Shown here piece by piece: positions 1 to 39,267 of a DNA stretch of 39,267 nucleotides. Under the pieces are notes generated by a model that searched no databases, was not told the origin of the DNA, and saw nothing but the letters and a program-made list of their open reading frames with translations. Position 1 is the first letter of the stretch. Every line of letters starts with the position of its first letter. The translations under genes were made by a program, and so were the position numbers. Location of the stretch: IMG/VR virus record IMGVR_UViG_3300036846_000888, positions 1 through 39,267 of that record; one strand, written 5' to 3'. The stretch is from a virus.

Positions 1-25
1 ATGATACGGCGACCACCGAGATCTA
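1..25 (+). other. Illumina P5 adapter remnant
   Basis: The first 25 bases match the Illumina P5 flow-cell adapter (positions 2-26 of the standard oligo). The sequence diverges from it at base 26. This is library-derived sequence, not phage DNA, so the left boundary of the contig is artificial. It also supplies the stop codon of the first leftward gene. Confidence 0.95.
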
Positions 26-463
26 ACCATCCCATTCAACACAAACGCAAGTTTTCCAACTTGCCCGCGTTCCGTCTTTGTCGTTTTCATCTGCGTCACC
101 TCCTAGTGACACTAACTCTCTCAACGCAACTTCACTCCTTTGCTCATCCGGGGACTTAACCGCACGCGCTCGTGCAGCTACTGCCTCGGCTGACCAAAAG
201 CTTGGTTCTCGTTGCTGTTGTAGCAACGAAGCTTCCACGTTGGCTGGGTTGGGCGCAGTAGGCTTATCCCCTACATGCCTCCCGGGACGCCTAGCAAGCA
301 ACGCCTCGAGATCACTAACCTCCGCACCAAGTTTGTTGGATAACTTATCAATCTCCACCAACACAGCTGGTAGATCAGGGTGATCCTGCGGCATTTGCAC
401 CAAAAGCCTACGCCAGCGCCGCAGCTTACTAGCGTAAACCCGTTGGGTACTCGTGGCAAGCAT
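23..463 (-). CDS. Hypothetical early protein, 3' end cut by adapter
   Basis: An ATG at 463 preceded by an AAAGG ribosome site opens a frame that reads 146 codons to a TAG at 23-25. That stop lies inside the adapter, so the real C-terminus is missing and the gene is partial. The protein is unrecognised. It has a basic N-terminus (residues 10-22, rich in Arg and Lys), a helical middle with heptad-like Leu spacing (about 30-60), a Pro/Gly-rich linker (60-75) and a charged C-terminal helix. It is the most downstream visible gene of the leftward early arm. A promoter at 708-736 could serve it, through a leader of about 240 nt. No function is assigned. Confidence 0.6.
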   Translation of the reverse strand: MLATSTQRVYASKLRRWRRLLVQMPQDHPDLPAVLVEIDKLSNKLGAEVSDLEALLARRPGRHVGDKPTAPNPANVEASLLQQQREPSFWSAEAVAARARAVKSPDEQRSEVALRELVSLGGDADENDKDGTRASWKTCVCVEWDG

Positions 464-477
464 GTTCGGTAACCTTT

Positions 478-594
478 CTAACTCTGCTGGTTATATTTAC
501 AAACTTCTCCTTGTTCATTCAGAGTGTTGATAAAGCGAACAAAACCACACACCACTGGCCCCCAACTGGGAGCTAATATGTTTGTTTTGTTCAT
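478..594 (-). CDS. Possible 38-aa leader-region peptide
   Basis: Between the promoter at 708-736 and the gene starting at 463 there is a 39-codon frame on the minus strand, ATG at 594 to TAG at 478-480. It stops 14 bases before the next ATG, and the AAAGG site of that next gene follows directly. The peptide has a hydrophobic centre, one Trp and two Cys. There is only a weak Shine-Dalgarno (GGA) before its ATG. It could be a real small protein, a leader peptide, or chance. Confidence 0.3.
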   Translation of the reverse strand: MNKTNILAPSWGPVVCGFVRFINTLNEQGEVCKYNQQS

Positions 595-707
595 TTTTTC
601 CAAATAATAATATATCCTTCACTTACTACCCCCCGGTGGGTTCCGTGAGGTTAGTGTTTTCAACTCTCTGAAGTAGAAGAGAGAAGTTTCTTCCTACAGC
701 AGTCTCC
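595..707 (-). other. AT-rich leader with a stem-loop
   Basis: I see no gene here beyond the possible peptide that follows. Reading leftward it would be the 5' leader of the transcript from the 708-736 promoter. It holds an inverted repeat, CTCTCT at 664-669 against AGAGAG at 678-683 with an 8-nt loop, and an AT-rich run around 600-615. A weak promoter-like pair (TTGGAA, 17 nt, CATATT, minus strand, about 577-605) could give a second start. Confidence 0.35.
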
Positions 708-736
708 ATTATACAACAGAACACAAATGAAAGCAA
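708..736 (-). promoter_or_regulatory. Leftward sigma70-type promoter
   Basis: On the minus strand TTGCTT (736-731) and a perfect TATAAT (713-708) are separated by exactly 17 nt. Transcription would start near 701 and run into the 463 gene. The 16-bp repeat at 740-755 sits 3 nt upstream of the -35 box. Confidence 0.65.
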
Positions 737-739
737 GAC

Positions 740-755
740 CCAGTTGGGCGTTCGT
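740..755 (-). repeat. Promoter-associated 16-bp element, copy B
   Basis: The plus strand reads CCAGTTGGGCGTTCGT, identical to 2216-2231. The core CCCAACTGGG is an inverted repeat (CCCA/TGGG) around two bases. It lies just upstream of the -35 box of the leftward promoter at 708-736, as expected for a binding site of a dimeric regulator. Confidence 0.6.
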
Positions 756-757
756 CC

Positions 758-955
758 CTATCCCACGTCCATTCCACGCTCGATCCTATCCGCGCAGCTA
801 TTGCAGTAGGCGTAGTCGGGACGAATACGTACCATTCGCCCACAACCCTGGCATTTCTTCCTCACGGATTCTTTCTGCACCTGTTTGTAGAACTTACGCA
901 TCTCAGGATCGTCCATGTCATGCCATTCACCGAAGTTGTCGTCGTAGTAACTCAT
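758..955 (-). CDS. Small zinc-ribbon protein
   Basis: A 65-aa protein with an acidic, Tyr/Asp-rich N-terminal helix and a zinc ribbon, C35-x2-C38 and C51-x2-C54, in a basic context. Such ribbons bind nucleic acid or protein in many small phage early proteins; the specific role here is unknown. The ATG at 955 overlaps the stop of the upstream gene (ATGA) and has a GGAGGG site 8 nt before it, so the start is firm. It is the last gene of the early cluster before the 708-736 promoter. Confidence 0.75.
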   Translation of the reverse strand: MSYYDDNFGEWHDMDDPEMRKFYKQVQKESVRKKCQGCGRMVRIRPDYAYCNSCADRIERGMDVG

Positions 956-1224
956 TTCAGCAACCCTCCCCTCTTTAACCGTAGGACGTATTCACTCACC
1001 TGGACCGCTCTCATCCTCCGCAGCTCGGGAGTGTAGTCGGCTTCGCGTAGCGCGCCTCCTCCCAGCCACCAGCACAGCTTGCAGTATTTCATACTGAGTG
1101 ATGACCCAAGCATTTCGAGTCTGAGTTTCGCCCAAGCGATGTCGGCTTCCGCCTGCGCAACCTCCTCATCCGTTGCGTTGCCCAACGTCAACCTCATCCA
1201 CGCCGCGTAAGCGTTTGGTCTCAT
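952..1224 (-). CDS. Hypothetical early protein (90 aa)
   Basis: A mostly helical 90-aa protein that I do not recognise. It has an acidic helix at residues 15-35 followed by a hydrophobic C-x2-C-W-W patch near 48-53, and a basic C-terminus ending Arg/Lys/Gly. Both ends overlap neighbours by ATGA junctions, placing it in the coupled early operon. The two Cys residues alone are not enough to call a zinc site. Confidence 0.65.
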   Translation of the reverse strand: MRPNAYAAWMRLTLGNATDEEVAQAEADIAWAKLRLEMLGSSLSMKYCKLCWWLGGGALREADYTPELRRMRAVQVSEYVLRLKRGGLLK

Positions 1225-1508
1225 GCCTTCACGTCCTTTCCAGCTGCTTTGAGTTGCCGTTCGACCTCTCTCAACGCCTCTTGGCGTTTGCGGTGACTGA
1301 GCCGTTGGTACTCGATTTGATAAATCGCTCGGTTCACCAGCTCAGTTACCTCTTCCGGAGTGAACACCGCCAACACCGACATCACGTCCTGTAGTTGGTT
1401 TTCCGAGCGGCAAGCGCACGCGTCCCTCGGATCCCCGTTTAACAACACGAACTTCACGTCGCCTTTGTCATCCCTCGGCAACGCCCTACCCTTCAGTTTG
1501 ATTTCCAC
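1221..1508 (-). CDS. Helical early protein, relative of the first leftward gene
   Basis: A 95-aa protein that begins with GTG at 1508, preceded by GAAAGGA. The C-terminal half is a long charged helix. Residues about 48-75 (FTPEEV...YQIEYQ followed by an Arg/Lys/Glu-rich helix) resemble the corresponding part of the ribbon-helix-helix-like protein at 2453-2746 (SPEMIE...YQLEYR), so the two may be paralogues. It overlaps the upstream gene by 23 bp. A DNA-binding or regulatory role is an inference from that similarity. Confidence 0.65.
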   Translation of the reverse strand: MEIKLKGRALPRDDKGDVKFVLLNGDPRDACACRSENQLQDVMSVLAVFTPEEVTELVNRAIYQIEYQRLSHRKRQEALREVERQLKAAGKDVKA

Positions 1509-1731
1509 GATCGTCCCATCCTTTCAACGCGATCTCAGTCACCTCACCAAACATCACGTCGAAGCAGTCTTCACATAACCCACTGATATGATACTCCTTA
1601 TGTCCGAGAGGTGTGTGACACTTTGGTCCTGCAAGAGCTTTGCAGCATACACACCTTCCCTCCAACGTCATCGTCAAGTCCCACGTTGCGTACTGCACAA
1701 TCCCTTTCCACAATGGATGTACCGTCTTCAT
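1486..1731 (-). CDS. Zinc-ribbon protein (81 aa)
   Basis: I place the start at ATG 1731, which overlaps the TGA of the upstream gene (TGATG); a longer frame upstream would run through that gene. The 81-aa product has paired cysteines C27/C30 and C53-x2-C56, plus C38 and several His between them, the layout of a treble-clef or zinc-ribbon fold. This type is common among small phage early proteins. Function unknown. Confidence 0.7.
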   Translation of the reverse strand: MKTVHPLWKGIVQYATWDLTMTLEGRCVCCKALAGPKCHTPLGHKEYHISGLCEDCFDVMFGEVTEIALKGWDDRGNQTEG

Positions 1732-1925
1732 CAAAAGTTCCTCGCTGCGTCCAACACAAGCAGCGCAGCCTTGGTCGGTCCTACCTTGTCTGTATACGCC
1801 GCCCGATAATCCCAATCGGGCAGCCCATCACTCTTCAACCCACACATCTCCATCAGCTGTGTGTCAACCTGGGCTTTCCAGGATTCATACGTTGGGTATA
1901 ACATATCAAACGCGGAACGTTTCAT
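1731..1925 (-). CDS. Hypothetical early protein (64 aa)
   Basis: A 64-aa protein with a clear AGGAGGTGA site upstream of ATG 1925. Its C-terminal half has the pattern LPDWDYRAAY, a short turn, then a Pro/Ala-rich helix. That recalls small phage proteins in which a D-Y-x-x-x-Y turn precedes an Ala-rich helix. I cannot name the family. It is separated from its upstream neighbour by a single base and coupled to the downstream gene. Confidence 0.7.
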   Translation of the reverse strand: MKRSAFDMLYPTYESWKAQVDTQLMEMCGLKSDGLPDWDYRAAYTDKVGPTKAALLVLDAARNF

Positions 1926-1926
1926 C

Positions 1927-2145
1927 CTACTTCACCTCCTTCTTGGCGAGCTCCTCCTGCAGTGCGGCAACCCGCACCTTCAACTCCTTCACCGACGCGT
2001 TCTTCGCGGCGTTGTAAGCCTTCCTGTACCGTTGGCCGTTGATCATCGACGCTACCGCTGCAGGAGTGGATCCAGCTCTTTTCGCCAGCTCCACAACACT
2101 CGCATCATCCACGCTCACCTTGTCATACACTATGTTGTTGTTCAT
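1927..2145 (-). CDS. Small HTH/coiled-coil protein
   Basis: I choose ATG 2145 over the GTG at 2154, because that GTG lies inside the Shine-Dalgarno (GGAGGTGACTATC) of the ATG. The 72-aa product has a helix-turn-helix-like segment (residues about 15-40, ELAKRAGSTPAAVASMI) and a C-terminal coiled coil (50-70, Leu/Val heptads). It is the first gene behind the promoter at 2172-2200. A DNA-binding, dimerising early regulator is plausible but inferred. Confidence 0.7.
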   Translation of the reverse strand: MNNNIVYDKVSVDDASVVELAKRAGSTPAAVASMINGQRYRKAYNAAKNASVKELKVRVAALQEELAKKEVK

Positions 2146-2171
2146 GATAGTCACCTCCCAGTGACAGAACG

Positions 2172-2200
2172 ATTATACTACACTTTTATTTGAAAATCAA
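2172..2200 (-). promoter_or_regulatory. Leftward sigma70-type promoter
   Basis: Minus-strand TTGATT (2200-2195) and a perfect TATAAT (2177-2172) with a 17-nt spacer. It lies directly upstream of the Shine-Dalgarno and start at 2145, so it should drive the genes from 2145 leftward. The 16-bp element at 2216-2231 ends 15 nt upstream of the -35 box. Confidence 0.75.
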
Positions 2201-2414
2201 CGAGAAAGTTTTGAGCCAGTTGGGCGTTCGTACCACCTCTCGCACGTTCCATCCGCCGACTAGCTTCGGTTGCTTTCCACTTAACCACGCGCGCCGACCC
2301 ACCCACAGGGTACAACAGCGAGACCTCCGGCTCCCATCCGGGCGGGCGGTTTTGGTTTTGCCTCAACCATGCTGCTCGAGTTGTACTTACCGAGCTCACC
2401 TCCTGCGAGCTCAA
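2178..2414 (-). CDS. Doubtful ORF (78 aa) over promoter region
   Basis: An open frame with a TTG start at 2414 and stop at 2178. It is not recognised. A strong AGGAGGTGA occurs inside it near 2396, but no normal start codon follows at proper spacing. Its 3' end covers the promoter at 2172-2200 and the 16-bp element. The product would be basic and Trp/Arg-rich. It may be a degraded gene or simply an open frame in a control region. Confidence 0.3.
   Translation of the reverse strand: MSSQEVSSVSTTRAAWLRQNQNRPPGWEPEVSLLYPVGGSARVVKWKATEASRRMERARGGTNAQLAQNFLVDFQIKV
2216..2231 (-). repeat. Promoter-associated 16-bp element, copy C
   Basis: Identical over 16 bases to 740-755. It sits 15 nt upstream of the -35 box of the leftward promoter at 2172-2200, the same spacing and orientation relative to the promoter as copy D has to the rightward promoter. 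Confidence 0.6.
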
Positions 2415-2419
2415 GGATC

Positions 2420-2441
2420 GAGAGTGCCCGAGAACACTCTC
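2420..2441. repeat. 7-bp inverted repeat (stem-loop)
   Basis: GAGAGTG at 2420-2426 and CACTCTC at 2435-2441 form a perfect stem with an 8-nt loop. It lies 11 bp beyond the stop codon of the ribbon-helix-helix-like gene. No T-tract follows on either strand, so it is an RNA structure or operator rather than a standard terminator. Confidence 0.45.
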
Positions 2442-2452
2442 TCACCTAAAGC

Positions 2453-2746
2453 TTACAGCGCTACTCGAGTACCAAGCCCGAGCTTCACTGCGAGCTCAGG
2501 ATCTTGCGAAGCTACCTTCAACAGGTTCCTCGCGAGCTTATCCTCCTCTCGCCGCTTGGCTTGGTACGCCTTACGTGCTGCTACAGCGTTCGGACCTTGC
2601 CTGTACTCTAACTGATACAGACCCAAGTTGAACACCTGTTCCATGATCTCCCGATGTGTCTGGCCTTCCTTGCGGAGAGCTTCTACTCGTTCGATCATCT
2701 CTGGTGATAGTTCCAACGTCCACATCGCCTTCGTTGCTTGTGACAT
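2453..2746 (-). CDS. Ribbon-helix-helix-like putative regulator
   Basis: The start is ATG 2746, preceded by GGAGGTGACTAT, the same ribosome-site block used by the gene at 2145; upstream in-frame codons are non-coding. The 97-aa product begins with a beta-strand (residues about 8-13), then two helices (14-27 and 31-45), the order of a ribbon-helix-helix DNA-binding domain, and ends with a long basic helix. It is the first leftward gene next to the divergent control region, as expected for an early regulator. It shares a YQ-I/L-EY motif with the 1221-1508 protein. I saw no clear promoter for it. The RHH assignment is by secondary-structure reading only. Confidence 0.6.
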   Translation of the reverse strand: MSQATKAMWTLELSPEMIERVEALRKEGQTHREIMEQVFNLGLYQLEYRQGPNAVAARKAYQAKRREEDKLARNLLKVASQDPELAVKLGLGTRVAL

Positions 2747-2914
2747 ATAGTCACCTCCATTAGAGATAACTATGCGTCTCTCGGGCAACACATAGGCGCT
2801 GCTAGTCCGTCTCTCGACGGTCTTGACCCGCCGTCCCCCCAAAACGGGGCCTCGCGACCGGCCGATTTAACAGGGCACGAAATTTTTTTCGGGGGGTATG
2901 GGCCTAGCAAAGTT

Positions 2915-2926
2915 ACGCCCAACTGG
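2915..2926 (+). repeat. Promoter-associated element, copy D
   Basis: ACGCCCAACTGG, the same 12-bp core as copies B and C but on the opposite strand, matching the opposite direction of its promoter. It ends 15 nt before the -35 box at 2942. The surrounding GCCCAACTGGGC is a 5-bp-arm inverted repeat. Confidence 0.6.
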
Positions 2927-2941
2927 GCCCCCCCGTGGGGC

Positions 2942-2970
2942 TTGCATTCATCGGCTAGGTATGGTATAAT
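2942..2970 (+). promoter_or_regulatory. Rightward promoter of the late arm
   Basis: TTGCAT (2942-2947), a 17-nt spacer and a perfect TATAAT (2965-2970) preceded by TGG, an extended -10. Transcription would start near 2977, with the ribosome site AGGAGG at 2993-2998 and first gene at 3007. It is the only clear rightward promoter seen for the packaging-to-lysis genes. Confidence 0.8.
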
Positions 2971-3006
2971 GAAAGGGATGAGACGATAGGTAGGAGGCCA
3001 AACGAT

Positions 3007-3240
3007 ATGAGCCAAACAAACGTGCAAAGCCCGATTCAGGGGAGGAATGAGGACGCGCATGAAGCCTATGTGCAGAGGAACCGGGATGTGGCCTTCGGCG
3101 CAGAGAGGACTACCGCTCCAGGGCCAGTGCAGATGGGGTCGGACCCGTGTTTGAAGGGTGAAGTGGCGCAGGGGCAGTATGCTGAGGCAGGAAACGGCCC
3201 GATGCCGAGGAAGCATTGGAGGGCGAGCGGACGCAAATGA
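3007..3240 (+). CDS. Hypothetical protein before terminase (77 aa)
   Basis: The first rightward gene, with an AGGAGG site 8 nt before ATG 3007. The 77-aa product is hydrophilic, rich in Gln, Asn, Arg and Gly, with no obvious hydrophobic core, so it may be disordered. Its stop overlaps the terminase small-subunit start (ATGA). I do not recognise it. Confidence 0.65.
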   Translation: MSQTNVQSPIQGRNEDAHEAYVQRNRDVAFGAERTTAPGPVQMGSDPCLKGEVAQGQYAEAGNGPMPRKHWRASGRK

Positions 3241-3830
3241 GTAGTAACCCTAACTATACACCTCACCCAACTAACGGAAGGTTGATGATTGGGAAGGATA
3301 GTGCTACCGCTCTGGTCAGTGAGGAAGAGCTCCTGCGGCTTGTGTTGCAAGGGTTCACGCTGAGGGAGTGCGCGCAATACATGCGGGCTGGTTATTCTCG
3401 CATTAGGCGGATTGCAAAACAGCCCGAGTTCCTGCTGAAGCTACGGGAACACAGCGCGGAAATTGGAGCTAGGTTGGTTGACGAAATATCTCGCACCCAG
3501 CTCGAGTTCACGCAGCGCCTCGAGGTAGCGAGCGAAGAAGCCCTGGACCAGATGCTGGAGTTGATGAAAGACCCGGCGGTGAACCAGAACACCCGGTTTA
3601 GGGCAGCGCAGGATTTGATGGACAGGGATGTTAGGTCGAGCAAAACCCAAAAGGTACAAGCCCACGTAGGACATGAGTTTATCAACCCAGCTGTATTGTT
3701 GCACGCTGCGGCCACCGCGAAAGAGCTCGACCGTGCGCTCTCTCAGAAGGGAGAGCTCCCATCGCTTAATGGCGACAACACCAGCACTGACGGAAATACC
3801 GGACATACTACAGACAGCGGAAACGGGTGA
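3237..3830 (+). CDS. Terminase small subunit (TerS-like)
   Basis: A 197-aa protein; ATG 3237 overlaps the previous stop (ATGA), and I reject the upstream TTG at 3216. An N-terminal helix-turn-helix-like region (residues about 30-65: LRLVLQGFTLRECAQYM then GYSRIRRIAKQPEF) is the DNA-recognition part of TerS proteins. A long central helix (75-140) suits oligomerisation, and the Ser/Thr/Asn/Gly tail is flexible. TerS binds the packaging site and loads the large subunit. The assignment rests on the HTH, helical layout and position directly before TerL. It overlaps TerL by 62 bp. Confidence 0.75.
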   Translation: MSSNPNYTPHPTNGRLMIGKDSATALVSEEELLRLVLQGFTLRECAQYMRAGYSRIRRIAKQPEFLLKLREHSAEIGARLVDEISRTQLEFTQRLEVASEEALDQMLELMKDPAVNQNTRFRAAQDLMDRDVRSSKTQKVQAHVGHEFINPAVLLHAAATAKELDRALSQKGELPSLNGDNTSTDGNTGHTTDSGNG

Positions 3831-5409
3831 TGCGTCACTACTTCACGCGCAATTGCGCGACAAGTGTGACAACAGCCTGTACTACTTCGCTAAGGTAGTG
3901 ATGAATTATCGGGACCTAACGGAAAGTTTGCACCTACCATTCTGTTTGGAAATCCAGCAGAGGATGAACGACCCGTTGCAAGGCTTTCTCATGATGCGGG
4001 CCGGCTTCAAGAGTACGATCCGCACCAAAGCCTATATGCTCTGGCGCTATCTGCAAAACCATGAAATCCGGTTCTTGGTAATCGGGGCGAGTGACACTAT
4101 TGCGAAAAAAGCCCTGGTCGACATCAAATGGCACGTGCAAAACAACCAGCTGCTGCGTTGGTTATACCCGGAGCTGCAGCTCCTGGACACAGGGAAGACT
4201 AAGTGGACGGATACCGAGATCCTAATGCCCCGGGACGGCACGTTTGATGAACCCACGATAACATGCGATGGGATCAATGCTAAGCGCACCGGGTTTCACT
4301 ACGACGAAATCATCTTTGACGACCCCATCGCTGAAGTTGATGCAGAGTCCAAGCTTGCCCACGAGGCTGCGTACGACTTCATCCAATACAGCCGGGGGCT
4401 GTTGCACGACCCGGAGAAGTCTTGCAGGTCGTTTGTCGGCACGCGGTGGGGCCACGGTGACTTCGACGTCTTCGGCAAAATCATGCGGGACATGCTTCCC
4501 GAAGCCCAATGGTTTATCAAATCCGCGATCGAGGACGGAGTGGCAACGTTTCCGGAACGGTTGAACCTAACGACGCTGGCCAAAATCCGGGATGAGATGA
4601 AGGACTATAAGTTCAACTGTCAGTACATGAACAAGCCTTCGATACCCGGCAGTACTGACTTCGAAGCAACTTGGGTGAAGGAGTACGACGTCGATCCCGA
4701 AGACCGAGGACTTATCGTTCCCCGCGACGGCACCCCAAAAGTCCGGGTTAGTAAACTCCTCAGGATTAGTTTCTACGACCCATCCGGGGGAGGCAAGTCC
4801 GCGCTGTGTGAAAACGCCCAAATCACAATTGGCACTGCTAGCGACCGACGCATATTCGTCCTCCTAGCCTGGTCCAAAAACTGTTCGATCGGCCAAGCCG
4901 TTGAGCAATGGCACTTGCAACACGACCAATGGCAATGCTATCAAAACTACTACGAACGCAAAGGTGCACAGTCATCCGTAGAGGACTTCTGTAAGGAACG
5001 TACCCGTCAACCCGAGTGCCCATACTGCCCTGCAGGCCACCTAAACGACGACGGGAAAACCCTCGTCAAGCCCCGCCACAAACGCATCGTTGCCTTACCC
5101 TTCACCCACCCAGGCGCAGCAAGCGACAAGTCCAAAGAGGAACGCATCCGGTTCTACTGCCAAAAGGCGTTTGAAGACGGTCGGGTTTACATCCGCAACG
5201 GGATGACGACGTTGCGTAGCCAAATCATCCAGTTCCCTCACGCATCCCTTGTCGACCTGTTCGATGCCTTGGCCAGCGCTATCAAACTGAGCCGAGCGCC
5301 GTTGAGTGATGCAGATGAGGAATCGGAACAAGCCGAAGACCAAACGGCAAAGACCAAGCACTCCAGTTTCACTAACACAGAGCATGATTACGGGGGTTAC
5401 GCTCGATGA
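3769..5409 (+). CDS. terL: Terminase large subunit (DNA packaging ATPase/nuclease)
   Basis: I choose ATG 3769 (546 aa); the frame is open upstream but that part is the shadow of TerS. The ATPase domain shows a variant Walker A (RAGFKST, residues 77-83), a Walker B (IIFDDP, 181-186) and the TerL signature GTRWG near 224. The nuclease domain shows FYDPSGGG (D337) and a C-terminal VDLFDALA (D496 and D499), the acidic residues that coordinate metal. An insertion with C408, C417, C420 and H424 may hold a zinc ion. TerL translocates DNA into the prohead and cuts it. It overlaps the next gene by 4 bp. Confidence 0.93.
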   Translation: MATTPALTEIPDILQTAETGDASLLHAQLRDKCDNSLYYFAKVVMNYRDLTESLHLPFCLEIQQRMNDPLQGFLMMRAGFKSTIRTKAYMLWRYLQNHEIRFLVIGASDTIAKKALVDIKWHVQNNQLLRWLYPELQLLDTGKTKWTDTEILMPRDGTFDEPTITCDGINAKRTGFHYDEIIFDDPIAEVDAESKLAHEAAYDFIQYSRGLLHDPEKSCRSFVGTRWGHGDFDVFGKIMRDMLPEAQWFIKSAIEDGVATFPERLNLTTLAKIRDEMKDYKFNCQYMNKPSIPGSTDFEATWVKEYDVDPEDRGLIVPRDGTPKVRVSKLLRISFYDPSGGGKSALCENAQITIGTASDRRIFVLLAWSKNCSIGQAVEQWHLQHDQWQCYQNYYERKGAQSSVEDFCKERTRQPECPYCPAGHLNDDGKTLVKPRHKRIVALPFTHPGAASDKSKEERIRFYCQKAFEDGRVYIRNGMTTLRSQIIQFPHASLVDLFDALASAIKLSRAPLSDADEESEQAEDQTAKTKHSSFTNTEHDYGGYAR

Positions 5410-5588
5410 TGCAGTTCGATACCCACTTCCTGGTTAACACCAAGCAACAGTTTCCGCCAGGGTTCTGTCTTGGGACTGACGAAGGATCCGTGGGTATCGA
5501 TCTTCACCATTGTCAGTCCCAAAACCCTGGCACGCCCGCGCGCAGCGGGAAACCCGGTCGAACGTTGCTAGTCAAGGCAAATATCTAA
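5406..5588 (+). CDS. Hypothetical protein between terminase and portal (60 aa)
   Basis: A 60-aa frame that starts within the TerL stop (ATGATG) and ends in a TAATG junction with the portal gene. It has a few aromatic residues, two Cys and a basic Gly/Pro-rich C-terminus. Its tight junctions favour a real gene, or a coupling frame that delivers ribosomes to the portal start, which has only a weak Shine-Dalgarno. Not recognised. Confidence 0.5.
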   Translation: MMQFDTHFLVNTKQQFPPGFCLGTDEGSVGIDLHHCQSQNPGTPARSGKPGRTLLVKANI

Positions 5589-7516
5589 TGCCTCCTTTTA
5601 TCGAACTCTCCATATCCAAAGACCGGAAGTCTACTCTGTGCGGTAGGCTAAAAGAGATCTTTCAGACCTGCTTCACCGCTCGCATCACGCAGATCGATTC
5701 TAAGTACACGCGGTGGATGGATAACTATAGCGCAAAGCCCCTGGAAGCTATTCGCACCACTCCGTTCTACCGTGCGAGTAACTTCGTGCCGCAACTTATT
5801 CGGATGCACACGGACATCCTGAGCGCTCGTATCTTCGGCCTGATCCTATCCACCAAACCAATGTGGAACCCGATGACGTTGGGTAAAATCCCCCACGAGA
5901 TGAAAGAGGGTCTGTCCCGTTGGATGCAATACAAATCCCTCTACGACTTAAGGCTTCCCGAGATATTCGACACCGGGGTCTACCGCGCGTTCAAAACCGG
6001 ATCGTGCATTCTCAAAGGCCCTTGGGTTGAGGACCGTAGGTGGAAGGTATCCGGCCTTGGTAAAACGGTAGGCTCTCTCCAACAAGAGGAAAAGATCACC
6101 TCGTTCCTCGACCTTAGGCCGGTGGCGTTCGATGACGTTTGGGTTTGGCCTATCACTGTGCAATACTTACGTGATGCGAAAGCAATCTTCCATCGCCTCC
6201 GTATGACCAAAGAAGACGTTGAGTTTCGCAAGGCGAACAAGATTTGGGATCCTGACGCGTGTGACGCGATCTTGAACACCCCGGAACAGTCATCCGGCAC
6301 CGCGCGCGAAGCCCAAGCGGCTGAGGCAGGGATTTCACTCACGCCCGACGTCGTACGGCCTTACACCGCGATCGAAGCCACGATCGAATACCAACTCGAA
6401 CCTGGGAAGATATACGAGATCATTGTTGTGTTCAACCCTAAGGCGAGTGCGGACAAGGCATTCCTCAGGGGTTATTATAACCCGCTCAAGAAGCTAAGGA
6501 ACTGCTACGCGGAGATCAAATTCCTCCCTCGTGAGGACTTTATCTACGGTTATTCCATCCCTGAGATCTTGGAGCAGAGCCAAGAGGAACAAGCCCAGAT
6601 CCACAACGCCCGCAGGGACTCCAACACTATTGGTAACATCCCGACATTCAAAACCAAACGGTATAGCGACCAACCCAACCCGAGCGCGGAATGGTACCCG
6701 GGTAAAGTTTTCGTCCTCGAGCAAATGGATGATATGGATGTGCTCAACCTCCAAGTCAACTATAACTCCATGATCGATGAGGAACGATTCCTCATGTCCC
6801 TGGCCGAGCAATACACCGGGGTACAACCCCCAATGCAAGGGTATGGCAGCGGAGTCCTCGCAGGTAAACGTGGGATCTATTCCAGCCAAGGGACCCTAGC
6901 AATGCTCGCCGAAGGTAACCAGCGCCTGAACATCTACCTTCACCGGGCACGCTATCCTTTCCACGACATTGGTAACCTGATCTACCAAACTTACAAACAA
7001 TTCCAGCCAAACGGATCAGAATACACTATGTGGGGTGAAACAGGTGAAGCCGTCAGACAAAGTTTCAAGTTCGAAGAACCAGCAGACTACCCAGGATTCT
7101 TCTTCAACATTGCTGCAGCAGACGCAGGCGCTAATCGTGAAGTTGAAAGAACAAGTCTCCTTCTTATGGCTAACACGATGGGAGCCTACTACCGACAAAT
7201 CACAGAAGCCGCAGCAAGCATCACCCAACTCCCCAAAGGTCACCCGTTGGCGGCTGTTCTGCTCGCTGTTCTCGACGGAGCTAAGGACCTCGCTAACAGA
7301 TTGCTTTTCGCCTTCGACCAAGACGATCGCAAGCGTCTCGTGCCCGACGTGCGTGCAGTATTGGGAGGAAGTCCTGAAGCTGCAGCTCAACAGTCTGAAC
7401 GAACAGGATTGCCTCCAACTGAGGAACCTCTTTCAGTCGACGGACTACGAAGCCTATCGGAAAATCTTAATCAGGTCCCGAGCGGAAATGGCTCGGCGCC
7501 TGCAGGAGGAAGATAA
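5588..7516 (+). CDS. Portal protein (head-tail connector)
   Basis: A 642-aa protein; ATG 5588 sits in a TAATG junction. It forms the dodecameric portal ring at one vertex, through which DNA enters and leaves. Evidence: position right after TerL, size typical of podovirus portals, N-terminal region with Trp/Tyr-rich helices, a central motif (HNARRDSNTIG, residues about 345-355) of the kind found in the clip/stem part of large portals, then a helix-rich wing and a Gln/Ala/Pro-rich low-complexity tail after residue 610. Its last 143 bp are overlapped by the next gene in another frame. Confidence 0.85.
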   Translation: MPPFIELSISKDRKSTLCGRLKEIFQTCFTARITQIDSKYTRWMDNYSAKPLEAIRTTPFYRASNFVPQLIRMHTDILSARIFGLILSTKPMWNPMTLGKIPHEMKEGLSRWMQYKSLYDLRLPEIFDTGVYRAFKTGSCILKGPWVEDRRWKVSGLGKTVGSLQQEEKITSFLDLRPVAFDDVWVWPITVQYLRDAKAIFHRLRMTKEDVEFRKANKIWDPDACDAILNTPEQSSGTAREAQAAEAGISLTPDVVRPYTAIEATIEYQLEPGKIYEIIVVFNPKASADKAFLRGYYNPLKKLRNCYAEIKFLPREDFIYGYSIPEILEQSQEEQAQIHNARRDSNTIGNIPTFKTKRYSDQPNPSAEWYPGKVFVLEQMDDMDVLNLQVNYNSMIDEERFLMSLAEQYTGVQPPMQGYGSGVLAGKRGIYSSQGTLAMLAEGNQRLNIYLHRARYPFHDIGNLIYQTYKQFQPNGSEYTMWGETGEAVRQSFKFEEPADYPGFFFNIAAADAGANREVERTSLLLMANTMGAYYRQITEAAASITQLPKGHPLAAVLLAVLDGAKDLANRLLFAFDQDDRKRLVPDVRAVLGGSPEAAAQQSERTGLPPTEEPLSVDGLRSLSENLNQVPSGNGSAPAGGR

Positions 7517-7679
7517 CCCGATGAAGCTGTTTAAGGTTCAAGGAATGGCGCTTCAGGTGCGTATCACAGAACACCTACCGGTCGAGATCAACGAACTCCT
7601 AGCTACGTTTGACGAGCAACGTCAACGCGACAAAGAGCTAGCCGAAGCAAAGGAGAAACGCAATGTGGAAGTACGGTAA
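7374..7679 (+). CDS. Hypothetical helical protein, likely CTG start
   Basis: A frame overlapping the portal C-terminus reads as a helical, charged protein well before its first ATG (7488). A CTG at 7374 lies 5 nt after GGGAGG and would give a natural N-terminus (MKLQLNSLNEQD...), 101 aa in all. Alternatives are the GTG at 7353 or ATG 7521 (AGGAGG 11 nt upstream, 52 aa). The fold is two or three helices, and a small helical protein in this position is common after portal genes. Role unknown; it may be a scaffold-like or maturation factor. Confidence 0.65.
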   Translation: MKLQLNSLNEQDCLQLRNLFQSTDYEAYRKILIRSRAEMARRLQEEDNPMKLFKVQGMALQVRITEHLPVEINELLATFDEQRQRDKELAEAKEKRNVEVR

Positions 7680-8385
7680 GATCAGGCCTCAGCTCTTTTT
7701 CGCTGCTGGTCCTGTGTTTGGAGCAGACGATAGAGTGAGTGGAGGAGGTGGAGGAGGCGATGGCCTCCCAACCGAACTCCAGGGTAAGAGCGCTGCTGAG
7801 GTCGCAGCGTATTACCAAACCAAGATCAGGGAGATGAAGCCTCCTGATCAGCCGCCCCCTCCAGGAACAACCAACACAGACTTTTTCAACGATCCCACTG
7901 CCGCTGCCAACCGGTTGATCCAGGCTAAAGCGCTCACCAAGGAAGAATTCGACCGTGCAGCTTCCTCAATGCGCCCGTCCATGATCTGGGCGGCGAAGAA
8001 ACAATGCCAAGAGGCGCATAAAGACTTCGACCGGATCAAGGACAAGATCGCCGACATCATGTCTAAAGTTCCCGAGTGGCAGCACACCGACCCCAACATG
8101 TGGGAAACAGCATACATCTACGCTAAGGGTGCCGAGCACGATCGATTGGCTACCGAAGACCGTGTTGCCCCTCCAAGTGCTGAACCTGTTAACCCAGGCC
8201 TCACCCCTGGCGCCCCATTAACCGACTTGAGCAAGGTCACCCTCCCAGGACTGCGTAGCGACCAAACCGCGGCTAAGATTTGTGAACGCTTGCAGGTAGA
8301 TCACGATCGTTACCGAGCAAGCCAAAAAACTCTTGACGGCGATGGGATGCTTCCCATGACGCTAGATAACAGGGGGAAGCGATGA
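7663..8385 (+). CDS. Scaffold-like head assembly protein
   Basis: A 240-aa protein with a GGAG site before ATG 7663. It is hydrophilic, with a poly-Gly stretch (residues 27-32), a Pro run (about 64-68), long charged helices (85-150) and a basic C-terminal helix ending in Arg/Lys, which fits a scaffolding protein that is lost after capsid assembly. Its position between portal and capsid genes supports this. There is no recognisable protease domain. The assignment is positional and compositional. Confidence 0.55.
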   Translation: MWKYGKIRPQLFFAAGPVFGADDRVSGGGGGGDGLPTELQGKSAAEVAAYYQTKIREMKPPDQPPPPGTTNTDFFNDPTAAANRLIQAKALTKEEFDRAASSMRPSMIWAAKKQCQEAHKDFDRIKDKIADIMSKVPEWQHTDPNMWETAYIYAKGAEHDRLATEDRVAPPSAEPVNPGLTPGAPLTDLSKVTLPGLRSDQTAAKICERLQVDHDRYRASQKTLDGDGMLPMTLDNRGKR

Positions 8386-8873
8386 GCACAAAAATGCCAG
8401 AGTGGTACAAACCGCCCGATCAAGATCCACCCGACCCAAACATCCAAGTTTCGTCAGCGGCTCCAGCGAAGCCGATGACAAAGGAAGAACGGCGCAAGCG
8501 CTTCGCCGAACTTCGATCACGCATGGGACGCAGTCAGATAGAAGTAACGCCTCCTCCAGGAAAGGCAGCTTTCTGGGCGTCGAAAGACGATACAAAAGAA
8601 CTCGGTCGCTTGCAATGGATTGGGTACTCAATCGTCCACGACAACCCCGACAAGCCTGCTTGGAAAGCGAACGGAATGCAGCAAGACGGCACTTACGTTA
8701 TCGGTGACGTCATCCTCATGGAAGTTGATGAAGAAGTTCGTGACATGGTCCAAGAGGAATACCTTGACCGCCACGAGTCGATGTTGAAAAACGTAAAGTC
8801 CACGTTTATCAGCGACGCGGAGAGCCAAGGGGTGCCTGCATTCGAGGTCGCCAAACCCGGGATGAGACGATAG
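8382..8873 (+). CDS. Hypothetical head-region protein (163 aa)
   Basis: Starts in an ATGA overlap with the previous gene. The N-terminal 45 residues are Pro-rich and basic. The rest looks like a compact alpha/beta domain containing WIGYSIVHDNP and GDVILMEVDEEV, followed by a helix. It lies between the scaffold-like and decoration genes, so a structural or assembly role is likely, but I do not recognise the family. The last codons (GMRR stop) include a 15-base string also found at 2975-2989. Confidence 0.65.
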   Translation: MSTKMPEWYKPPDQDPPDPNIQVSSAAPAKPMTKEERRKRFAELRSRMGRSQIEVTPPPGKAAFWASKDDTKELGRLQWIGYSIVHDNPDKPAWKANGMQQDGTYVIGDVILMEVDEEVRDMVQEEYLDRHESMLKNVKSTFISDAESQGVPAFEVAKPGMRR

Positions 8874-8886
8874 AGAGGAGAAAGCA

Positions 8887-9501
8887 TTGCCTGCAAGTAC
8901 TAGCATAGCGAGGCCGATTTACCCATACCGGATTACTAGCAACGCCTCTGGCGTTGCGCAAGGTGACCGGGTGGCTGAGAAAGCCTCACAAACGTTTCTT
9001 CAAGGTACTCCCGTGCAGGTCGATGTGGCTGGCGCAACTGGTTTTCTCATTGCATGCCCTGCAATGACTTCGGTCGCAACCGCTATCATCGCCGGTATCT
9101 CACAGGAGAACGGACACAACTTAGGGGTTAGTGGAGTGGCTCAAACCCTCTCCACCGGACAAATCCCTCCCAACCAACCCAACGCTGTTGTCATCCCTGT
9201 TGGCGCACCTCCCAACGACGGGACGTCAGGTTTTTGGGTTGCAGACCCGGTCACCGAGTTCATCGGAGTGTTTGGCGACAGCGCTGACAACACTCTCGCC
9301 GTCCTCGCCCAAGCCCAGAAAGCTGCGATCTTTGGTTTGTTCAAAGACCCCGGTAACTCCTTCTGGTATGTTGACCATAACGTTACCACAGCCGCAGGCG
9401 GTGCCTGTGTCGAAATCGTCGACTTCTTCAGCCCGATCGGCACGCTAAACGGGTTAGTTATCTTCCGCGTCACTCGTGCAGCGCAACAGGAGAACAAATA
9501 A
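8887..9501 (+). CDS. Putative capsid decoration protein
   Basis: The only sensible start is TTG 8887, placed 6 nt after AGAGGAG; the first in-frame ATG is 58 codons later. The 204-aa product is rich in Ala, Gly, Val and Thr, mostly beta, with no charged helices. Together with its place just before the major capsid gene this fits a head decoration or stabilisation protein. It ends in a TAATG junction with the capsid gene. The family is not identified from sequence alone. Confidence 0.6.
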   Translation: MPASTSIARPIYPYRITSNASGVAQGDRVAEKASQTFLQGTPVQVDVAGATGFLIACPAMTSVATAIIAGISQENGHNLGVSGVAQTLSTGQIPPNQPNAVVIPVGAPPNDGTSGFWVADPVTEFIGVFGDSADNTLAVLAQAQKAAIFGLFKDPGNSFWYVDHNVTTAAGGACVEIVDFFSPIGTLNGLVIFRVTRAAQQENK

Positions 9502-10394
9502 TGGCTAGCACACGTGGCGCATTTAGCCAATTGCTCGCACCGGGGTTGTTTTCTGTCATTTACGAAGACCTTGAGATGCACCCAGAGGAATACTCCCAGT
9601 TATTCAACATCTACCCGAGCGAGTCAGCGTATGAGGAAGACCAGCTGATTGCCGGCCTCGGCACCGTACCACAAAAACCAGAGGGCACCGCGATTGCTTT
9701 GGACGAACCAATCCAAGGCGGTTCTTTGCGGTACACCATGGTTTCCTACGGACTTGGGTTCCAAGTCACTCGGGAAATGTGGGATGATGACAAATACGGG
9801 ATCATGCGTCGGGTTAGCCAGGACTTTGCTGGGTCTATCCGCCAAACAGTCGAGGCTGCGTTTGCTGGGGTTCTCATCAACTCCTTCACCACGCAAAAGA
9901 CAATCGATGGTGTGAGCCTTTGCAACACCGCTCACCCGCTCTTGGGCGGAGGCACGTACTCGAATCGGTCGGCCACCGATATCGCGTTCAGTGTTTCCGG
10001 TCTCCAGGAGCTCACCCTACTGTTCGAAAAAATGGTGAACGAGCGCGGTTTGCTCAAGCGCACCGTGCCTGAGCAGGTTTGGATGGCGACGGACAACCAG
10101 TTCAAAGCTGGTGAGATCCTGCACTCCGCATACAAACCCTACACGGGCACGAACGAAGTCAACACGATGCAAGGGCGGTTCACCCCTTACGTTAACCACT
10201 ACTTCACCAACCCGAACCAATGGTGGATGACCAGCGCCAAGCGCGGCCACACTCTCAAAGGCTATTGGCGCACACAACCCCAGTTCGACTCCCAGGACGA
10301 TTTCATGACCAAGGGAGCGTCCTTCAGCGTATTCTTCCGATTCGTGCCAGGCGTCACCTATTGGCACGGACTCGCCGGCAGCAACGGAGCGTAA
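9501..10394 (+). CDS. Major capsid protein (HK97 fold, gpT-like)
   Basis: A 297-aa protein. The N-terminal helix (PGLFSVIYEDLEMHPEEY) is followed by a segment with FQVTREMWDDDKYGIM and the hallmark NTAHPLLGGGTYSN (residues about 140-153), characteristic of Mu gpT-type HK97-fold major heads. The C-terminus has RGHTLKGYWRTQPQFDS and ends in a beta-strand with FFRFVPGVTYWHG. It builds the icosahedral shell. There is no N-terminal delta domain, so a separate scaffold, such as the 7663-8385 protein, would be needed. Confidence 0.88.
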   Translation: MASTRGAFSQLLAPGLFSVIYEDLEMHPEEYSQLFNIYPSESAYEEDQLIAGLGTVPQKPEGTAIALDEPIQGGSLRYTMVSYGLGFQVTREMWDDDKYGIMRRVSQDFAGSIRQTVEAAFAGVLINSFTTQKTIDGVSLCNTAHPLLGGGTYSNRSATDIAFSVSGLQELTLLFEKMVNERGLLKRTVPEQVWMATDNQFKAGEILHSAYKPYTGTNEVNTMQGRFTPYVNHYFTNPNQWWMTSAKRGHTLKGYWRTQPQFDSQDDFMTKGASFSVFFRFVPGVTYWHGLAGSNGA

Positions 10395-10397
10395 CCA

Positions 10398-10946
10398 ATG
10401 AGCGCACCAATTGCAGCTAACGTGATCGGACCCCATATCTCATTCCCGTTCCAGGGGATCATCCCAAACCCTCCTACAGCGTATCCAGAGGGTTTGCTCT
10501 CCATGGGACGGTACCTAGGTATGGTAGAGTACCAATTCACGAGTGCCCAACTGCTCGCTCTTCCCGGCACAAAGGTGCAGTTGGTTGCATCTCCGCCTGT
10601 CCCTCCACACGGGTTCGGGAGTGCGTTTGCTCTCGTCCCCGAAGCCTGGTTTGTTCAGTTCAAACCAAAGACAACCGCATATACCTTGGGCAACGCGGAC
10701 AATAAGTTCCAGGTGCAATACACCGGACAAGCAACCGGACTATTACAAGCCGCCGCAGCAGGACTTGTCGACCAAGCAGCAGGAACAGTTGTCAGGACAG
10801 CAGCGCTCGCCGCTGGCAACCTTGCTCAAGCCGTCGTCGCAGGTCTCGGCCTTGAAATGTCTCTTGTCGGAACAACCCCAGCGTTAACCCTTGGTGACGG
10901 TTCCGTCATTATCTTCATGCATTATAGCATAGTCGATCTACAATAA
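10398..10946 (+). CDS. Hypothetical structural protein (182 aa)
   Basis: A 182-aa protein directly after the capsid gene. The first half is Pro/Gly-rich and beta-like with a VQLVASPPVPPHGFGSAF motif. Residues 100-150 form an Ala-rich helix, and it ends with hydrophobic strands. The composition resembles small virion proteins such as head-completion or capsid accessory factors. I do not recognise it. A stem-loop follows its stop. Confidence 0.6.
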   Translation: MSAPIAANVIGPHISFPFQGIIPNPPTAYPEGLLSMGRYLGMVEYQFTSAQLLALPGTKVQLVASPPVPPHGFGSAFALVPEAWFVQFKPKTTAYTLGNADNKFQVQYTGQATGLLQAAAAGLVDQAAGTVVRTAALAAGNLAQAVVAGLGLEMSLVGTTPALTLGDGSVIIFMHYSIVDLQ

Positions 10947-10953
10947 CTCTTTC

Positions 10954-10980
10954 TGGGAGGGTGTCTCGAGCATCCTCCCA
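10954..10980 (+). terminator. Stem-loop after head genes (weak terminator or processing site)
   Basis: TGGGAGG (10954-10960) pairs perfectly with CCTCCCA (10974-10980) around a 13-nt loop, in the longest gap of the late arm (54 bp). There is no T-tract, so a partial terminator or an RNase-resistant 3' end that raises head-gene mRNA is more likely than a full stop. Confidence 0.4.
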
Positions 10981-11000
10981 CTCTACTGAAAGGACAGGTT

Positions 11001-11288
11001 ATGGCACCTCAACTTGCTGCAAACCCGTTGACATGGACCAATGGCGATCCTGTCCCGACGACGTTCTTCAACACAACGTGTAAGCTTCGCCATATAGAGT
11101 TTGATGGTTATTCAGCCGCAGCTGATGCCATAACTCTCACAGATATTGATGGGAAGGGTTCTATTCTTCTCCAGGGTGATGTAGACCTAGCCCAGGTTCG
11201 AACAGGGAATATCGGCTGGATGCATGGGCTTAAGCTTACCGTCGCGTCGTTGGCAACAACCGGAAAAGTCTCAGTGTTTTTCGAATGA
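11001..11288 (+). CDS. Small beta-rich structural protein (95 aa)
   Basis: An AAAGGA site precedes ATG 11001. The 95-aa product is a short beta-sandwich-like protein (strands around LRHIEF, AITLTDID, SILLQGDV, LKLTVASL, KVSVFFE) of the type found in many head and tail accessory proteins. It lies between the capsid genes and the fibre genes. No family is assigned. Confidence 0.65.
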   Translation: MAPQLAANPLTWTNGDPVPTTFFNTTCKLRHIEFDGYSAAADAITLTDIDGKGSILLQGDVDLAQVRTGNIGWMHGLKLTVASLATTGKVSVFFE

Positions 11289-11295
11289 GGGCGAA

Positions 11296-14200
11296 ATGAA
11301 GAGATTCCTAACCGGGGTTTTGTTCTTCCTAGCCAGTGCGCTAGCTGCCTTTGGGCAGTCGACTACGTTGAGTGGAAACGTAACCGACGCTGGCGGGCAA
11401 GCTTGGGCAGGAGGGACGATCATTTGCCAGTTCGTCCCTAACCAAGGGCAGCAGGATTACACATGGACTGGCGGGCCGTTTGGCACAGCGCAAAAAACGG
11501 TGAACGGTGCGCTTGACGGGTCGGGTAACTATTCGATTAGTGTTCCGTCTAACACAGCGATTTCCCCAAGCGGGACCAAATGGCAATGCACTGTGCAATC
11601 AGCGACGAGCGCTACGGTCACCGCACAGGTTAAGATTACAGTTACCGGAGCAACTCAAACCCAGAACTTCACCCCGGCTGCGATTAGAGTTGACGCGGGG
11701 ATCAACGCTCCTGGAATAGCGTATAGCGACGCTGAAGTTAGCGCACAGGTAGGGCAGTTTTACTACAACCTAACCCTGAGCACTTACCGTGTGTGTACCG
11801 CGTCTACAGGTTCCACATGTTCTGTTTGGGCGACAATGGGCGGAGGTGGTGGTTCGTTAGTCGTCCCTGGTAACGTGGGAGACCTTCAAGCTAAGTTGAC
11901 TAACTCAACACTTCAACCTGTTGGGATCAATCAATCAATAGCCGGCACCCAAACCCAGCAACAGTCTTACGGGTTCACCATCGTAGAAAGCCCGCTTAGC
12001 GACGCGTTTAATTTCGTCCACTTCAATAGCACTTGCAATGTGCCTTCTAGTGGAGTAGTTCAACCAAGTGCTACAAACACTATATGCTTCCCTATTTTTG
12101 TGGGGCAGTTGTGGCCACATAATCAATACTCTGAAATTACCCTCCCTGTGGGCGGAACCAATACAGAATTCGCTATTCTGGTGGATTCAAATGTACCAAG
12201 AACGAATGCCTATCAGCTGGATTCCGGCATCATCTCTCTCGGTTTCGGGCACGCAAGCACCTTCACGGTGACGGCGATTGTAGGCGGGACTTCCCACGCT
12301 ATTGATACCTTCACAGCGACAGCGAACGTAAACGATAAGTGGCGGTTTCAAATCGACGGAAATGTTCTGACTACTTTTCAAAACGGGTCGCTAGTTCACA
12401 CGACAATCGATACCACCTTCAACGGGCAAATCCCTGGGGGGTATCCTGGGTTTGGGCTATATAACTTCGGCAACGTAACGCTTGCACGCGTCAGTCTATG
12501 GGCGGCTGGCGGCGCAGTTCAAACGATTCAAACGAACGCTGGAGCCGTCGAAAACGCTTCACCGCAGGGCAATGTTTCTTTGAAACCTTCACCTGCCGGT
12601 GTTACTGGACAAGACGGTATACTTTACGTGAGCGCTGTTGGTAACGATGGAAACGATGGATTATCCTGGGGTACAGCAAAGAAAACAATCTATGAAGCGT
12701 TGTTATCCTTGCCGAACGCTGTGCAGGTCCCACCTACTGCTGGTTCAGGAACTATCTACGTCACTGGGGGTTTCACCAGCCCGTTTGTCAACGGTGGTAT
12801 TTGGCTTATGGGTCCGGCCGACCCGAACTACGCCAACCCTCCTGCTGGTTGGTTGCGCGTGACCAATGCTGGTGGGACATCCATCAACATCGTTGGTGTT
12901 CCTAATAACCAATCTGGACCTAACCCCCACATAGGGACGGCTATTACAACTAAAACAAACGGGATTGGGATATCCAACGGCGACCCTTTTGTTTGGCTTT
13001 CGTCTACTACAGAACCGATCAATATCTCCAACCTAGCTGGTGGAGGTGGTGCTCGTTTTGCTCTACTCGGTGAATGCTCAAACGGAACTGACCGAACAGG
13101 CACGTGTGTCGTAAACAACGATGTGTTCAACAACGTACATGGTATCGCCAACTTCAACTCTGGCAGCGGCCCATGCGTCGATATTACCGGGCAATCGTAT
13201 TGGATTTGGATGCGAGACATCGGCTGCGTAGGCAACGCCGTACTAGCCGGACCCACCGCCAACAACGCTGCTGCAATTTTGATCGATGGCGCGGCTAACC
13301 AGGGCAATGGATTGATTTCCATCACCGATGCGAATCTTTCAACTGGAGGGATCAAAATTGTTGGTGGTTCCGATATCATCATAGACAACGTGTTCATGGA
13401 AGGCGATTTTGTTCACGCGATGCCGCCGACGGTTTGGTTTACCAACTGGACTTCCACCAGCACAGCAATTCTTTCTCATATTGAAGGTGGGGATTTAGGT
13501 CCTAACACATCACCTTGCATCCAGGTTGACAGCCTAGTTCCTGCTCCCGGTGCTGGCCCGGTTATCTTCAGTCCAAGCTGTACGATTTTAGGGCAAGCGA
13601 TTGTTCTAAACTCAACCCAGAACAACATACTCCCACCTGCTATTTCCACAGCCAACCCTCGTAGGCAGGGGCAGTTAGGTTTCTGGGCGAACGAGATCGT
13701 AGGGCAAACCGACGTGGCTCGTCGCAATCAAGCGTTGGTTCCAGCCCGCTTTGCCAACCTAGCCCCGTCAGACGGAACAACTTGGGGCAATCAAGACCCA
13801 CCTAACTCCACCATCACTCCTGGTCAAACTGATCCGTTCGGTGGAACAGGAGCGGTACTCGCGGTTCACAACATCGCCGGAGGAGAGGGACTCATCATCC
13901 CAAGCCCAGGTCTTTCCTACACAGGAGTTATTGGAGATTGGATTGTCATCGGCATCTGGGAACTAGGGATGGGTGGCGACAACAACCTCATAACCGCTCC
14001 TACCGGTTTGACTTTTAGCTCAGTCATTACCGACAACATGCTTCTAACCAATGACAAGTGGACCTTTAGGTGGAAAGCGCAGAAGGTAGCTAATACTGCT
14101 TCTGTTACTTTATATATGGCTCCTCAGTACTCAAATAGCCTCCACCCGCTCTACTACGCTCCGGTGATGTATATCATCCCGAACGGTACGATATCAGATA

Positions 14201-14955
14201 ACGAAGTAATCGAGTTTGCTTCGTCGATGGCGGCTACGGACATTACCTGCCCGGTTGGAAGAATCTGCAACGTTCCCGGTCATCCTCTCCAGGTGAGCGC
14301 ACTTGCTCTCGGCTCCAGCAACCTAGCGACAGGGCTTAGTGGTAACAGTGGTATCCTCGGGCAAACAAGCGGAGGATTTACTAACGGCAACCTACGTAAG
14401 AGTGATGCAAACGGTAACGCGGTGGATTCAGGGATCGCGGCGGGAGCACCGTTTGTATCCAAGCCGTTCGTACCATTCGGTGTATGCAATAACGCTACCC
14501 CGGGCACAGCGCTTAGCCTACCGACATCCAACGCAGCTTCTCCTGCATGTAACACGGGGACCAATATCCAAGAAGGTACGTTGAACTTCGCTGATGGCCA
14601 AAGCGCACAATTCACCTACCTCATCCCGTCAGATTGGACTGGAGCAATTGACGCTCGCCTCGTGTTCTTCGACGCGTCTACATCTGGCACGGTTATCTTC
14701 CAGATCGCGACTTCGTGCGCGGCGACCAGCGGCTCGACCAACGATGACTTAGTGTTCAACACACCAGATGCATTCGCCACGATTACTCTCAATGCGACAG
14801 CTAACGCCCAATGGCAAACAGCTAAAACCGGCATCAATACTACTGGGTGCTCGGCTAGCAACACCATGCAAGTGAAGATTATCCGGACTACGGATACCGC
14901 AGTTTCAGCAGCTCAGGTAAAGGGTTTGGAGTTAACAGTTCGGAGGCAACTGTGA
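11296..14955 (+). CDS. Signal-peptide-bearing tail fibre/spike-like protein (1219 aa)
   Basis: ATG 11296 follows GAGGGCGAA. Residues 1-20 form a textbook Sec signal peptide (Lys/Arg, then FLTGVLFFLASALAAFG, cleavage before QS). A beta-sandwich follows (20-150, SGNVTDAGGQAW type), then a lectin/LamG-like region (about 222-405). A domain opening with YVSAVGNDGNDGLSWGTAKK (about 445) starts a long right-handed beta-helix to about 790, like pectate-lyase folds, and a beta-rich C-terminal region ends the protein. Many Cys residues suit an oxidising compartment. Gene order suggests a receptor-binding spike or a depolymerase that digests surface glycans. The signal peptide is unusual for a virion protein; secretion from the infected cell is an alternative. 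Confidence 0.7.
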   Translation: MKRFLTGVLFFLASALAAFGQSTTLSGNVTDAGGQAWAGGTIICQFVPNQGQQDYTWTGGPFGTAQKTVNGALDGSGNYSISVPSNTAISPSGTKWQCTVQSATSATVTAQVKITVTGATQTQNFTPAAIRVDAGINAPGIAYSDAEVSAQVGQFYYNLTLSTYRVCTASTGSTCSVWATMGGGGGSLVVPGNVGDLQAKLTNSTLQPVGINQSIAGTQTQQQSYGFTIVESPLSDAFNFVHFNSTCNVPSSGVVQPSATNTICFPIFVGQLWPHNQYSEITLPVGGTNTEFAILVDSNVPRTNAYQLDSGIISLGFGHASTFTVTAIVGGTSHAIDTFTATANVNDKWRFQIDGNVLTTFQNGSLVHTTIDTTFNGQIPGGYPGFGLYNFGNVTLARVSLWAAGGAVQTIQTNAGAVENASPQGNVSLKPSPAGVTGQDGILYVSAVGNDGNDGLSWGTAKKTIYEALLSLPNAVQVPPTAGSGTIYVTGGFTSPFVNGGIWLMGPADPNYANPPAGWLRVTNAGGTSINIVGVPNNQSGPNPHIGTAITTKTNGIGISNGDPFVWLSSTTEPINISNLAGGGGARFALLGECSNGTDRTGTCVVNNDVFNNVHGIANFNSGSGPCVDITGQSYWIWMRDIGCVGNAVLAGPTANNAAAILIDGAANQGNGLISITDANLSTGGIKIVGGSDIIIDNVFMEGDFVHAMPPTVWFTNWTSTSTAILSHIEGGDLGPNTSPCIQVDSLVPAPGAGPVIFSPSCTILGQAIVLNSTQNNILPPAISTANPRRQGQLGFWANEIVGQTDVARRNQALVPARFANLAPSDGTTWGNQDPPNSTITPGQTDPFGGTGAVLAVHNIAGGEGLIIPSPGLSYTGVIGDWIVIGIWELGMGGDNNLITAPTGLTFSSVITDNMLLTNDKWTFRWKAQKVANTASVTLYMAPQYSNSLHPLYYAPVMYIIPNGTISDNEVIEFASSMAATDITCPVGRICNVPGHPLQVSALALGSSNLATGLSGNSGILGQTSGGFTNGNLRKSDANGNAVDSGIAAGAPFVSKPFVPFGVCNNATPGTALSLPTSNAASPACNTGTNIQEGTLNFADGQSAQFTYLIPSDWTGAIDARLVFFDASTSGTVIFQIATSCAATSGSTNDDLVFNTPDAFATITLNATANAQWQTAKTGINTTGCSASNTMQVKIIRTTDTAVSAAQVKGLELTVRRQL

Positions 14956-17699
14956 TTCGTAAAGCGTTTGTTTGGTTCATGTCGTTCTTGTTGCTCGGGC
15001 TATCCTTCCCTGAATACACTCGAGCCGCGACAACGTTTTACATCGATTACGCTAACGGATCGAATGGAAACCCGGGGACGAGAACATCTCCATGGAAAAC
15101 CCATCCGTATATGAAAACAGCGCCGAGTTGTACTATCACGGGGAGTGGACCGAGCTATACTCACACGGCGGGAGATAGGTTCATCTTCAAAGGTGGGGTG
15201 GCGTGGGCTCCTGCTTGTTTCGGCATGGACATTCAGCAAACAGGAACGTCCTCAGCGTTATTAGACTATTACGGAGTGGACACAACGTATTTCACTGGTA
15301 GTGTATTTACCAAGCCTATTTTCGATTTACAAAATACAGTACCGACCGCAGCTGGCCCAATCGGTGGGCATAACGTAATTACCGTGGATAGCCCATCTTT
15401 CGTGCAGATAGACCAAATCGAGATTACACGGCAGGGAATTGTTGGCGGCCACATACACAGCGACCTTGGTTCCGACTGTGGCGTGTACTTCTCGCAGGGC
15501 GGTCGAGGTAAAGTAACAGGGGGTTTCCTTCACGATTGGGCGGCTACCACCGCTGCTATCAAAGCGGGCTGGAGTAATTGTTCAGGTGGGGTTGGCAATG
15601 CTCTTGAGACATCCGGTAACCTGATTAGCGCGATGAATAGTACCGACCTTACCTTAGGAACGCATGTTAGTTTTGGTGGATGCTCAGCCAATCATACGGT
15701 GATGTTCAATAATATCTGCGAGTATACCGGACAAGGAGCCCTAGGCTTCGGTAGCGCACACGATAACGAATTCCGTTTCATGTCCGATCAGGGTGCAACC
15801 GGCATCTACAGCGTGAACCAGATTCACACCAACATTATCGAAAACACGTTTAGCGGAGTGGAGACATTCTACCGCAACTATGCTCACGATGTTTCCTCAA
15901 TTGGCGTGGCGATGCTGGTATGCCCAGGGGACAGTGTTTACGACAATGTGTTTATTCGGACAGGTAACGGTATACCCACGATTCAGGTTGACCCGGCAGC
16001 GCCCTGTACTCAGTCCAGTTCCACGAGCGGTATTTACAACAACACGGTCGATTGCACACAAGGTGTGTTGTGCTTCCGTATTACGTTCCGTTCTGGAATC
16101 ACAATTCCCACCTTGAATATCAAGGACAACCATTGGATTTCAAACTCCACCGGACTTGGCGTAGCTTGTTGGAATAGTGGGACTAACTGCGGAGCGGTGA
16201 CCACGGTCAATCAAGCGGCCAACATTACTATGTCAGCTGCTACCGCGTCAGCTCAAGGATACAACAACGGTAATCAGTTTCGACCGACTAACATTACTAA
16301 TGGAACTGTCGCGGTTGGTGTTAACCTAAGCAGCTTGTGTGTAGCTGGAAACCTCTCCGCTCTTTGCTCTGACGCTGGAGGCACTCCTGGATTGGGAGGT
16401 ACCCCAGTTTCCCGTCCAGCGGTTACTGGAAGCGGAACGTGCAGCGGAGTACCGTCATCAACACCTTGCTGGGATTCAGGAGGTTATCAATTTCCAACCG
16501 GGAGCACTACTCCCCCAGCAGTTGCTATCACCGCGCCTTCTGGAACAGTGAGTGGCAGCTCAGTCGCCCTCTCCGGTACGTGTGTCCCAGTATCAGCAAC
16601 GATTTCACAGGTGTTCTTTCAAATCGACGGTGTTAGATTCGGCGCGATTGGTAGTACATCTCCGTACACCTTGTCTGGGGCTAGTGGGTGGGATTCGACC
16701 ACAGCTAGCAACTCAAATCATATTGTCGTTATCTTCTGCACGGACTCCAACGGATTCTCCAACTCTGCCCAGGTAACGGTTACGGTGAGTAACTCTATCC
16801 CTGGGTGTGTGGTCAGTACCAACGACTTCCCTGCTCCAACTGCGTCTACGATTAGCTTCAGTCCACAAACCGGAGCGTTTACAGCGACGTTTACTATTCA
16901 GGCGTTCGCAAACAACATTGATAATGTAAACGGGATATCTCTCGGCGTGGCTGATGCCTACACTGACATGGCGATGATTGTCAGGCAGAACTCGTCAGGT
17001 ATAATCGACGTGATGGATGGAACGGCTGATACATATCACGCGGATAACTCAGCGCCATATGTATCAGGTACAGTGTATACCATTCAGGTGGTCGGTAGCC
17101 TGCTTACCCACAAATACAGCGCGTCGATGATCTCTCCAAGCAGTATAGTGTTGGCTACGAACTATTTGTTCCGTTCAACTCAATCTGCGGTTGCTAGTCT
17201 GGATCATATAAACCTGCAAAGTGATCCTACCCCGAACACATCCAAGCTGTGTAACTTCACGTTGTCGACGACTGCGGCACCAACACTGGCTCCACCGACT
17301 GGTACGTATACGTCGTCGCAAACAATCACGCTGGCTGATGTTACCCCTGGAGCGGTGATTTGCTACACGATCGACAACTCAACCCCGACAGGTAACAACG
17401 CAGGGACTTGTACTCATGGAATCACCTATACAGTTCCGTTTAGCGTCGCGGTAACAACCACGGTGAAAGCAATAGCTACAACCGCAGCACTTCTCGATAG
17501 CAGCGTGAGCAGCGCGGTTTACACGATTCAATCCGTCATCCCACCTGTGCCTCCCGGGTTCATCTACTCAATCAACTTCCCTACACGCAACTCGGTCCAG
17601 GTGGCAGCGTCCAACTGCGCTCAGTGTAAGTTCACTGTAACATGTTCCTCGGGATGCAAGAACGCACAGTTCAAGGTTATCGGGGAGGGTAACAACTAA
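14952..17699 (+). CDS. Secreted beta-helix protein with Ig and CHB_HEX_C-like domains (915 aa)
   Basis: Starts at GTG 14952 (GTGA overlap) with GGAGG just upstream. It has a signal peptide (residues 1-25, cleavage after TRA), then YIDYANGSNGNPGTRTSPWKT-type residues that open a parallel beta-helix (to about 450) as in pectate-lyase-like polysaccharide-binding or lyase domains. An Ig-like domain (about 520-615, ITAPSGTVSGSSVAL), a concanavalin-like domain (620-775) and a chitobiase C-terminal-type domain (780-865, GAVICYTIDNSTPTG) follow. The end is Cys-rich (C-x2-C, C-x3-C). These modules are typical of secreted carbohydrate-active proteins. Its role, fibre, depolymerase or exported effector, is inferred. 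No catalytic triad could be pinned down. Confidence 0.7.
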   Translation: MIRKAFVWFMSFLLLGLSFPEYTRAATTFYIDYANGSNGNPGTRTSPWKTHPYMKTAPSCTITGSGPSYTHTAGDRFIFKGGVAWAPACFGMDIQQTGTSSALLDYYGVDTTYFTGSVFTKPIFDLQNTVPTAAGPIGGHNVITVDSPSFVQIDQIEITRQGIVGGHIHSDLGSDCGVYFSQGGRGKVTGGFLHDWAATTAAIKAGWSNCSGGVGNALETSGNLISAMNSTDLTLGTHVSFGGCSANHTVMFNNICEYTGQGALGFGSAHDNEFRFMSDQGATGIYSVNQIHTNIIENTFSGVETFYRNYAHDVSSIGVAMLVCPGDSVYDNVFIRTGNGIPTIQVDPAAPCTQSSSTSGIYNNTVDCTQGVLCFRITFRSGITIPTLNIKDNHWISNSTGLGVACWNSGTNCGAVTTVNQAANITMSAATASAQGYNNGNQFRPTNITNGTVAVGVNLSSLCVAGNLSALCSDAGGTPGLGGTPVSRPAVTGSGTCSGVPSSTPCWDSGGYQFPTGSTTPPAVAITAPSGTVSGSSVALSGTCVPVSATISQVFFQIDGVRFGAIGSTSPYTLSGASGWDSTTASNSNHIVVIFCTDSNGFSNSAQVTVTVSNSIPGCVVSTNDFPAPTASTISFSPQTGAFTATFTIQAFANNIDNVNGISLGVADAYTDMAMIVRQNSSGIIDVMDGTADTYHADNSAPYVSGTVYTIQVVGSLLTHKYSASMISPSSIVLATNYLFRSTQSAVASLDHINLQSDPTPNTSKLCNFTLSTTAAPTLAPPTGTYTSSQTITLADVTPGAVICYTIDNSTPTGNNAGTCTHGITYTVPFSVAVTTTVKAIATTAALLDSSVSSAVYTIQSVIPPVPPGFIYSINFPTRNSVQVAASNCAQCKFTVTCSSGCKNAQFKVIGEGNN

Positions 17700-19162
17700 T
17701 GAAACGTTTGCTTATCGGATTGCTGTTCGCTACTGCCTTGGGTGCACAAACCCCGGTCACTGTAACCGGTGTGATTAGCGACTCGGGTGGTAACCCCGCG
17801 ACTAGCGGTTATGTCGAATTCGACATCCAACCCAGTTCATCATCCATCCAGTATTACGTCAACGGGGTTAACACGATCGCGCCGCAAGTAGTCCAGTGCG
17901 GTATTGACGGCACCGGTAATGTAAAAAACCTAGCGCTAAGCGGCCCGTGTAAAGTCTGGTCCAACGACGTCATCACCCCGGCAAACACAACCTACCAGGT
18001 GATTTTCGCTCCTGGAGGCAATATCATCAACCAGGTTAACGGAGAGTGTATCATCAGCCCTGGGCCGTATAACCTAAGCACACCGAGGTTTTGCCCTAAC
18101 GTTCAGGTCACCCCGGAGCAAGCAATCATCCGTAGCAACCCGTTTGAGACCAATATCATCCCGAACGTTGATAGTGTGTATAACGTCGGCTCGCCTGCGT
18201 ACTTCTGGGCAGCTGGGTACTTCCGTAACATCAACGGAGCTACCCCGGGGACAGTGACGTCTGTCGGCCTAACCCTACCAGCTTGGCTGACCGTGGCAGG
18301 GAGCCCGATCACCTCCGCAGGTATCTTTGGTGTCACCCCCACGAGTGGTCAAACCCCACACCAAGTTATCGGTACCTGCGGAGCACTAACCTTGTTTCAG
18401 CCTTGTACGTTGGGTGTGGCAGATATTCCTGGGGTAGGCACGGTGACCAATCTAGTTGTTGGTGGCTTAATCCCGTTGTTCACGGTTAACGTAACCAACC
18501 CTTCTACCACCCCCAACGTGACGTTTTCGTTATCCACCTTTGGAGCCAACACTGTTTTCGGCAACTGCACAGGTATCAATACTATCCCATCCGTGTGTAA
18601 TATCACAACCGCGATGCTTCCTTACGTGTATCAAGGCGCTACAAATAAGTTATTCACATGCCTTGGTTCATTCACTCCTGGGCATTTCGTAACCACAGAC
18701 GGTTCAGGCAACTGTATCGACGCTGGAGCTACCGGAGGCAAGGCGGTTTTGCAAGCCCCTACCGTGTGTAACCTGGGTAGCGATCAATTGGGCCTTAGCG
18801 GATCCAGCCCTCACGTTATCATCTCATGCGCCGCTACGGCTCCGTCTAGCGGATGCCCGTGTCGAGCCACTGTTTCTTGGACAATCATGGGCGCCGGTTC
18901 ATCAAGCACCCAACAAGCAGAAGGGATAATTTCCGACGGAGCATCAAGCTTTGCAGGAGTGGCAGGTACCTTCGACAGCCAGATCACAACGGGGTATAAA
19001 GGTATTACTCGTACCGCATACTCCCCCAACCTATACAACAATAACCAAGCGGTAACGTTCACGCTTACGGCGGAGTCAGATCACACTTGGGATGTGAGAA
19101 CGGGGTCGTTTTACCTCAACGCTCCTACCCAAGTCCAGGTAACATACCTGTCAGGAAACTAA
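17699..19162 (+). CDS. Tail fibre with signal peptide (487 aa)
   Basis: ATG 17699 lies in a TAATG junction with GGAGGG upstream. Signal peptide 1-16 (MKRLLIGLLFATALGA). The N-terminal domain matches that of the 11296 protein (VTGVISDSGGNPA), then come phage-fibre repeats: NVGSPAYFWAAGYF (about 165), GTVTSVGLTLPAWLTV (184) and GTVTNLVVGGLIPLFTV (247) with FGANTVFGNCTG, motifs widespread in tail fibres. The C-terminal 130 residues are beta-rich, likely the receptor-binding head. It is the clearest evidence that the exported-looking set belongs to the tail. Confidence 0.75.
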   Translation: MKRLLIGLLFATALGAQTPVTVTGVISDSGGNPATSGYVEFDIQPSSSSIQYYVNGVNTIAPQVVQCGIDGTGNVKNLALSGPCKVWSNDVITPANTTYQVIFAPGGNIINQVNGECIISPGPYNLSTPRFCPNVQVTPEQAIIRSNPFETNIIPNVDSVYNVGSPAYFWAAGYFRNINGATPGTVTSVGLTLPAWLTVAGSPITSAGIFGVTPTSGQTPHQVIGTCGALTLFQPCTLGVADIPGVGTVTNLVVGGLIPLFTVNVTNPSTTPNVTFSLSTFGANTVFGNCTGINTIPSVCNITTAMLPYVYQGATNKLFTCLGSFTPGHFVTTDGSGNCIDAGATGGKAVLQAPTVCNLGSDQLGLSGSSPHVIISCAATAPSSGCPCRATVSWTIMGAGSSSTQQAEGIISDGASSFAGVAGTFDSQITTGYKGITRTAYSPNLYNNNQAVTFTLTAESDHTWDVRTGSFYLNAPTQVQVTYLSGN

Positions 19163-19163
19163 C

Positions 19164-19412
19164 ATGACACAAAGACATCAAGGAATCCAACGAGAGGAGT
19201 GGAGCCGTTGCCAGCGTTGTAACTTTGAATACCCGGTAAGCAAACTAGTGATACAGAAAGGGCTGAAGGTTTGTACCGTGACATGCTTCGACAACACGCT
19301 GGTTGAAGAGCGCCCGATGGCAATTGCACAAGCCCTCGGCGATCAAAACGAGCTTGAGGATGATGACAATCGGTTTACGCAGGACGACAACGATTTGCAG
19401 TTTAACTGGTGA
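19164..19412 (+). CDS. Small zinc-binding structural-region protein (82 aa)
   Basis: An 82-aa protein with a C16-x2-C19 and C37-x3-C41 site separated by a beta hairpin, resembling small phage proteins of the tail region that carry a single zinc ribbon before the adaptor gene. An acidic, Asp/Glu/Asn-rich tail follows (residues 58-82). Start ATG 19164 follows AGGAA. Function unknown; a tail-assembly role fits the location. Confidence 0.7.
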   Translation: MTQRHQGIQREEWSRCQRCNFEYPVSKLVIQKGLKVCTVTCFDNTLVEERPMAIAQALGDQNELEDDDNRFTQDDNDLQFNW

Positions 19413-19415
19413 TAC

Positions 19416-20168
19416 ATGACTATTGCGGCTGGAACATTAGGTTCGCTTTGCGGGGATATTAACTTCATGCTTGGCAACAGGCAGGATTTGTTGACGTACA
19501 CGACGTATCCATCCGTACCCAACCCGCAAAACACGGATAAGGTTATCATATGGCTTAAGGAAGCGTTTACCGAAATATGCCTAGGTTACCGGTTCGAAGA
19601 GCTTGAGAAGACGGTGAACGACCAAATGGTAGCTGGGATTGGCCAATACAAGCTACCAACGCTTGCGCGCCAGTTGCGTTCGGTAACGTATTTGTTCCCG
19701 CAGAGTAACTTGATGGAACCACGGGCGCTCCGCCGCAGGCATATTCGCAACATCCGTAGGTATCAAACCTCCCAGTGGGGACCGCCAGCTATCTACGCTC
19801 CGTATAACCCTGGAGGACAACCGTCGATTATAGTACGTCCTGTGCCTAATTACGGCTACCCACTCATTTGGGATATAGCGGTTAAACCAACGTTCAACGC
19901 GGATATCTCGGCAACGATCATCATGCTCCCGGACGACTGGGTTGATATACTAAAATGGTCAACCGTGTTACGCGGACACACCTCGCTCTTGGAGCGAGAC
20001 AAAGCTATGGAAGTTCAAACCCTGCTGTTTGGTGGTTACGATCCTGCCTTAGGTCGCAAAGTCCCCGGTATGATCAAGCAACGCATAGCTGCCCGGGACC
20101 AAGTCGACATTGAAGAAATCGAATACGGGTTGCAACCCCAAGTAAGGAGATACACCAACTCTGTATGA
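19416..20168 (+). CDS. Head-tail adaptor protein
   Basis: A 250-aa protein with N-terminal helices (WLKEAFTEICLGYRFEELEK, residues about 46-65) and a beta domain (QYKLPTLARQLRSVTYLF and later PSIIVRPVPNYGYPL) followed by C-terminal helices. This layout is seen in podovirus adaptor proteins, which dock to the portal and connect it to the tail nozzle (T7 gp11/P22 gp4 role). Its position upstream of the tail-nozzle-like gene supports this. It ends in an ATGA overlap. Confidence 0.65.
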   Translation: MTIAAGTLGSLCGDINFMLGNRQDLLTYTTYPSVPNPQNTDKVIIWLKEAFTEICLGYRFEELEKTVNDQMVAGIGQYKLPTLARQLRSVTYLFPQSNLMEPRALRRRHIRNIRRYQTSQWGPPAIYAPYNPGGQPSIIVRPVPNYGYPLIWDIAVKPTFNADISATIIMLPDDWVDILKWSTVLRGHTSLLERDKAMEVQTLLFGGYDPALGRKVPGMIKQRIAARDQVDIEEIEYGLQPQVRRYTNSV

Positions 20169-21262
20169 CGCAGAAACAACAACTTGTGCGTGGGCCGTTT
20201 GGTGGAGTGGTAAGTGACCTTCAATCCACCCAAATGCCGGCAACCGCGTTCGACGACGTGTTGAACTTCTTCGTGAGGAAGGGGGTTGCGCACACGCGTC
20301 AGAGGCTTGATCTTTTTACAAATCAGGATCTAACCACACCGAGAACGTTTGGTACGTTCAAAGATGTTTTAGGTAACTATCACACGTTCAAGTTGGTAAA
20401 CTACCCAGCAGGAGCTCCTCCGGCATTCGCTCTCGACTCCGCTGGGAATTGGAACGCGCTAGCCATCCCAGGGTTGGCCTCTGGGCAAGCTGGGTCTAAC
20501 CTGCCTTTCGCGGTGGCCTATATCCAAAACCAGTTGTACTTTGCGAATTTGGGTTACCCCTTGTGGTACCTTGACGGATCAGCAACTGTCAAATCGGCTA
20601 ACAGCCCGGGGACATGTAAGTTTCTCGCGGTGAACGTGAATCATTTAATTCAGGCGTGTACTATCGAACCCCCACCTAACACAGGAGGGACGATCTTCCC
20701 CAACCGGGTACGTTGGTCCGCGTCGAACAACCCACAGCAATGGGATCCTGGAGTGGACTTCACGGCCGGGTTTAACGATTTGCTCGACGTCCCGGATGAG
20801 ATTACCGGCTTGTCAACCAACGGACGTAACACGTTCGTGTGGAGAACCAACGGGTTAACTGTCATGTTCCCAACCGGTCTTGCCCTGGCCGCGTTTGACT
20901 TCGAGAACTTCTCGAACAGCCCGGAAGGGGTTGGTAACATGTTCCCGTTTGCGTTATCGACTTATGATAACCAAACCGCGTCGATCGCAGCGGATGACTT
21001 GTACCTATTCGACGGGAATTCGTTCGCTGGGTTTGGTGGGATGAATAAGAAAAAGATATTTGCCGACTTGGCCTCAGCAGCTGGCGACGTTGTATGGGGG
21101 AAGACAATAGCTGGGTTCCCAGGGATTGATTTCAAGTCGTATTGGCTGACCATCCCAGGACCCAACATTACCTGGGTGTTTGCGTTCGAATCCCAACAAT
21201 GGGTTAGGTTTAGCTCATCCAACGGATACCTAACCGCGTTGAGAACGGTGGCAACCCAATGA
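20165..21262 (+). CDS. P22 gp10-like tail/nozzle protein
   Basis: A 365-aa beta-rich protein with repeating blades. The central motif NRVRWSASNNPQQWDPG (residues about 178-194) followed by a hydrophobic GLSTNGRNTFVWRTNGL stretch is typical of the beta-propeller-like stabilisation proteins at the podovirus tail tip (P22 gp10-type). AAGGAG lies 14 nt before ATG 20165. The assignment rests on this motif and the neighbouring adaptor. Confidence 0.65.
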   Translation: MTQKQQLVRGPFGGVVSDLQSTQMPATAFDDVLNFFVRKGVAHTRQRLDLFTNQDLTTPRTFGTFKDVLGNYHTFKLVNYPAGAPPAFALDSAGNWNALAIPGLASGQAGSNLPFAVAYIQNQLYFANLGYPLWYLDGSATVKSANSPGTCKFLAVNVNHLIQACTIEPPPNTGGTIFPNRVRWSASNNPQQWDPGVDFTAGFNDLLDVPDEITGLSTNGRNTFVWRTNGLTVMFPTGLALAAFDFENFSNSPEGVGNMFPFALSTYDNQTASIAADDLYLFDGNSFAGFGGMNKKKIFADLASAAGDVVWGKTIAGFPGIDFKSYWLTIPGPNITWVFAFESQQWVRFSSSNGYLTALRTVATQ

Positions 21263-22416
21263 GTGTTCCGGTTAATGTCTCCGGAGCGTGGTCGGCTAAC
21301 GGTGGGTTAGACTTTGCGCTAGCCGCGGTGGGTAACACGTATTTTTCCAACGCGTTAGTAGCGTTTGGTGGGAACCCTGCCACATACATTAACAAAGTCA
21401 AAAGCTTGGTTGTCACCGGTCCCGACGCAGCGTTCTTCAACGGAAACCCGGAAGCGTTCACCCTTCCGTTTAACGCGGGCGGGGCGAGGACAATCGAGCT
21501 TGTTATCTCGTTCTCCCCAAACGCGGTACGAGTGTTCAACGCTTCGCTGCAGATCACGTATCAGCCAACCACTATTAGTGGCGACCAGGTACTCATCATC
21601 CCGTTGAAGGGGACCGGGGTGGCTGGCGGTACCGCTGAAGCTGGGTTCAACATCCCTGTGCTGCAGTTCCCCGGGGTAGAGTTTAGCCTTACTGAAAACT
21701 ATCCTGGTACAGCGCTGTCCGTGGAGAACTTTTCCAACGGTCCGATAACTATCACAGCGTTAGCGTTGGTGGGTGGTGTGGACTTCACGTTGATGACTCC
21801 GCCAGGGCTTCCGTTAACGCTTCCGATTAACAACTCATCCCCTCCGTTCACTGTGCAGTTTAACCCGACTGGGGTAGGTGGGCTGAGTGATACGTTAATT
21901 GCAACGCTCTCTAGCGGAGCGCAAGCGTTCTTGCAACTCAGCGGGCAAGGGTTACAGATCACCCCGGTGTTTAACCTAACAGGGACCCAAGCGAAAACCC
22001 TTTTCGGGTTTGTCGGGGTGGTAGATGCGTTGAGCCCTGAGAACTACGATACGGAAGAATCCGCGATGCTTATCCGTAAGAGTGATTGGGGGATAGCGAA
22101 TATCGAAAAACGGGCGCTACGCGTGCGCGGTCATTATTGCGACTTCGGTCCAGCTGTTATCACCGTTGCAGTTACCGCGAGGCGTCTGGACCCAACCGAC
22201 AACTCCAAAACTCTAAACACAACCGTAAGCAAAGATGTTGCTATCGGTACCACTGGATCTACCGATGGATGGTTACGAGACTTCGAAGCCGACGTTATCG
22301 TGGAAGGCGAAATCATCCAGATAAACGTATCGCGGGCTGCGGGAAGTGGTCCTGCCTGGATCGCGGACTACTCACCCTGTGGTGAAGTCACTGGTGAGGT
22401 GATAGAGGGAACATGA
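21259..22416 (+). CDS. Tail protein with two ASH-like Ig domains
   Basis: A 385-aa protein. Residues about 5-120 and 130-235 are two copies of an Ig-like fold with the pattern FxxxNxxF...FSPxxVRVFNASLQI...IPLKGTG and QFNPTGVGGLSDTLIATLSSG...LQLSGQG, typical of ASH (ASPM/SPD-2/Hydin) choice-of-anchor domains. The remaining 150 residues form another beta domain with DWGIANIEKRALRVRG. Such repeats are common in secreted proteins of soil bacteria but less usual in phage tails. It overlaps both neighbours by ATGA. It may decorate the tail or mediate adhesion. Confidence 0.7.
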   Translation: MSVPVNVSGAWSANGGLDFALAAVGNTYFSNALVAFGGNPATYINKVKSLVVTGPDAAFFNGNPEAFTLPFNAGGARTIELVISFSPNAVRVFNASLQITYQPTTISGDQVLIIPLKGTGVAGGTAEAGFNIPVLQFPGVEFSLTENYPGTALSVENFSNGPITITALALVGGVDFTLMTPPGLPLTLPINNSSPPFTVQFNPTGVGGLSDTLIATLSSGAQAFLQLSGQGLQITPVFNLTGTQAKTLFGFVGVVDALSPENYDTEESAMLIRKSDWGIANIEKRALRVRGHYCDFGPAVITVAVTARRLDPTDNSKTLNTTVSKDVAIGTTGSTDGWLRDFEADVIVEGEIIQINVSRAAGSGPAWIADYSPCGEVTGEVIEGT

Positions 22417-22805
22417 ACATCCCAACCACACCTACCGGAGTCGCCAGGATTAAAGATCCTATCCTACGGGATACTTTCCGTTCCTTGTGGAGTCAGCTAT
22501 CACGTGCCGTCAACGGTAAGATGTCGTTTGGCACACCACAAGACACATCGGATAAGAAAAGTGGGAACCTTGATGGGGTATGGCCGGGAACCATCTCGGG
22601 TCAGTACACGATCACTACCCCGGCAGGGCCAAACACTGAGTTCACCGTAACTCACAATCTCGGTCGGATACCTACAGGGTATGACGTCAAAAGCAAAGAC
22701 GCGGCTGCGATAATCTACGATTCAAGGAAGGCGTTATGGACAACAACACAGATGTTCCTAAAATGCAATCAAGCGAGTGTGAACTTGGTACTCTTCGTCC
22801 ACTGA
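22413..22805 (+). CDS. Small tail protein (130 aa)
   Basis: A 130-aa protein starting in an ATGA overlap, with AGAGGGA before the ATG. The N-terminus has a helix (RDTFRSLWSQLSRAVNG) and the rest is beta-rich with FTVTHNLGRIPTGYDV, a motif seen in phage fibre-tip or structural proteins. Its last 70 bp are overlapped by the next gene. Likely a tail accessory; unassigned. Confidence 0.65.
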   Translation: MNIPTTPTGVARIKDPILRDTFRSLWSQLSRAVNGKMSFGTPQDTSDKKSGNLDGVWPGTISGQYTITTPAGPNTEFTVTHNLGRIPTGYDVKSKDAAAIIYDSRKALWTTTQMFLKCNQASVNLVLFVH

Positions 22806-23287
22806 CCCGGGTTATCCCTGAGGCATGGCCGCAAGAACGCATGTGGTGGTTATGGCAGCAGATCAAGACCCAGGACTACGCGTTTGATGATTTGAGCGAG
22901 AACAACCCGCAAGTATTCCTCGGTCAGGTCTTCATGCCGGGGACGGAGTTGTATGAAATCGGTGACGACGGCTTGGTCATGATTAGTGGTGTCACCCCTC
23001 ACTGTACCGCGTTCGTGCATTTTGTTATTTGGGGTGAGGTAAGCGCGCAGGAAATCTTCGACATTCAACGGAAGTTATTCGACCACATCTTCACCGCGTA
23101 TTCGCTTAACCGTCTCACCGCGTTCATCCCGAGCTTCAACAAACAAGCGATTCGTATGGCGGCGCTTGGTGGGTTTAAGTACGAGGGCGAGATGCGTGGA
23201 TCGTTCTTGAAACACGGTAAATACCATAACGTTCACTTCTACGGGTTGCTCAAAGACGAGTTTTACAAACGAGGGAGGGTGAGCTAA
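22736..23287 (+). CDS. GNAT-fold protein in the tail module
   Basis: A 183-aa protein, ATG 22736 preceded by AAGGAAGG inside the previous gene. Residues 108-178 show the GNAT C-terminal pattern: NRLTAFIPSFNKQAIRMAAL, then GFKYEGEMRGSF and a final YGLLKDEF strand, which matches RimL-type acetyltransferases. The first 100 residues are less typical, and the acetyl-CoA P-loop (Q/RxxGxG/A) is not obvious, so catalysis is uncertain. It could acetylate a virion or host protein, or be a structural GNAT homologue. Confidence 0.65.
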   Translation: MDNNTDVPKMQSSECELGTLRPLTRVIPEAWPQERMWWLWQQIKTQDYAFDDLSENNPQVFLGQVFMPGTELYEIGDDGLVMISGVTPHCTAFVHFVIWGEVSAQEIFDIQRKLFDHIFTAYSLNRLTAFIPSFNKQAIRMAALGGFKYEGEMRGSFLKHGKYHNVHFYGLLKDEFYKRGRVS

Positions 23288-23883
23288 TGCCTCCAGCAGC
23301 TATATTGGGAGTCGGACTTGGAGCAAGCGCAATTGGCGGGATGCTCAACCAATCCGCGGCGAACAAAGGCCCGCAGGCGTTGTTCCCGCAGTTACAGTCG
23401 CTTGCACTTGGTATGGTCCCTGGGCTTGGTAAACAGGCTGGGAGTACGCTAACAGGCCTTATGCAGGGACAGTTGCCTGATGTGTCGTCCTCGGTCAACC
23501 CTGCGTTCCAATCCCTGCTCAACGCGAACAAGCAACAGGTGGCGCAAGGTGCAGCTGGGATTCGTGAGTCGTTTGGCTCGAGTGGTTTGAGTAACTCTAG
23601 CTCAGCCGGTCTCGGCCTGTCTAACTTCTACACCCAATCCCAGAACAACTTCATGAACATCTTGTCCCAGTACACGTTGCAAGCGCAGCAACAGGCGGCG
23701 AACTTACAATTGGGGGCGAGTCAGGTGGGACTATCAGCTTTCCTAAACCCAGCGTTTACCGACGTAGGGCCAAAGGGTTCCGTCGTTGGAGCCGGGTTGG
23801 GTTCCCTCGGTGGTGGGTTAACAACCTTAGCCATGCTCAAAGGCATGGGAGTGTTTGGTGGAGGAGGAACTACAAATGGGTAG
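23287..23883 (+). CDS. Gly/Ala-rich internal virion protein
   Basis: A 198-aa protein with Gly/Ala-rich hydrophobic ends (ILGVGLGASAIGGML at residues 5-19; GAGLGSLGGGLTTLAML near 167-183) and a Gln/Asn/Ser-rich helical middle. This composition is typical of small podovirus ejection proteins that enter the host envelope with the DNA (T7 gp14-like, P22 gp7-like). It precedes two larger ejection candidates. TAATG start junction with GGGAGGG upstream. Confidence 0.65.
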   Translation: MPPAAILGVGLGASAIGGMLNQSAANKGPQALFPQLQSLALGMVPGLGKQAGSTLTGLMQGQLPDVSSSVNPAFQSLLNANKQQVAQGAAGIRESFGSSGLSNSSSAGLGLSNFYTQSQNNFMNILSQYTLQAQQQAANLQLGASQVGLSAFLNPAFTDVGPKGSVVGAGLGSLGGGLTTLAMLKGMGVFGGGGTTNG

Positions 23884-25525
23884 CGTATCGTTGTTGCCAA
23901 GAGGTAACGGGCAGGTCACCGGGTCACCGTCGGTTGACACGAACATTGTGCAACTAGCAATGGCGGTGAAGCAGCAGAAACTGCAGGAGAAGGATCAGAA
24001 GAGAACGCAAGCCCAGCAAACTGTTGAGCTACTGTTGAAGAACCCGGAGCTGATGCTTCTGTCCGATCACAAGCAGTTGGAAAAGGATCTCAACACTGGG
24101 TTCGGGATTAAGATCACCGACGAGCCTGTTGCCTCTTCCGACACTCCAGTCACCGGACCAATGCCGGGAGGGCAACCAACAAATGTCAACCCAGGGCAGT
24201 TGGCAGCGGTGGGTAACGCGGCGCAAGGCTCCAAAGCAGGAGCTCAAGCAGCCACCCCTCCAAGCGATAACGCCGCTGGCAAAGCTCCCGGAGGTGGTGT
24301 AGCTAGCGTTGGCAACCCTCAACAGGTCGAGCAGATAGCTGCTATGGCGCATGACTCGATGATGAAGAAGTACGGAGCTCTTGCTCCTCTCTACGGCTCC
24401 GCTATGAACCAGGTTCAAATGGAACAGCTCAAGGCGAAGGGTGTCGCCGAGATGGAACAGCTGAAGCACAACGCGATGGGCGGAGATTTGCAGTCGATGG
24501 GGCGACTCTACGCGTTAGCTGGGCATGAAGTCACCGACTCAACCATGCGTAACATGATCATGTCGTCTAACATGGATAACAAAGTTGTCGGGCAAGCCTT
24601 GGACTTCGCGTTAGGTAACGAAACCGAGGCTGCAAAAGCCTTGCGGTTTGACTCGACGCTAAAGACCCTTTCTAGCAACCCTGAGATTATGGGGAAGTTA
24701 GCTCACCCAGAGGACATCACCTCTATCGCACGCAGCGTTGTCTACGGAGGTAAACTCCCCGAAGGCATCCAGATGAAACCGTTCTCGGTTGATGAACTCG
24801 CCAAAGAAGCTGAGTATGAAAAATATCTCGTTACCGAAGTTGGTCTGCCTTATGATTTTTCTCATACTATTGCTCGGAGTCGTAGTCTGGGACTTGATCT
24901 CAATCTTTCCATGCCTAAGGGAATGCAGACCTTAGCGCAACGTAAGGTAGGGGCGACTGAGAAGCAAGCGAGTGCGAGCATGCTCAGCGCACAAGCCGAG
25001 TGGAAGAAGGCAGGCGCGGAGTGGGAGAAGATCAAGATCACTGCTGCGGATAAGGAAAACAAGGATTTGATGGATACTCTGGCCCAAATGACTGAAGCGG
25101 ACAAAGCCAAGCACCCCTGGCCGGATGAGGTTAAGTCAGCTGTGATCAACCGGCTTGCTGTGAAGAGCGGACTCATGCCTGAGAGGGTCAAGCATTGGTA
25201 CAACCTGTTTAGCGGTGGGGAATGGCAGTACACCCCGATTCCTGATAGCGAGCTAGCCAGACAGGCTGCGGGTGGAGCTGCAGGACCAGCTGGATCGAAG
25301 CCTAAGAAGCGTGAGAAGACGTTGGCCGAGGAAGGTGGGGCTGCGGGTAAGCTTGGTATTAACGTTCCTCCCGCAGTACGTGAAGAAGGCCCGATGAGGG
25401 TTAGCGACAACCCGTTGCGTCTCCCTGGCGAAGCCAAAGCGATTAACAAAGCCCTTGACTACACAATCAACCCGTTGTATGAAGCAATCTTTGGTAAGCG
25501 ATCGGGAGAGGGGCCAGGACTCTAA
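23876..25525 (+). CDS. Putative ejection/internal core protein (549 aa)
   Basis: I choose ATG 23876, preceded by GGAGGAGGA, over the earlier ATG at 23855. The 549-aa protein has a Gln/Lys-rich helix (residues 20-45), a Pro/Gly/Ala-rich linker (80-140), and long charged amphipathic helices (150-440), with a Pro/Gly-rich basic end. Such helical proteins occupy the internal core of podovirus heads and are ejected to build the envelope-spanning channel. No enzymatic motif is seen. It ends in a TAATG junction. Confidence 0.6.
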   Translation: MGSVSLLPRGNGQVTGSPSVDTNIVQLAMAVKQQKLQEKDQKRTQAQQTVELLLKNPELMLLSDHKQLEKDLNTGFGIKITDEPVASSDTPVTGPMPGGQPTNVNPGQLAAVGNAAQGSKAGAQAATPPSDNAAGKAPGGGVASVGNPQQVEQIAAMAHDSMMKKYGALAPLYGSAMNQVQMEQLKAKGVAEMEQLKHNAMGGDLQSMGRLYALAGHEVTDSTMRNMIMSSNMDNKVVGQALDFALGNETEAAKALRFDSTLKTLSSNPEIMGKLAHPEDITSIARSVVYGGKLPEGIQMKPFSVDELAKEAEYEKYLVTEVGLPYDFSHTIARSRSLGLDLNLSMPKGMQTLAQRKVGATEKQASASMLSAQAEWKKAGAEWEKIKITAADKENKDLMDTLAQMTEADKAKHPWPDEVKSAVINRLAVKSGLMPERVKHWYNLFSGGEWQYTPIPDSELARQAAGGAAGPAGSKPKKREKTLAEEGGAAGKLGINVPPAVREEGPMRVSDNPLRLPGEAKAINKALDYTINPLYEAIFGKRSGEGPGL

Positions 25526-28500
25526 TGGGTAATCCTCCACAAACTCCCCAGGTTAAACCCTGGAGTGAGATCGCGAAGAACTTCGATCCAATGATGCCGG
25601 CGGAGCAATACGACGCGCTGCGCTTGAAGTACTTCGGCGACTTTGTCAAACCCAAAGTGCCCAAAGGAAAGGACGTTGCTGCAACCTGGGCAGAGTTCAA
25701 AAACCTAACGGAGCGACCGAAGCTTCTCGGCGCTGCGGACAAAGGCAAACTCCACATCGAGTTAGGTATGGCTAGCGCGGTTACCGCAGCTATGGAACCG
25801 TTGAAGGACTTACACCCTGAGTGGAGAAAACTCTACGACAAAGCCCAGGCCAAAGAGCTCGAGCTAACACAGATGGGTGAGCGAGAGGGGATGAATACAA
25901 AGGCTGCTCGCATTGCGGGTGGGTTCACAGGACAAGCGATTGACTTCGCCGCGCTCTCATACGTCCTAGGTCCAGCTGCAGGAGCGCTTAGCGAAACCAT
26001 GCTCTCTAGCGCGAAGAGCGTGGACCTCGCGTCCAAAATGATCCGGGGAGGTATGGCATTCGGCGCGTACGACGCGATGAGTGATGAATCAGGCAACCGA
26101 ATGATGGCTGGGTTGAAAGGCTTTGCAACCGGTGCAGCTTTCGACTTAGCCTTGGGCCTCCCTGGGTTTCTTAAGGCGAGGGGACTTGCAGCTACAGATG
26201 CCGAAGCCTCTCGCATTATCGACTCGGTCAATGCTGGGACAAACAAAAACCCTGCCGTTGACAAAGCTGTTTCGGAGAAGATCGCCCACGATACAAAAAC
26301 TGCCAGGCTCGAGTTGCGGCCGGAAAAATCTCAATGGTCGTTCAGCACTGGCCTTCGCGGAGCTCGCGTTTACGCCAAAGACGTCTCGGGTCAAATTGTG
26401 CCTTTCGATATCAAACCAGGACGGGAATACGATACATATCGACAGCTCCGGTCTTTGGTTGAACAAGGAGGAAGTGTTAGCCATTATGAGGTACATCCAG
26501 AAAACACTGGAGCAATCAGCGAGTTCATCCGAATCCAAACCCTCGCCGAGGATGGAAAATACCGCGGTACCGTTATCCGCACTGCACCAGGTCAAGCGCA
26601 AGCGGTTGCTACGACAGCTAAGAAGGAGGGCATCCCGGCCGTTGCGTTAAGCGACAGAACAGTGGAGGCACAAACAGTTCCTGTGGAGCATCCAGTGTTG
26701 GCCAGGCCGCAAGACGTGTTCACTACAGCGCGGGGTGACCGTACCGTTATCAGCGCTCCACCAGAACGTGTTCCGTCTAAAGTAGAGTTAACCCAGGCGC
26801 TGGGAAAGAGGGAATTTGATGATAAGACTAAGATGTTTCTCGAACGACAGTTTGAAAAAGTCTGGGACCCAAGTCTTGAGTGGGAGGAGAAGCGTAGCGC
26901 TGTTGTTATCCTGGCTCGGGATATCCCTGAAATGCTTCCTGCGGCGCAGAGAGCTAAGGCTCCAGCGTTTGACCGACAGGGTAACCTGGTCCGTGAGGTC
27001 GCTGAAGCTAGAGTTCAAGACATCTCGAAGAGAGTCCTTGGAAGCGAACTTAATGTTGAAGGAGTGGTTAAAGGACCGGGAGGCAAAGCGGTTGTTAATG
27101 TGACAGCGAACTTGAGCGAGGAACAACTTGCTAAGCTACACGCAGGCCTTGGTAGTCAGTATGAAGTCCGGGTGCCCAAGCGTGGGATGAGCAAGAAAGC
27201 GTTGGCGCAACAATGGTCTGAAGACCAAGTGCAGGATTTGTTGTCGTCCCGTGGGTTGAAACCTGAAGACTTCGATGTGGAAGCTATCCGCACAGGTGGG
27301 GGTGAAGCCGAGCTCGAACGTCAACTAGCGATCAAGCAAGCCGGGATGCATGGCAAGCCAACGAGTAAACCACGCTACAGCTTGTTGGATAAAGTCCCTG
27401 CTAACGAGCAACATGAGTTCAAAACCGTGCGAGATGGTATACGTTACGGGGGTAATACTCATCGGAGCGTGCAAGACGCGATTGATCAAAGCGGGCAGCG
27501 GTTTTTGTTCAATCCGGCTGGGGTGAAGACGGTTGCCACGCAGCTCGAGGAAGCCTCGCTCAAAGGCCGCTTGATGGGATCGATCGAAGATGTTCCTGTT
27601 GAGGATTCGGTACGGGTTGGCCAAGCGCTCCGCATGAAGGGATGGCAGGTCGCCCCGCTTCGAGGGTACAAGCAAGGGATGCTTGAACTTGTCTACTTCC
27701 GAGAAGCCGACGCGTTGAAAGTCGCCCCGTTGCTAAACGACTTTGACCAGTACATAAGCAAAGAGGCAGGGAGAGTGTTTGACACAAACGGTCAGCCGAT
27801 ACGTAGCATTGGTGACCAGGCACACACTCGGCTTGGCTCAGCGTTTGGGGTGCCTAAGGACGAAGTTGAACCATGGCTCGAGGCCAAACGACAGTCGGTT
27901 GGTGGATCTAAGCTTGCTCCCGAAATCAGCAGGAAACCATACGGTGATCGACTGGTGCTCCAGTTCGAAGACCTTCAAGCGTTGCATCAAGGTGCAGCAG
28001 CGTTAGCGGTTCCATCAATGGATGAATTCGTCAAAGACCTTGGGATCACCCTTCCTGCAAGCTTGCAATCTCCTGGCCCACTCATCATCCTCACTCCAGA
28101 AACACCCCGTGATGTTGTTTGGCATGAACGCTTGCACATCAACGGGATGTATGCGGGGGTACATGATAACTTTCCGGACCACATTCCTGATGATGTCAGA
28201 CAAACCGCTCTCGATCTTGCTGGCGGTATTGGTAAGCTATTCGACGGGTATGACAAGATGCCCCAGCATCTCAAGCTTGAAGAAGCCTTTACCCACGCCG
28301 CCACTGCTGTCAGACACGCCGATGGACCGTATCTTGATGAGTTGGCCAGATACGATACTTCGGTAGCTCATGTGAGGGATTTTGTGAATCAGACGGCACA
28401 ACGGCTCTTGGAGGCTGCAACCGAGCATTTGCCTCCTGGTGATCCTCCTCAGGTGAGGATATATCAACGAACGCTCAAGGACCTAATCCGCAGGAGTAGC

Positions 28501-30711
28501 GAGGATGTTAGTGATTCGTTGCGTAGCGCAGGACGTGATACAGGCACCTCCAACGCGGTTTGGTACGACCATGATTCCGACATGTGGGTGATGAAGGAAG
28601 GGCATTCGAAAGAGTTGAAGTTCAAGGACATTAATGATGTTTATGATTACACGCTGGAGCGGGATAAGAACTTCATGTCCCCGTCGATGAGCCTTCGAGC
28701 AGAGCTTGGCGGCGTACGTGGTCCAATCACCCCGATCGGTAAGGAACCGGTGGGTGATGCTCCCCCGGTGCCTGAGCTTCCCCCTGAAGGCCGGTACATA
28801 GGAGCGAGTGCGGTGAGTGCGCTGTGGAGACCGTTCTTCCCGTGGTTATCCACGTTGCATGAGAACATGAACGCGGTGTGGAGAAAGAGCGGTAAGTACC
28901 TCCCCCTCTACGAGAGCGCAAAAGCCGTAGATGATCAGTTTCGGGCAGGTGATACCTGGCTGCAGCAAAATTATGAAAAAATCCATGAGCTGCTTCAACC
29001 GTTCAAATCCGGCAAGATGCGGTCGGTGTTTGATTACCTGACGTATCCCGAGGTAGAGCGTACGACGAAGCTCATGCAAAAGTATGGCTTGAACCAACAG
29101 GAAGGCATCGCTGCGCATAAGGTTTGGGAATACATGAAAGATTTCCGTACTGATACCAACATTAACGTTTCCCAATACATGCTCGAATACCACCCCAAGC
29201 TCCGTGGGTTCAGCTGGGATCCGACAAGGGTGTTTGGTCAGCTAAGCACGCCTCAGACGGCGAGCTTTTTCGACAAGCTCATTCGGCACGATGGAAAGTG
29301 GGACCCTCAAGACGCGCACCTTGGCCGGTTCCTCCACGTAATGCTCCGCGAAGGCATGGAGAAGAAGTTTACCGGGGAGCCGTTGGGTAAGCTTGAAAAG
29401 CTTGTCAACCTCAAAACTGAAGAAGGACACTACGTCATCCCCGCCGCAGTACGCTGGCCGTTGACCAACTACGTCAACTACATGCATGGGATTCCAGACA
29501 CATCCACCAAGATCATAAACAAAACAATGGAGGAATTCTTCTCTGGGTTGAACACAAAACTCAAACAGATGGGACTTCCTCAAATCTCTAGCCCACCGAA
29601 ACAGATGCTGCAGAGGTTCATGCTGATGTCGTACGCCATGGGCCTCGGTATGCGTCCTGCAATCGCAATGCGTGATATGATGCAAGCGTTTACCGGTGGG
29701 ATGACTGTAATGGGCCCCAGTCGGTTCGCCCGCGCGTTCACCCGATTTATGTCCGCACCGCACAATGGGTTTGAACTCGCTGATCGTTACGGTGCGTTGT
29801 TGCGGAAAAATAACGCAGGTGAACTCTATGGGGATATCTTTCAAGAGGTTCCGCCAAGCGGAGCCGGCTGGATGGACCGTCTTAGTAAGTGGTCGAATAC
29901 TCTGCTATCACCTTCACGTTGGGGTCACAACTTCGGGCGGGCTATTACGTTTAACGGCGAGTATCATGACACGCTCGGAGCGATCAAAGACTTCAGAGCA
30001 GGTAGGATAGATGCGGACAGGCTCTTGGAACAAACGTCGATTTGGTTTATGGACAAGCCAGCGCAGACCCAGATGATGAGGCTGGCGCAAGATGTGCACA
30101 CGCCGGTGGAGGATGCTGCAGCAAAGATTGCGCTTGAGGCGGTGGATTTGACCCAATGGCCGTATAGGAGGGGCACGCAGCCAACTTTGCTTAGGTACGG
30201 CGCAGGGCGGATATTCGGTCAGTATGGGGTTTGGCCTGCCAACTATGCTGACTTTTTATATCGCATAGGCAAGAAGTGGTCCGAGCGTCCCAAGATCGCT
30301 GCGAGGACAACGGCGACATGGGTTGCGGTGAACTTCGCCCTGACTCACGCGATGGAGAGTGCGGGGGCGGATACGTCAAAGTGGTTTTGGCAAAGTCCGG
30401 CTGGGTTTGCAGGCTCGCCTCATTGGGACTTTGTACACGCGTTGATGACCGCGCCCGAGAACACCGAGGAAGGTCACGCAGCGAGGAAAACAATCTTGGA
30501 ATACCCCTTGGATTTCGTCCCTGCCATGGCCGAGATGAAAGCGGTACTAAAAGTTATCCAGGATGGTAAGGTCAACCAATGGCCACCGGATAACCCGAGC
30601 TTGCTTAGACTGTTGGGGTTCCGTCCGATCGACGAACTCAAGCAAGACCAGGATTGGTCGGATATGGTAAAGACTCAACTCGGCTATGAAGCCACAAGGA
30701 GACGGCGATGA
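25525..30711 (+). CDS. Giant ejection protein with HExxH metallopeptidase motif (1728 aa)
   Basis: The largest gene. Residues about 115-220 contain Ala/Gly-rich hydrophobic helices that could meet a membrane. The middle (about 250-860) is a mix of alpha/beta segments, some like the small domains of phage polyvalent proteins. A zinc-protease motif, WHERLH (H867, E868, H871), is followed 48 residues later by LEEAFTH (E919/E920), a possible third ligand. The C-terminal 700 residues are helical, as in large internal virion proteins. In podoviruses the largest ejection protein often carries a wall-degrading enzyme; here a peptidase may take that role. AAGGAG of the next gene lies in its last codons. 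Confidence 0.7.
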   Translation: MGNPPQTPQVKPWSEIAKNFDPMMPAEQYDALRLKYFGDFVKPKVPKGKDVAATWAEFKNLTERPKLLGAADKGKLHIELGMASAVTAAMEPLKDLHPEWRKLYDKAQAKELELTQMGEREGMNTKAARIAGGFTGQAIDFAALSYVLGPAAGALSETMLSSAKSVDLASKMIRGGMAFGAYDAMSDESGNRMMAGLKGFATGAAFDLALGLPGFLKARGLAATDAEASRIIDSVNAGTNKNPAVDKAVSEKIAHDTKTARLELRPEKSQWSFSTGLRGARVYAKDVSGQIVPFDIKPGREYDTYRQLRSLVEQGGSVSHYEVHPENTGAISEFIRIQTLAEDGKYRGTVIRTAPGQAQAVATTAKKEGIPAVALSDRTVEAQTVPVEHPVLARPQDVFTTARGDRTVISAPPERVPSKVELTQALGKREFDDKTKMFLERQFEKVWDPSLEWEEKRSAVVILARDIPEMLPAAQRAKAPAFDRQGNLVREVAEARVQDISKRVLGSELNVEGVVKGPGGKAVVNVTANLSEEQLAKLHAGLGSQYEVRVPKRGMSKKALAQQWSEDQVQDLLSSRGLKPEDFDVEAIRTGGGEAELERQLAIKQAGMHGKPTSKPRYSLLDKVPANEQHEFKTVRDGIRYGGNTHRSVQDAIDQSGQRFLFNPAGVKTVATQLEEASLKGRLMGSIEDVPVEDSVRVGQALRMKGWQVAPLRGYKQGMLELVYFREADALKVAPLLNDFDQYISKEAGRVFDTNGQPIRSIGDQAHTRLGSAFGVPKDEVEPWLEAKRQSVGGSKLAPEISRKPYGDRLVLQFEDLQALHQGAAALAVPSMDEFVKDLGITLPASLQSPGPLIILTPETPRDVVWHERLHINGMYAGVHDNFPDHIPDDVRQTALDLAGGIGKLFDGYDKMPQHLKLEEAFTHAATAVRHADGPYLDELARYDTSVAHVRDFVNQTAQRLLEAATEHLPPGDPPQVRIYQRTLKDLIRRSSEDVSDSLRSAGRDTGTSNAVWYDHDSDMWVMKEGHSKELKFKDINDVYDYTLERDKNFMSPSMSLRAELGGVRGPITPIGKEPVGDAPPVPELPPEGRYIGASAVSALWRPFFPWLSTLHENMNAVWRKSGKYLPLYESAKAVDDQFRAGDTWLQQNYEKIHELLQPFKSGKMRSVFDYLTYPEVERTTKLMQKYGLNQQEGIAAHKVWEYMKDFRTDTNINVSQYMLEYHPKLRGFSWDPTRVFGQLSTPQTASFFDKLIRHDGKWDPQDAHLGRFLHVMLREGMEKKFTGEPLGKLEKLVNLKTEEGHYVIPAAVRWPLTNYVNYMHGIPDTSTKIINKTMEEFFSGLNTKLKQMGLPQISSPPKQMLQRFMLMSYAMGLGMRPAIAMRDMMQAFTGGMTVMGPSRFARAFTRFMSAPHNGFELADRYGALLRKNNAGELYGDIFQEVPPSGAGWMDRLSKWSNTLLSPSRWGHNFGRAITFNGEYHDTLGAIKDFRAGRIDADRLLEQTSIWFMDKPAQTQMMRLAQDVHTPVEDAAAKIALEAVDLTQWPYRRGTQPTLLRYGAGRIFGQYGVWPANYADFLYRIGKKWSERPKIAARTTATWVAVNFALTHAMESAGADTSKWFWQSPAGFAGSPHWDFVHALMTAPENTEEGHAARKTILEYPLDFVPAMAEMKAVLKVIQDGKVNQWPPDNPSLLRLLGFRPIDELKQDQDWSDMVKTQLGYEATRRRR

Positions 30712-30974
30712 CCATAGAGGCTTTGTTGGGCGAACTAATTGTGGAGCTACGCGCTTCCAATAGAAAGGAGGAAAGACTTATGGCGGCTATTGATGATCTC
30801 ACTGCAGCGGTTGGGGAGCTCACGACCACTGTGGCAGACGTAGATGCAAAGATTACCGCGTTGAAGGGCGGTACGCCTTCAGGTGGTGCAACTGGTGCAA
30901 CCGACGCGCAGCTTGTGCCGCTGACCGCAGCTGTTAACGCGGCAGTGAGCAATTTGCAAGCGGCGATTCAGTAA
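30708..30974 (+). CDS. Coiled-coil protein with two possible starts
   Basis: ATG 30708 (ATGA overlap, AAGGAG before it) gives 88 aa. An in-frame ATG at 30781 has an even stronger AAAGGAGG and gives 64 aa. The shared part is a coiled coil (DLTAAVGELTTTVADVDAKI) with a Gly/Thr linker and an Ala-rich C-terminal helix. It resembles small coiled-coil phage proteins near lysis or tail genes. No membrane segment. Two products are possible. Confidence 0.6.
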   Translation: MTIEALLGELIVELRASNRKEERLMAAIDDLTAAVGELTTTVADVDAKITALKGGTPSGGATGATDAQLVPLTAAVNAAVSNLQAAIQ

Positions 30975-30983
30975 GGAGGCAGC

Positions 30984-31160
30984 ATGGCAAGTGTTGGAAG
31001 ACAACCCAAGGGGCAGGCGAAACGCGTTGATACGAACGAAATCACCGCGCCGAAGCCAACCCCGATGACCGGAAGTCCTGCTAACTCGATCACGAGTGAA
31101 AAGGAAACCGGGTTTGATCCACCGATCGCTAACACGATCACAGCAGCGAAGGAGAACTAA
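30984..31160 (+). CDS. Small hydrophilic protein (58 aa)
   Basis: A 58-codon gene with AAGGAGG 5 nt upstream of ATG 30984 and a TAATG junction with the endolysin gene. The product is basic at the N-terminus and rich in Thr, Pro, Asn and Ser with NSIT/NTIT repeats, probably disordered. Strong ribosome site and perfect packing argue for a real gene. Function unknown. Confidence 0.7.
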   Translation: MASVGRQPKGQAKRVDTNEITAPKPTPMTGSPANSITSEKETGFDPPIANTITAAKEN

Positions 31161-31492
31161 TGGGAGTCGTCCGGACTAAAGAAGGGGTTTTGTACACTAA
31201 GATTGCTCCTGGTGGGCATCGAATGCTTAGTGCGATTGATGCTTGCGCTTCGGAGCAAGAGCAGGACATCACTGTTACAAGTGCGTGTGACGGAACTCAT
31301 TCCGGTCCGGACGATCCTCATCATAGGGGTGAGGCGTATGACATTCGTACCCACGATCAGGCTGATAAGCACGGGCTGTTGGCGAAGCTCCAGGCCAAGT
31401 TAGGTGAACGATTCTTCCTCTGGATTGAGGATGAAGGACAACCAAACGAACACATCCACATGCAGGTGAAGAAGGGAACGCAATATCCTTGA
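31160..31492 (+). CDS. M15-type peptidase endolysin
   Basis: A 110-aa single-domain protein with the zinc-peptidase signature of the VanY/D-alanyl-D-alanine or L-Ala-D-Glu peptidase family: HHRGEAYD (H54-x2-G57-x-A59-x-D61) and EHIHMQ (H98, H100). These residues bind zinc and cut peptidoglycan peptide bridges. It lacks a wall-binding domain and signal peptide, so it needs a holin for access. Small membrane proteins follow in the same cassette. Start overlaps the previous stop (TAATG). Confidence 0.85.
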   Translation: MGVVRTKEGVLYTKIAPGGHRMLSAIDACASEQEQDITVTSACDGTHSGPDDPHHRGEAYDIRTHDQADKHGLLAKLQAKLGERFFLWIEDEGQPNEHIHMQVKKGTQYP

Positions 31493-31502
31493 AGGAGGCA
31501 AT

Positions 31503-31673
31503 ATGATTCTAGCGGTTAGTTTGTCAGGTTTAGTTGCAATCGTTGGCGTTTTAATGTATGCGTTAAGCGCCAATCCAAAAGTGATGGAAATCGGACGGAT
31601 TTCATTCCACGCTGGGTTGTTTACATTCCTACTTAGCGTAGGCGCGATAGTATTAACTGTTCCGCACCGGTAG
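31503..31673 (+). CDS. Two-segment membrane protein, holin candidate (56 aa)
   Basis: A 56-aa gene with AGGAGGCAAT before ATG 31503. Two hydrophobic segments (residues 2-21 and 38-53) are separated by a short polar loop (NPKVMEIGRI), ending in His-Arg. Size, topology and position directly after the endolysin suggest a holin or holin-like protein; similar short two-helix proteins are frequent in podovirus lysis cassettes. Its stop codon lies in a tandem 9-bp repeat. Confidence 0.7.
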   Translation: MILAVSLSGLVAIVGVLMYALSANPKVMEIGRISFHAGLFTFLLSVGAIVLTVPHR

Positions 31674-31682
31674 CACCGGTAG
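31665..31682 (+). repeat. Tandem 9-bp duplication
   Basis: CACCGGTAG occurs twice in tandem. The first copy carries the stop codon of the holin candidate and the second abuts the AGGAGG of the next gene, so the intergenic spacer looks like a duplication of the gene end. Confidence 0.8.
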
Positions 31683-31691
31683 GAGGCTAGC

Positions 31692-32993
31692 ATGCCTGAG
31701 AAGTTCTTGTTAATGTCTGGGGGAGGTGACGGCTTGGGCCTGGCCCTGAGGCTCAAGCAGGAAGGTCACGGGGTTGCAGTGTGGATTAGGGAAGGCCGGG
31801 CGAAGAGCAACTACGACGGCTTGCTGCGTAAGATCACCAAATGGGAGGAAGCACTTGACCCTGATACAATCGTTATCTATGATAGCAACGGAGGTGGGCG
31901 TACCGCTGACCGACTTCGAGCTAGAGGGCATTTCGTTTTTGCCGGGAGTACGTTCGCTGACGGACTCGAACTCGATCGAGATACTGCTCTCGGTTTCATG
32001 CAGCAGGCCGGGATTAAAACCCCTGAGGCCAGAACGTTTCGTAGCTGGGAAAAAGCGAAGGAATATGTCAAAGAGCGAGACACTCGACTTGTGTTTAAGG
32101 CAAGCGGGGATACCGGAAACTACCTTGGAACATATTGCTCCTACGACGCGGGCGACCTTATTGAAATGCTTGACTACTTTGCTGCAATTACCAAAGGGAA
32201 AGGTAAGCCGGAATTCGTCCTACAGGACTTTATCAAGGGTTGTGAGATCTCTACCGAAGGTTGGTTCAACGGGGAAGAGTTTATGTCCCCGTGGAACCAC
32301 ACGATAGAGAGGAAGCAGTTGATGAATGATGGGCTTGGACCATCCGGTGGATGCGCGGGAAACATTGTGTGGTTAGCAAAGGAAACCAACCATGTTATCG
32401 AAGAAGGAATCGCTGCGATGGCTCCTATCCTGCGTGATCATGAATACGTGGGCCCCATCGATCTCAATTCAGTTGTTAATGCAGAGGGCGTATGGGGGCT
32501 TGAGTTCACCCCGAGGTTTGGCTACGATGCCCTCCCGTCACTTCTTGAGCTTGTGGATGGAGATCTTGGGTCAGTTATCGCCTCGATGGCGAAAGGGGAA
32601 CGGCCGACTACTCTACCACTGCTCGATAAGAAAGCGGCCGGAGTGCGAATTAGCATCCCACCCTACCCAAGCGAACATCACAAGCCGGATGAAGGTATAC
32701 CTATTCGAGGATTGACACGGGAGGACAGGAAGCATTTGTACTTCTTCGATGTGAAGTTGAATGATGAGAACTCGTTAGTGTCAACCTCAGCGTTTGGAGC
32801 AATCGTCACGGTAACCGGGATTGGGGATTCAATCGGTCAAGCAATGGAAGGACCTATGGAAATAGCCAAGCGGGCAAAGATCCCGCAGAAGCAGTACCGG
32901 ACGGATCTTGAAGGAGTCTTTATCAAAAACTTCTTGGAGCTGGATGAGTTGGTTAGAAAGGAGGATGTGAGTGTTACACTGGATAACGGCTAA
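31692..32993 (+). CDS. PurD-like ATP-grasp ligase
   Basis: A 433-aa protein, about the length of bacterial PurD (phosphoribosylamine-glycine ligase). N-terminal domain with SGGGDGLGLA (residues 9-18, where PurD has GSGGREHA), then FAGSTFADGLELDRDTALGF, an ATP-grasp domain with LVFKASG (K136), LQDFIKGCEIS (178-187), PWNHTIERK, GPSGGCAGN (216-224) and LEFTPRFG (270-277), and a C-terminal domain as in PurD. In PurD the last motif is EFNCRFGDPE; here Asn, a magnesium ligand, is Thr (T273) and DPE is altered. This suggests a changed substrate. ATP-grasp enzymes join a carboxylate to an amine. It lies in the lysis cassette with AGGAGG before ATG 31692. Real substrate unknown. Confidence 0.8.
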   Translation: MPEKFLLMSGGGDGLGLALRLKQEGHGVAVWIREGRAKSNYDGLLRKITKWEEALDPDTIVIYDSNGGGRTADRLRARGHFVFAGSTFADGLELDRDTALGFMQQAGIKTPEARTFRSWEKAKEYVKERDTRLVFKASGDTGNYLGTYCSYDAGDLIEMLDYFAAITKGKGKPEFVLQDFIKGCEISTEGWFNGEEFMSPWNHTIERKQLMNDGLGPSGGCAGNIVWLAKETNHVIEEGIAAMAPILRDHEYVGPIDLNSVVNAEGVWGLEFTPRFGYDALPSLLELVDGDLGSVIASMAKGERPTTLPLLDKKAAGVRISIPPYPSEHHKPDEGIPIRGLTREDRKHLYFFDVKLNDENSLVSTSAFGAIVTVTGIGDSIGQAMEGPMEIAKRAKIPQKQYRTDLEGVFIKNFLELDELVRKEDVSVTLDNG

Positions 32994-33249
32994 TTGGGTT
33001 GGGATTTTGGCGTTCTTGTCCACATCGTGGACCGCGCTGAACTTAGTGTTCAACCGGATTGCGAACTCGTTGCCTGCACCGACAGCGACGTCGACCCCGA
33101 GTTATACGTGGTGGTTTCAGTTTGCGAACAACCTCGCGTTGAACACGGAGAGAGGGAAGAATCCACCTCGGGTGGAAAATAGTCCTAACTTCGAAGCAGC
33201 TGCCGAGGCGTATATGCAACGGAAGCTAAACGGAGGGCAAAAAACATAA
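32971..33249 (+). CDS. Small membrane protein (92 aa)
   Basis: GTG 32971 is preceded by GGAGG at 6 nt, within the end of the ATP-grasp gene. One hydrophobic segment near the N-terminus (WITANWVGILAFLSTSWTAL) is followed by a Pro/Thr/Ser-rich linker, an aromatic patch (YTWWFQFANN) and a basic tail. This is a single-pass membrane protein of the lysis cassette; a spanin, holin partner or anti-holin role is possible but unproven. Confidence 0.6.
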   Translation: MLHWITANWVGILAFLSTSWTALNLVFNRIANSLPAPTATSTPSYTWWFQFANNLALNTERGKNPPRVENSPNFEAAAEAYMQRKLNGGQKT

Positions 33250-33251
33250 AC

Positions 33252-33455
33252 ATGAACTTCCAACTGTTTGAGTCGGAGGGTGCGAAGCTGGTAGTCATTT
33301 TGTTTATGCTGTTTTGGTTATCGGCCATCGCGATGGTTATGCATCAAACCGGGCATGACCCGCAGGAAACTACCAAGGTGTTGTTAAGCAACGCGTTTAC
33401 CAGCTTGATGACGCTTCTGTTAGCCAAACTGAGTACGAAAGGGGATAAGCAATGA
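33252..33455 (+). CDS. Small two-helix membrane protein (67 aa)
   Basis: A 67-aa protein with hydrophobic segments at residues 12-31 (VVILFMLFWLSAIAMVM) and 43-59 (VLLSNAFTSLMTLLLA) and a Lys-rich C-terminus, a class-II-holin-like layout. GGAGGG lies 13 nt before the ATG, so translation may be coupled. It is the second holin-type candidate of the cassette. ATGA overlap with the next gene. Confidence 0.6.
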   Translation: MNFQLFESEGAKLVVILFMLFWLSAIAMVMHQTGHDPQETTKVLLSNAFTSLMTLLLAKLSTKGDKQ

Positions 33456-33865
33456 CGTTTCTCAAGAAGTTGGGTACGGTACTTGCTCAAGGGATAGCCA
33501 TGGCGACTGGCCTTTGGCCTTTGGTCAGCGGGTTTTTCGGCTCCAAGGCGCAAAACACAGGAGGCGTGGTAATCAACGACTTAAGCCAGATCGGCGGGAT
33601 TGTTGTTCAAGCCGAAGCGTTGATTCAGGGTCCAGGAACAGGTCCGCAGAAGCTCGCTAACGCCACTCCGTTGATCGCTGGGGTGGTTAAGACATCCGAG
33701 ATGATCAGTGGGCATAAGATCGCTAATGAAGCCCTGTTCCTTGAAGGATGTCAGGACTATACCAACGGTACGGTGAAGATCCTTAACTCTCTCGACCCTG
33801 GGACGATCCAGACTCAAGGGAAGCCGTTGCCGGCTTTGCCTGCTTCGGCGGTGCCTGCGGCGTAA
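33452..33865 (+). CDS. Hypothetical lysis-cassette protein (137 aa)
   Basis: A 137-aa protein with a hydrophobic N-terminal helix (residues 9-29) and a mostly helical, Gly/Ala/Ile-rich middle, ending in a Pro/Ala-rich tail. The first segment may insert into or touch the membrane. ATG 33452 overlaps the previous stop and follows AAAGGGG. Its 3' end overlaps the convergent GroES-like gene by 83 bp. Not recognised. Confidence 0.55.
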   Translation: MTFLKKLGTVLAQGIAMATGLWPLVSGFFGSKAQNTGGVVINDLSQIGGIVVQAEALIQGPGTGPQKLANATPLIAGVVKTSEMISGHKIANEALFLEGCQDYTNGTVKILNSLDPGTIQTQGKPLPALPASAVPAA

Positions 33866-34160
33866 CGTTTCGAATCCGGGAGATAATCTCCCTACCTTCA
33901 AGACACCGGTATTGCTTCCCCGAGACTTGCTGGTAAACCCCAGCATGGCTCGCGAACGAAACAACGTCCCCGATCTTACACCGTTCTTGGATTAGTGGAT
34001 CATCGCCAACAGCGACCACAATCCCGGTGGTAGGTCGAGGGACGTTTTCGTTGTTAACGACGATGGACAGTCCAACTGCTTCGGCGCGTTTGACCAAGCT
34101 CACCTCGGGTTCTAACTCGTCGACAAATATGCGATCCCCCATCGGTGTGATTTCAAGCAT
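33783..34160 (-). CDS. GroES-like co-chaperonin
   Basis: ATG 34160, preceded by GGAGGAGGACGTA, gives 125 aa; GroES is about 97 aa, so there is a 25-residue Pro/Ala/Ser-rich tail. The Cpn10 pattern is clear: ITPMGDRIFVDE (residues 4-15), a mobile-loop-like stretch ending in SIVV (about 32-35), TTGIVVAVG (44-52), CKIGDVVSFASHAG (61-74) and CLEGREIISRI at the end. Phage co-chaperonins (T4 gp31 type) cap host GroEL so that capsid or other phage proteins can fold. It is the last gene of the leftward arm, convergent with the lysis cassette. Confidence 0.82.
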   Translation of the reverse strand: MLEITPMGDRIFVDELEPEVSLVKRAEAVGLSIVVNNENVPRPTTGIVVAVGDDPLIQERCKIGDVVSFASHAGVYQQVSGKQYRCLEGREIISRIRNVTPQAPPKQAKPATASLESGSSQGRES

Positions 34161-34414
34161 TACGTCCTCCTCCAAACAATTGGGTTTAACGCCTTGATCG
34201 GGCTAGGCGGTCCTGCATACGGCAATTTCTCGGAGCTATAGACAAGGAAGTCCACGGCGCCATCCTCAAACTTCAACTGCGCGTATGACTCGTGGATGAT
34301 GAACGTTCCCGTGTCGTCTTCGAACAAAGAGTGGTCGCTGTGAAGGATGCGAACCACCCGCGCCATTTTATCCTTTACCTTTACCGTGTCACCCAGCTGT
34401 ACTTGTGTCGACAC
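34160..34414 (-). CDS. SH3/KOW-like small protein (84 aa)
   Basis: A GTG start at 34414 with GGAGG 7 nt upstream, and a TAATG junction with the GroES-like gene. The 84-aa protein begins QVQLGDTVKVKDKMARVVRI, a strand pattern typical of SH3-like beta-barrels (KOW type). It resembles the 95-aa protein at 35482-35769 in this opening. The role is unknown; such folds often bind nucleic acid or partner proteins. Confidence 0.6.
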   Translation of the reverse strand: MSTQVQLGDTVKVKDKMARVVRILHSDHSLFEDDTGTFIIHESYAQLKFEDGAVDFLVYSSEKLPYAGPPSPIKALNPIVWRRT

Positions 34415-35165
34415 CGCACGCCTCCAGGTTGTCTAGGATAACTTCGTGGTCTTGCTTGCGGCAATCACCTCGGGAGAAATCAATCGGTACTCCGTGTTCA
34501 TCCCACCAAGCTCGGGCTGTTTTGCCGTTGATTCGGTTATCATACCATCCTCTCCATACAGGAGCGCTAGAGTCAATGCTGGTTACCCCTACCTTCGCCA
34601 AATAACGTAGTTCACACACCTCCCCGTTAACCATCCCGAAAGCATGCAGCTTAATCCCAGGATGCTCCGCTCGAACCAGCCGAGCGAACTCCACCCTAGC
34701 AAGAGGGTTATCGCTGATAGCGTAAGCCAGGGCCCGAGGAATCCCAAGCCAAGTAATGCGACGGTCCTCAATCGCATCGTGATATCCCCTAATGAACCCA
34801 GATAGATCACCAGGTAACGCCTGCGGGATGTAGAGCCAGGAGACTTTTGGGAACTTGTCGTAGAGTTGGTCGAGGTAGAATTGAGCGGCGTAATATGTTT
34901 TTGTCCACCGTTGGAGAAGGAAGTCGGGAAGGACAACGACTTGTGGGTTGTAGAACGTGATTGATTTTTCGTAGTGCTCGAGGGAAGGAAGATCATGGCC
35001 TTCGTAAGCACCGTTGTCAAGAATGATAGTATCACCATCGATACGTCTCCTTTTGTAAAACTCCATGTATGATACATCCGTGATTGTTTGCAACACCAGG
35101 TGGGTTTTGCTCAACGTTGCGTAACGCTGGAGCCCCACGGTTGGACTGATTATACAAAATTCCAC
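34389..35165 (-). CDS. tRNA-guanine transglycosylase-like (DpdA-like) enzyme
   Basis: A 258-aa TIM-barrel-like protein starting at GTG 35165. The TGT catalytic pattern can be followed: LDNGAYEG (D50; TGT has TDSGGFQ/Y), VVLPD (D81), YIPQA (Q115), LGIPR (G141), and SIDSSAP (D198) in the place of the TGT nucleophile motif (MFDCVLP). The Cys3-His zinc site of canonical TGT is absent. DpdA enzymes are TGT relatives that put preQ0 into DNA to evade restriction. Other queuosine-type genes are not seen in the window. Substrate, DNA or tRNA, is unproven. Confidence 0.65.
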   Translation of the reverse strand: MEFCIISPTVGLQRYATLSKTHLVLQTITDVSYMEFYKRRRIDGDTIILDNGAYEGHDLPSLEHYEKSITFYNPQVVVLPDFLLQRWTKTYYAAQFYLDQLYDKFPKVSWLYIPQALPGDLSGFIRGYHDAIEDRRITWLGIPRALAYAISDNPLARVEFARLVRAEHPGIKLHAFGMVNGEVCELRYLAKVGVTSIDSSAPVWRGWYDNRINGKTARAWWDEHGVPIDFSRGDCRKQDHEVILDNLEACGVDTSTAG

Positions 35166-35482
35166 GCTTTGGTCACCCCTCTCTTGTATTTGTAAATCAA
35201 CGACTCACTGCAGGAGAAAATCGTGGCGAGCTCGGGGTTACCTGTGGTGAAGAGCACCCTGGGGTCGATCCGGTGGATTCTCCATTGTATCGCGGCTTTG
35301 GTGTTGGTACCCCCTCGGGTACGGGTTGGGATGTCGTAACGTTTCATCCAGAGTTGGATGAGCGAGTGGCTCACACCAACGCGGAGGGAGATCGATTCCA
35401 TGGAGAGGCCTTCTTTTGTGTAGAGCACCTCTAGCATAACTCGACGGTTGGCAAATCCGGCAAACGGCTCATGATCGTTCAT
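35150..35482 (-). CDS. Helix-turn-helix protein (110 aa)
   Basis: A 110-aa protein with a TAATG start and AAAGGTGA site. Residues 28-50 (SMESISLRVGVSHSLIQLWMKRY) form a clear helix-turn-helix of the resolvase/transposase or sigma-like type. A second HTH-like segment lies near 85-105 (NPELATIFSCSESLIYKYKRG). It may regulate the leftward arm, or derive from a homing-endonuclease-associated HTH. It overlaps the transglycosylase-like gene by 16 bp. Confidence 0.65.
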   Translation of the reverse strand: MNDHEPFAGFANRRVMLEVLYTKEGLSMESISLRVGVSHSLIQLWMKRYDIPTRTRGGTNTKAAIQWRIHRIDPRVLFTTGNPELATIFSCSESLIYKYKRGVTKAWNFV

Positions 35483-35769
35483 TAGTCACCTTTGGGTACA
35501 ACTCGTTCTCTAGCTGGGTCGAGTAGCTTGTACAACGCGGGATGGTTCTTCCCTGGAGCAATATCCATTAAGTCAACTTCCACATCCATGGTAAGTGTGA
35601 TATGGTCGAGTTTTGGTGGGGTAGGGGGTAAACCAGGGCGAAGTGCCAACGTCATCCCTCCTCCTCCACGTACAATGTCCTTAACCCGGCCAACAAACAT
35701 TTGGTTACCGATACCGCATAGCACTTGATCCCCTACCTTAATCTCGTTCCCCATCCCGTCTTTGATCAT
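35482..35769 (-). CDS. SH3-like small protein (95 aa)
   Basis: ATG 35769, in an ATGA overlap with the ATPase gene and preceded by AAGGAGACAGG. The sequence GNEIKVGDQVLCGIGNQMFVGRVKDIVRG is a beta-barrel-like opening (SH3/KOW type), followed by a Pro-rich loop and more strands. It may be a paralogue of the 34160-34414 protein. No function assigned. Confidence 0.65.
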   Translation of the reverse strand: MIKDGMGNEIKVGDQVLCGIGNQMFVGRVKDIVRGGGGMTLALRPGLPPTPPKLDHITLTMDVEVDLMDIAPGKNHPALYKLLDPARERVVPKGD

Positions 35770-37178
35770 TCCTGTCTCCTTTGTAATACGTATACGTGTT
35801 GCAACTTATCATGATGCTCGGCGATCATCCCAGCATCTTTAAGACCACCGATGATTGGTCGCAGTTCCTGCCCGTTAAACCTGTGCTGTAGGCGTCGAAG
35901 TAGGTCGCTATGATCGATAACGCCTCCGCTACTTCTGATAGTGTTGAGGACAAGTTCTGCAGAGTGTCCACTGCCGGTTTTAAACATTTGTCGGATGAGT
36001 CCAGGGTAGAACTTCTCAATCCAATCGAGGATTTCGACAGCTCGAGTAAAGCAATCGAGACACAGAGTAAGTGTACCGTGTTCTGCCAGGTGGATACAAA
36101 TCGCGAGCCGAAGGGTATGATCAGGCTTCCGTTGATAGTAGCTAACCAAGAGCTCATGTTCGGCTCCCTTGGCGCTTCGTTTGTGATCGTGATACCACTG
36201 TCGGTAGCATTGTTCTGTGTTTGCGGCGAGGAACAATTGTCCTTGGAGTTGGAATGCTTGGGAGAGTTCATACATTATCCTTTCCCGTTCTTTTGGATCC
36301 CCGGGGCGTGGAATAGCTTCCTCTCTATGGGACGTCTCTTGTACAACCAAGACATGTCGAGGGATGAACCCTCCTTTGATAACGTCAGCAGGAGTGTTAT
36401 TGACAAACCACTCGATGGTGGAACACATGAGGGATGATATCCCGATGTTATTGAGAGTGGTTTTGCCACGACCGATGGTTTCATTGCTCCATACATCCGG
36501 ACAATCCATGAAACGGGTAACGAGAGGTACAATCCCTTCCATGTAGCGTTGTCGACCAAGAAAAACCGCCATTTCGGGAGCGTAGAGCAGGCCTTGTGCA
36601 TGGTCTTTCATGGCCTCCACGAGTTGTTCTGGCGTGAGCTTTTCACTGTAGATCTTGACGAGTTCGATTTGAGCAAGCATGCTGACGATAATGTTAGTCG
36701 CGCTTGTTTTCTTAATCCCGCTCGGGCCCAGAAGAATAATTCCAAGATTAGGAAATAGGCGATAGTACCCCATGTCAAACCAAACTCTACGGTTAACAAC
36801 AGCGCCAACGCCACCAGCAGCACAAAATAGGTGGTAAGCAAGAGGAGCTTCGCTACGAGATGTGTATTCGGCGTACTTGGCATAGAAACCTCCTGGAGGA
36901 AGTATATGCAACAGTTCGGCTTCATCGGCTTTAGGGTCGAGCTGGGTGCCCCGATCAATCTGCAGCTCTCCGTTGAGGCTCTCCAACAGCTGTTCCTGCG
37001 TGATCCCAAACGTCTTACAGATGATATTGCGCAGGTCGATCTTGTCTTGGGCGGTAAGTCCTCCAGGGAATAGTCTAACCCAGTTGAGCGCACGTTCAAA
37101 CAATGGATGTTCACGGTTTAGCAACTTGTCCTGCAGGAAGTTTTTGAACGTCGCGAGTTGCTCGGTAGTTGTCGCCAT
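35766..37178 (-). CDS. DUF3987-like AAA ATPase (replication helicase-type)
   Basis: A 470-aa protein. Walker A is ILLGPSGIKKTSAT (residues 148-161, lysine in KKTS). A Walker-B-like stretch, GLLYAPEMAVFLG, follows about 45 residues later, and NNIGISSLMCSTIEWF resembles a sensor segment. The C-terminal part is helical and ends in a winged-helix-like domain (EILDWIEKFY... DHSDLLRRLQ...). DUF3987 proteins are phage and plasmid replication ATPases. It lies directly downstream of the DNA polymerase, overlapping it by 68 bp, which supports a replication role. GGGAGG lies 15 nt before the ATG. No primase motif seen. Confidence 0.7.
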   Translation of the reverse strand: MATTTEQLATFKNFLQDKLLNREHPLFERALNWVRLFPGGLTAQDKIDLRNIICKTFGITQEQLLESLNGELQIDRGTQLDPKADEAELLHILPPGGFYAKYAEYTSRSEAPLAYHLFCAAGGVGAVVNRRVWFDMGYYRLFPNLGIILLGPSGIKKTSATNIIVSMLAQIELVKIYSEKLTPEQLVEAMKDHAQGLLYAPEMAVFLGRQRYMEGIVPLVTRFMDCPDVWSNETIGRGKTTLNNIGISSLMCSTIEWFVNNTPADVIKGGFIPRHVLVVQETSHREEAIPRPGDPKERERIMYELSQAFQLQGQLFLAANTEQCYRQWYHDHKRSAKGAEHELLVSYYQRKPDHTLRLAICIHLAEHGTLTLCLDCFTRAVEILDWIEKFYPGLIRQMFKTGSGHSAELVLNTIRSSGGVIDHSDLLRRLQHRFNGQELRPIIGGLKDAGMIAEHHDKLQHVYVLQRRQE

Positions 37179-39267
37179 AGGTCAGTACCCAATCCTCCCA
37201 TGCCATAGAGTCGTGCCAGTTGGGTTTGCCAGTGGTTGACGTCTCCCGTGTTGATACCTTGAGACTAATCGTTGGGAAAAAGTTCTGCATCTGGGGAAGT
37301 GGTGCTTCCATGCAGTCCTGAACAAACGAGACAGCGCTGTACAGGGAGCTACGCTTGCAAGTAACCTGCACGGAGTCGTGGACGGGGAAAAGGAGCCTTC
37401 CACCGTAGCGACCCATTCCAGCGTGCAAGGGTAGGATTGCATTACGGATGAGGATATCGGCAGCGTTGCTTTGTCCGTCGAATGCAAGGATTTCATTTCT
37501 CATTCCTTTCACGTTAGGGAACCATCTGATTCTGTTGAAACAATTGCGCAGGAGTCCATCGCGGGCGGCGTCTTCAAGACGAACTTTATGGTGAGCAAAT
37601 ACTGCTGGGTGTTCAGCTGCGAAATCGTTGTACATTTTATTAGCGACCGATTTCGCAATTCCGAAACCAGTTTCCAAGCTCGCCGGACCTCTCCCGTAGA
37701 TAATACCAAGCGGCCCCGATTTGGCAACAAGGAGCTTCCAAGGGGGGATATCCTTGCGGCGGTAAGGCTTTTTAGGAGGGCATCCAGGGAGGAAAAAGTC
37801 TTCGTGGAACAGGTCTTTGTAGAAGACGCCGTAGATGTAGGTGCCTTCACGCCTTGCTCGGTTGATCGACTCGTCTTTGGAAACATGACCATAGATGTAA
37901 AACTCGATAGCTTCGAAGTCAGCTGATATGATGCATTCGGAGTCTGGATCATCAGGGATAATGATTTGCCGTGGATGGATATTTGCAAGTTCTTCCGGGA
38001 TATTTTGAAGATCTGGGTCTTTGGCTTGGATGCGTCCCGCGACTTGGCCGTGGATCTTGTGTGTAGGATGAGCCGAGCCGTCAGCTTTGTAGATCCGTGT
38101 AAAGTCAGACGCTTTCTTGAGGCCCCGCATTGTAAGTAGTAGTCCAGCGACTTGGCTTTGGTGTTTGTCACGATAGATCTCCAGTACTGATTCGTCACAA
38201 GATGGGGAGGAATAACGGATTTTGTTTCCTGACTTGTCCTTCTTAACCCGTTGGATTTCGATGATGGGTAGGTGCATCGCGGCGAACATTGCGAGCAGTT
38301 GTTTGGGACTTTGCCAGTCGATTAACGGCAGAGACTTCCCCCACCATGATTCGTACGCGCTGAGCGCCTTATACATCATAAACTCAAGCCGTTGAGCGTG
38401 GTCAACGTCGCACCTAGTGCCCAACACTTTCATATCGATCACCGCTTGCCACAACGGTACGTCGCACTCGAGGAACGCATCCCATATCCCTAACGCCTCC
38501 TGAAACAGTTGAGCGTTACGAGAAGCAACCAGAGTGCCATAAGTATCACAAGCATTGTATCGATTGGGGTCAGACTTTGACAGATTTTTAGTATAAGGCA
38601 TGTCGCTAAAAAGAGATAAAGCAGTACCAAGATCTTTACGTTTGGAGTCACTATAACACCTGTTTAACTGCAGCATTAGGTCAATGGGAATGACGCTAAG
38701 GCCGCCGAACTGTTTCTGCAAATGGTAACCTTCAAACCCCCAGTTGAAGATACGACAAGTGACTGGGGCTGGATGTTTATGAGTGAATAATGGTCTAATG
38801 AGGGAGAGCATATCTCCAGGGACCCCCAAACAGTGACCGGACTGTACACTAATCCCTGCGACTTGGATCTCGGTAGGACCACTTCCCAGGAGTTCTTCCT
38901 CTTCTTCAGCTGCGCTCTTCTCGGGAGTTTCAAAGTCAAGCGCAAAGTCACGTTGCGCGATCGCAGCGTTAACGACTTCAGACACTTGGGAGGTGTTCGG
39001 GTTGTAGTCATATGTTTCCTTTATCGGGTGGAATCCGAGTTTAGATATACGGAATGCTTTGGCAACGTCCGCGTCGAAGAACGTACTGTCACGGAACCCA
39101 GTCGACGCAACATAAGCTGGATGGGCGGCCGGAACGATACAAGTACTAACACCGAGAGGATAAACCGCACCTCTGAGCCAATGGTCGGAGTTGGGGGGTT
39201 TTTTAATACTCCTTGGAGGACTAACCGTAAGCATTTTCTTACCACTGAATTCATAAAACGCCTCCTG
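37111..39267 (-). CDS. Family A DNA polymerase with UDG-like N-terminus (5' partial)
   Basis: The frame is open to the right edge, so the ATG at 39234 is probably internal and the 5' end is missing. Residues, counted from that ATG: 20-65 look like the C-terminal part of a uracil-DNA glycosylase fold (VPAAHPAYVAS, H38); 97-230 hold 3'-5' exonuclease motifs (DFE at 100-102, FNWGFEGYHL, YNACD at 226-230); the polymerase domain has GRIQAKDPDLQNIP (400-413), motif A SADFEAIE (D439, E444), motif B AKSGPLGIIYG (K505, L509, Y513) and motif C VHDS (H619-S621). Leu replaces the usual Phe/Tyr at the 762 position. It is the replicative polymerase, first visible gene of this end. Confidence 0.9.
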   Translation of the reverse strand, partial: QEAFYEFSGKKMLTVSPPRSIKKPPNSDHWLRGAVYPLGVSTCIVPAAHPAYVASTGFRDSTFFDADVAKAFRISKLGFHPIKETYDYNPNTSQVSEVVNAAIAQRDFALDFETPEKSAAEEEEELLGSGPTEIQVAGISVQSGHCLGVPGDMLSLIRPLFTHKHPAPVTCRIFNWGFEGYHLQKQFGGLSVIPIDLMLQLNRCYSDSKRKDLGTALSLFSDMPYTKNLSKSDPNRYNACDTYGTLVASRNAQLFQEALGIWDAFLECDVPLWQAVIDMKVLGTRCDVDHAQRLEFMMYKALSAYESWWGKSLPLIDWQSPKQLLAMFAAMHLPIIEIQRVKKDKSGNKIRYSSPSCDESVLEIYRDKHQSQVAGLLLTMRGLKKASDFTRIYKADGSAHPTHKIHGQVAGRIQAKDPDLQNIPEELANIHPRQIIIPDDPDSECIISADFEAIEFYIYGHVSKDESINRARREGTYIYGVFYKDLFHEDFFLPGCPPKKPYRRKDIPPWKLLVAKSGPLGIIYGRGPASLETGFGIAKSVANKMYNDFAAEHPAVFAHHKVRLEDAARDGLLRNCFNRIRWFPNVKGMRNEILAFDGQSNAADILIRNAILPLHAGMGRYGGRLLFPVHDSVQVTCKRSSLYSAVSFVQDCMEAPLPQMQNFFPTISLKVSTRETSTTGKPNWHDSMAWEDWVLTYGDNYRATRDVQKLPAGQVAKP

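Follow-up and report, generated by a model that had tools for sequence, protein, structure and literature searches.

A late-module phage ATP-grasp protein, probably an active carboxylate-amine ligase, defines a new sister family of PurD

PurD, the GAR synthetase, carries the signature R-[LF]-G-D-P-E-x-[EQIM] (PS00184, in the form given by PMC3261824). Proteins that resemble PurD without sharing its role have been described in haloarchaea, where two 'extra' PurD-like proteins, Hlac_1553 and rrnAC0307, were judged not to be GAR synthetases and no function was proposed for them (PMC3261824). Phages encode ATP-grasp enzymes of the R2K type, whose predicted role is protein modification (PMC7824862, PMC4431377), and viromics studies have reported viral 'purD' or GART genes as purine-boosting, one ocean survey finding them enriched in viruses over cells. 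Our literature search returned no paper on a phage PurD-like gene beside an endolysin or holin.

Here, we analyze such a gene in IMG/VR virus record IMGVR_UViG_3300036846_000888, whose whole length of 39,267 bases we call the window. Positions 1-24 of the record, ATGATACGGCGACCACCGAGATCT, read as an Illumina P5 adapter, which we take to be an assembly artefact. The gene (31692-32993, plus strand) starts with ATG behind a good ribosome-binding site, the Shine-Dalgarno sequence AGGAGG, and encodes a protein of 433 residues that a sequence-only reading of the window had described as a full-length PurD-like enzyme with the domain order of PurD. Comparisons of sequence, profile and predicted structure bear this description out: phmmer aligns residues 4-407 with PurD in the PDB (E 8.5e-19), a profile-profile comparison of the family with PurD covers residues 1-415 (prob 100, E 1.1e-44), and an AlphaFold2 model with a pLDDT of 95.6 retrieves PurD over the whole chain in its 15 best PDB matches, with biotin carboxylase, CPS and PurK next, eight orders of magnitude behind. 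Pfam GARS_A scores 38.2 against a cut-off of 27 (1.7e-9) and GARS_C scores 23, below its cut-off of 34.8; the Pfam search of the protein gave no match to the PurD N-domain and none to R2K or RimK-like families. The TIGR00877 model of PurD yields 78 bits and does not reach its curated cut-off of 288, and a fold search of the viral structures in BFVD recovered no close PurD-fold match (best TM 0.49). The fold, conserved Lys, hinge, acidic metal ligands and Arg expected of an ATP-grasp enzyme are all in place, and codon changes relative to L199, the nearest relative, indicate purifying selection (dN/dS ~0.15). The ORF encodes an intact ATP-grasp protein that has the PurD fold in full but not the motifs that define PurD; it is not a lone degraded copy.

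Across 100 diverse members of the family, 14 positions are invariant: D64, E93, R96, K136, Q178, E206, K208, G220, G254, D257, N259, E271, R275 and G277. In the profile-profile alignment, K136 (32097-32099; plus strand, like all motif coordinates given here) pairs with the Lys of PurD VIKADG, Q178 (32223-32225), at the hinge, with the hinge Glu of IEEF, and E206-x-K208 (32307-32315) with the Asp and Lys of QDHKR, while R96, in the E-L-D-R stretch of residues 93-96 (31968-31979), pairs with the Lys of LEGSK. The two departures from PurD picked out by the sequence-only reading were read correctly. Residues 9-18 (31716-31745) are SGGGDGLGLA where alignment with E. coli PurD places the GNGGREHA loop, and residues 271-280 (32502-32531) are EFTPRFGYDA where PurD has EFNCRFGDPE. 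The first lacks the Arg of the GGREH loop, which in PurD is taken to hold the phosphate of PRA, and in most members of the main viral group its residue 13 is acidic. The second, as RFGYDA, does not match PS00184, the Asp of RFGDPE being replaced by Tyr in nearly all family members and by Trp in L001-type phages.

E271 and R275 pair with the Glu and Arg of PurD EFNCR, and T273 occupies the position of its Asn. The Asn ligand is thus literally lost, as had been claimed, but this does not amount to a lost metal site. E. coli PurT (SEVSPRPH; E279-V-S-P-R) and PurK (NELAPRVH; E-L-A-P-R), both active enzymes, also lack this Asn, and the family has gained an invariant D257-x-N259 (32460-32468) on the preceding strand, where PurD, with LYAGLM, has neither residue. 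With this gain and this precedent, the metal site seems to have been rebuilt, not abolished. Because the ATP and metal residues are invariant and the GGREH loop is changed, the nucleotide and acyl-phosphate machinery appears to have been kept and the amine-substrate site altered; the 14 invariant positions, the Asn loss paired with the Asp257/Asn259 gain, and the example of PurT and PurK together predict an active ligase.

An IMG/VR scan with the single window protein sequence recovered nothing, and the entry point to the family was a tblastn match of 29% in Manatee Spring phage MW202796. It led to 49 close relatives of that phage, and profile-guided scans then brought the number to 211 and finally to at least 575 IMG/VR loci, of which 99 lineages were sampled. 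Relatives of the window protein include L199 (77-79% identity) and L200 (72%). The other tblastn matches in 'phage' records that we examined (three examples) encode canonical PurD, the contigs being bacterial or unverified, and so serve only as PurD references. Three 'phage' records (CAKLQH020000004.1, MT839088.1 and OR846843.1) hold canonical purD from bacteria, with purH adjacent in one of them, and look like bacterial DNA within phage collections. In WFUY01000379.1, binned as a Thermoflexales bacterium, a terminase adjoins the ligase, which groups with phages; this is probably a viral contig inside a MAG. A motif scan of GTDB genomes confirmed at least 553 cellular loci, the best 80 of which come chiefly from Patescibacteria and DPANN archaea; Planctomycetota, Omnitrophota, Balneolota and others contribute a few. 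The distribution is patchy, for only 3 of 59 genomes drawn from one such phylum have a member that scores at family level, and the idea that the ligase is a universal marker of Patescibacteria was ruled out.

The family is phylogenetically distinct from PurD. In an IQ-TREE analysis of 41 family members and 12 PurD sequences (8 of them from genomes like those that carry the family), with PurK/PurT as the outgroup, the two form separate sister clades (support 100/99 or better, 100% of bootstraps), and a FastTree of 140 rows agrees. Nesting within normal PurD, the arrangement that the sequence-only reading had named as fatal to its own proposal, is not seen. Profile scores divide the groups likewise, with true PurD above 315 bits in TIGR00877, cellular family members at 92-136 and the window protein at 78, and with the family profile giving 384 bits to a phage member and 127-153 to PurD. 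A separate PurD above the cut-off is present in 10 of 22 family-bearing genomes, and 10 others have neither PurD above the cut-off nor PurM above 27 bits, single absences that are soft because genome completeness is not given. The 25 phage records searched (39-52 kb) yielded neither PurM nor PurF. PurF makes the substrate of PurD, so a lone phage PurD would rely wholly on its host. The separate clade, the coexistence with PurD and the lack of partners in phages all uphold the earlier view that purine synthesis would be an odd role for this gene.

In the window, the ligase gene follows an M15-like peptidase, a probable endolysin (31160-31492, plus strand; HHRGEAYD ... EHIH; Pfam HH_signal 8.5e-5, the M15 reading being motif-based), and a 56-residue holin candidate with two hydrophobic stretches and no family match (31503-31673, plus). 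It is followed by a 92-residue protein with no family match (32971-33249, plus), which overlaps its end by 23 nt, and by a 67-residue membrane protein with one strong hydrophobic segment (33252-33455, plus). All five genes lie on the late strand; beyond them come convergent genes, beginning with a GroES-like co-chaperonin (33783-34175, minus; Cpn10 5e-9). Sixteen lineages have GroES-like proteins encoded 3' of the ligase, and in MW202796 the portal gene has one as a neighbour. The 'lysis cassette' of the sequence-only reading describes the window's clade well, with its M15-like peptidase, 56-residue protein and small and membrane proteins, but not the family, since in other phages the gene adjoins terminase or portal and lysis is not its sole context. 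The gene is on the virion-gene strand across the 99 viral lineages, in many of them in the company of genes for terminase, portal, capsid and tail, and the trait shared by the phage contexts is a late-module position.

Within the wider clade to which the window belongs, the gene immediately 5' of the ligase frequently encodes a cell-wall enzyme, of kinds that are unrelated to one another (M15, Tlde1/YkuD, SleB-type hydrolase, small transglycosylase-like, lysozyme), and relatives of the M15-like peptidase occupy position -1 or -2 in eight lineages. Where a hydrolase is recognised, it stands at -1/-2 in 22 of 27 loci, with 4.0 expected for a random same-strand gene, a count inflated because the seed genes were picked from that very position. 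A Pfam tally of small upstream neighbours is less biased and consists mostly of cell-wall families (Tlde1, Hydrolase_2, M15, YkuD, lysozyme), the four commonest all being cell-wall enzymes. In 67 of the 99 lineages, no recognised hydrolase lies within -3 to +2. A family of ~130 residues with an HExxE motif (IHELxE) and no Pfam name seen occurs just 5' of the ligase, in 13 lineages, and is possibly a metallo-hydrolase in the endolysin position.

Neighbours of the cellular genes are mostly unrelated to each other. A conserved operon partner was rejected, as neighbours vary and only GNAT and SET genes recur. LPG_synthase_C-like or Acetyltransf_6/FemAB-like genes lie at most three genes away in seven cellular loci, and SET genes are also present in three of these. 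Clusters of SET, LPG_synthase_C-like and Acetyltransf_6 genes adjoin the ligase in Woesearchaeota, Parcubacteria and Aenigmatarchaeota. The LPG_synthase_C and Acetyltransf_6/FemAB-like groups, which have the GNAT fold, include aminoacyl-transferring enzymes, and such neighbours weakly fit amide-bond chemistry.

Several readings of this protein have to be weighed. A diverged but genuine GAR synthetase, acting as an auxiliary metabolic gene that boosts purines during infection, would account for the whole PurD fold and the retained C-terminal RxD and would agree with the purD or GART labels that viromics papers give to viral matches, but it has to contend with a separate clade, alterations in the GGREH loop, the GLAAGKGV loop, QDHKR and RFGDPE alike, a score far under the 288-bit cut-off, and genomes in which true PurD is either present as well or missing together with PurM, besides the 25 phages in which PurF and PurM were not found; we regard it as most improbable. 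Purine synthesis by the family is very unlikely, and filing the ligase as PurD fails several defining tests. The altered PurD motifs and the late structural-module position could be those of a catalytically dead relative retained as a structural or regulatory protein, but nucleotide and metal positions that stay invariant from phages to bacteria and archaea would not be expected of a dead enzyme, which makes this improbable. A role in modifying DNA or nucleobases, with 7-deazaguanine carboxylate as a conceivable substrate, draws on a 258-residue protein at 34389-35165 (minus; no Pfam match), whose model (pLDDT 94) matches tRNA-guanine transglycosylases, the DNA preQ0 insertase DpdA and CBASS Cap10, and which is kept in 15 of 15 phages of the window's subclade. 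This TGT-like protein may serve deazaguanine modification of DNA or protein, in a record with no QueC or PTPS/QueD family match; in other lineages no such gene was detected close to the ATP-grasp gene, and in the window it lies on the other strand, in the early module. The link is limited to one subclade, and we hold a DNA-modifying role for the ligase to be highly improbable.

We conclude that the gene probably encodes an active ATP-grasp carboxylate-amine ligase that belongs to a separate family, sister to PurD, and is expressed alongside the late genes for morphogenesis and lysis. Its predicted working as an ATP-grasp ligase is well supported, and activity through acyl-phosphate chemistry is, we infer, very probable. 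ATP would be held between the two ATP-grasp lobes, where a carboxylate would be phosphorylated to an acyl phosphate, and attack by an amine would then yield the amide, ADP and Pi; the second substrate would sit in the re-modelled N-terminal domain and would be something other than 5-phosphoribosylamine. The sequence-only reading had offered a wall component, a nucleobase used for DNA modification or a signalling molecule as conceivable substrates. For the target, an envelope component or a protein is favoured: an envelope component handled near lysis enzymes is our tentative guess, a virion or host protein a more doubtful one, and a free small metabolite is unlikely. Modification of a virion or host protein late in infection, by tagging it with an amino acid or a peptide, would suit the gene's place amid those for terminase, portal, capsid and tail, the GNAT-fold and SET genes near cellular copies, and the predicted roles of R2K enzymes (PMC7824862, PMC4431377), but the surroundings of the ligase yielded neither a conserved target nor a conserved tail peptide, and its nearest fold relatives use small molecules, so this reading, too, is doubtful. 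Rather unlikely as a whole is the more specific picture of a widespread phage family whose members, as one step of the lysis programme, join an amino acid or amine to some component of the cell envelope and are encoded next to interchangeable endolysins; if true, such ligation may tune lysis timing, wall cleavage or superinfection. To our knowledge, DPANN archaea have no peptidoglycan, so a murein-specific substrate cannot suit the whole family unless its function differs among members.

More than 1,100 detected loci in phages, Patescibacteria and DPANN archaea carry the PurD fold without, on present evidence, the function of PurD. As the family does not appear to make purines, a database label of 'purD' on such genes would be misleading, and the published conclusion on viral 'purD' would need revision if those calls belong to this family. 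The invariant residue set and the family profile allow its genes to be told from PurD immediately, and a single full-length enzyme opens the substrate question to direct test.

Set beside the known systems, the ligase shares with PurD (TIGR00877; PDB 2yw2, 5vev, 1gso) the whole fold and domain order (TM 0.69-0.81), the ATP lysine, the hinge, the metal Glu with the Arg that follows it, and the C-terminal RxD; it differs in the GGREH loop, the glycine-rich loop, QDHKR and RFGDPE, in the gained Asp257 and Asn259, and in forming a separate clade without purine-pathway partners. With PurK and PurT it shares a metal motif of the form Glu-x-(Ala/Ser)-Pro-Arg, without Asn and with an acid on the preceding strand (EFTPR and D257 in the ligase), but it does not group with them in the tree, where both fall clearly outside the PurD-plus-family clade, and its fold match to PurK is much weaker (E ~1e-16). 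R2K/RimK-like peptide ligases resemble it as phage ATP-grasp enzymes with proposed conjugating roles, yet they have a different architecture, with no match to the PurD C domain and a best viral fold TM of 0.49. By their description, the haloarchaeal proteins Hlac_1553 and rrnAC0307 are like the ligase in missing the Asp of RFGDPE and in having a divergent N-terminal loop (PMC3261824).
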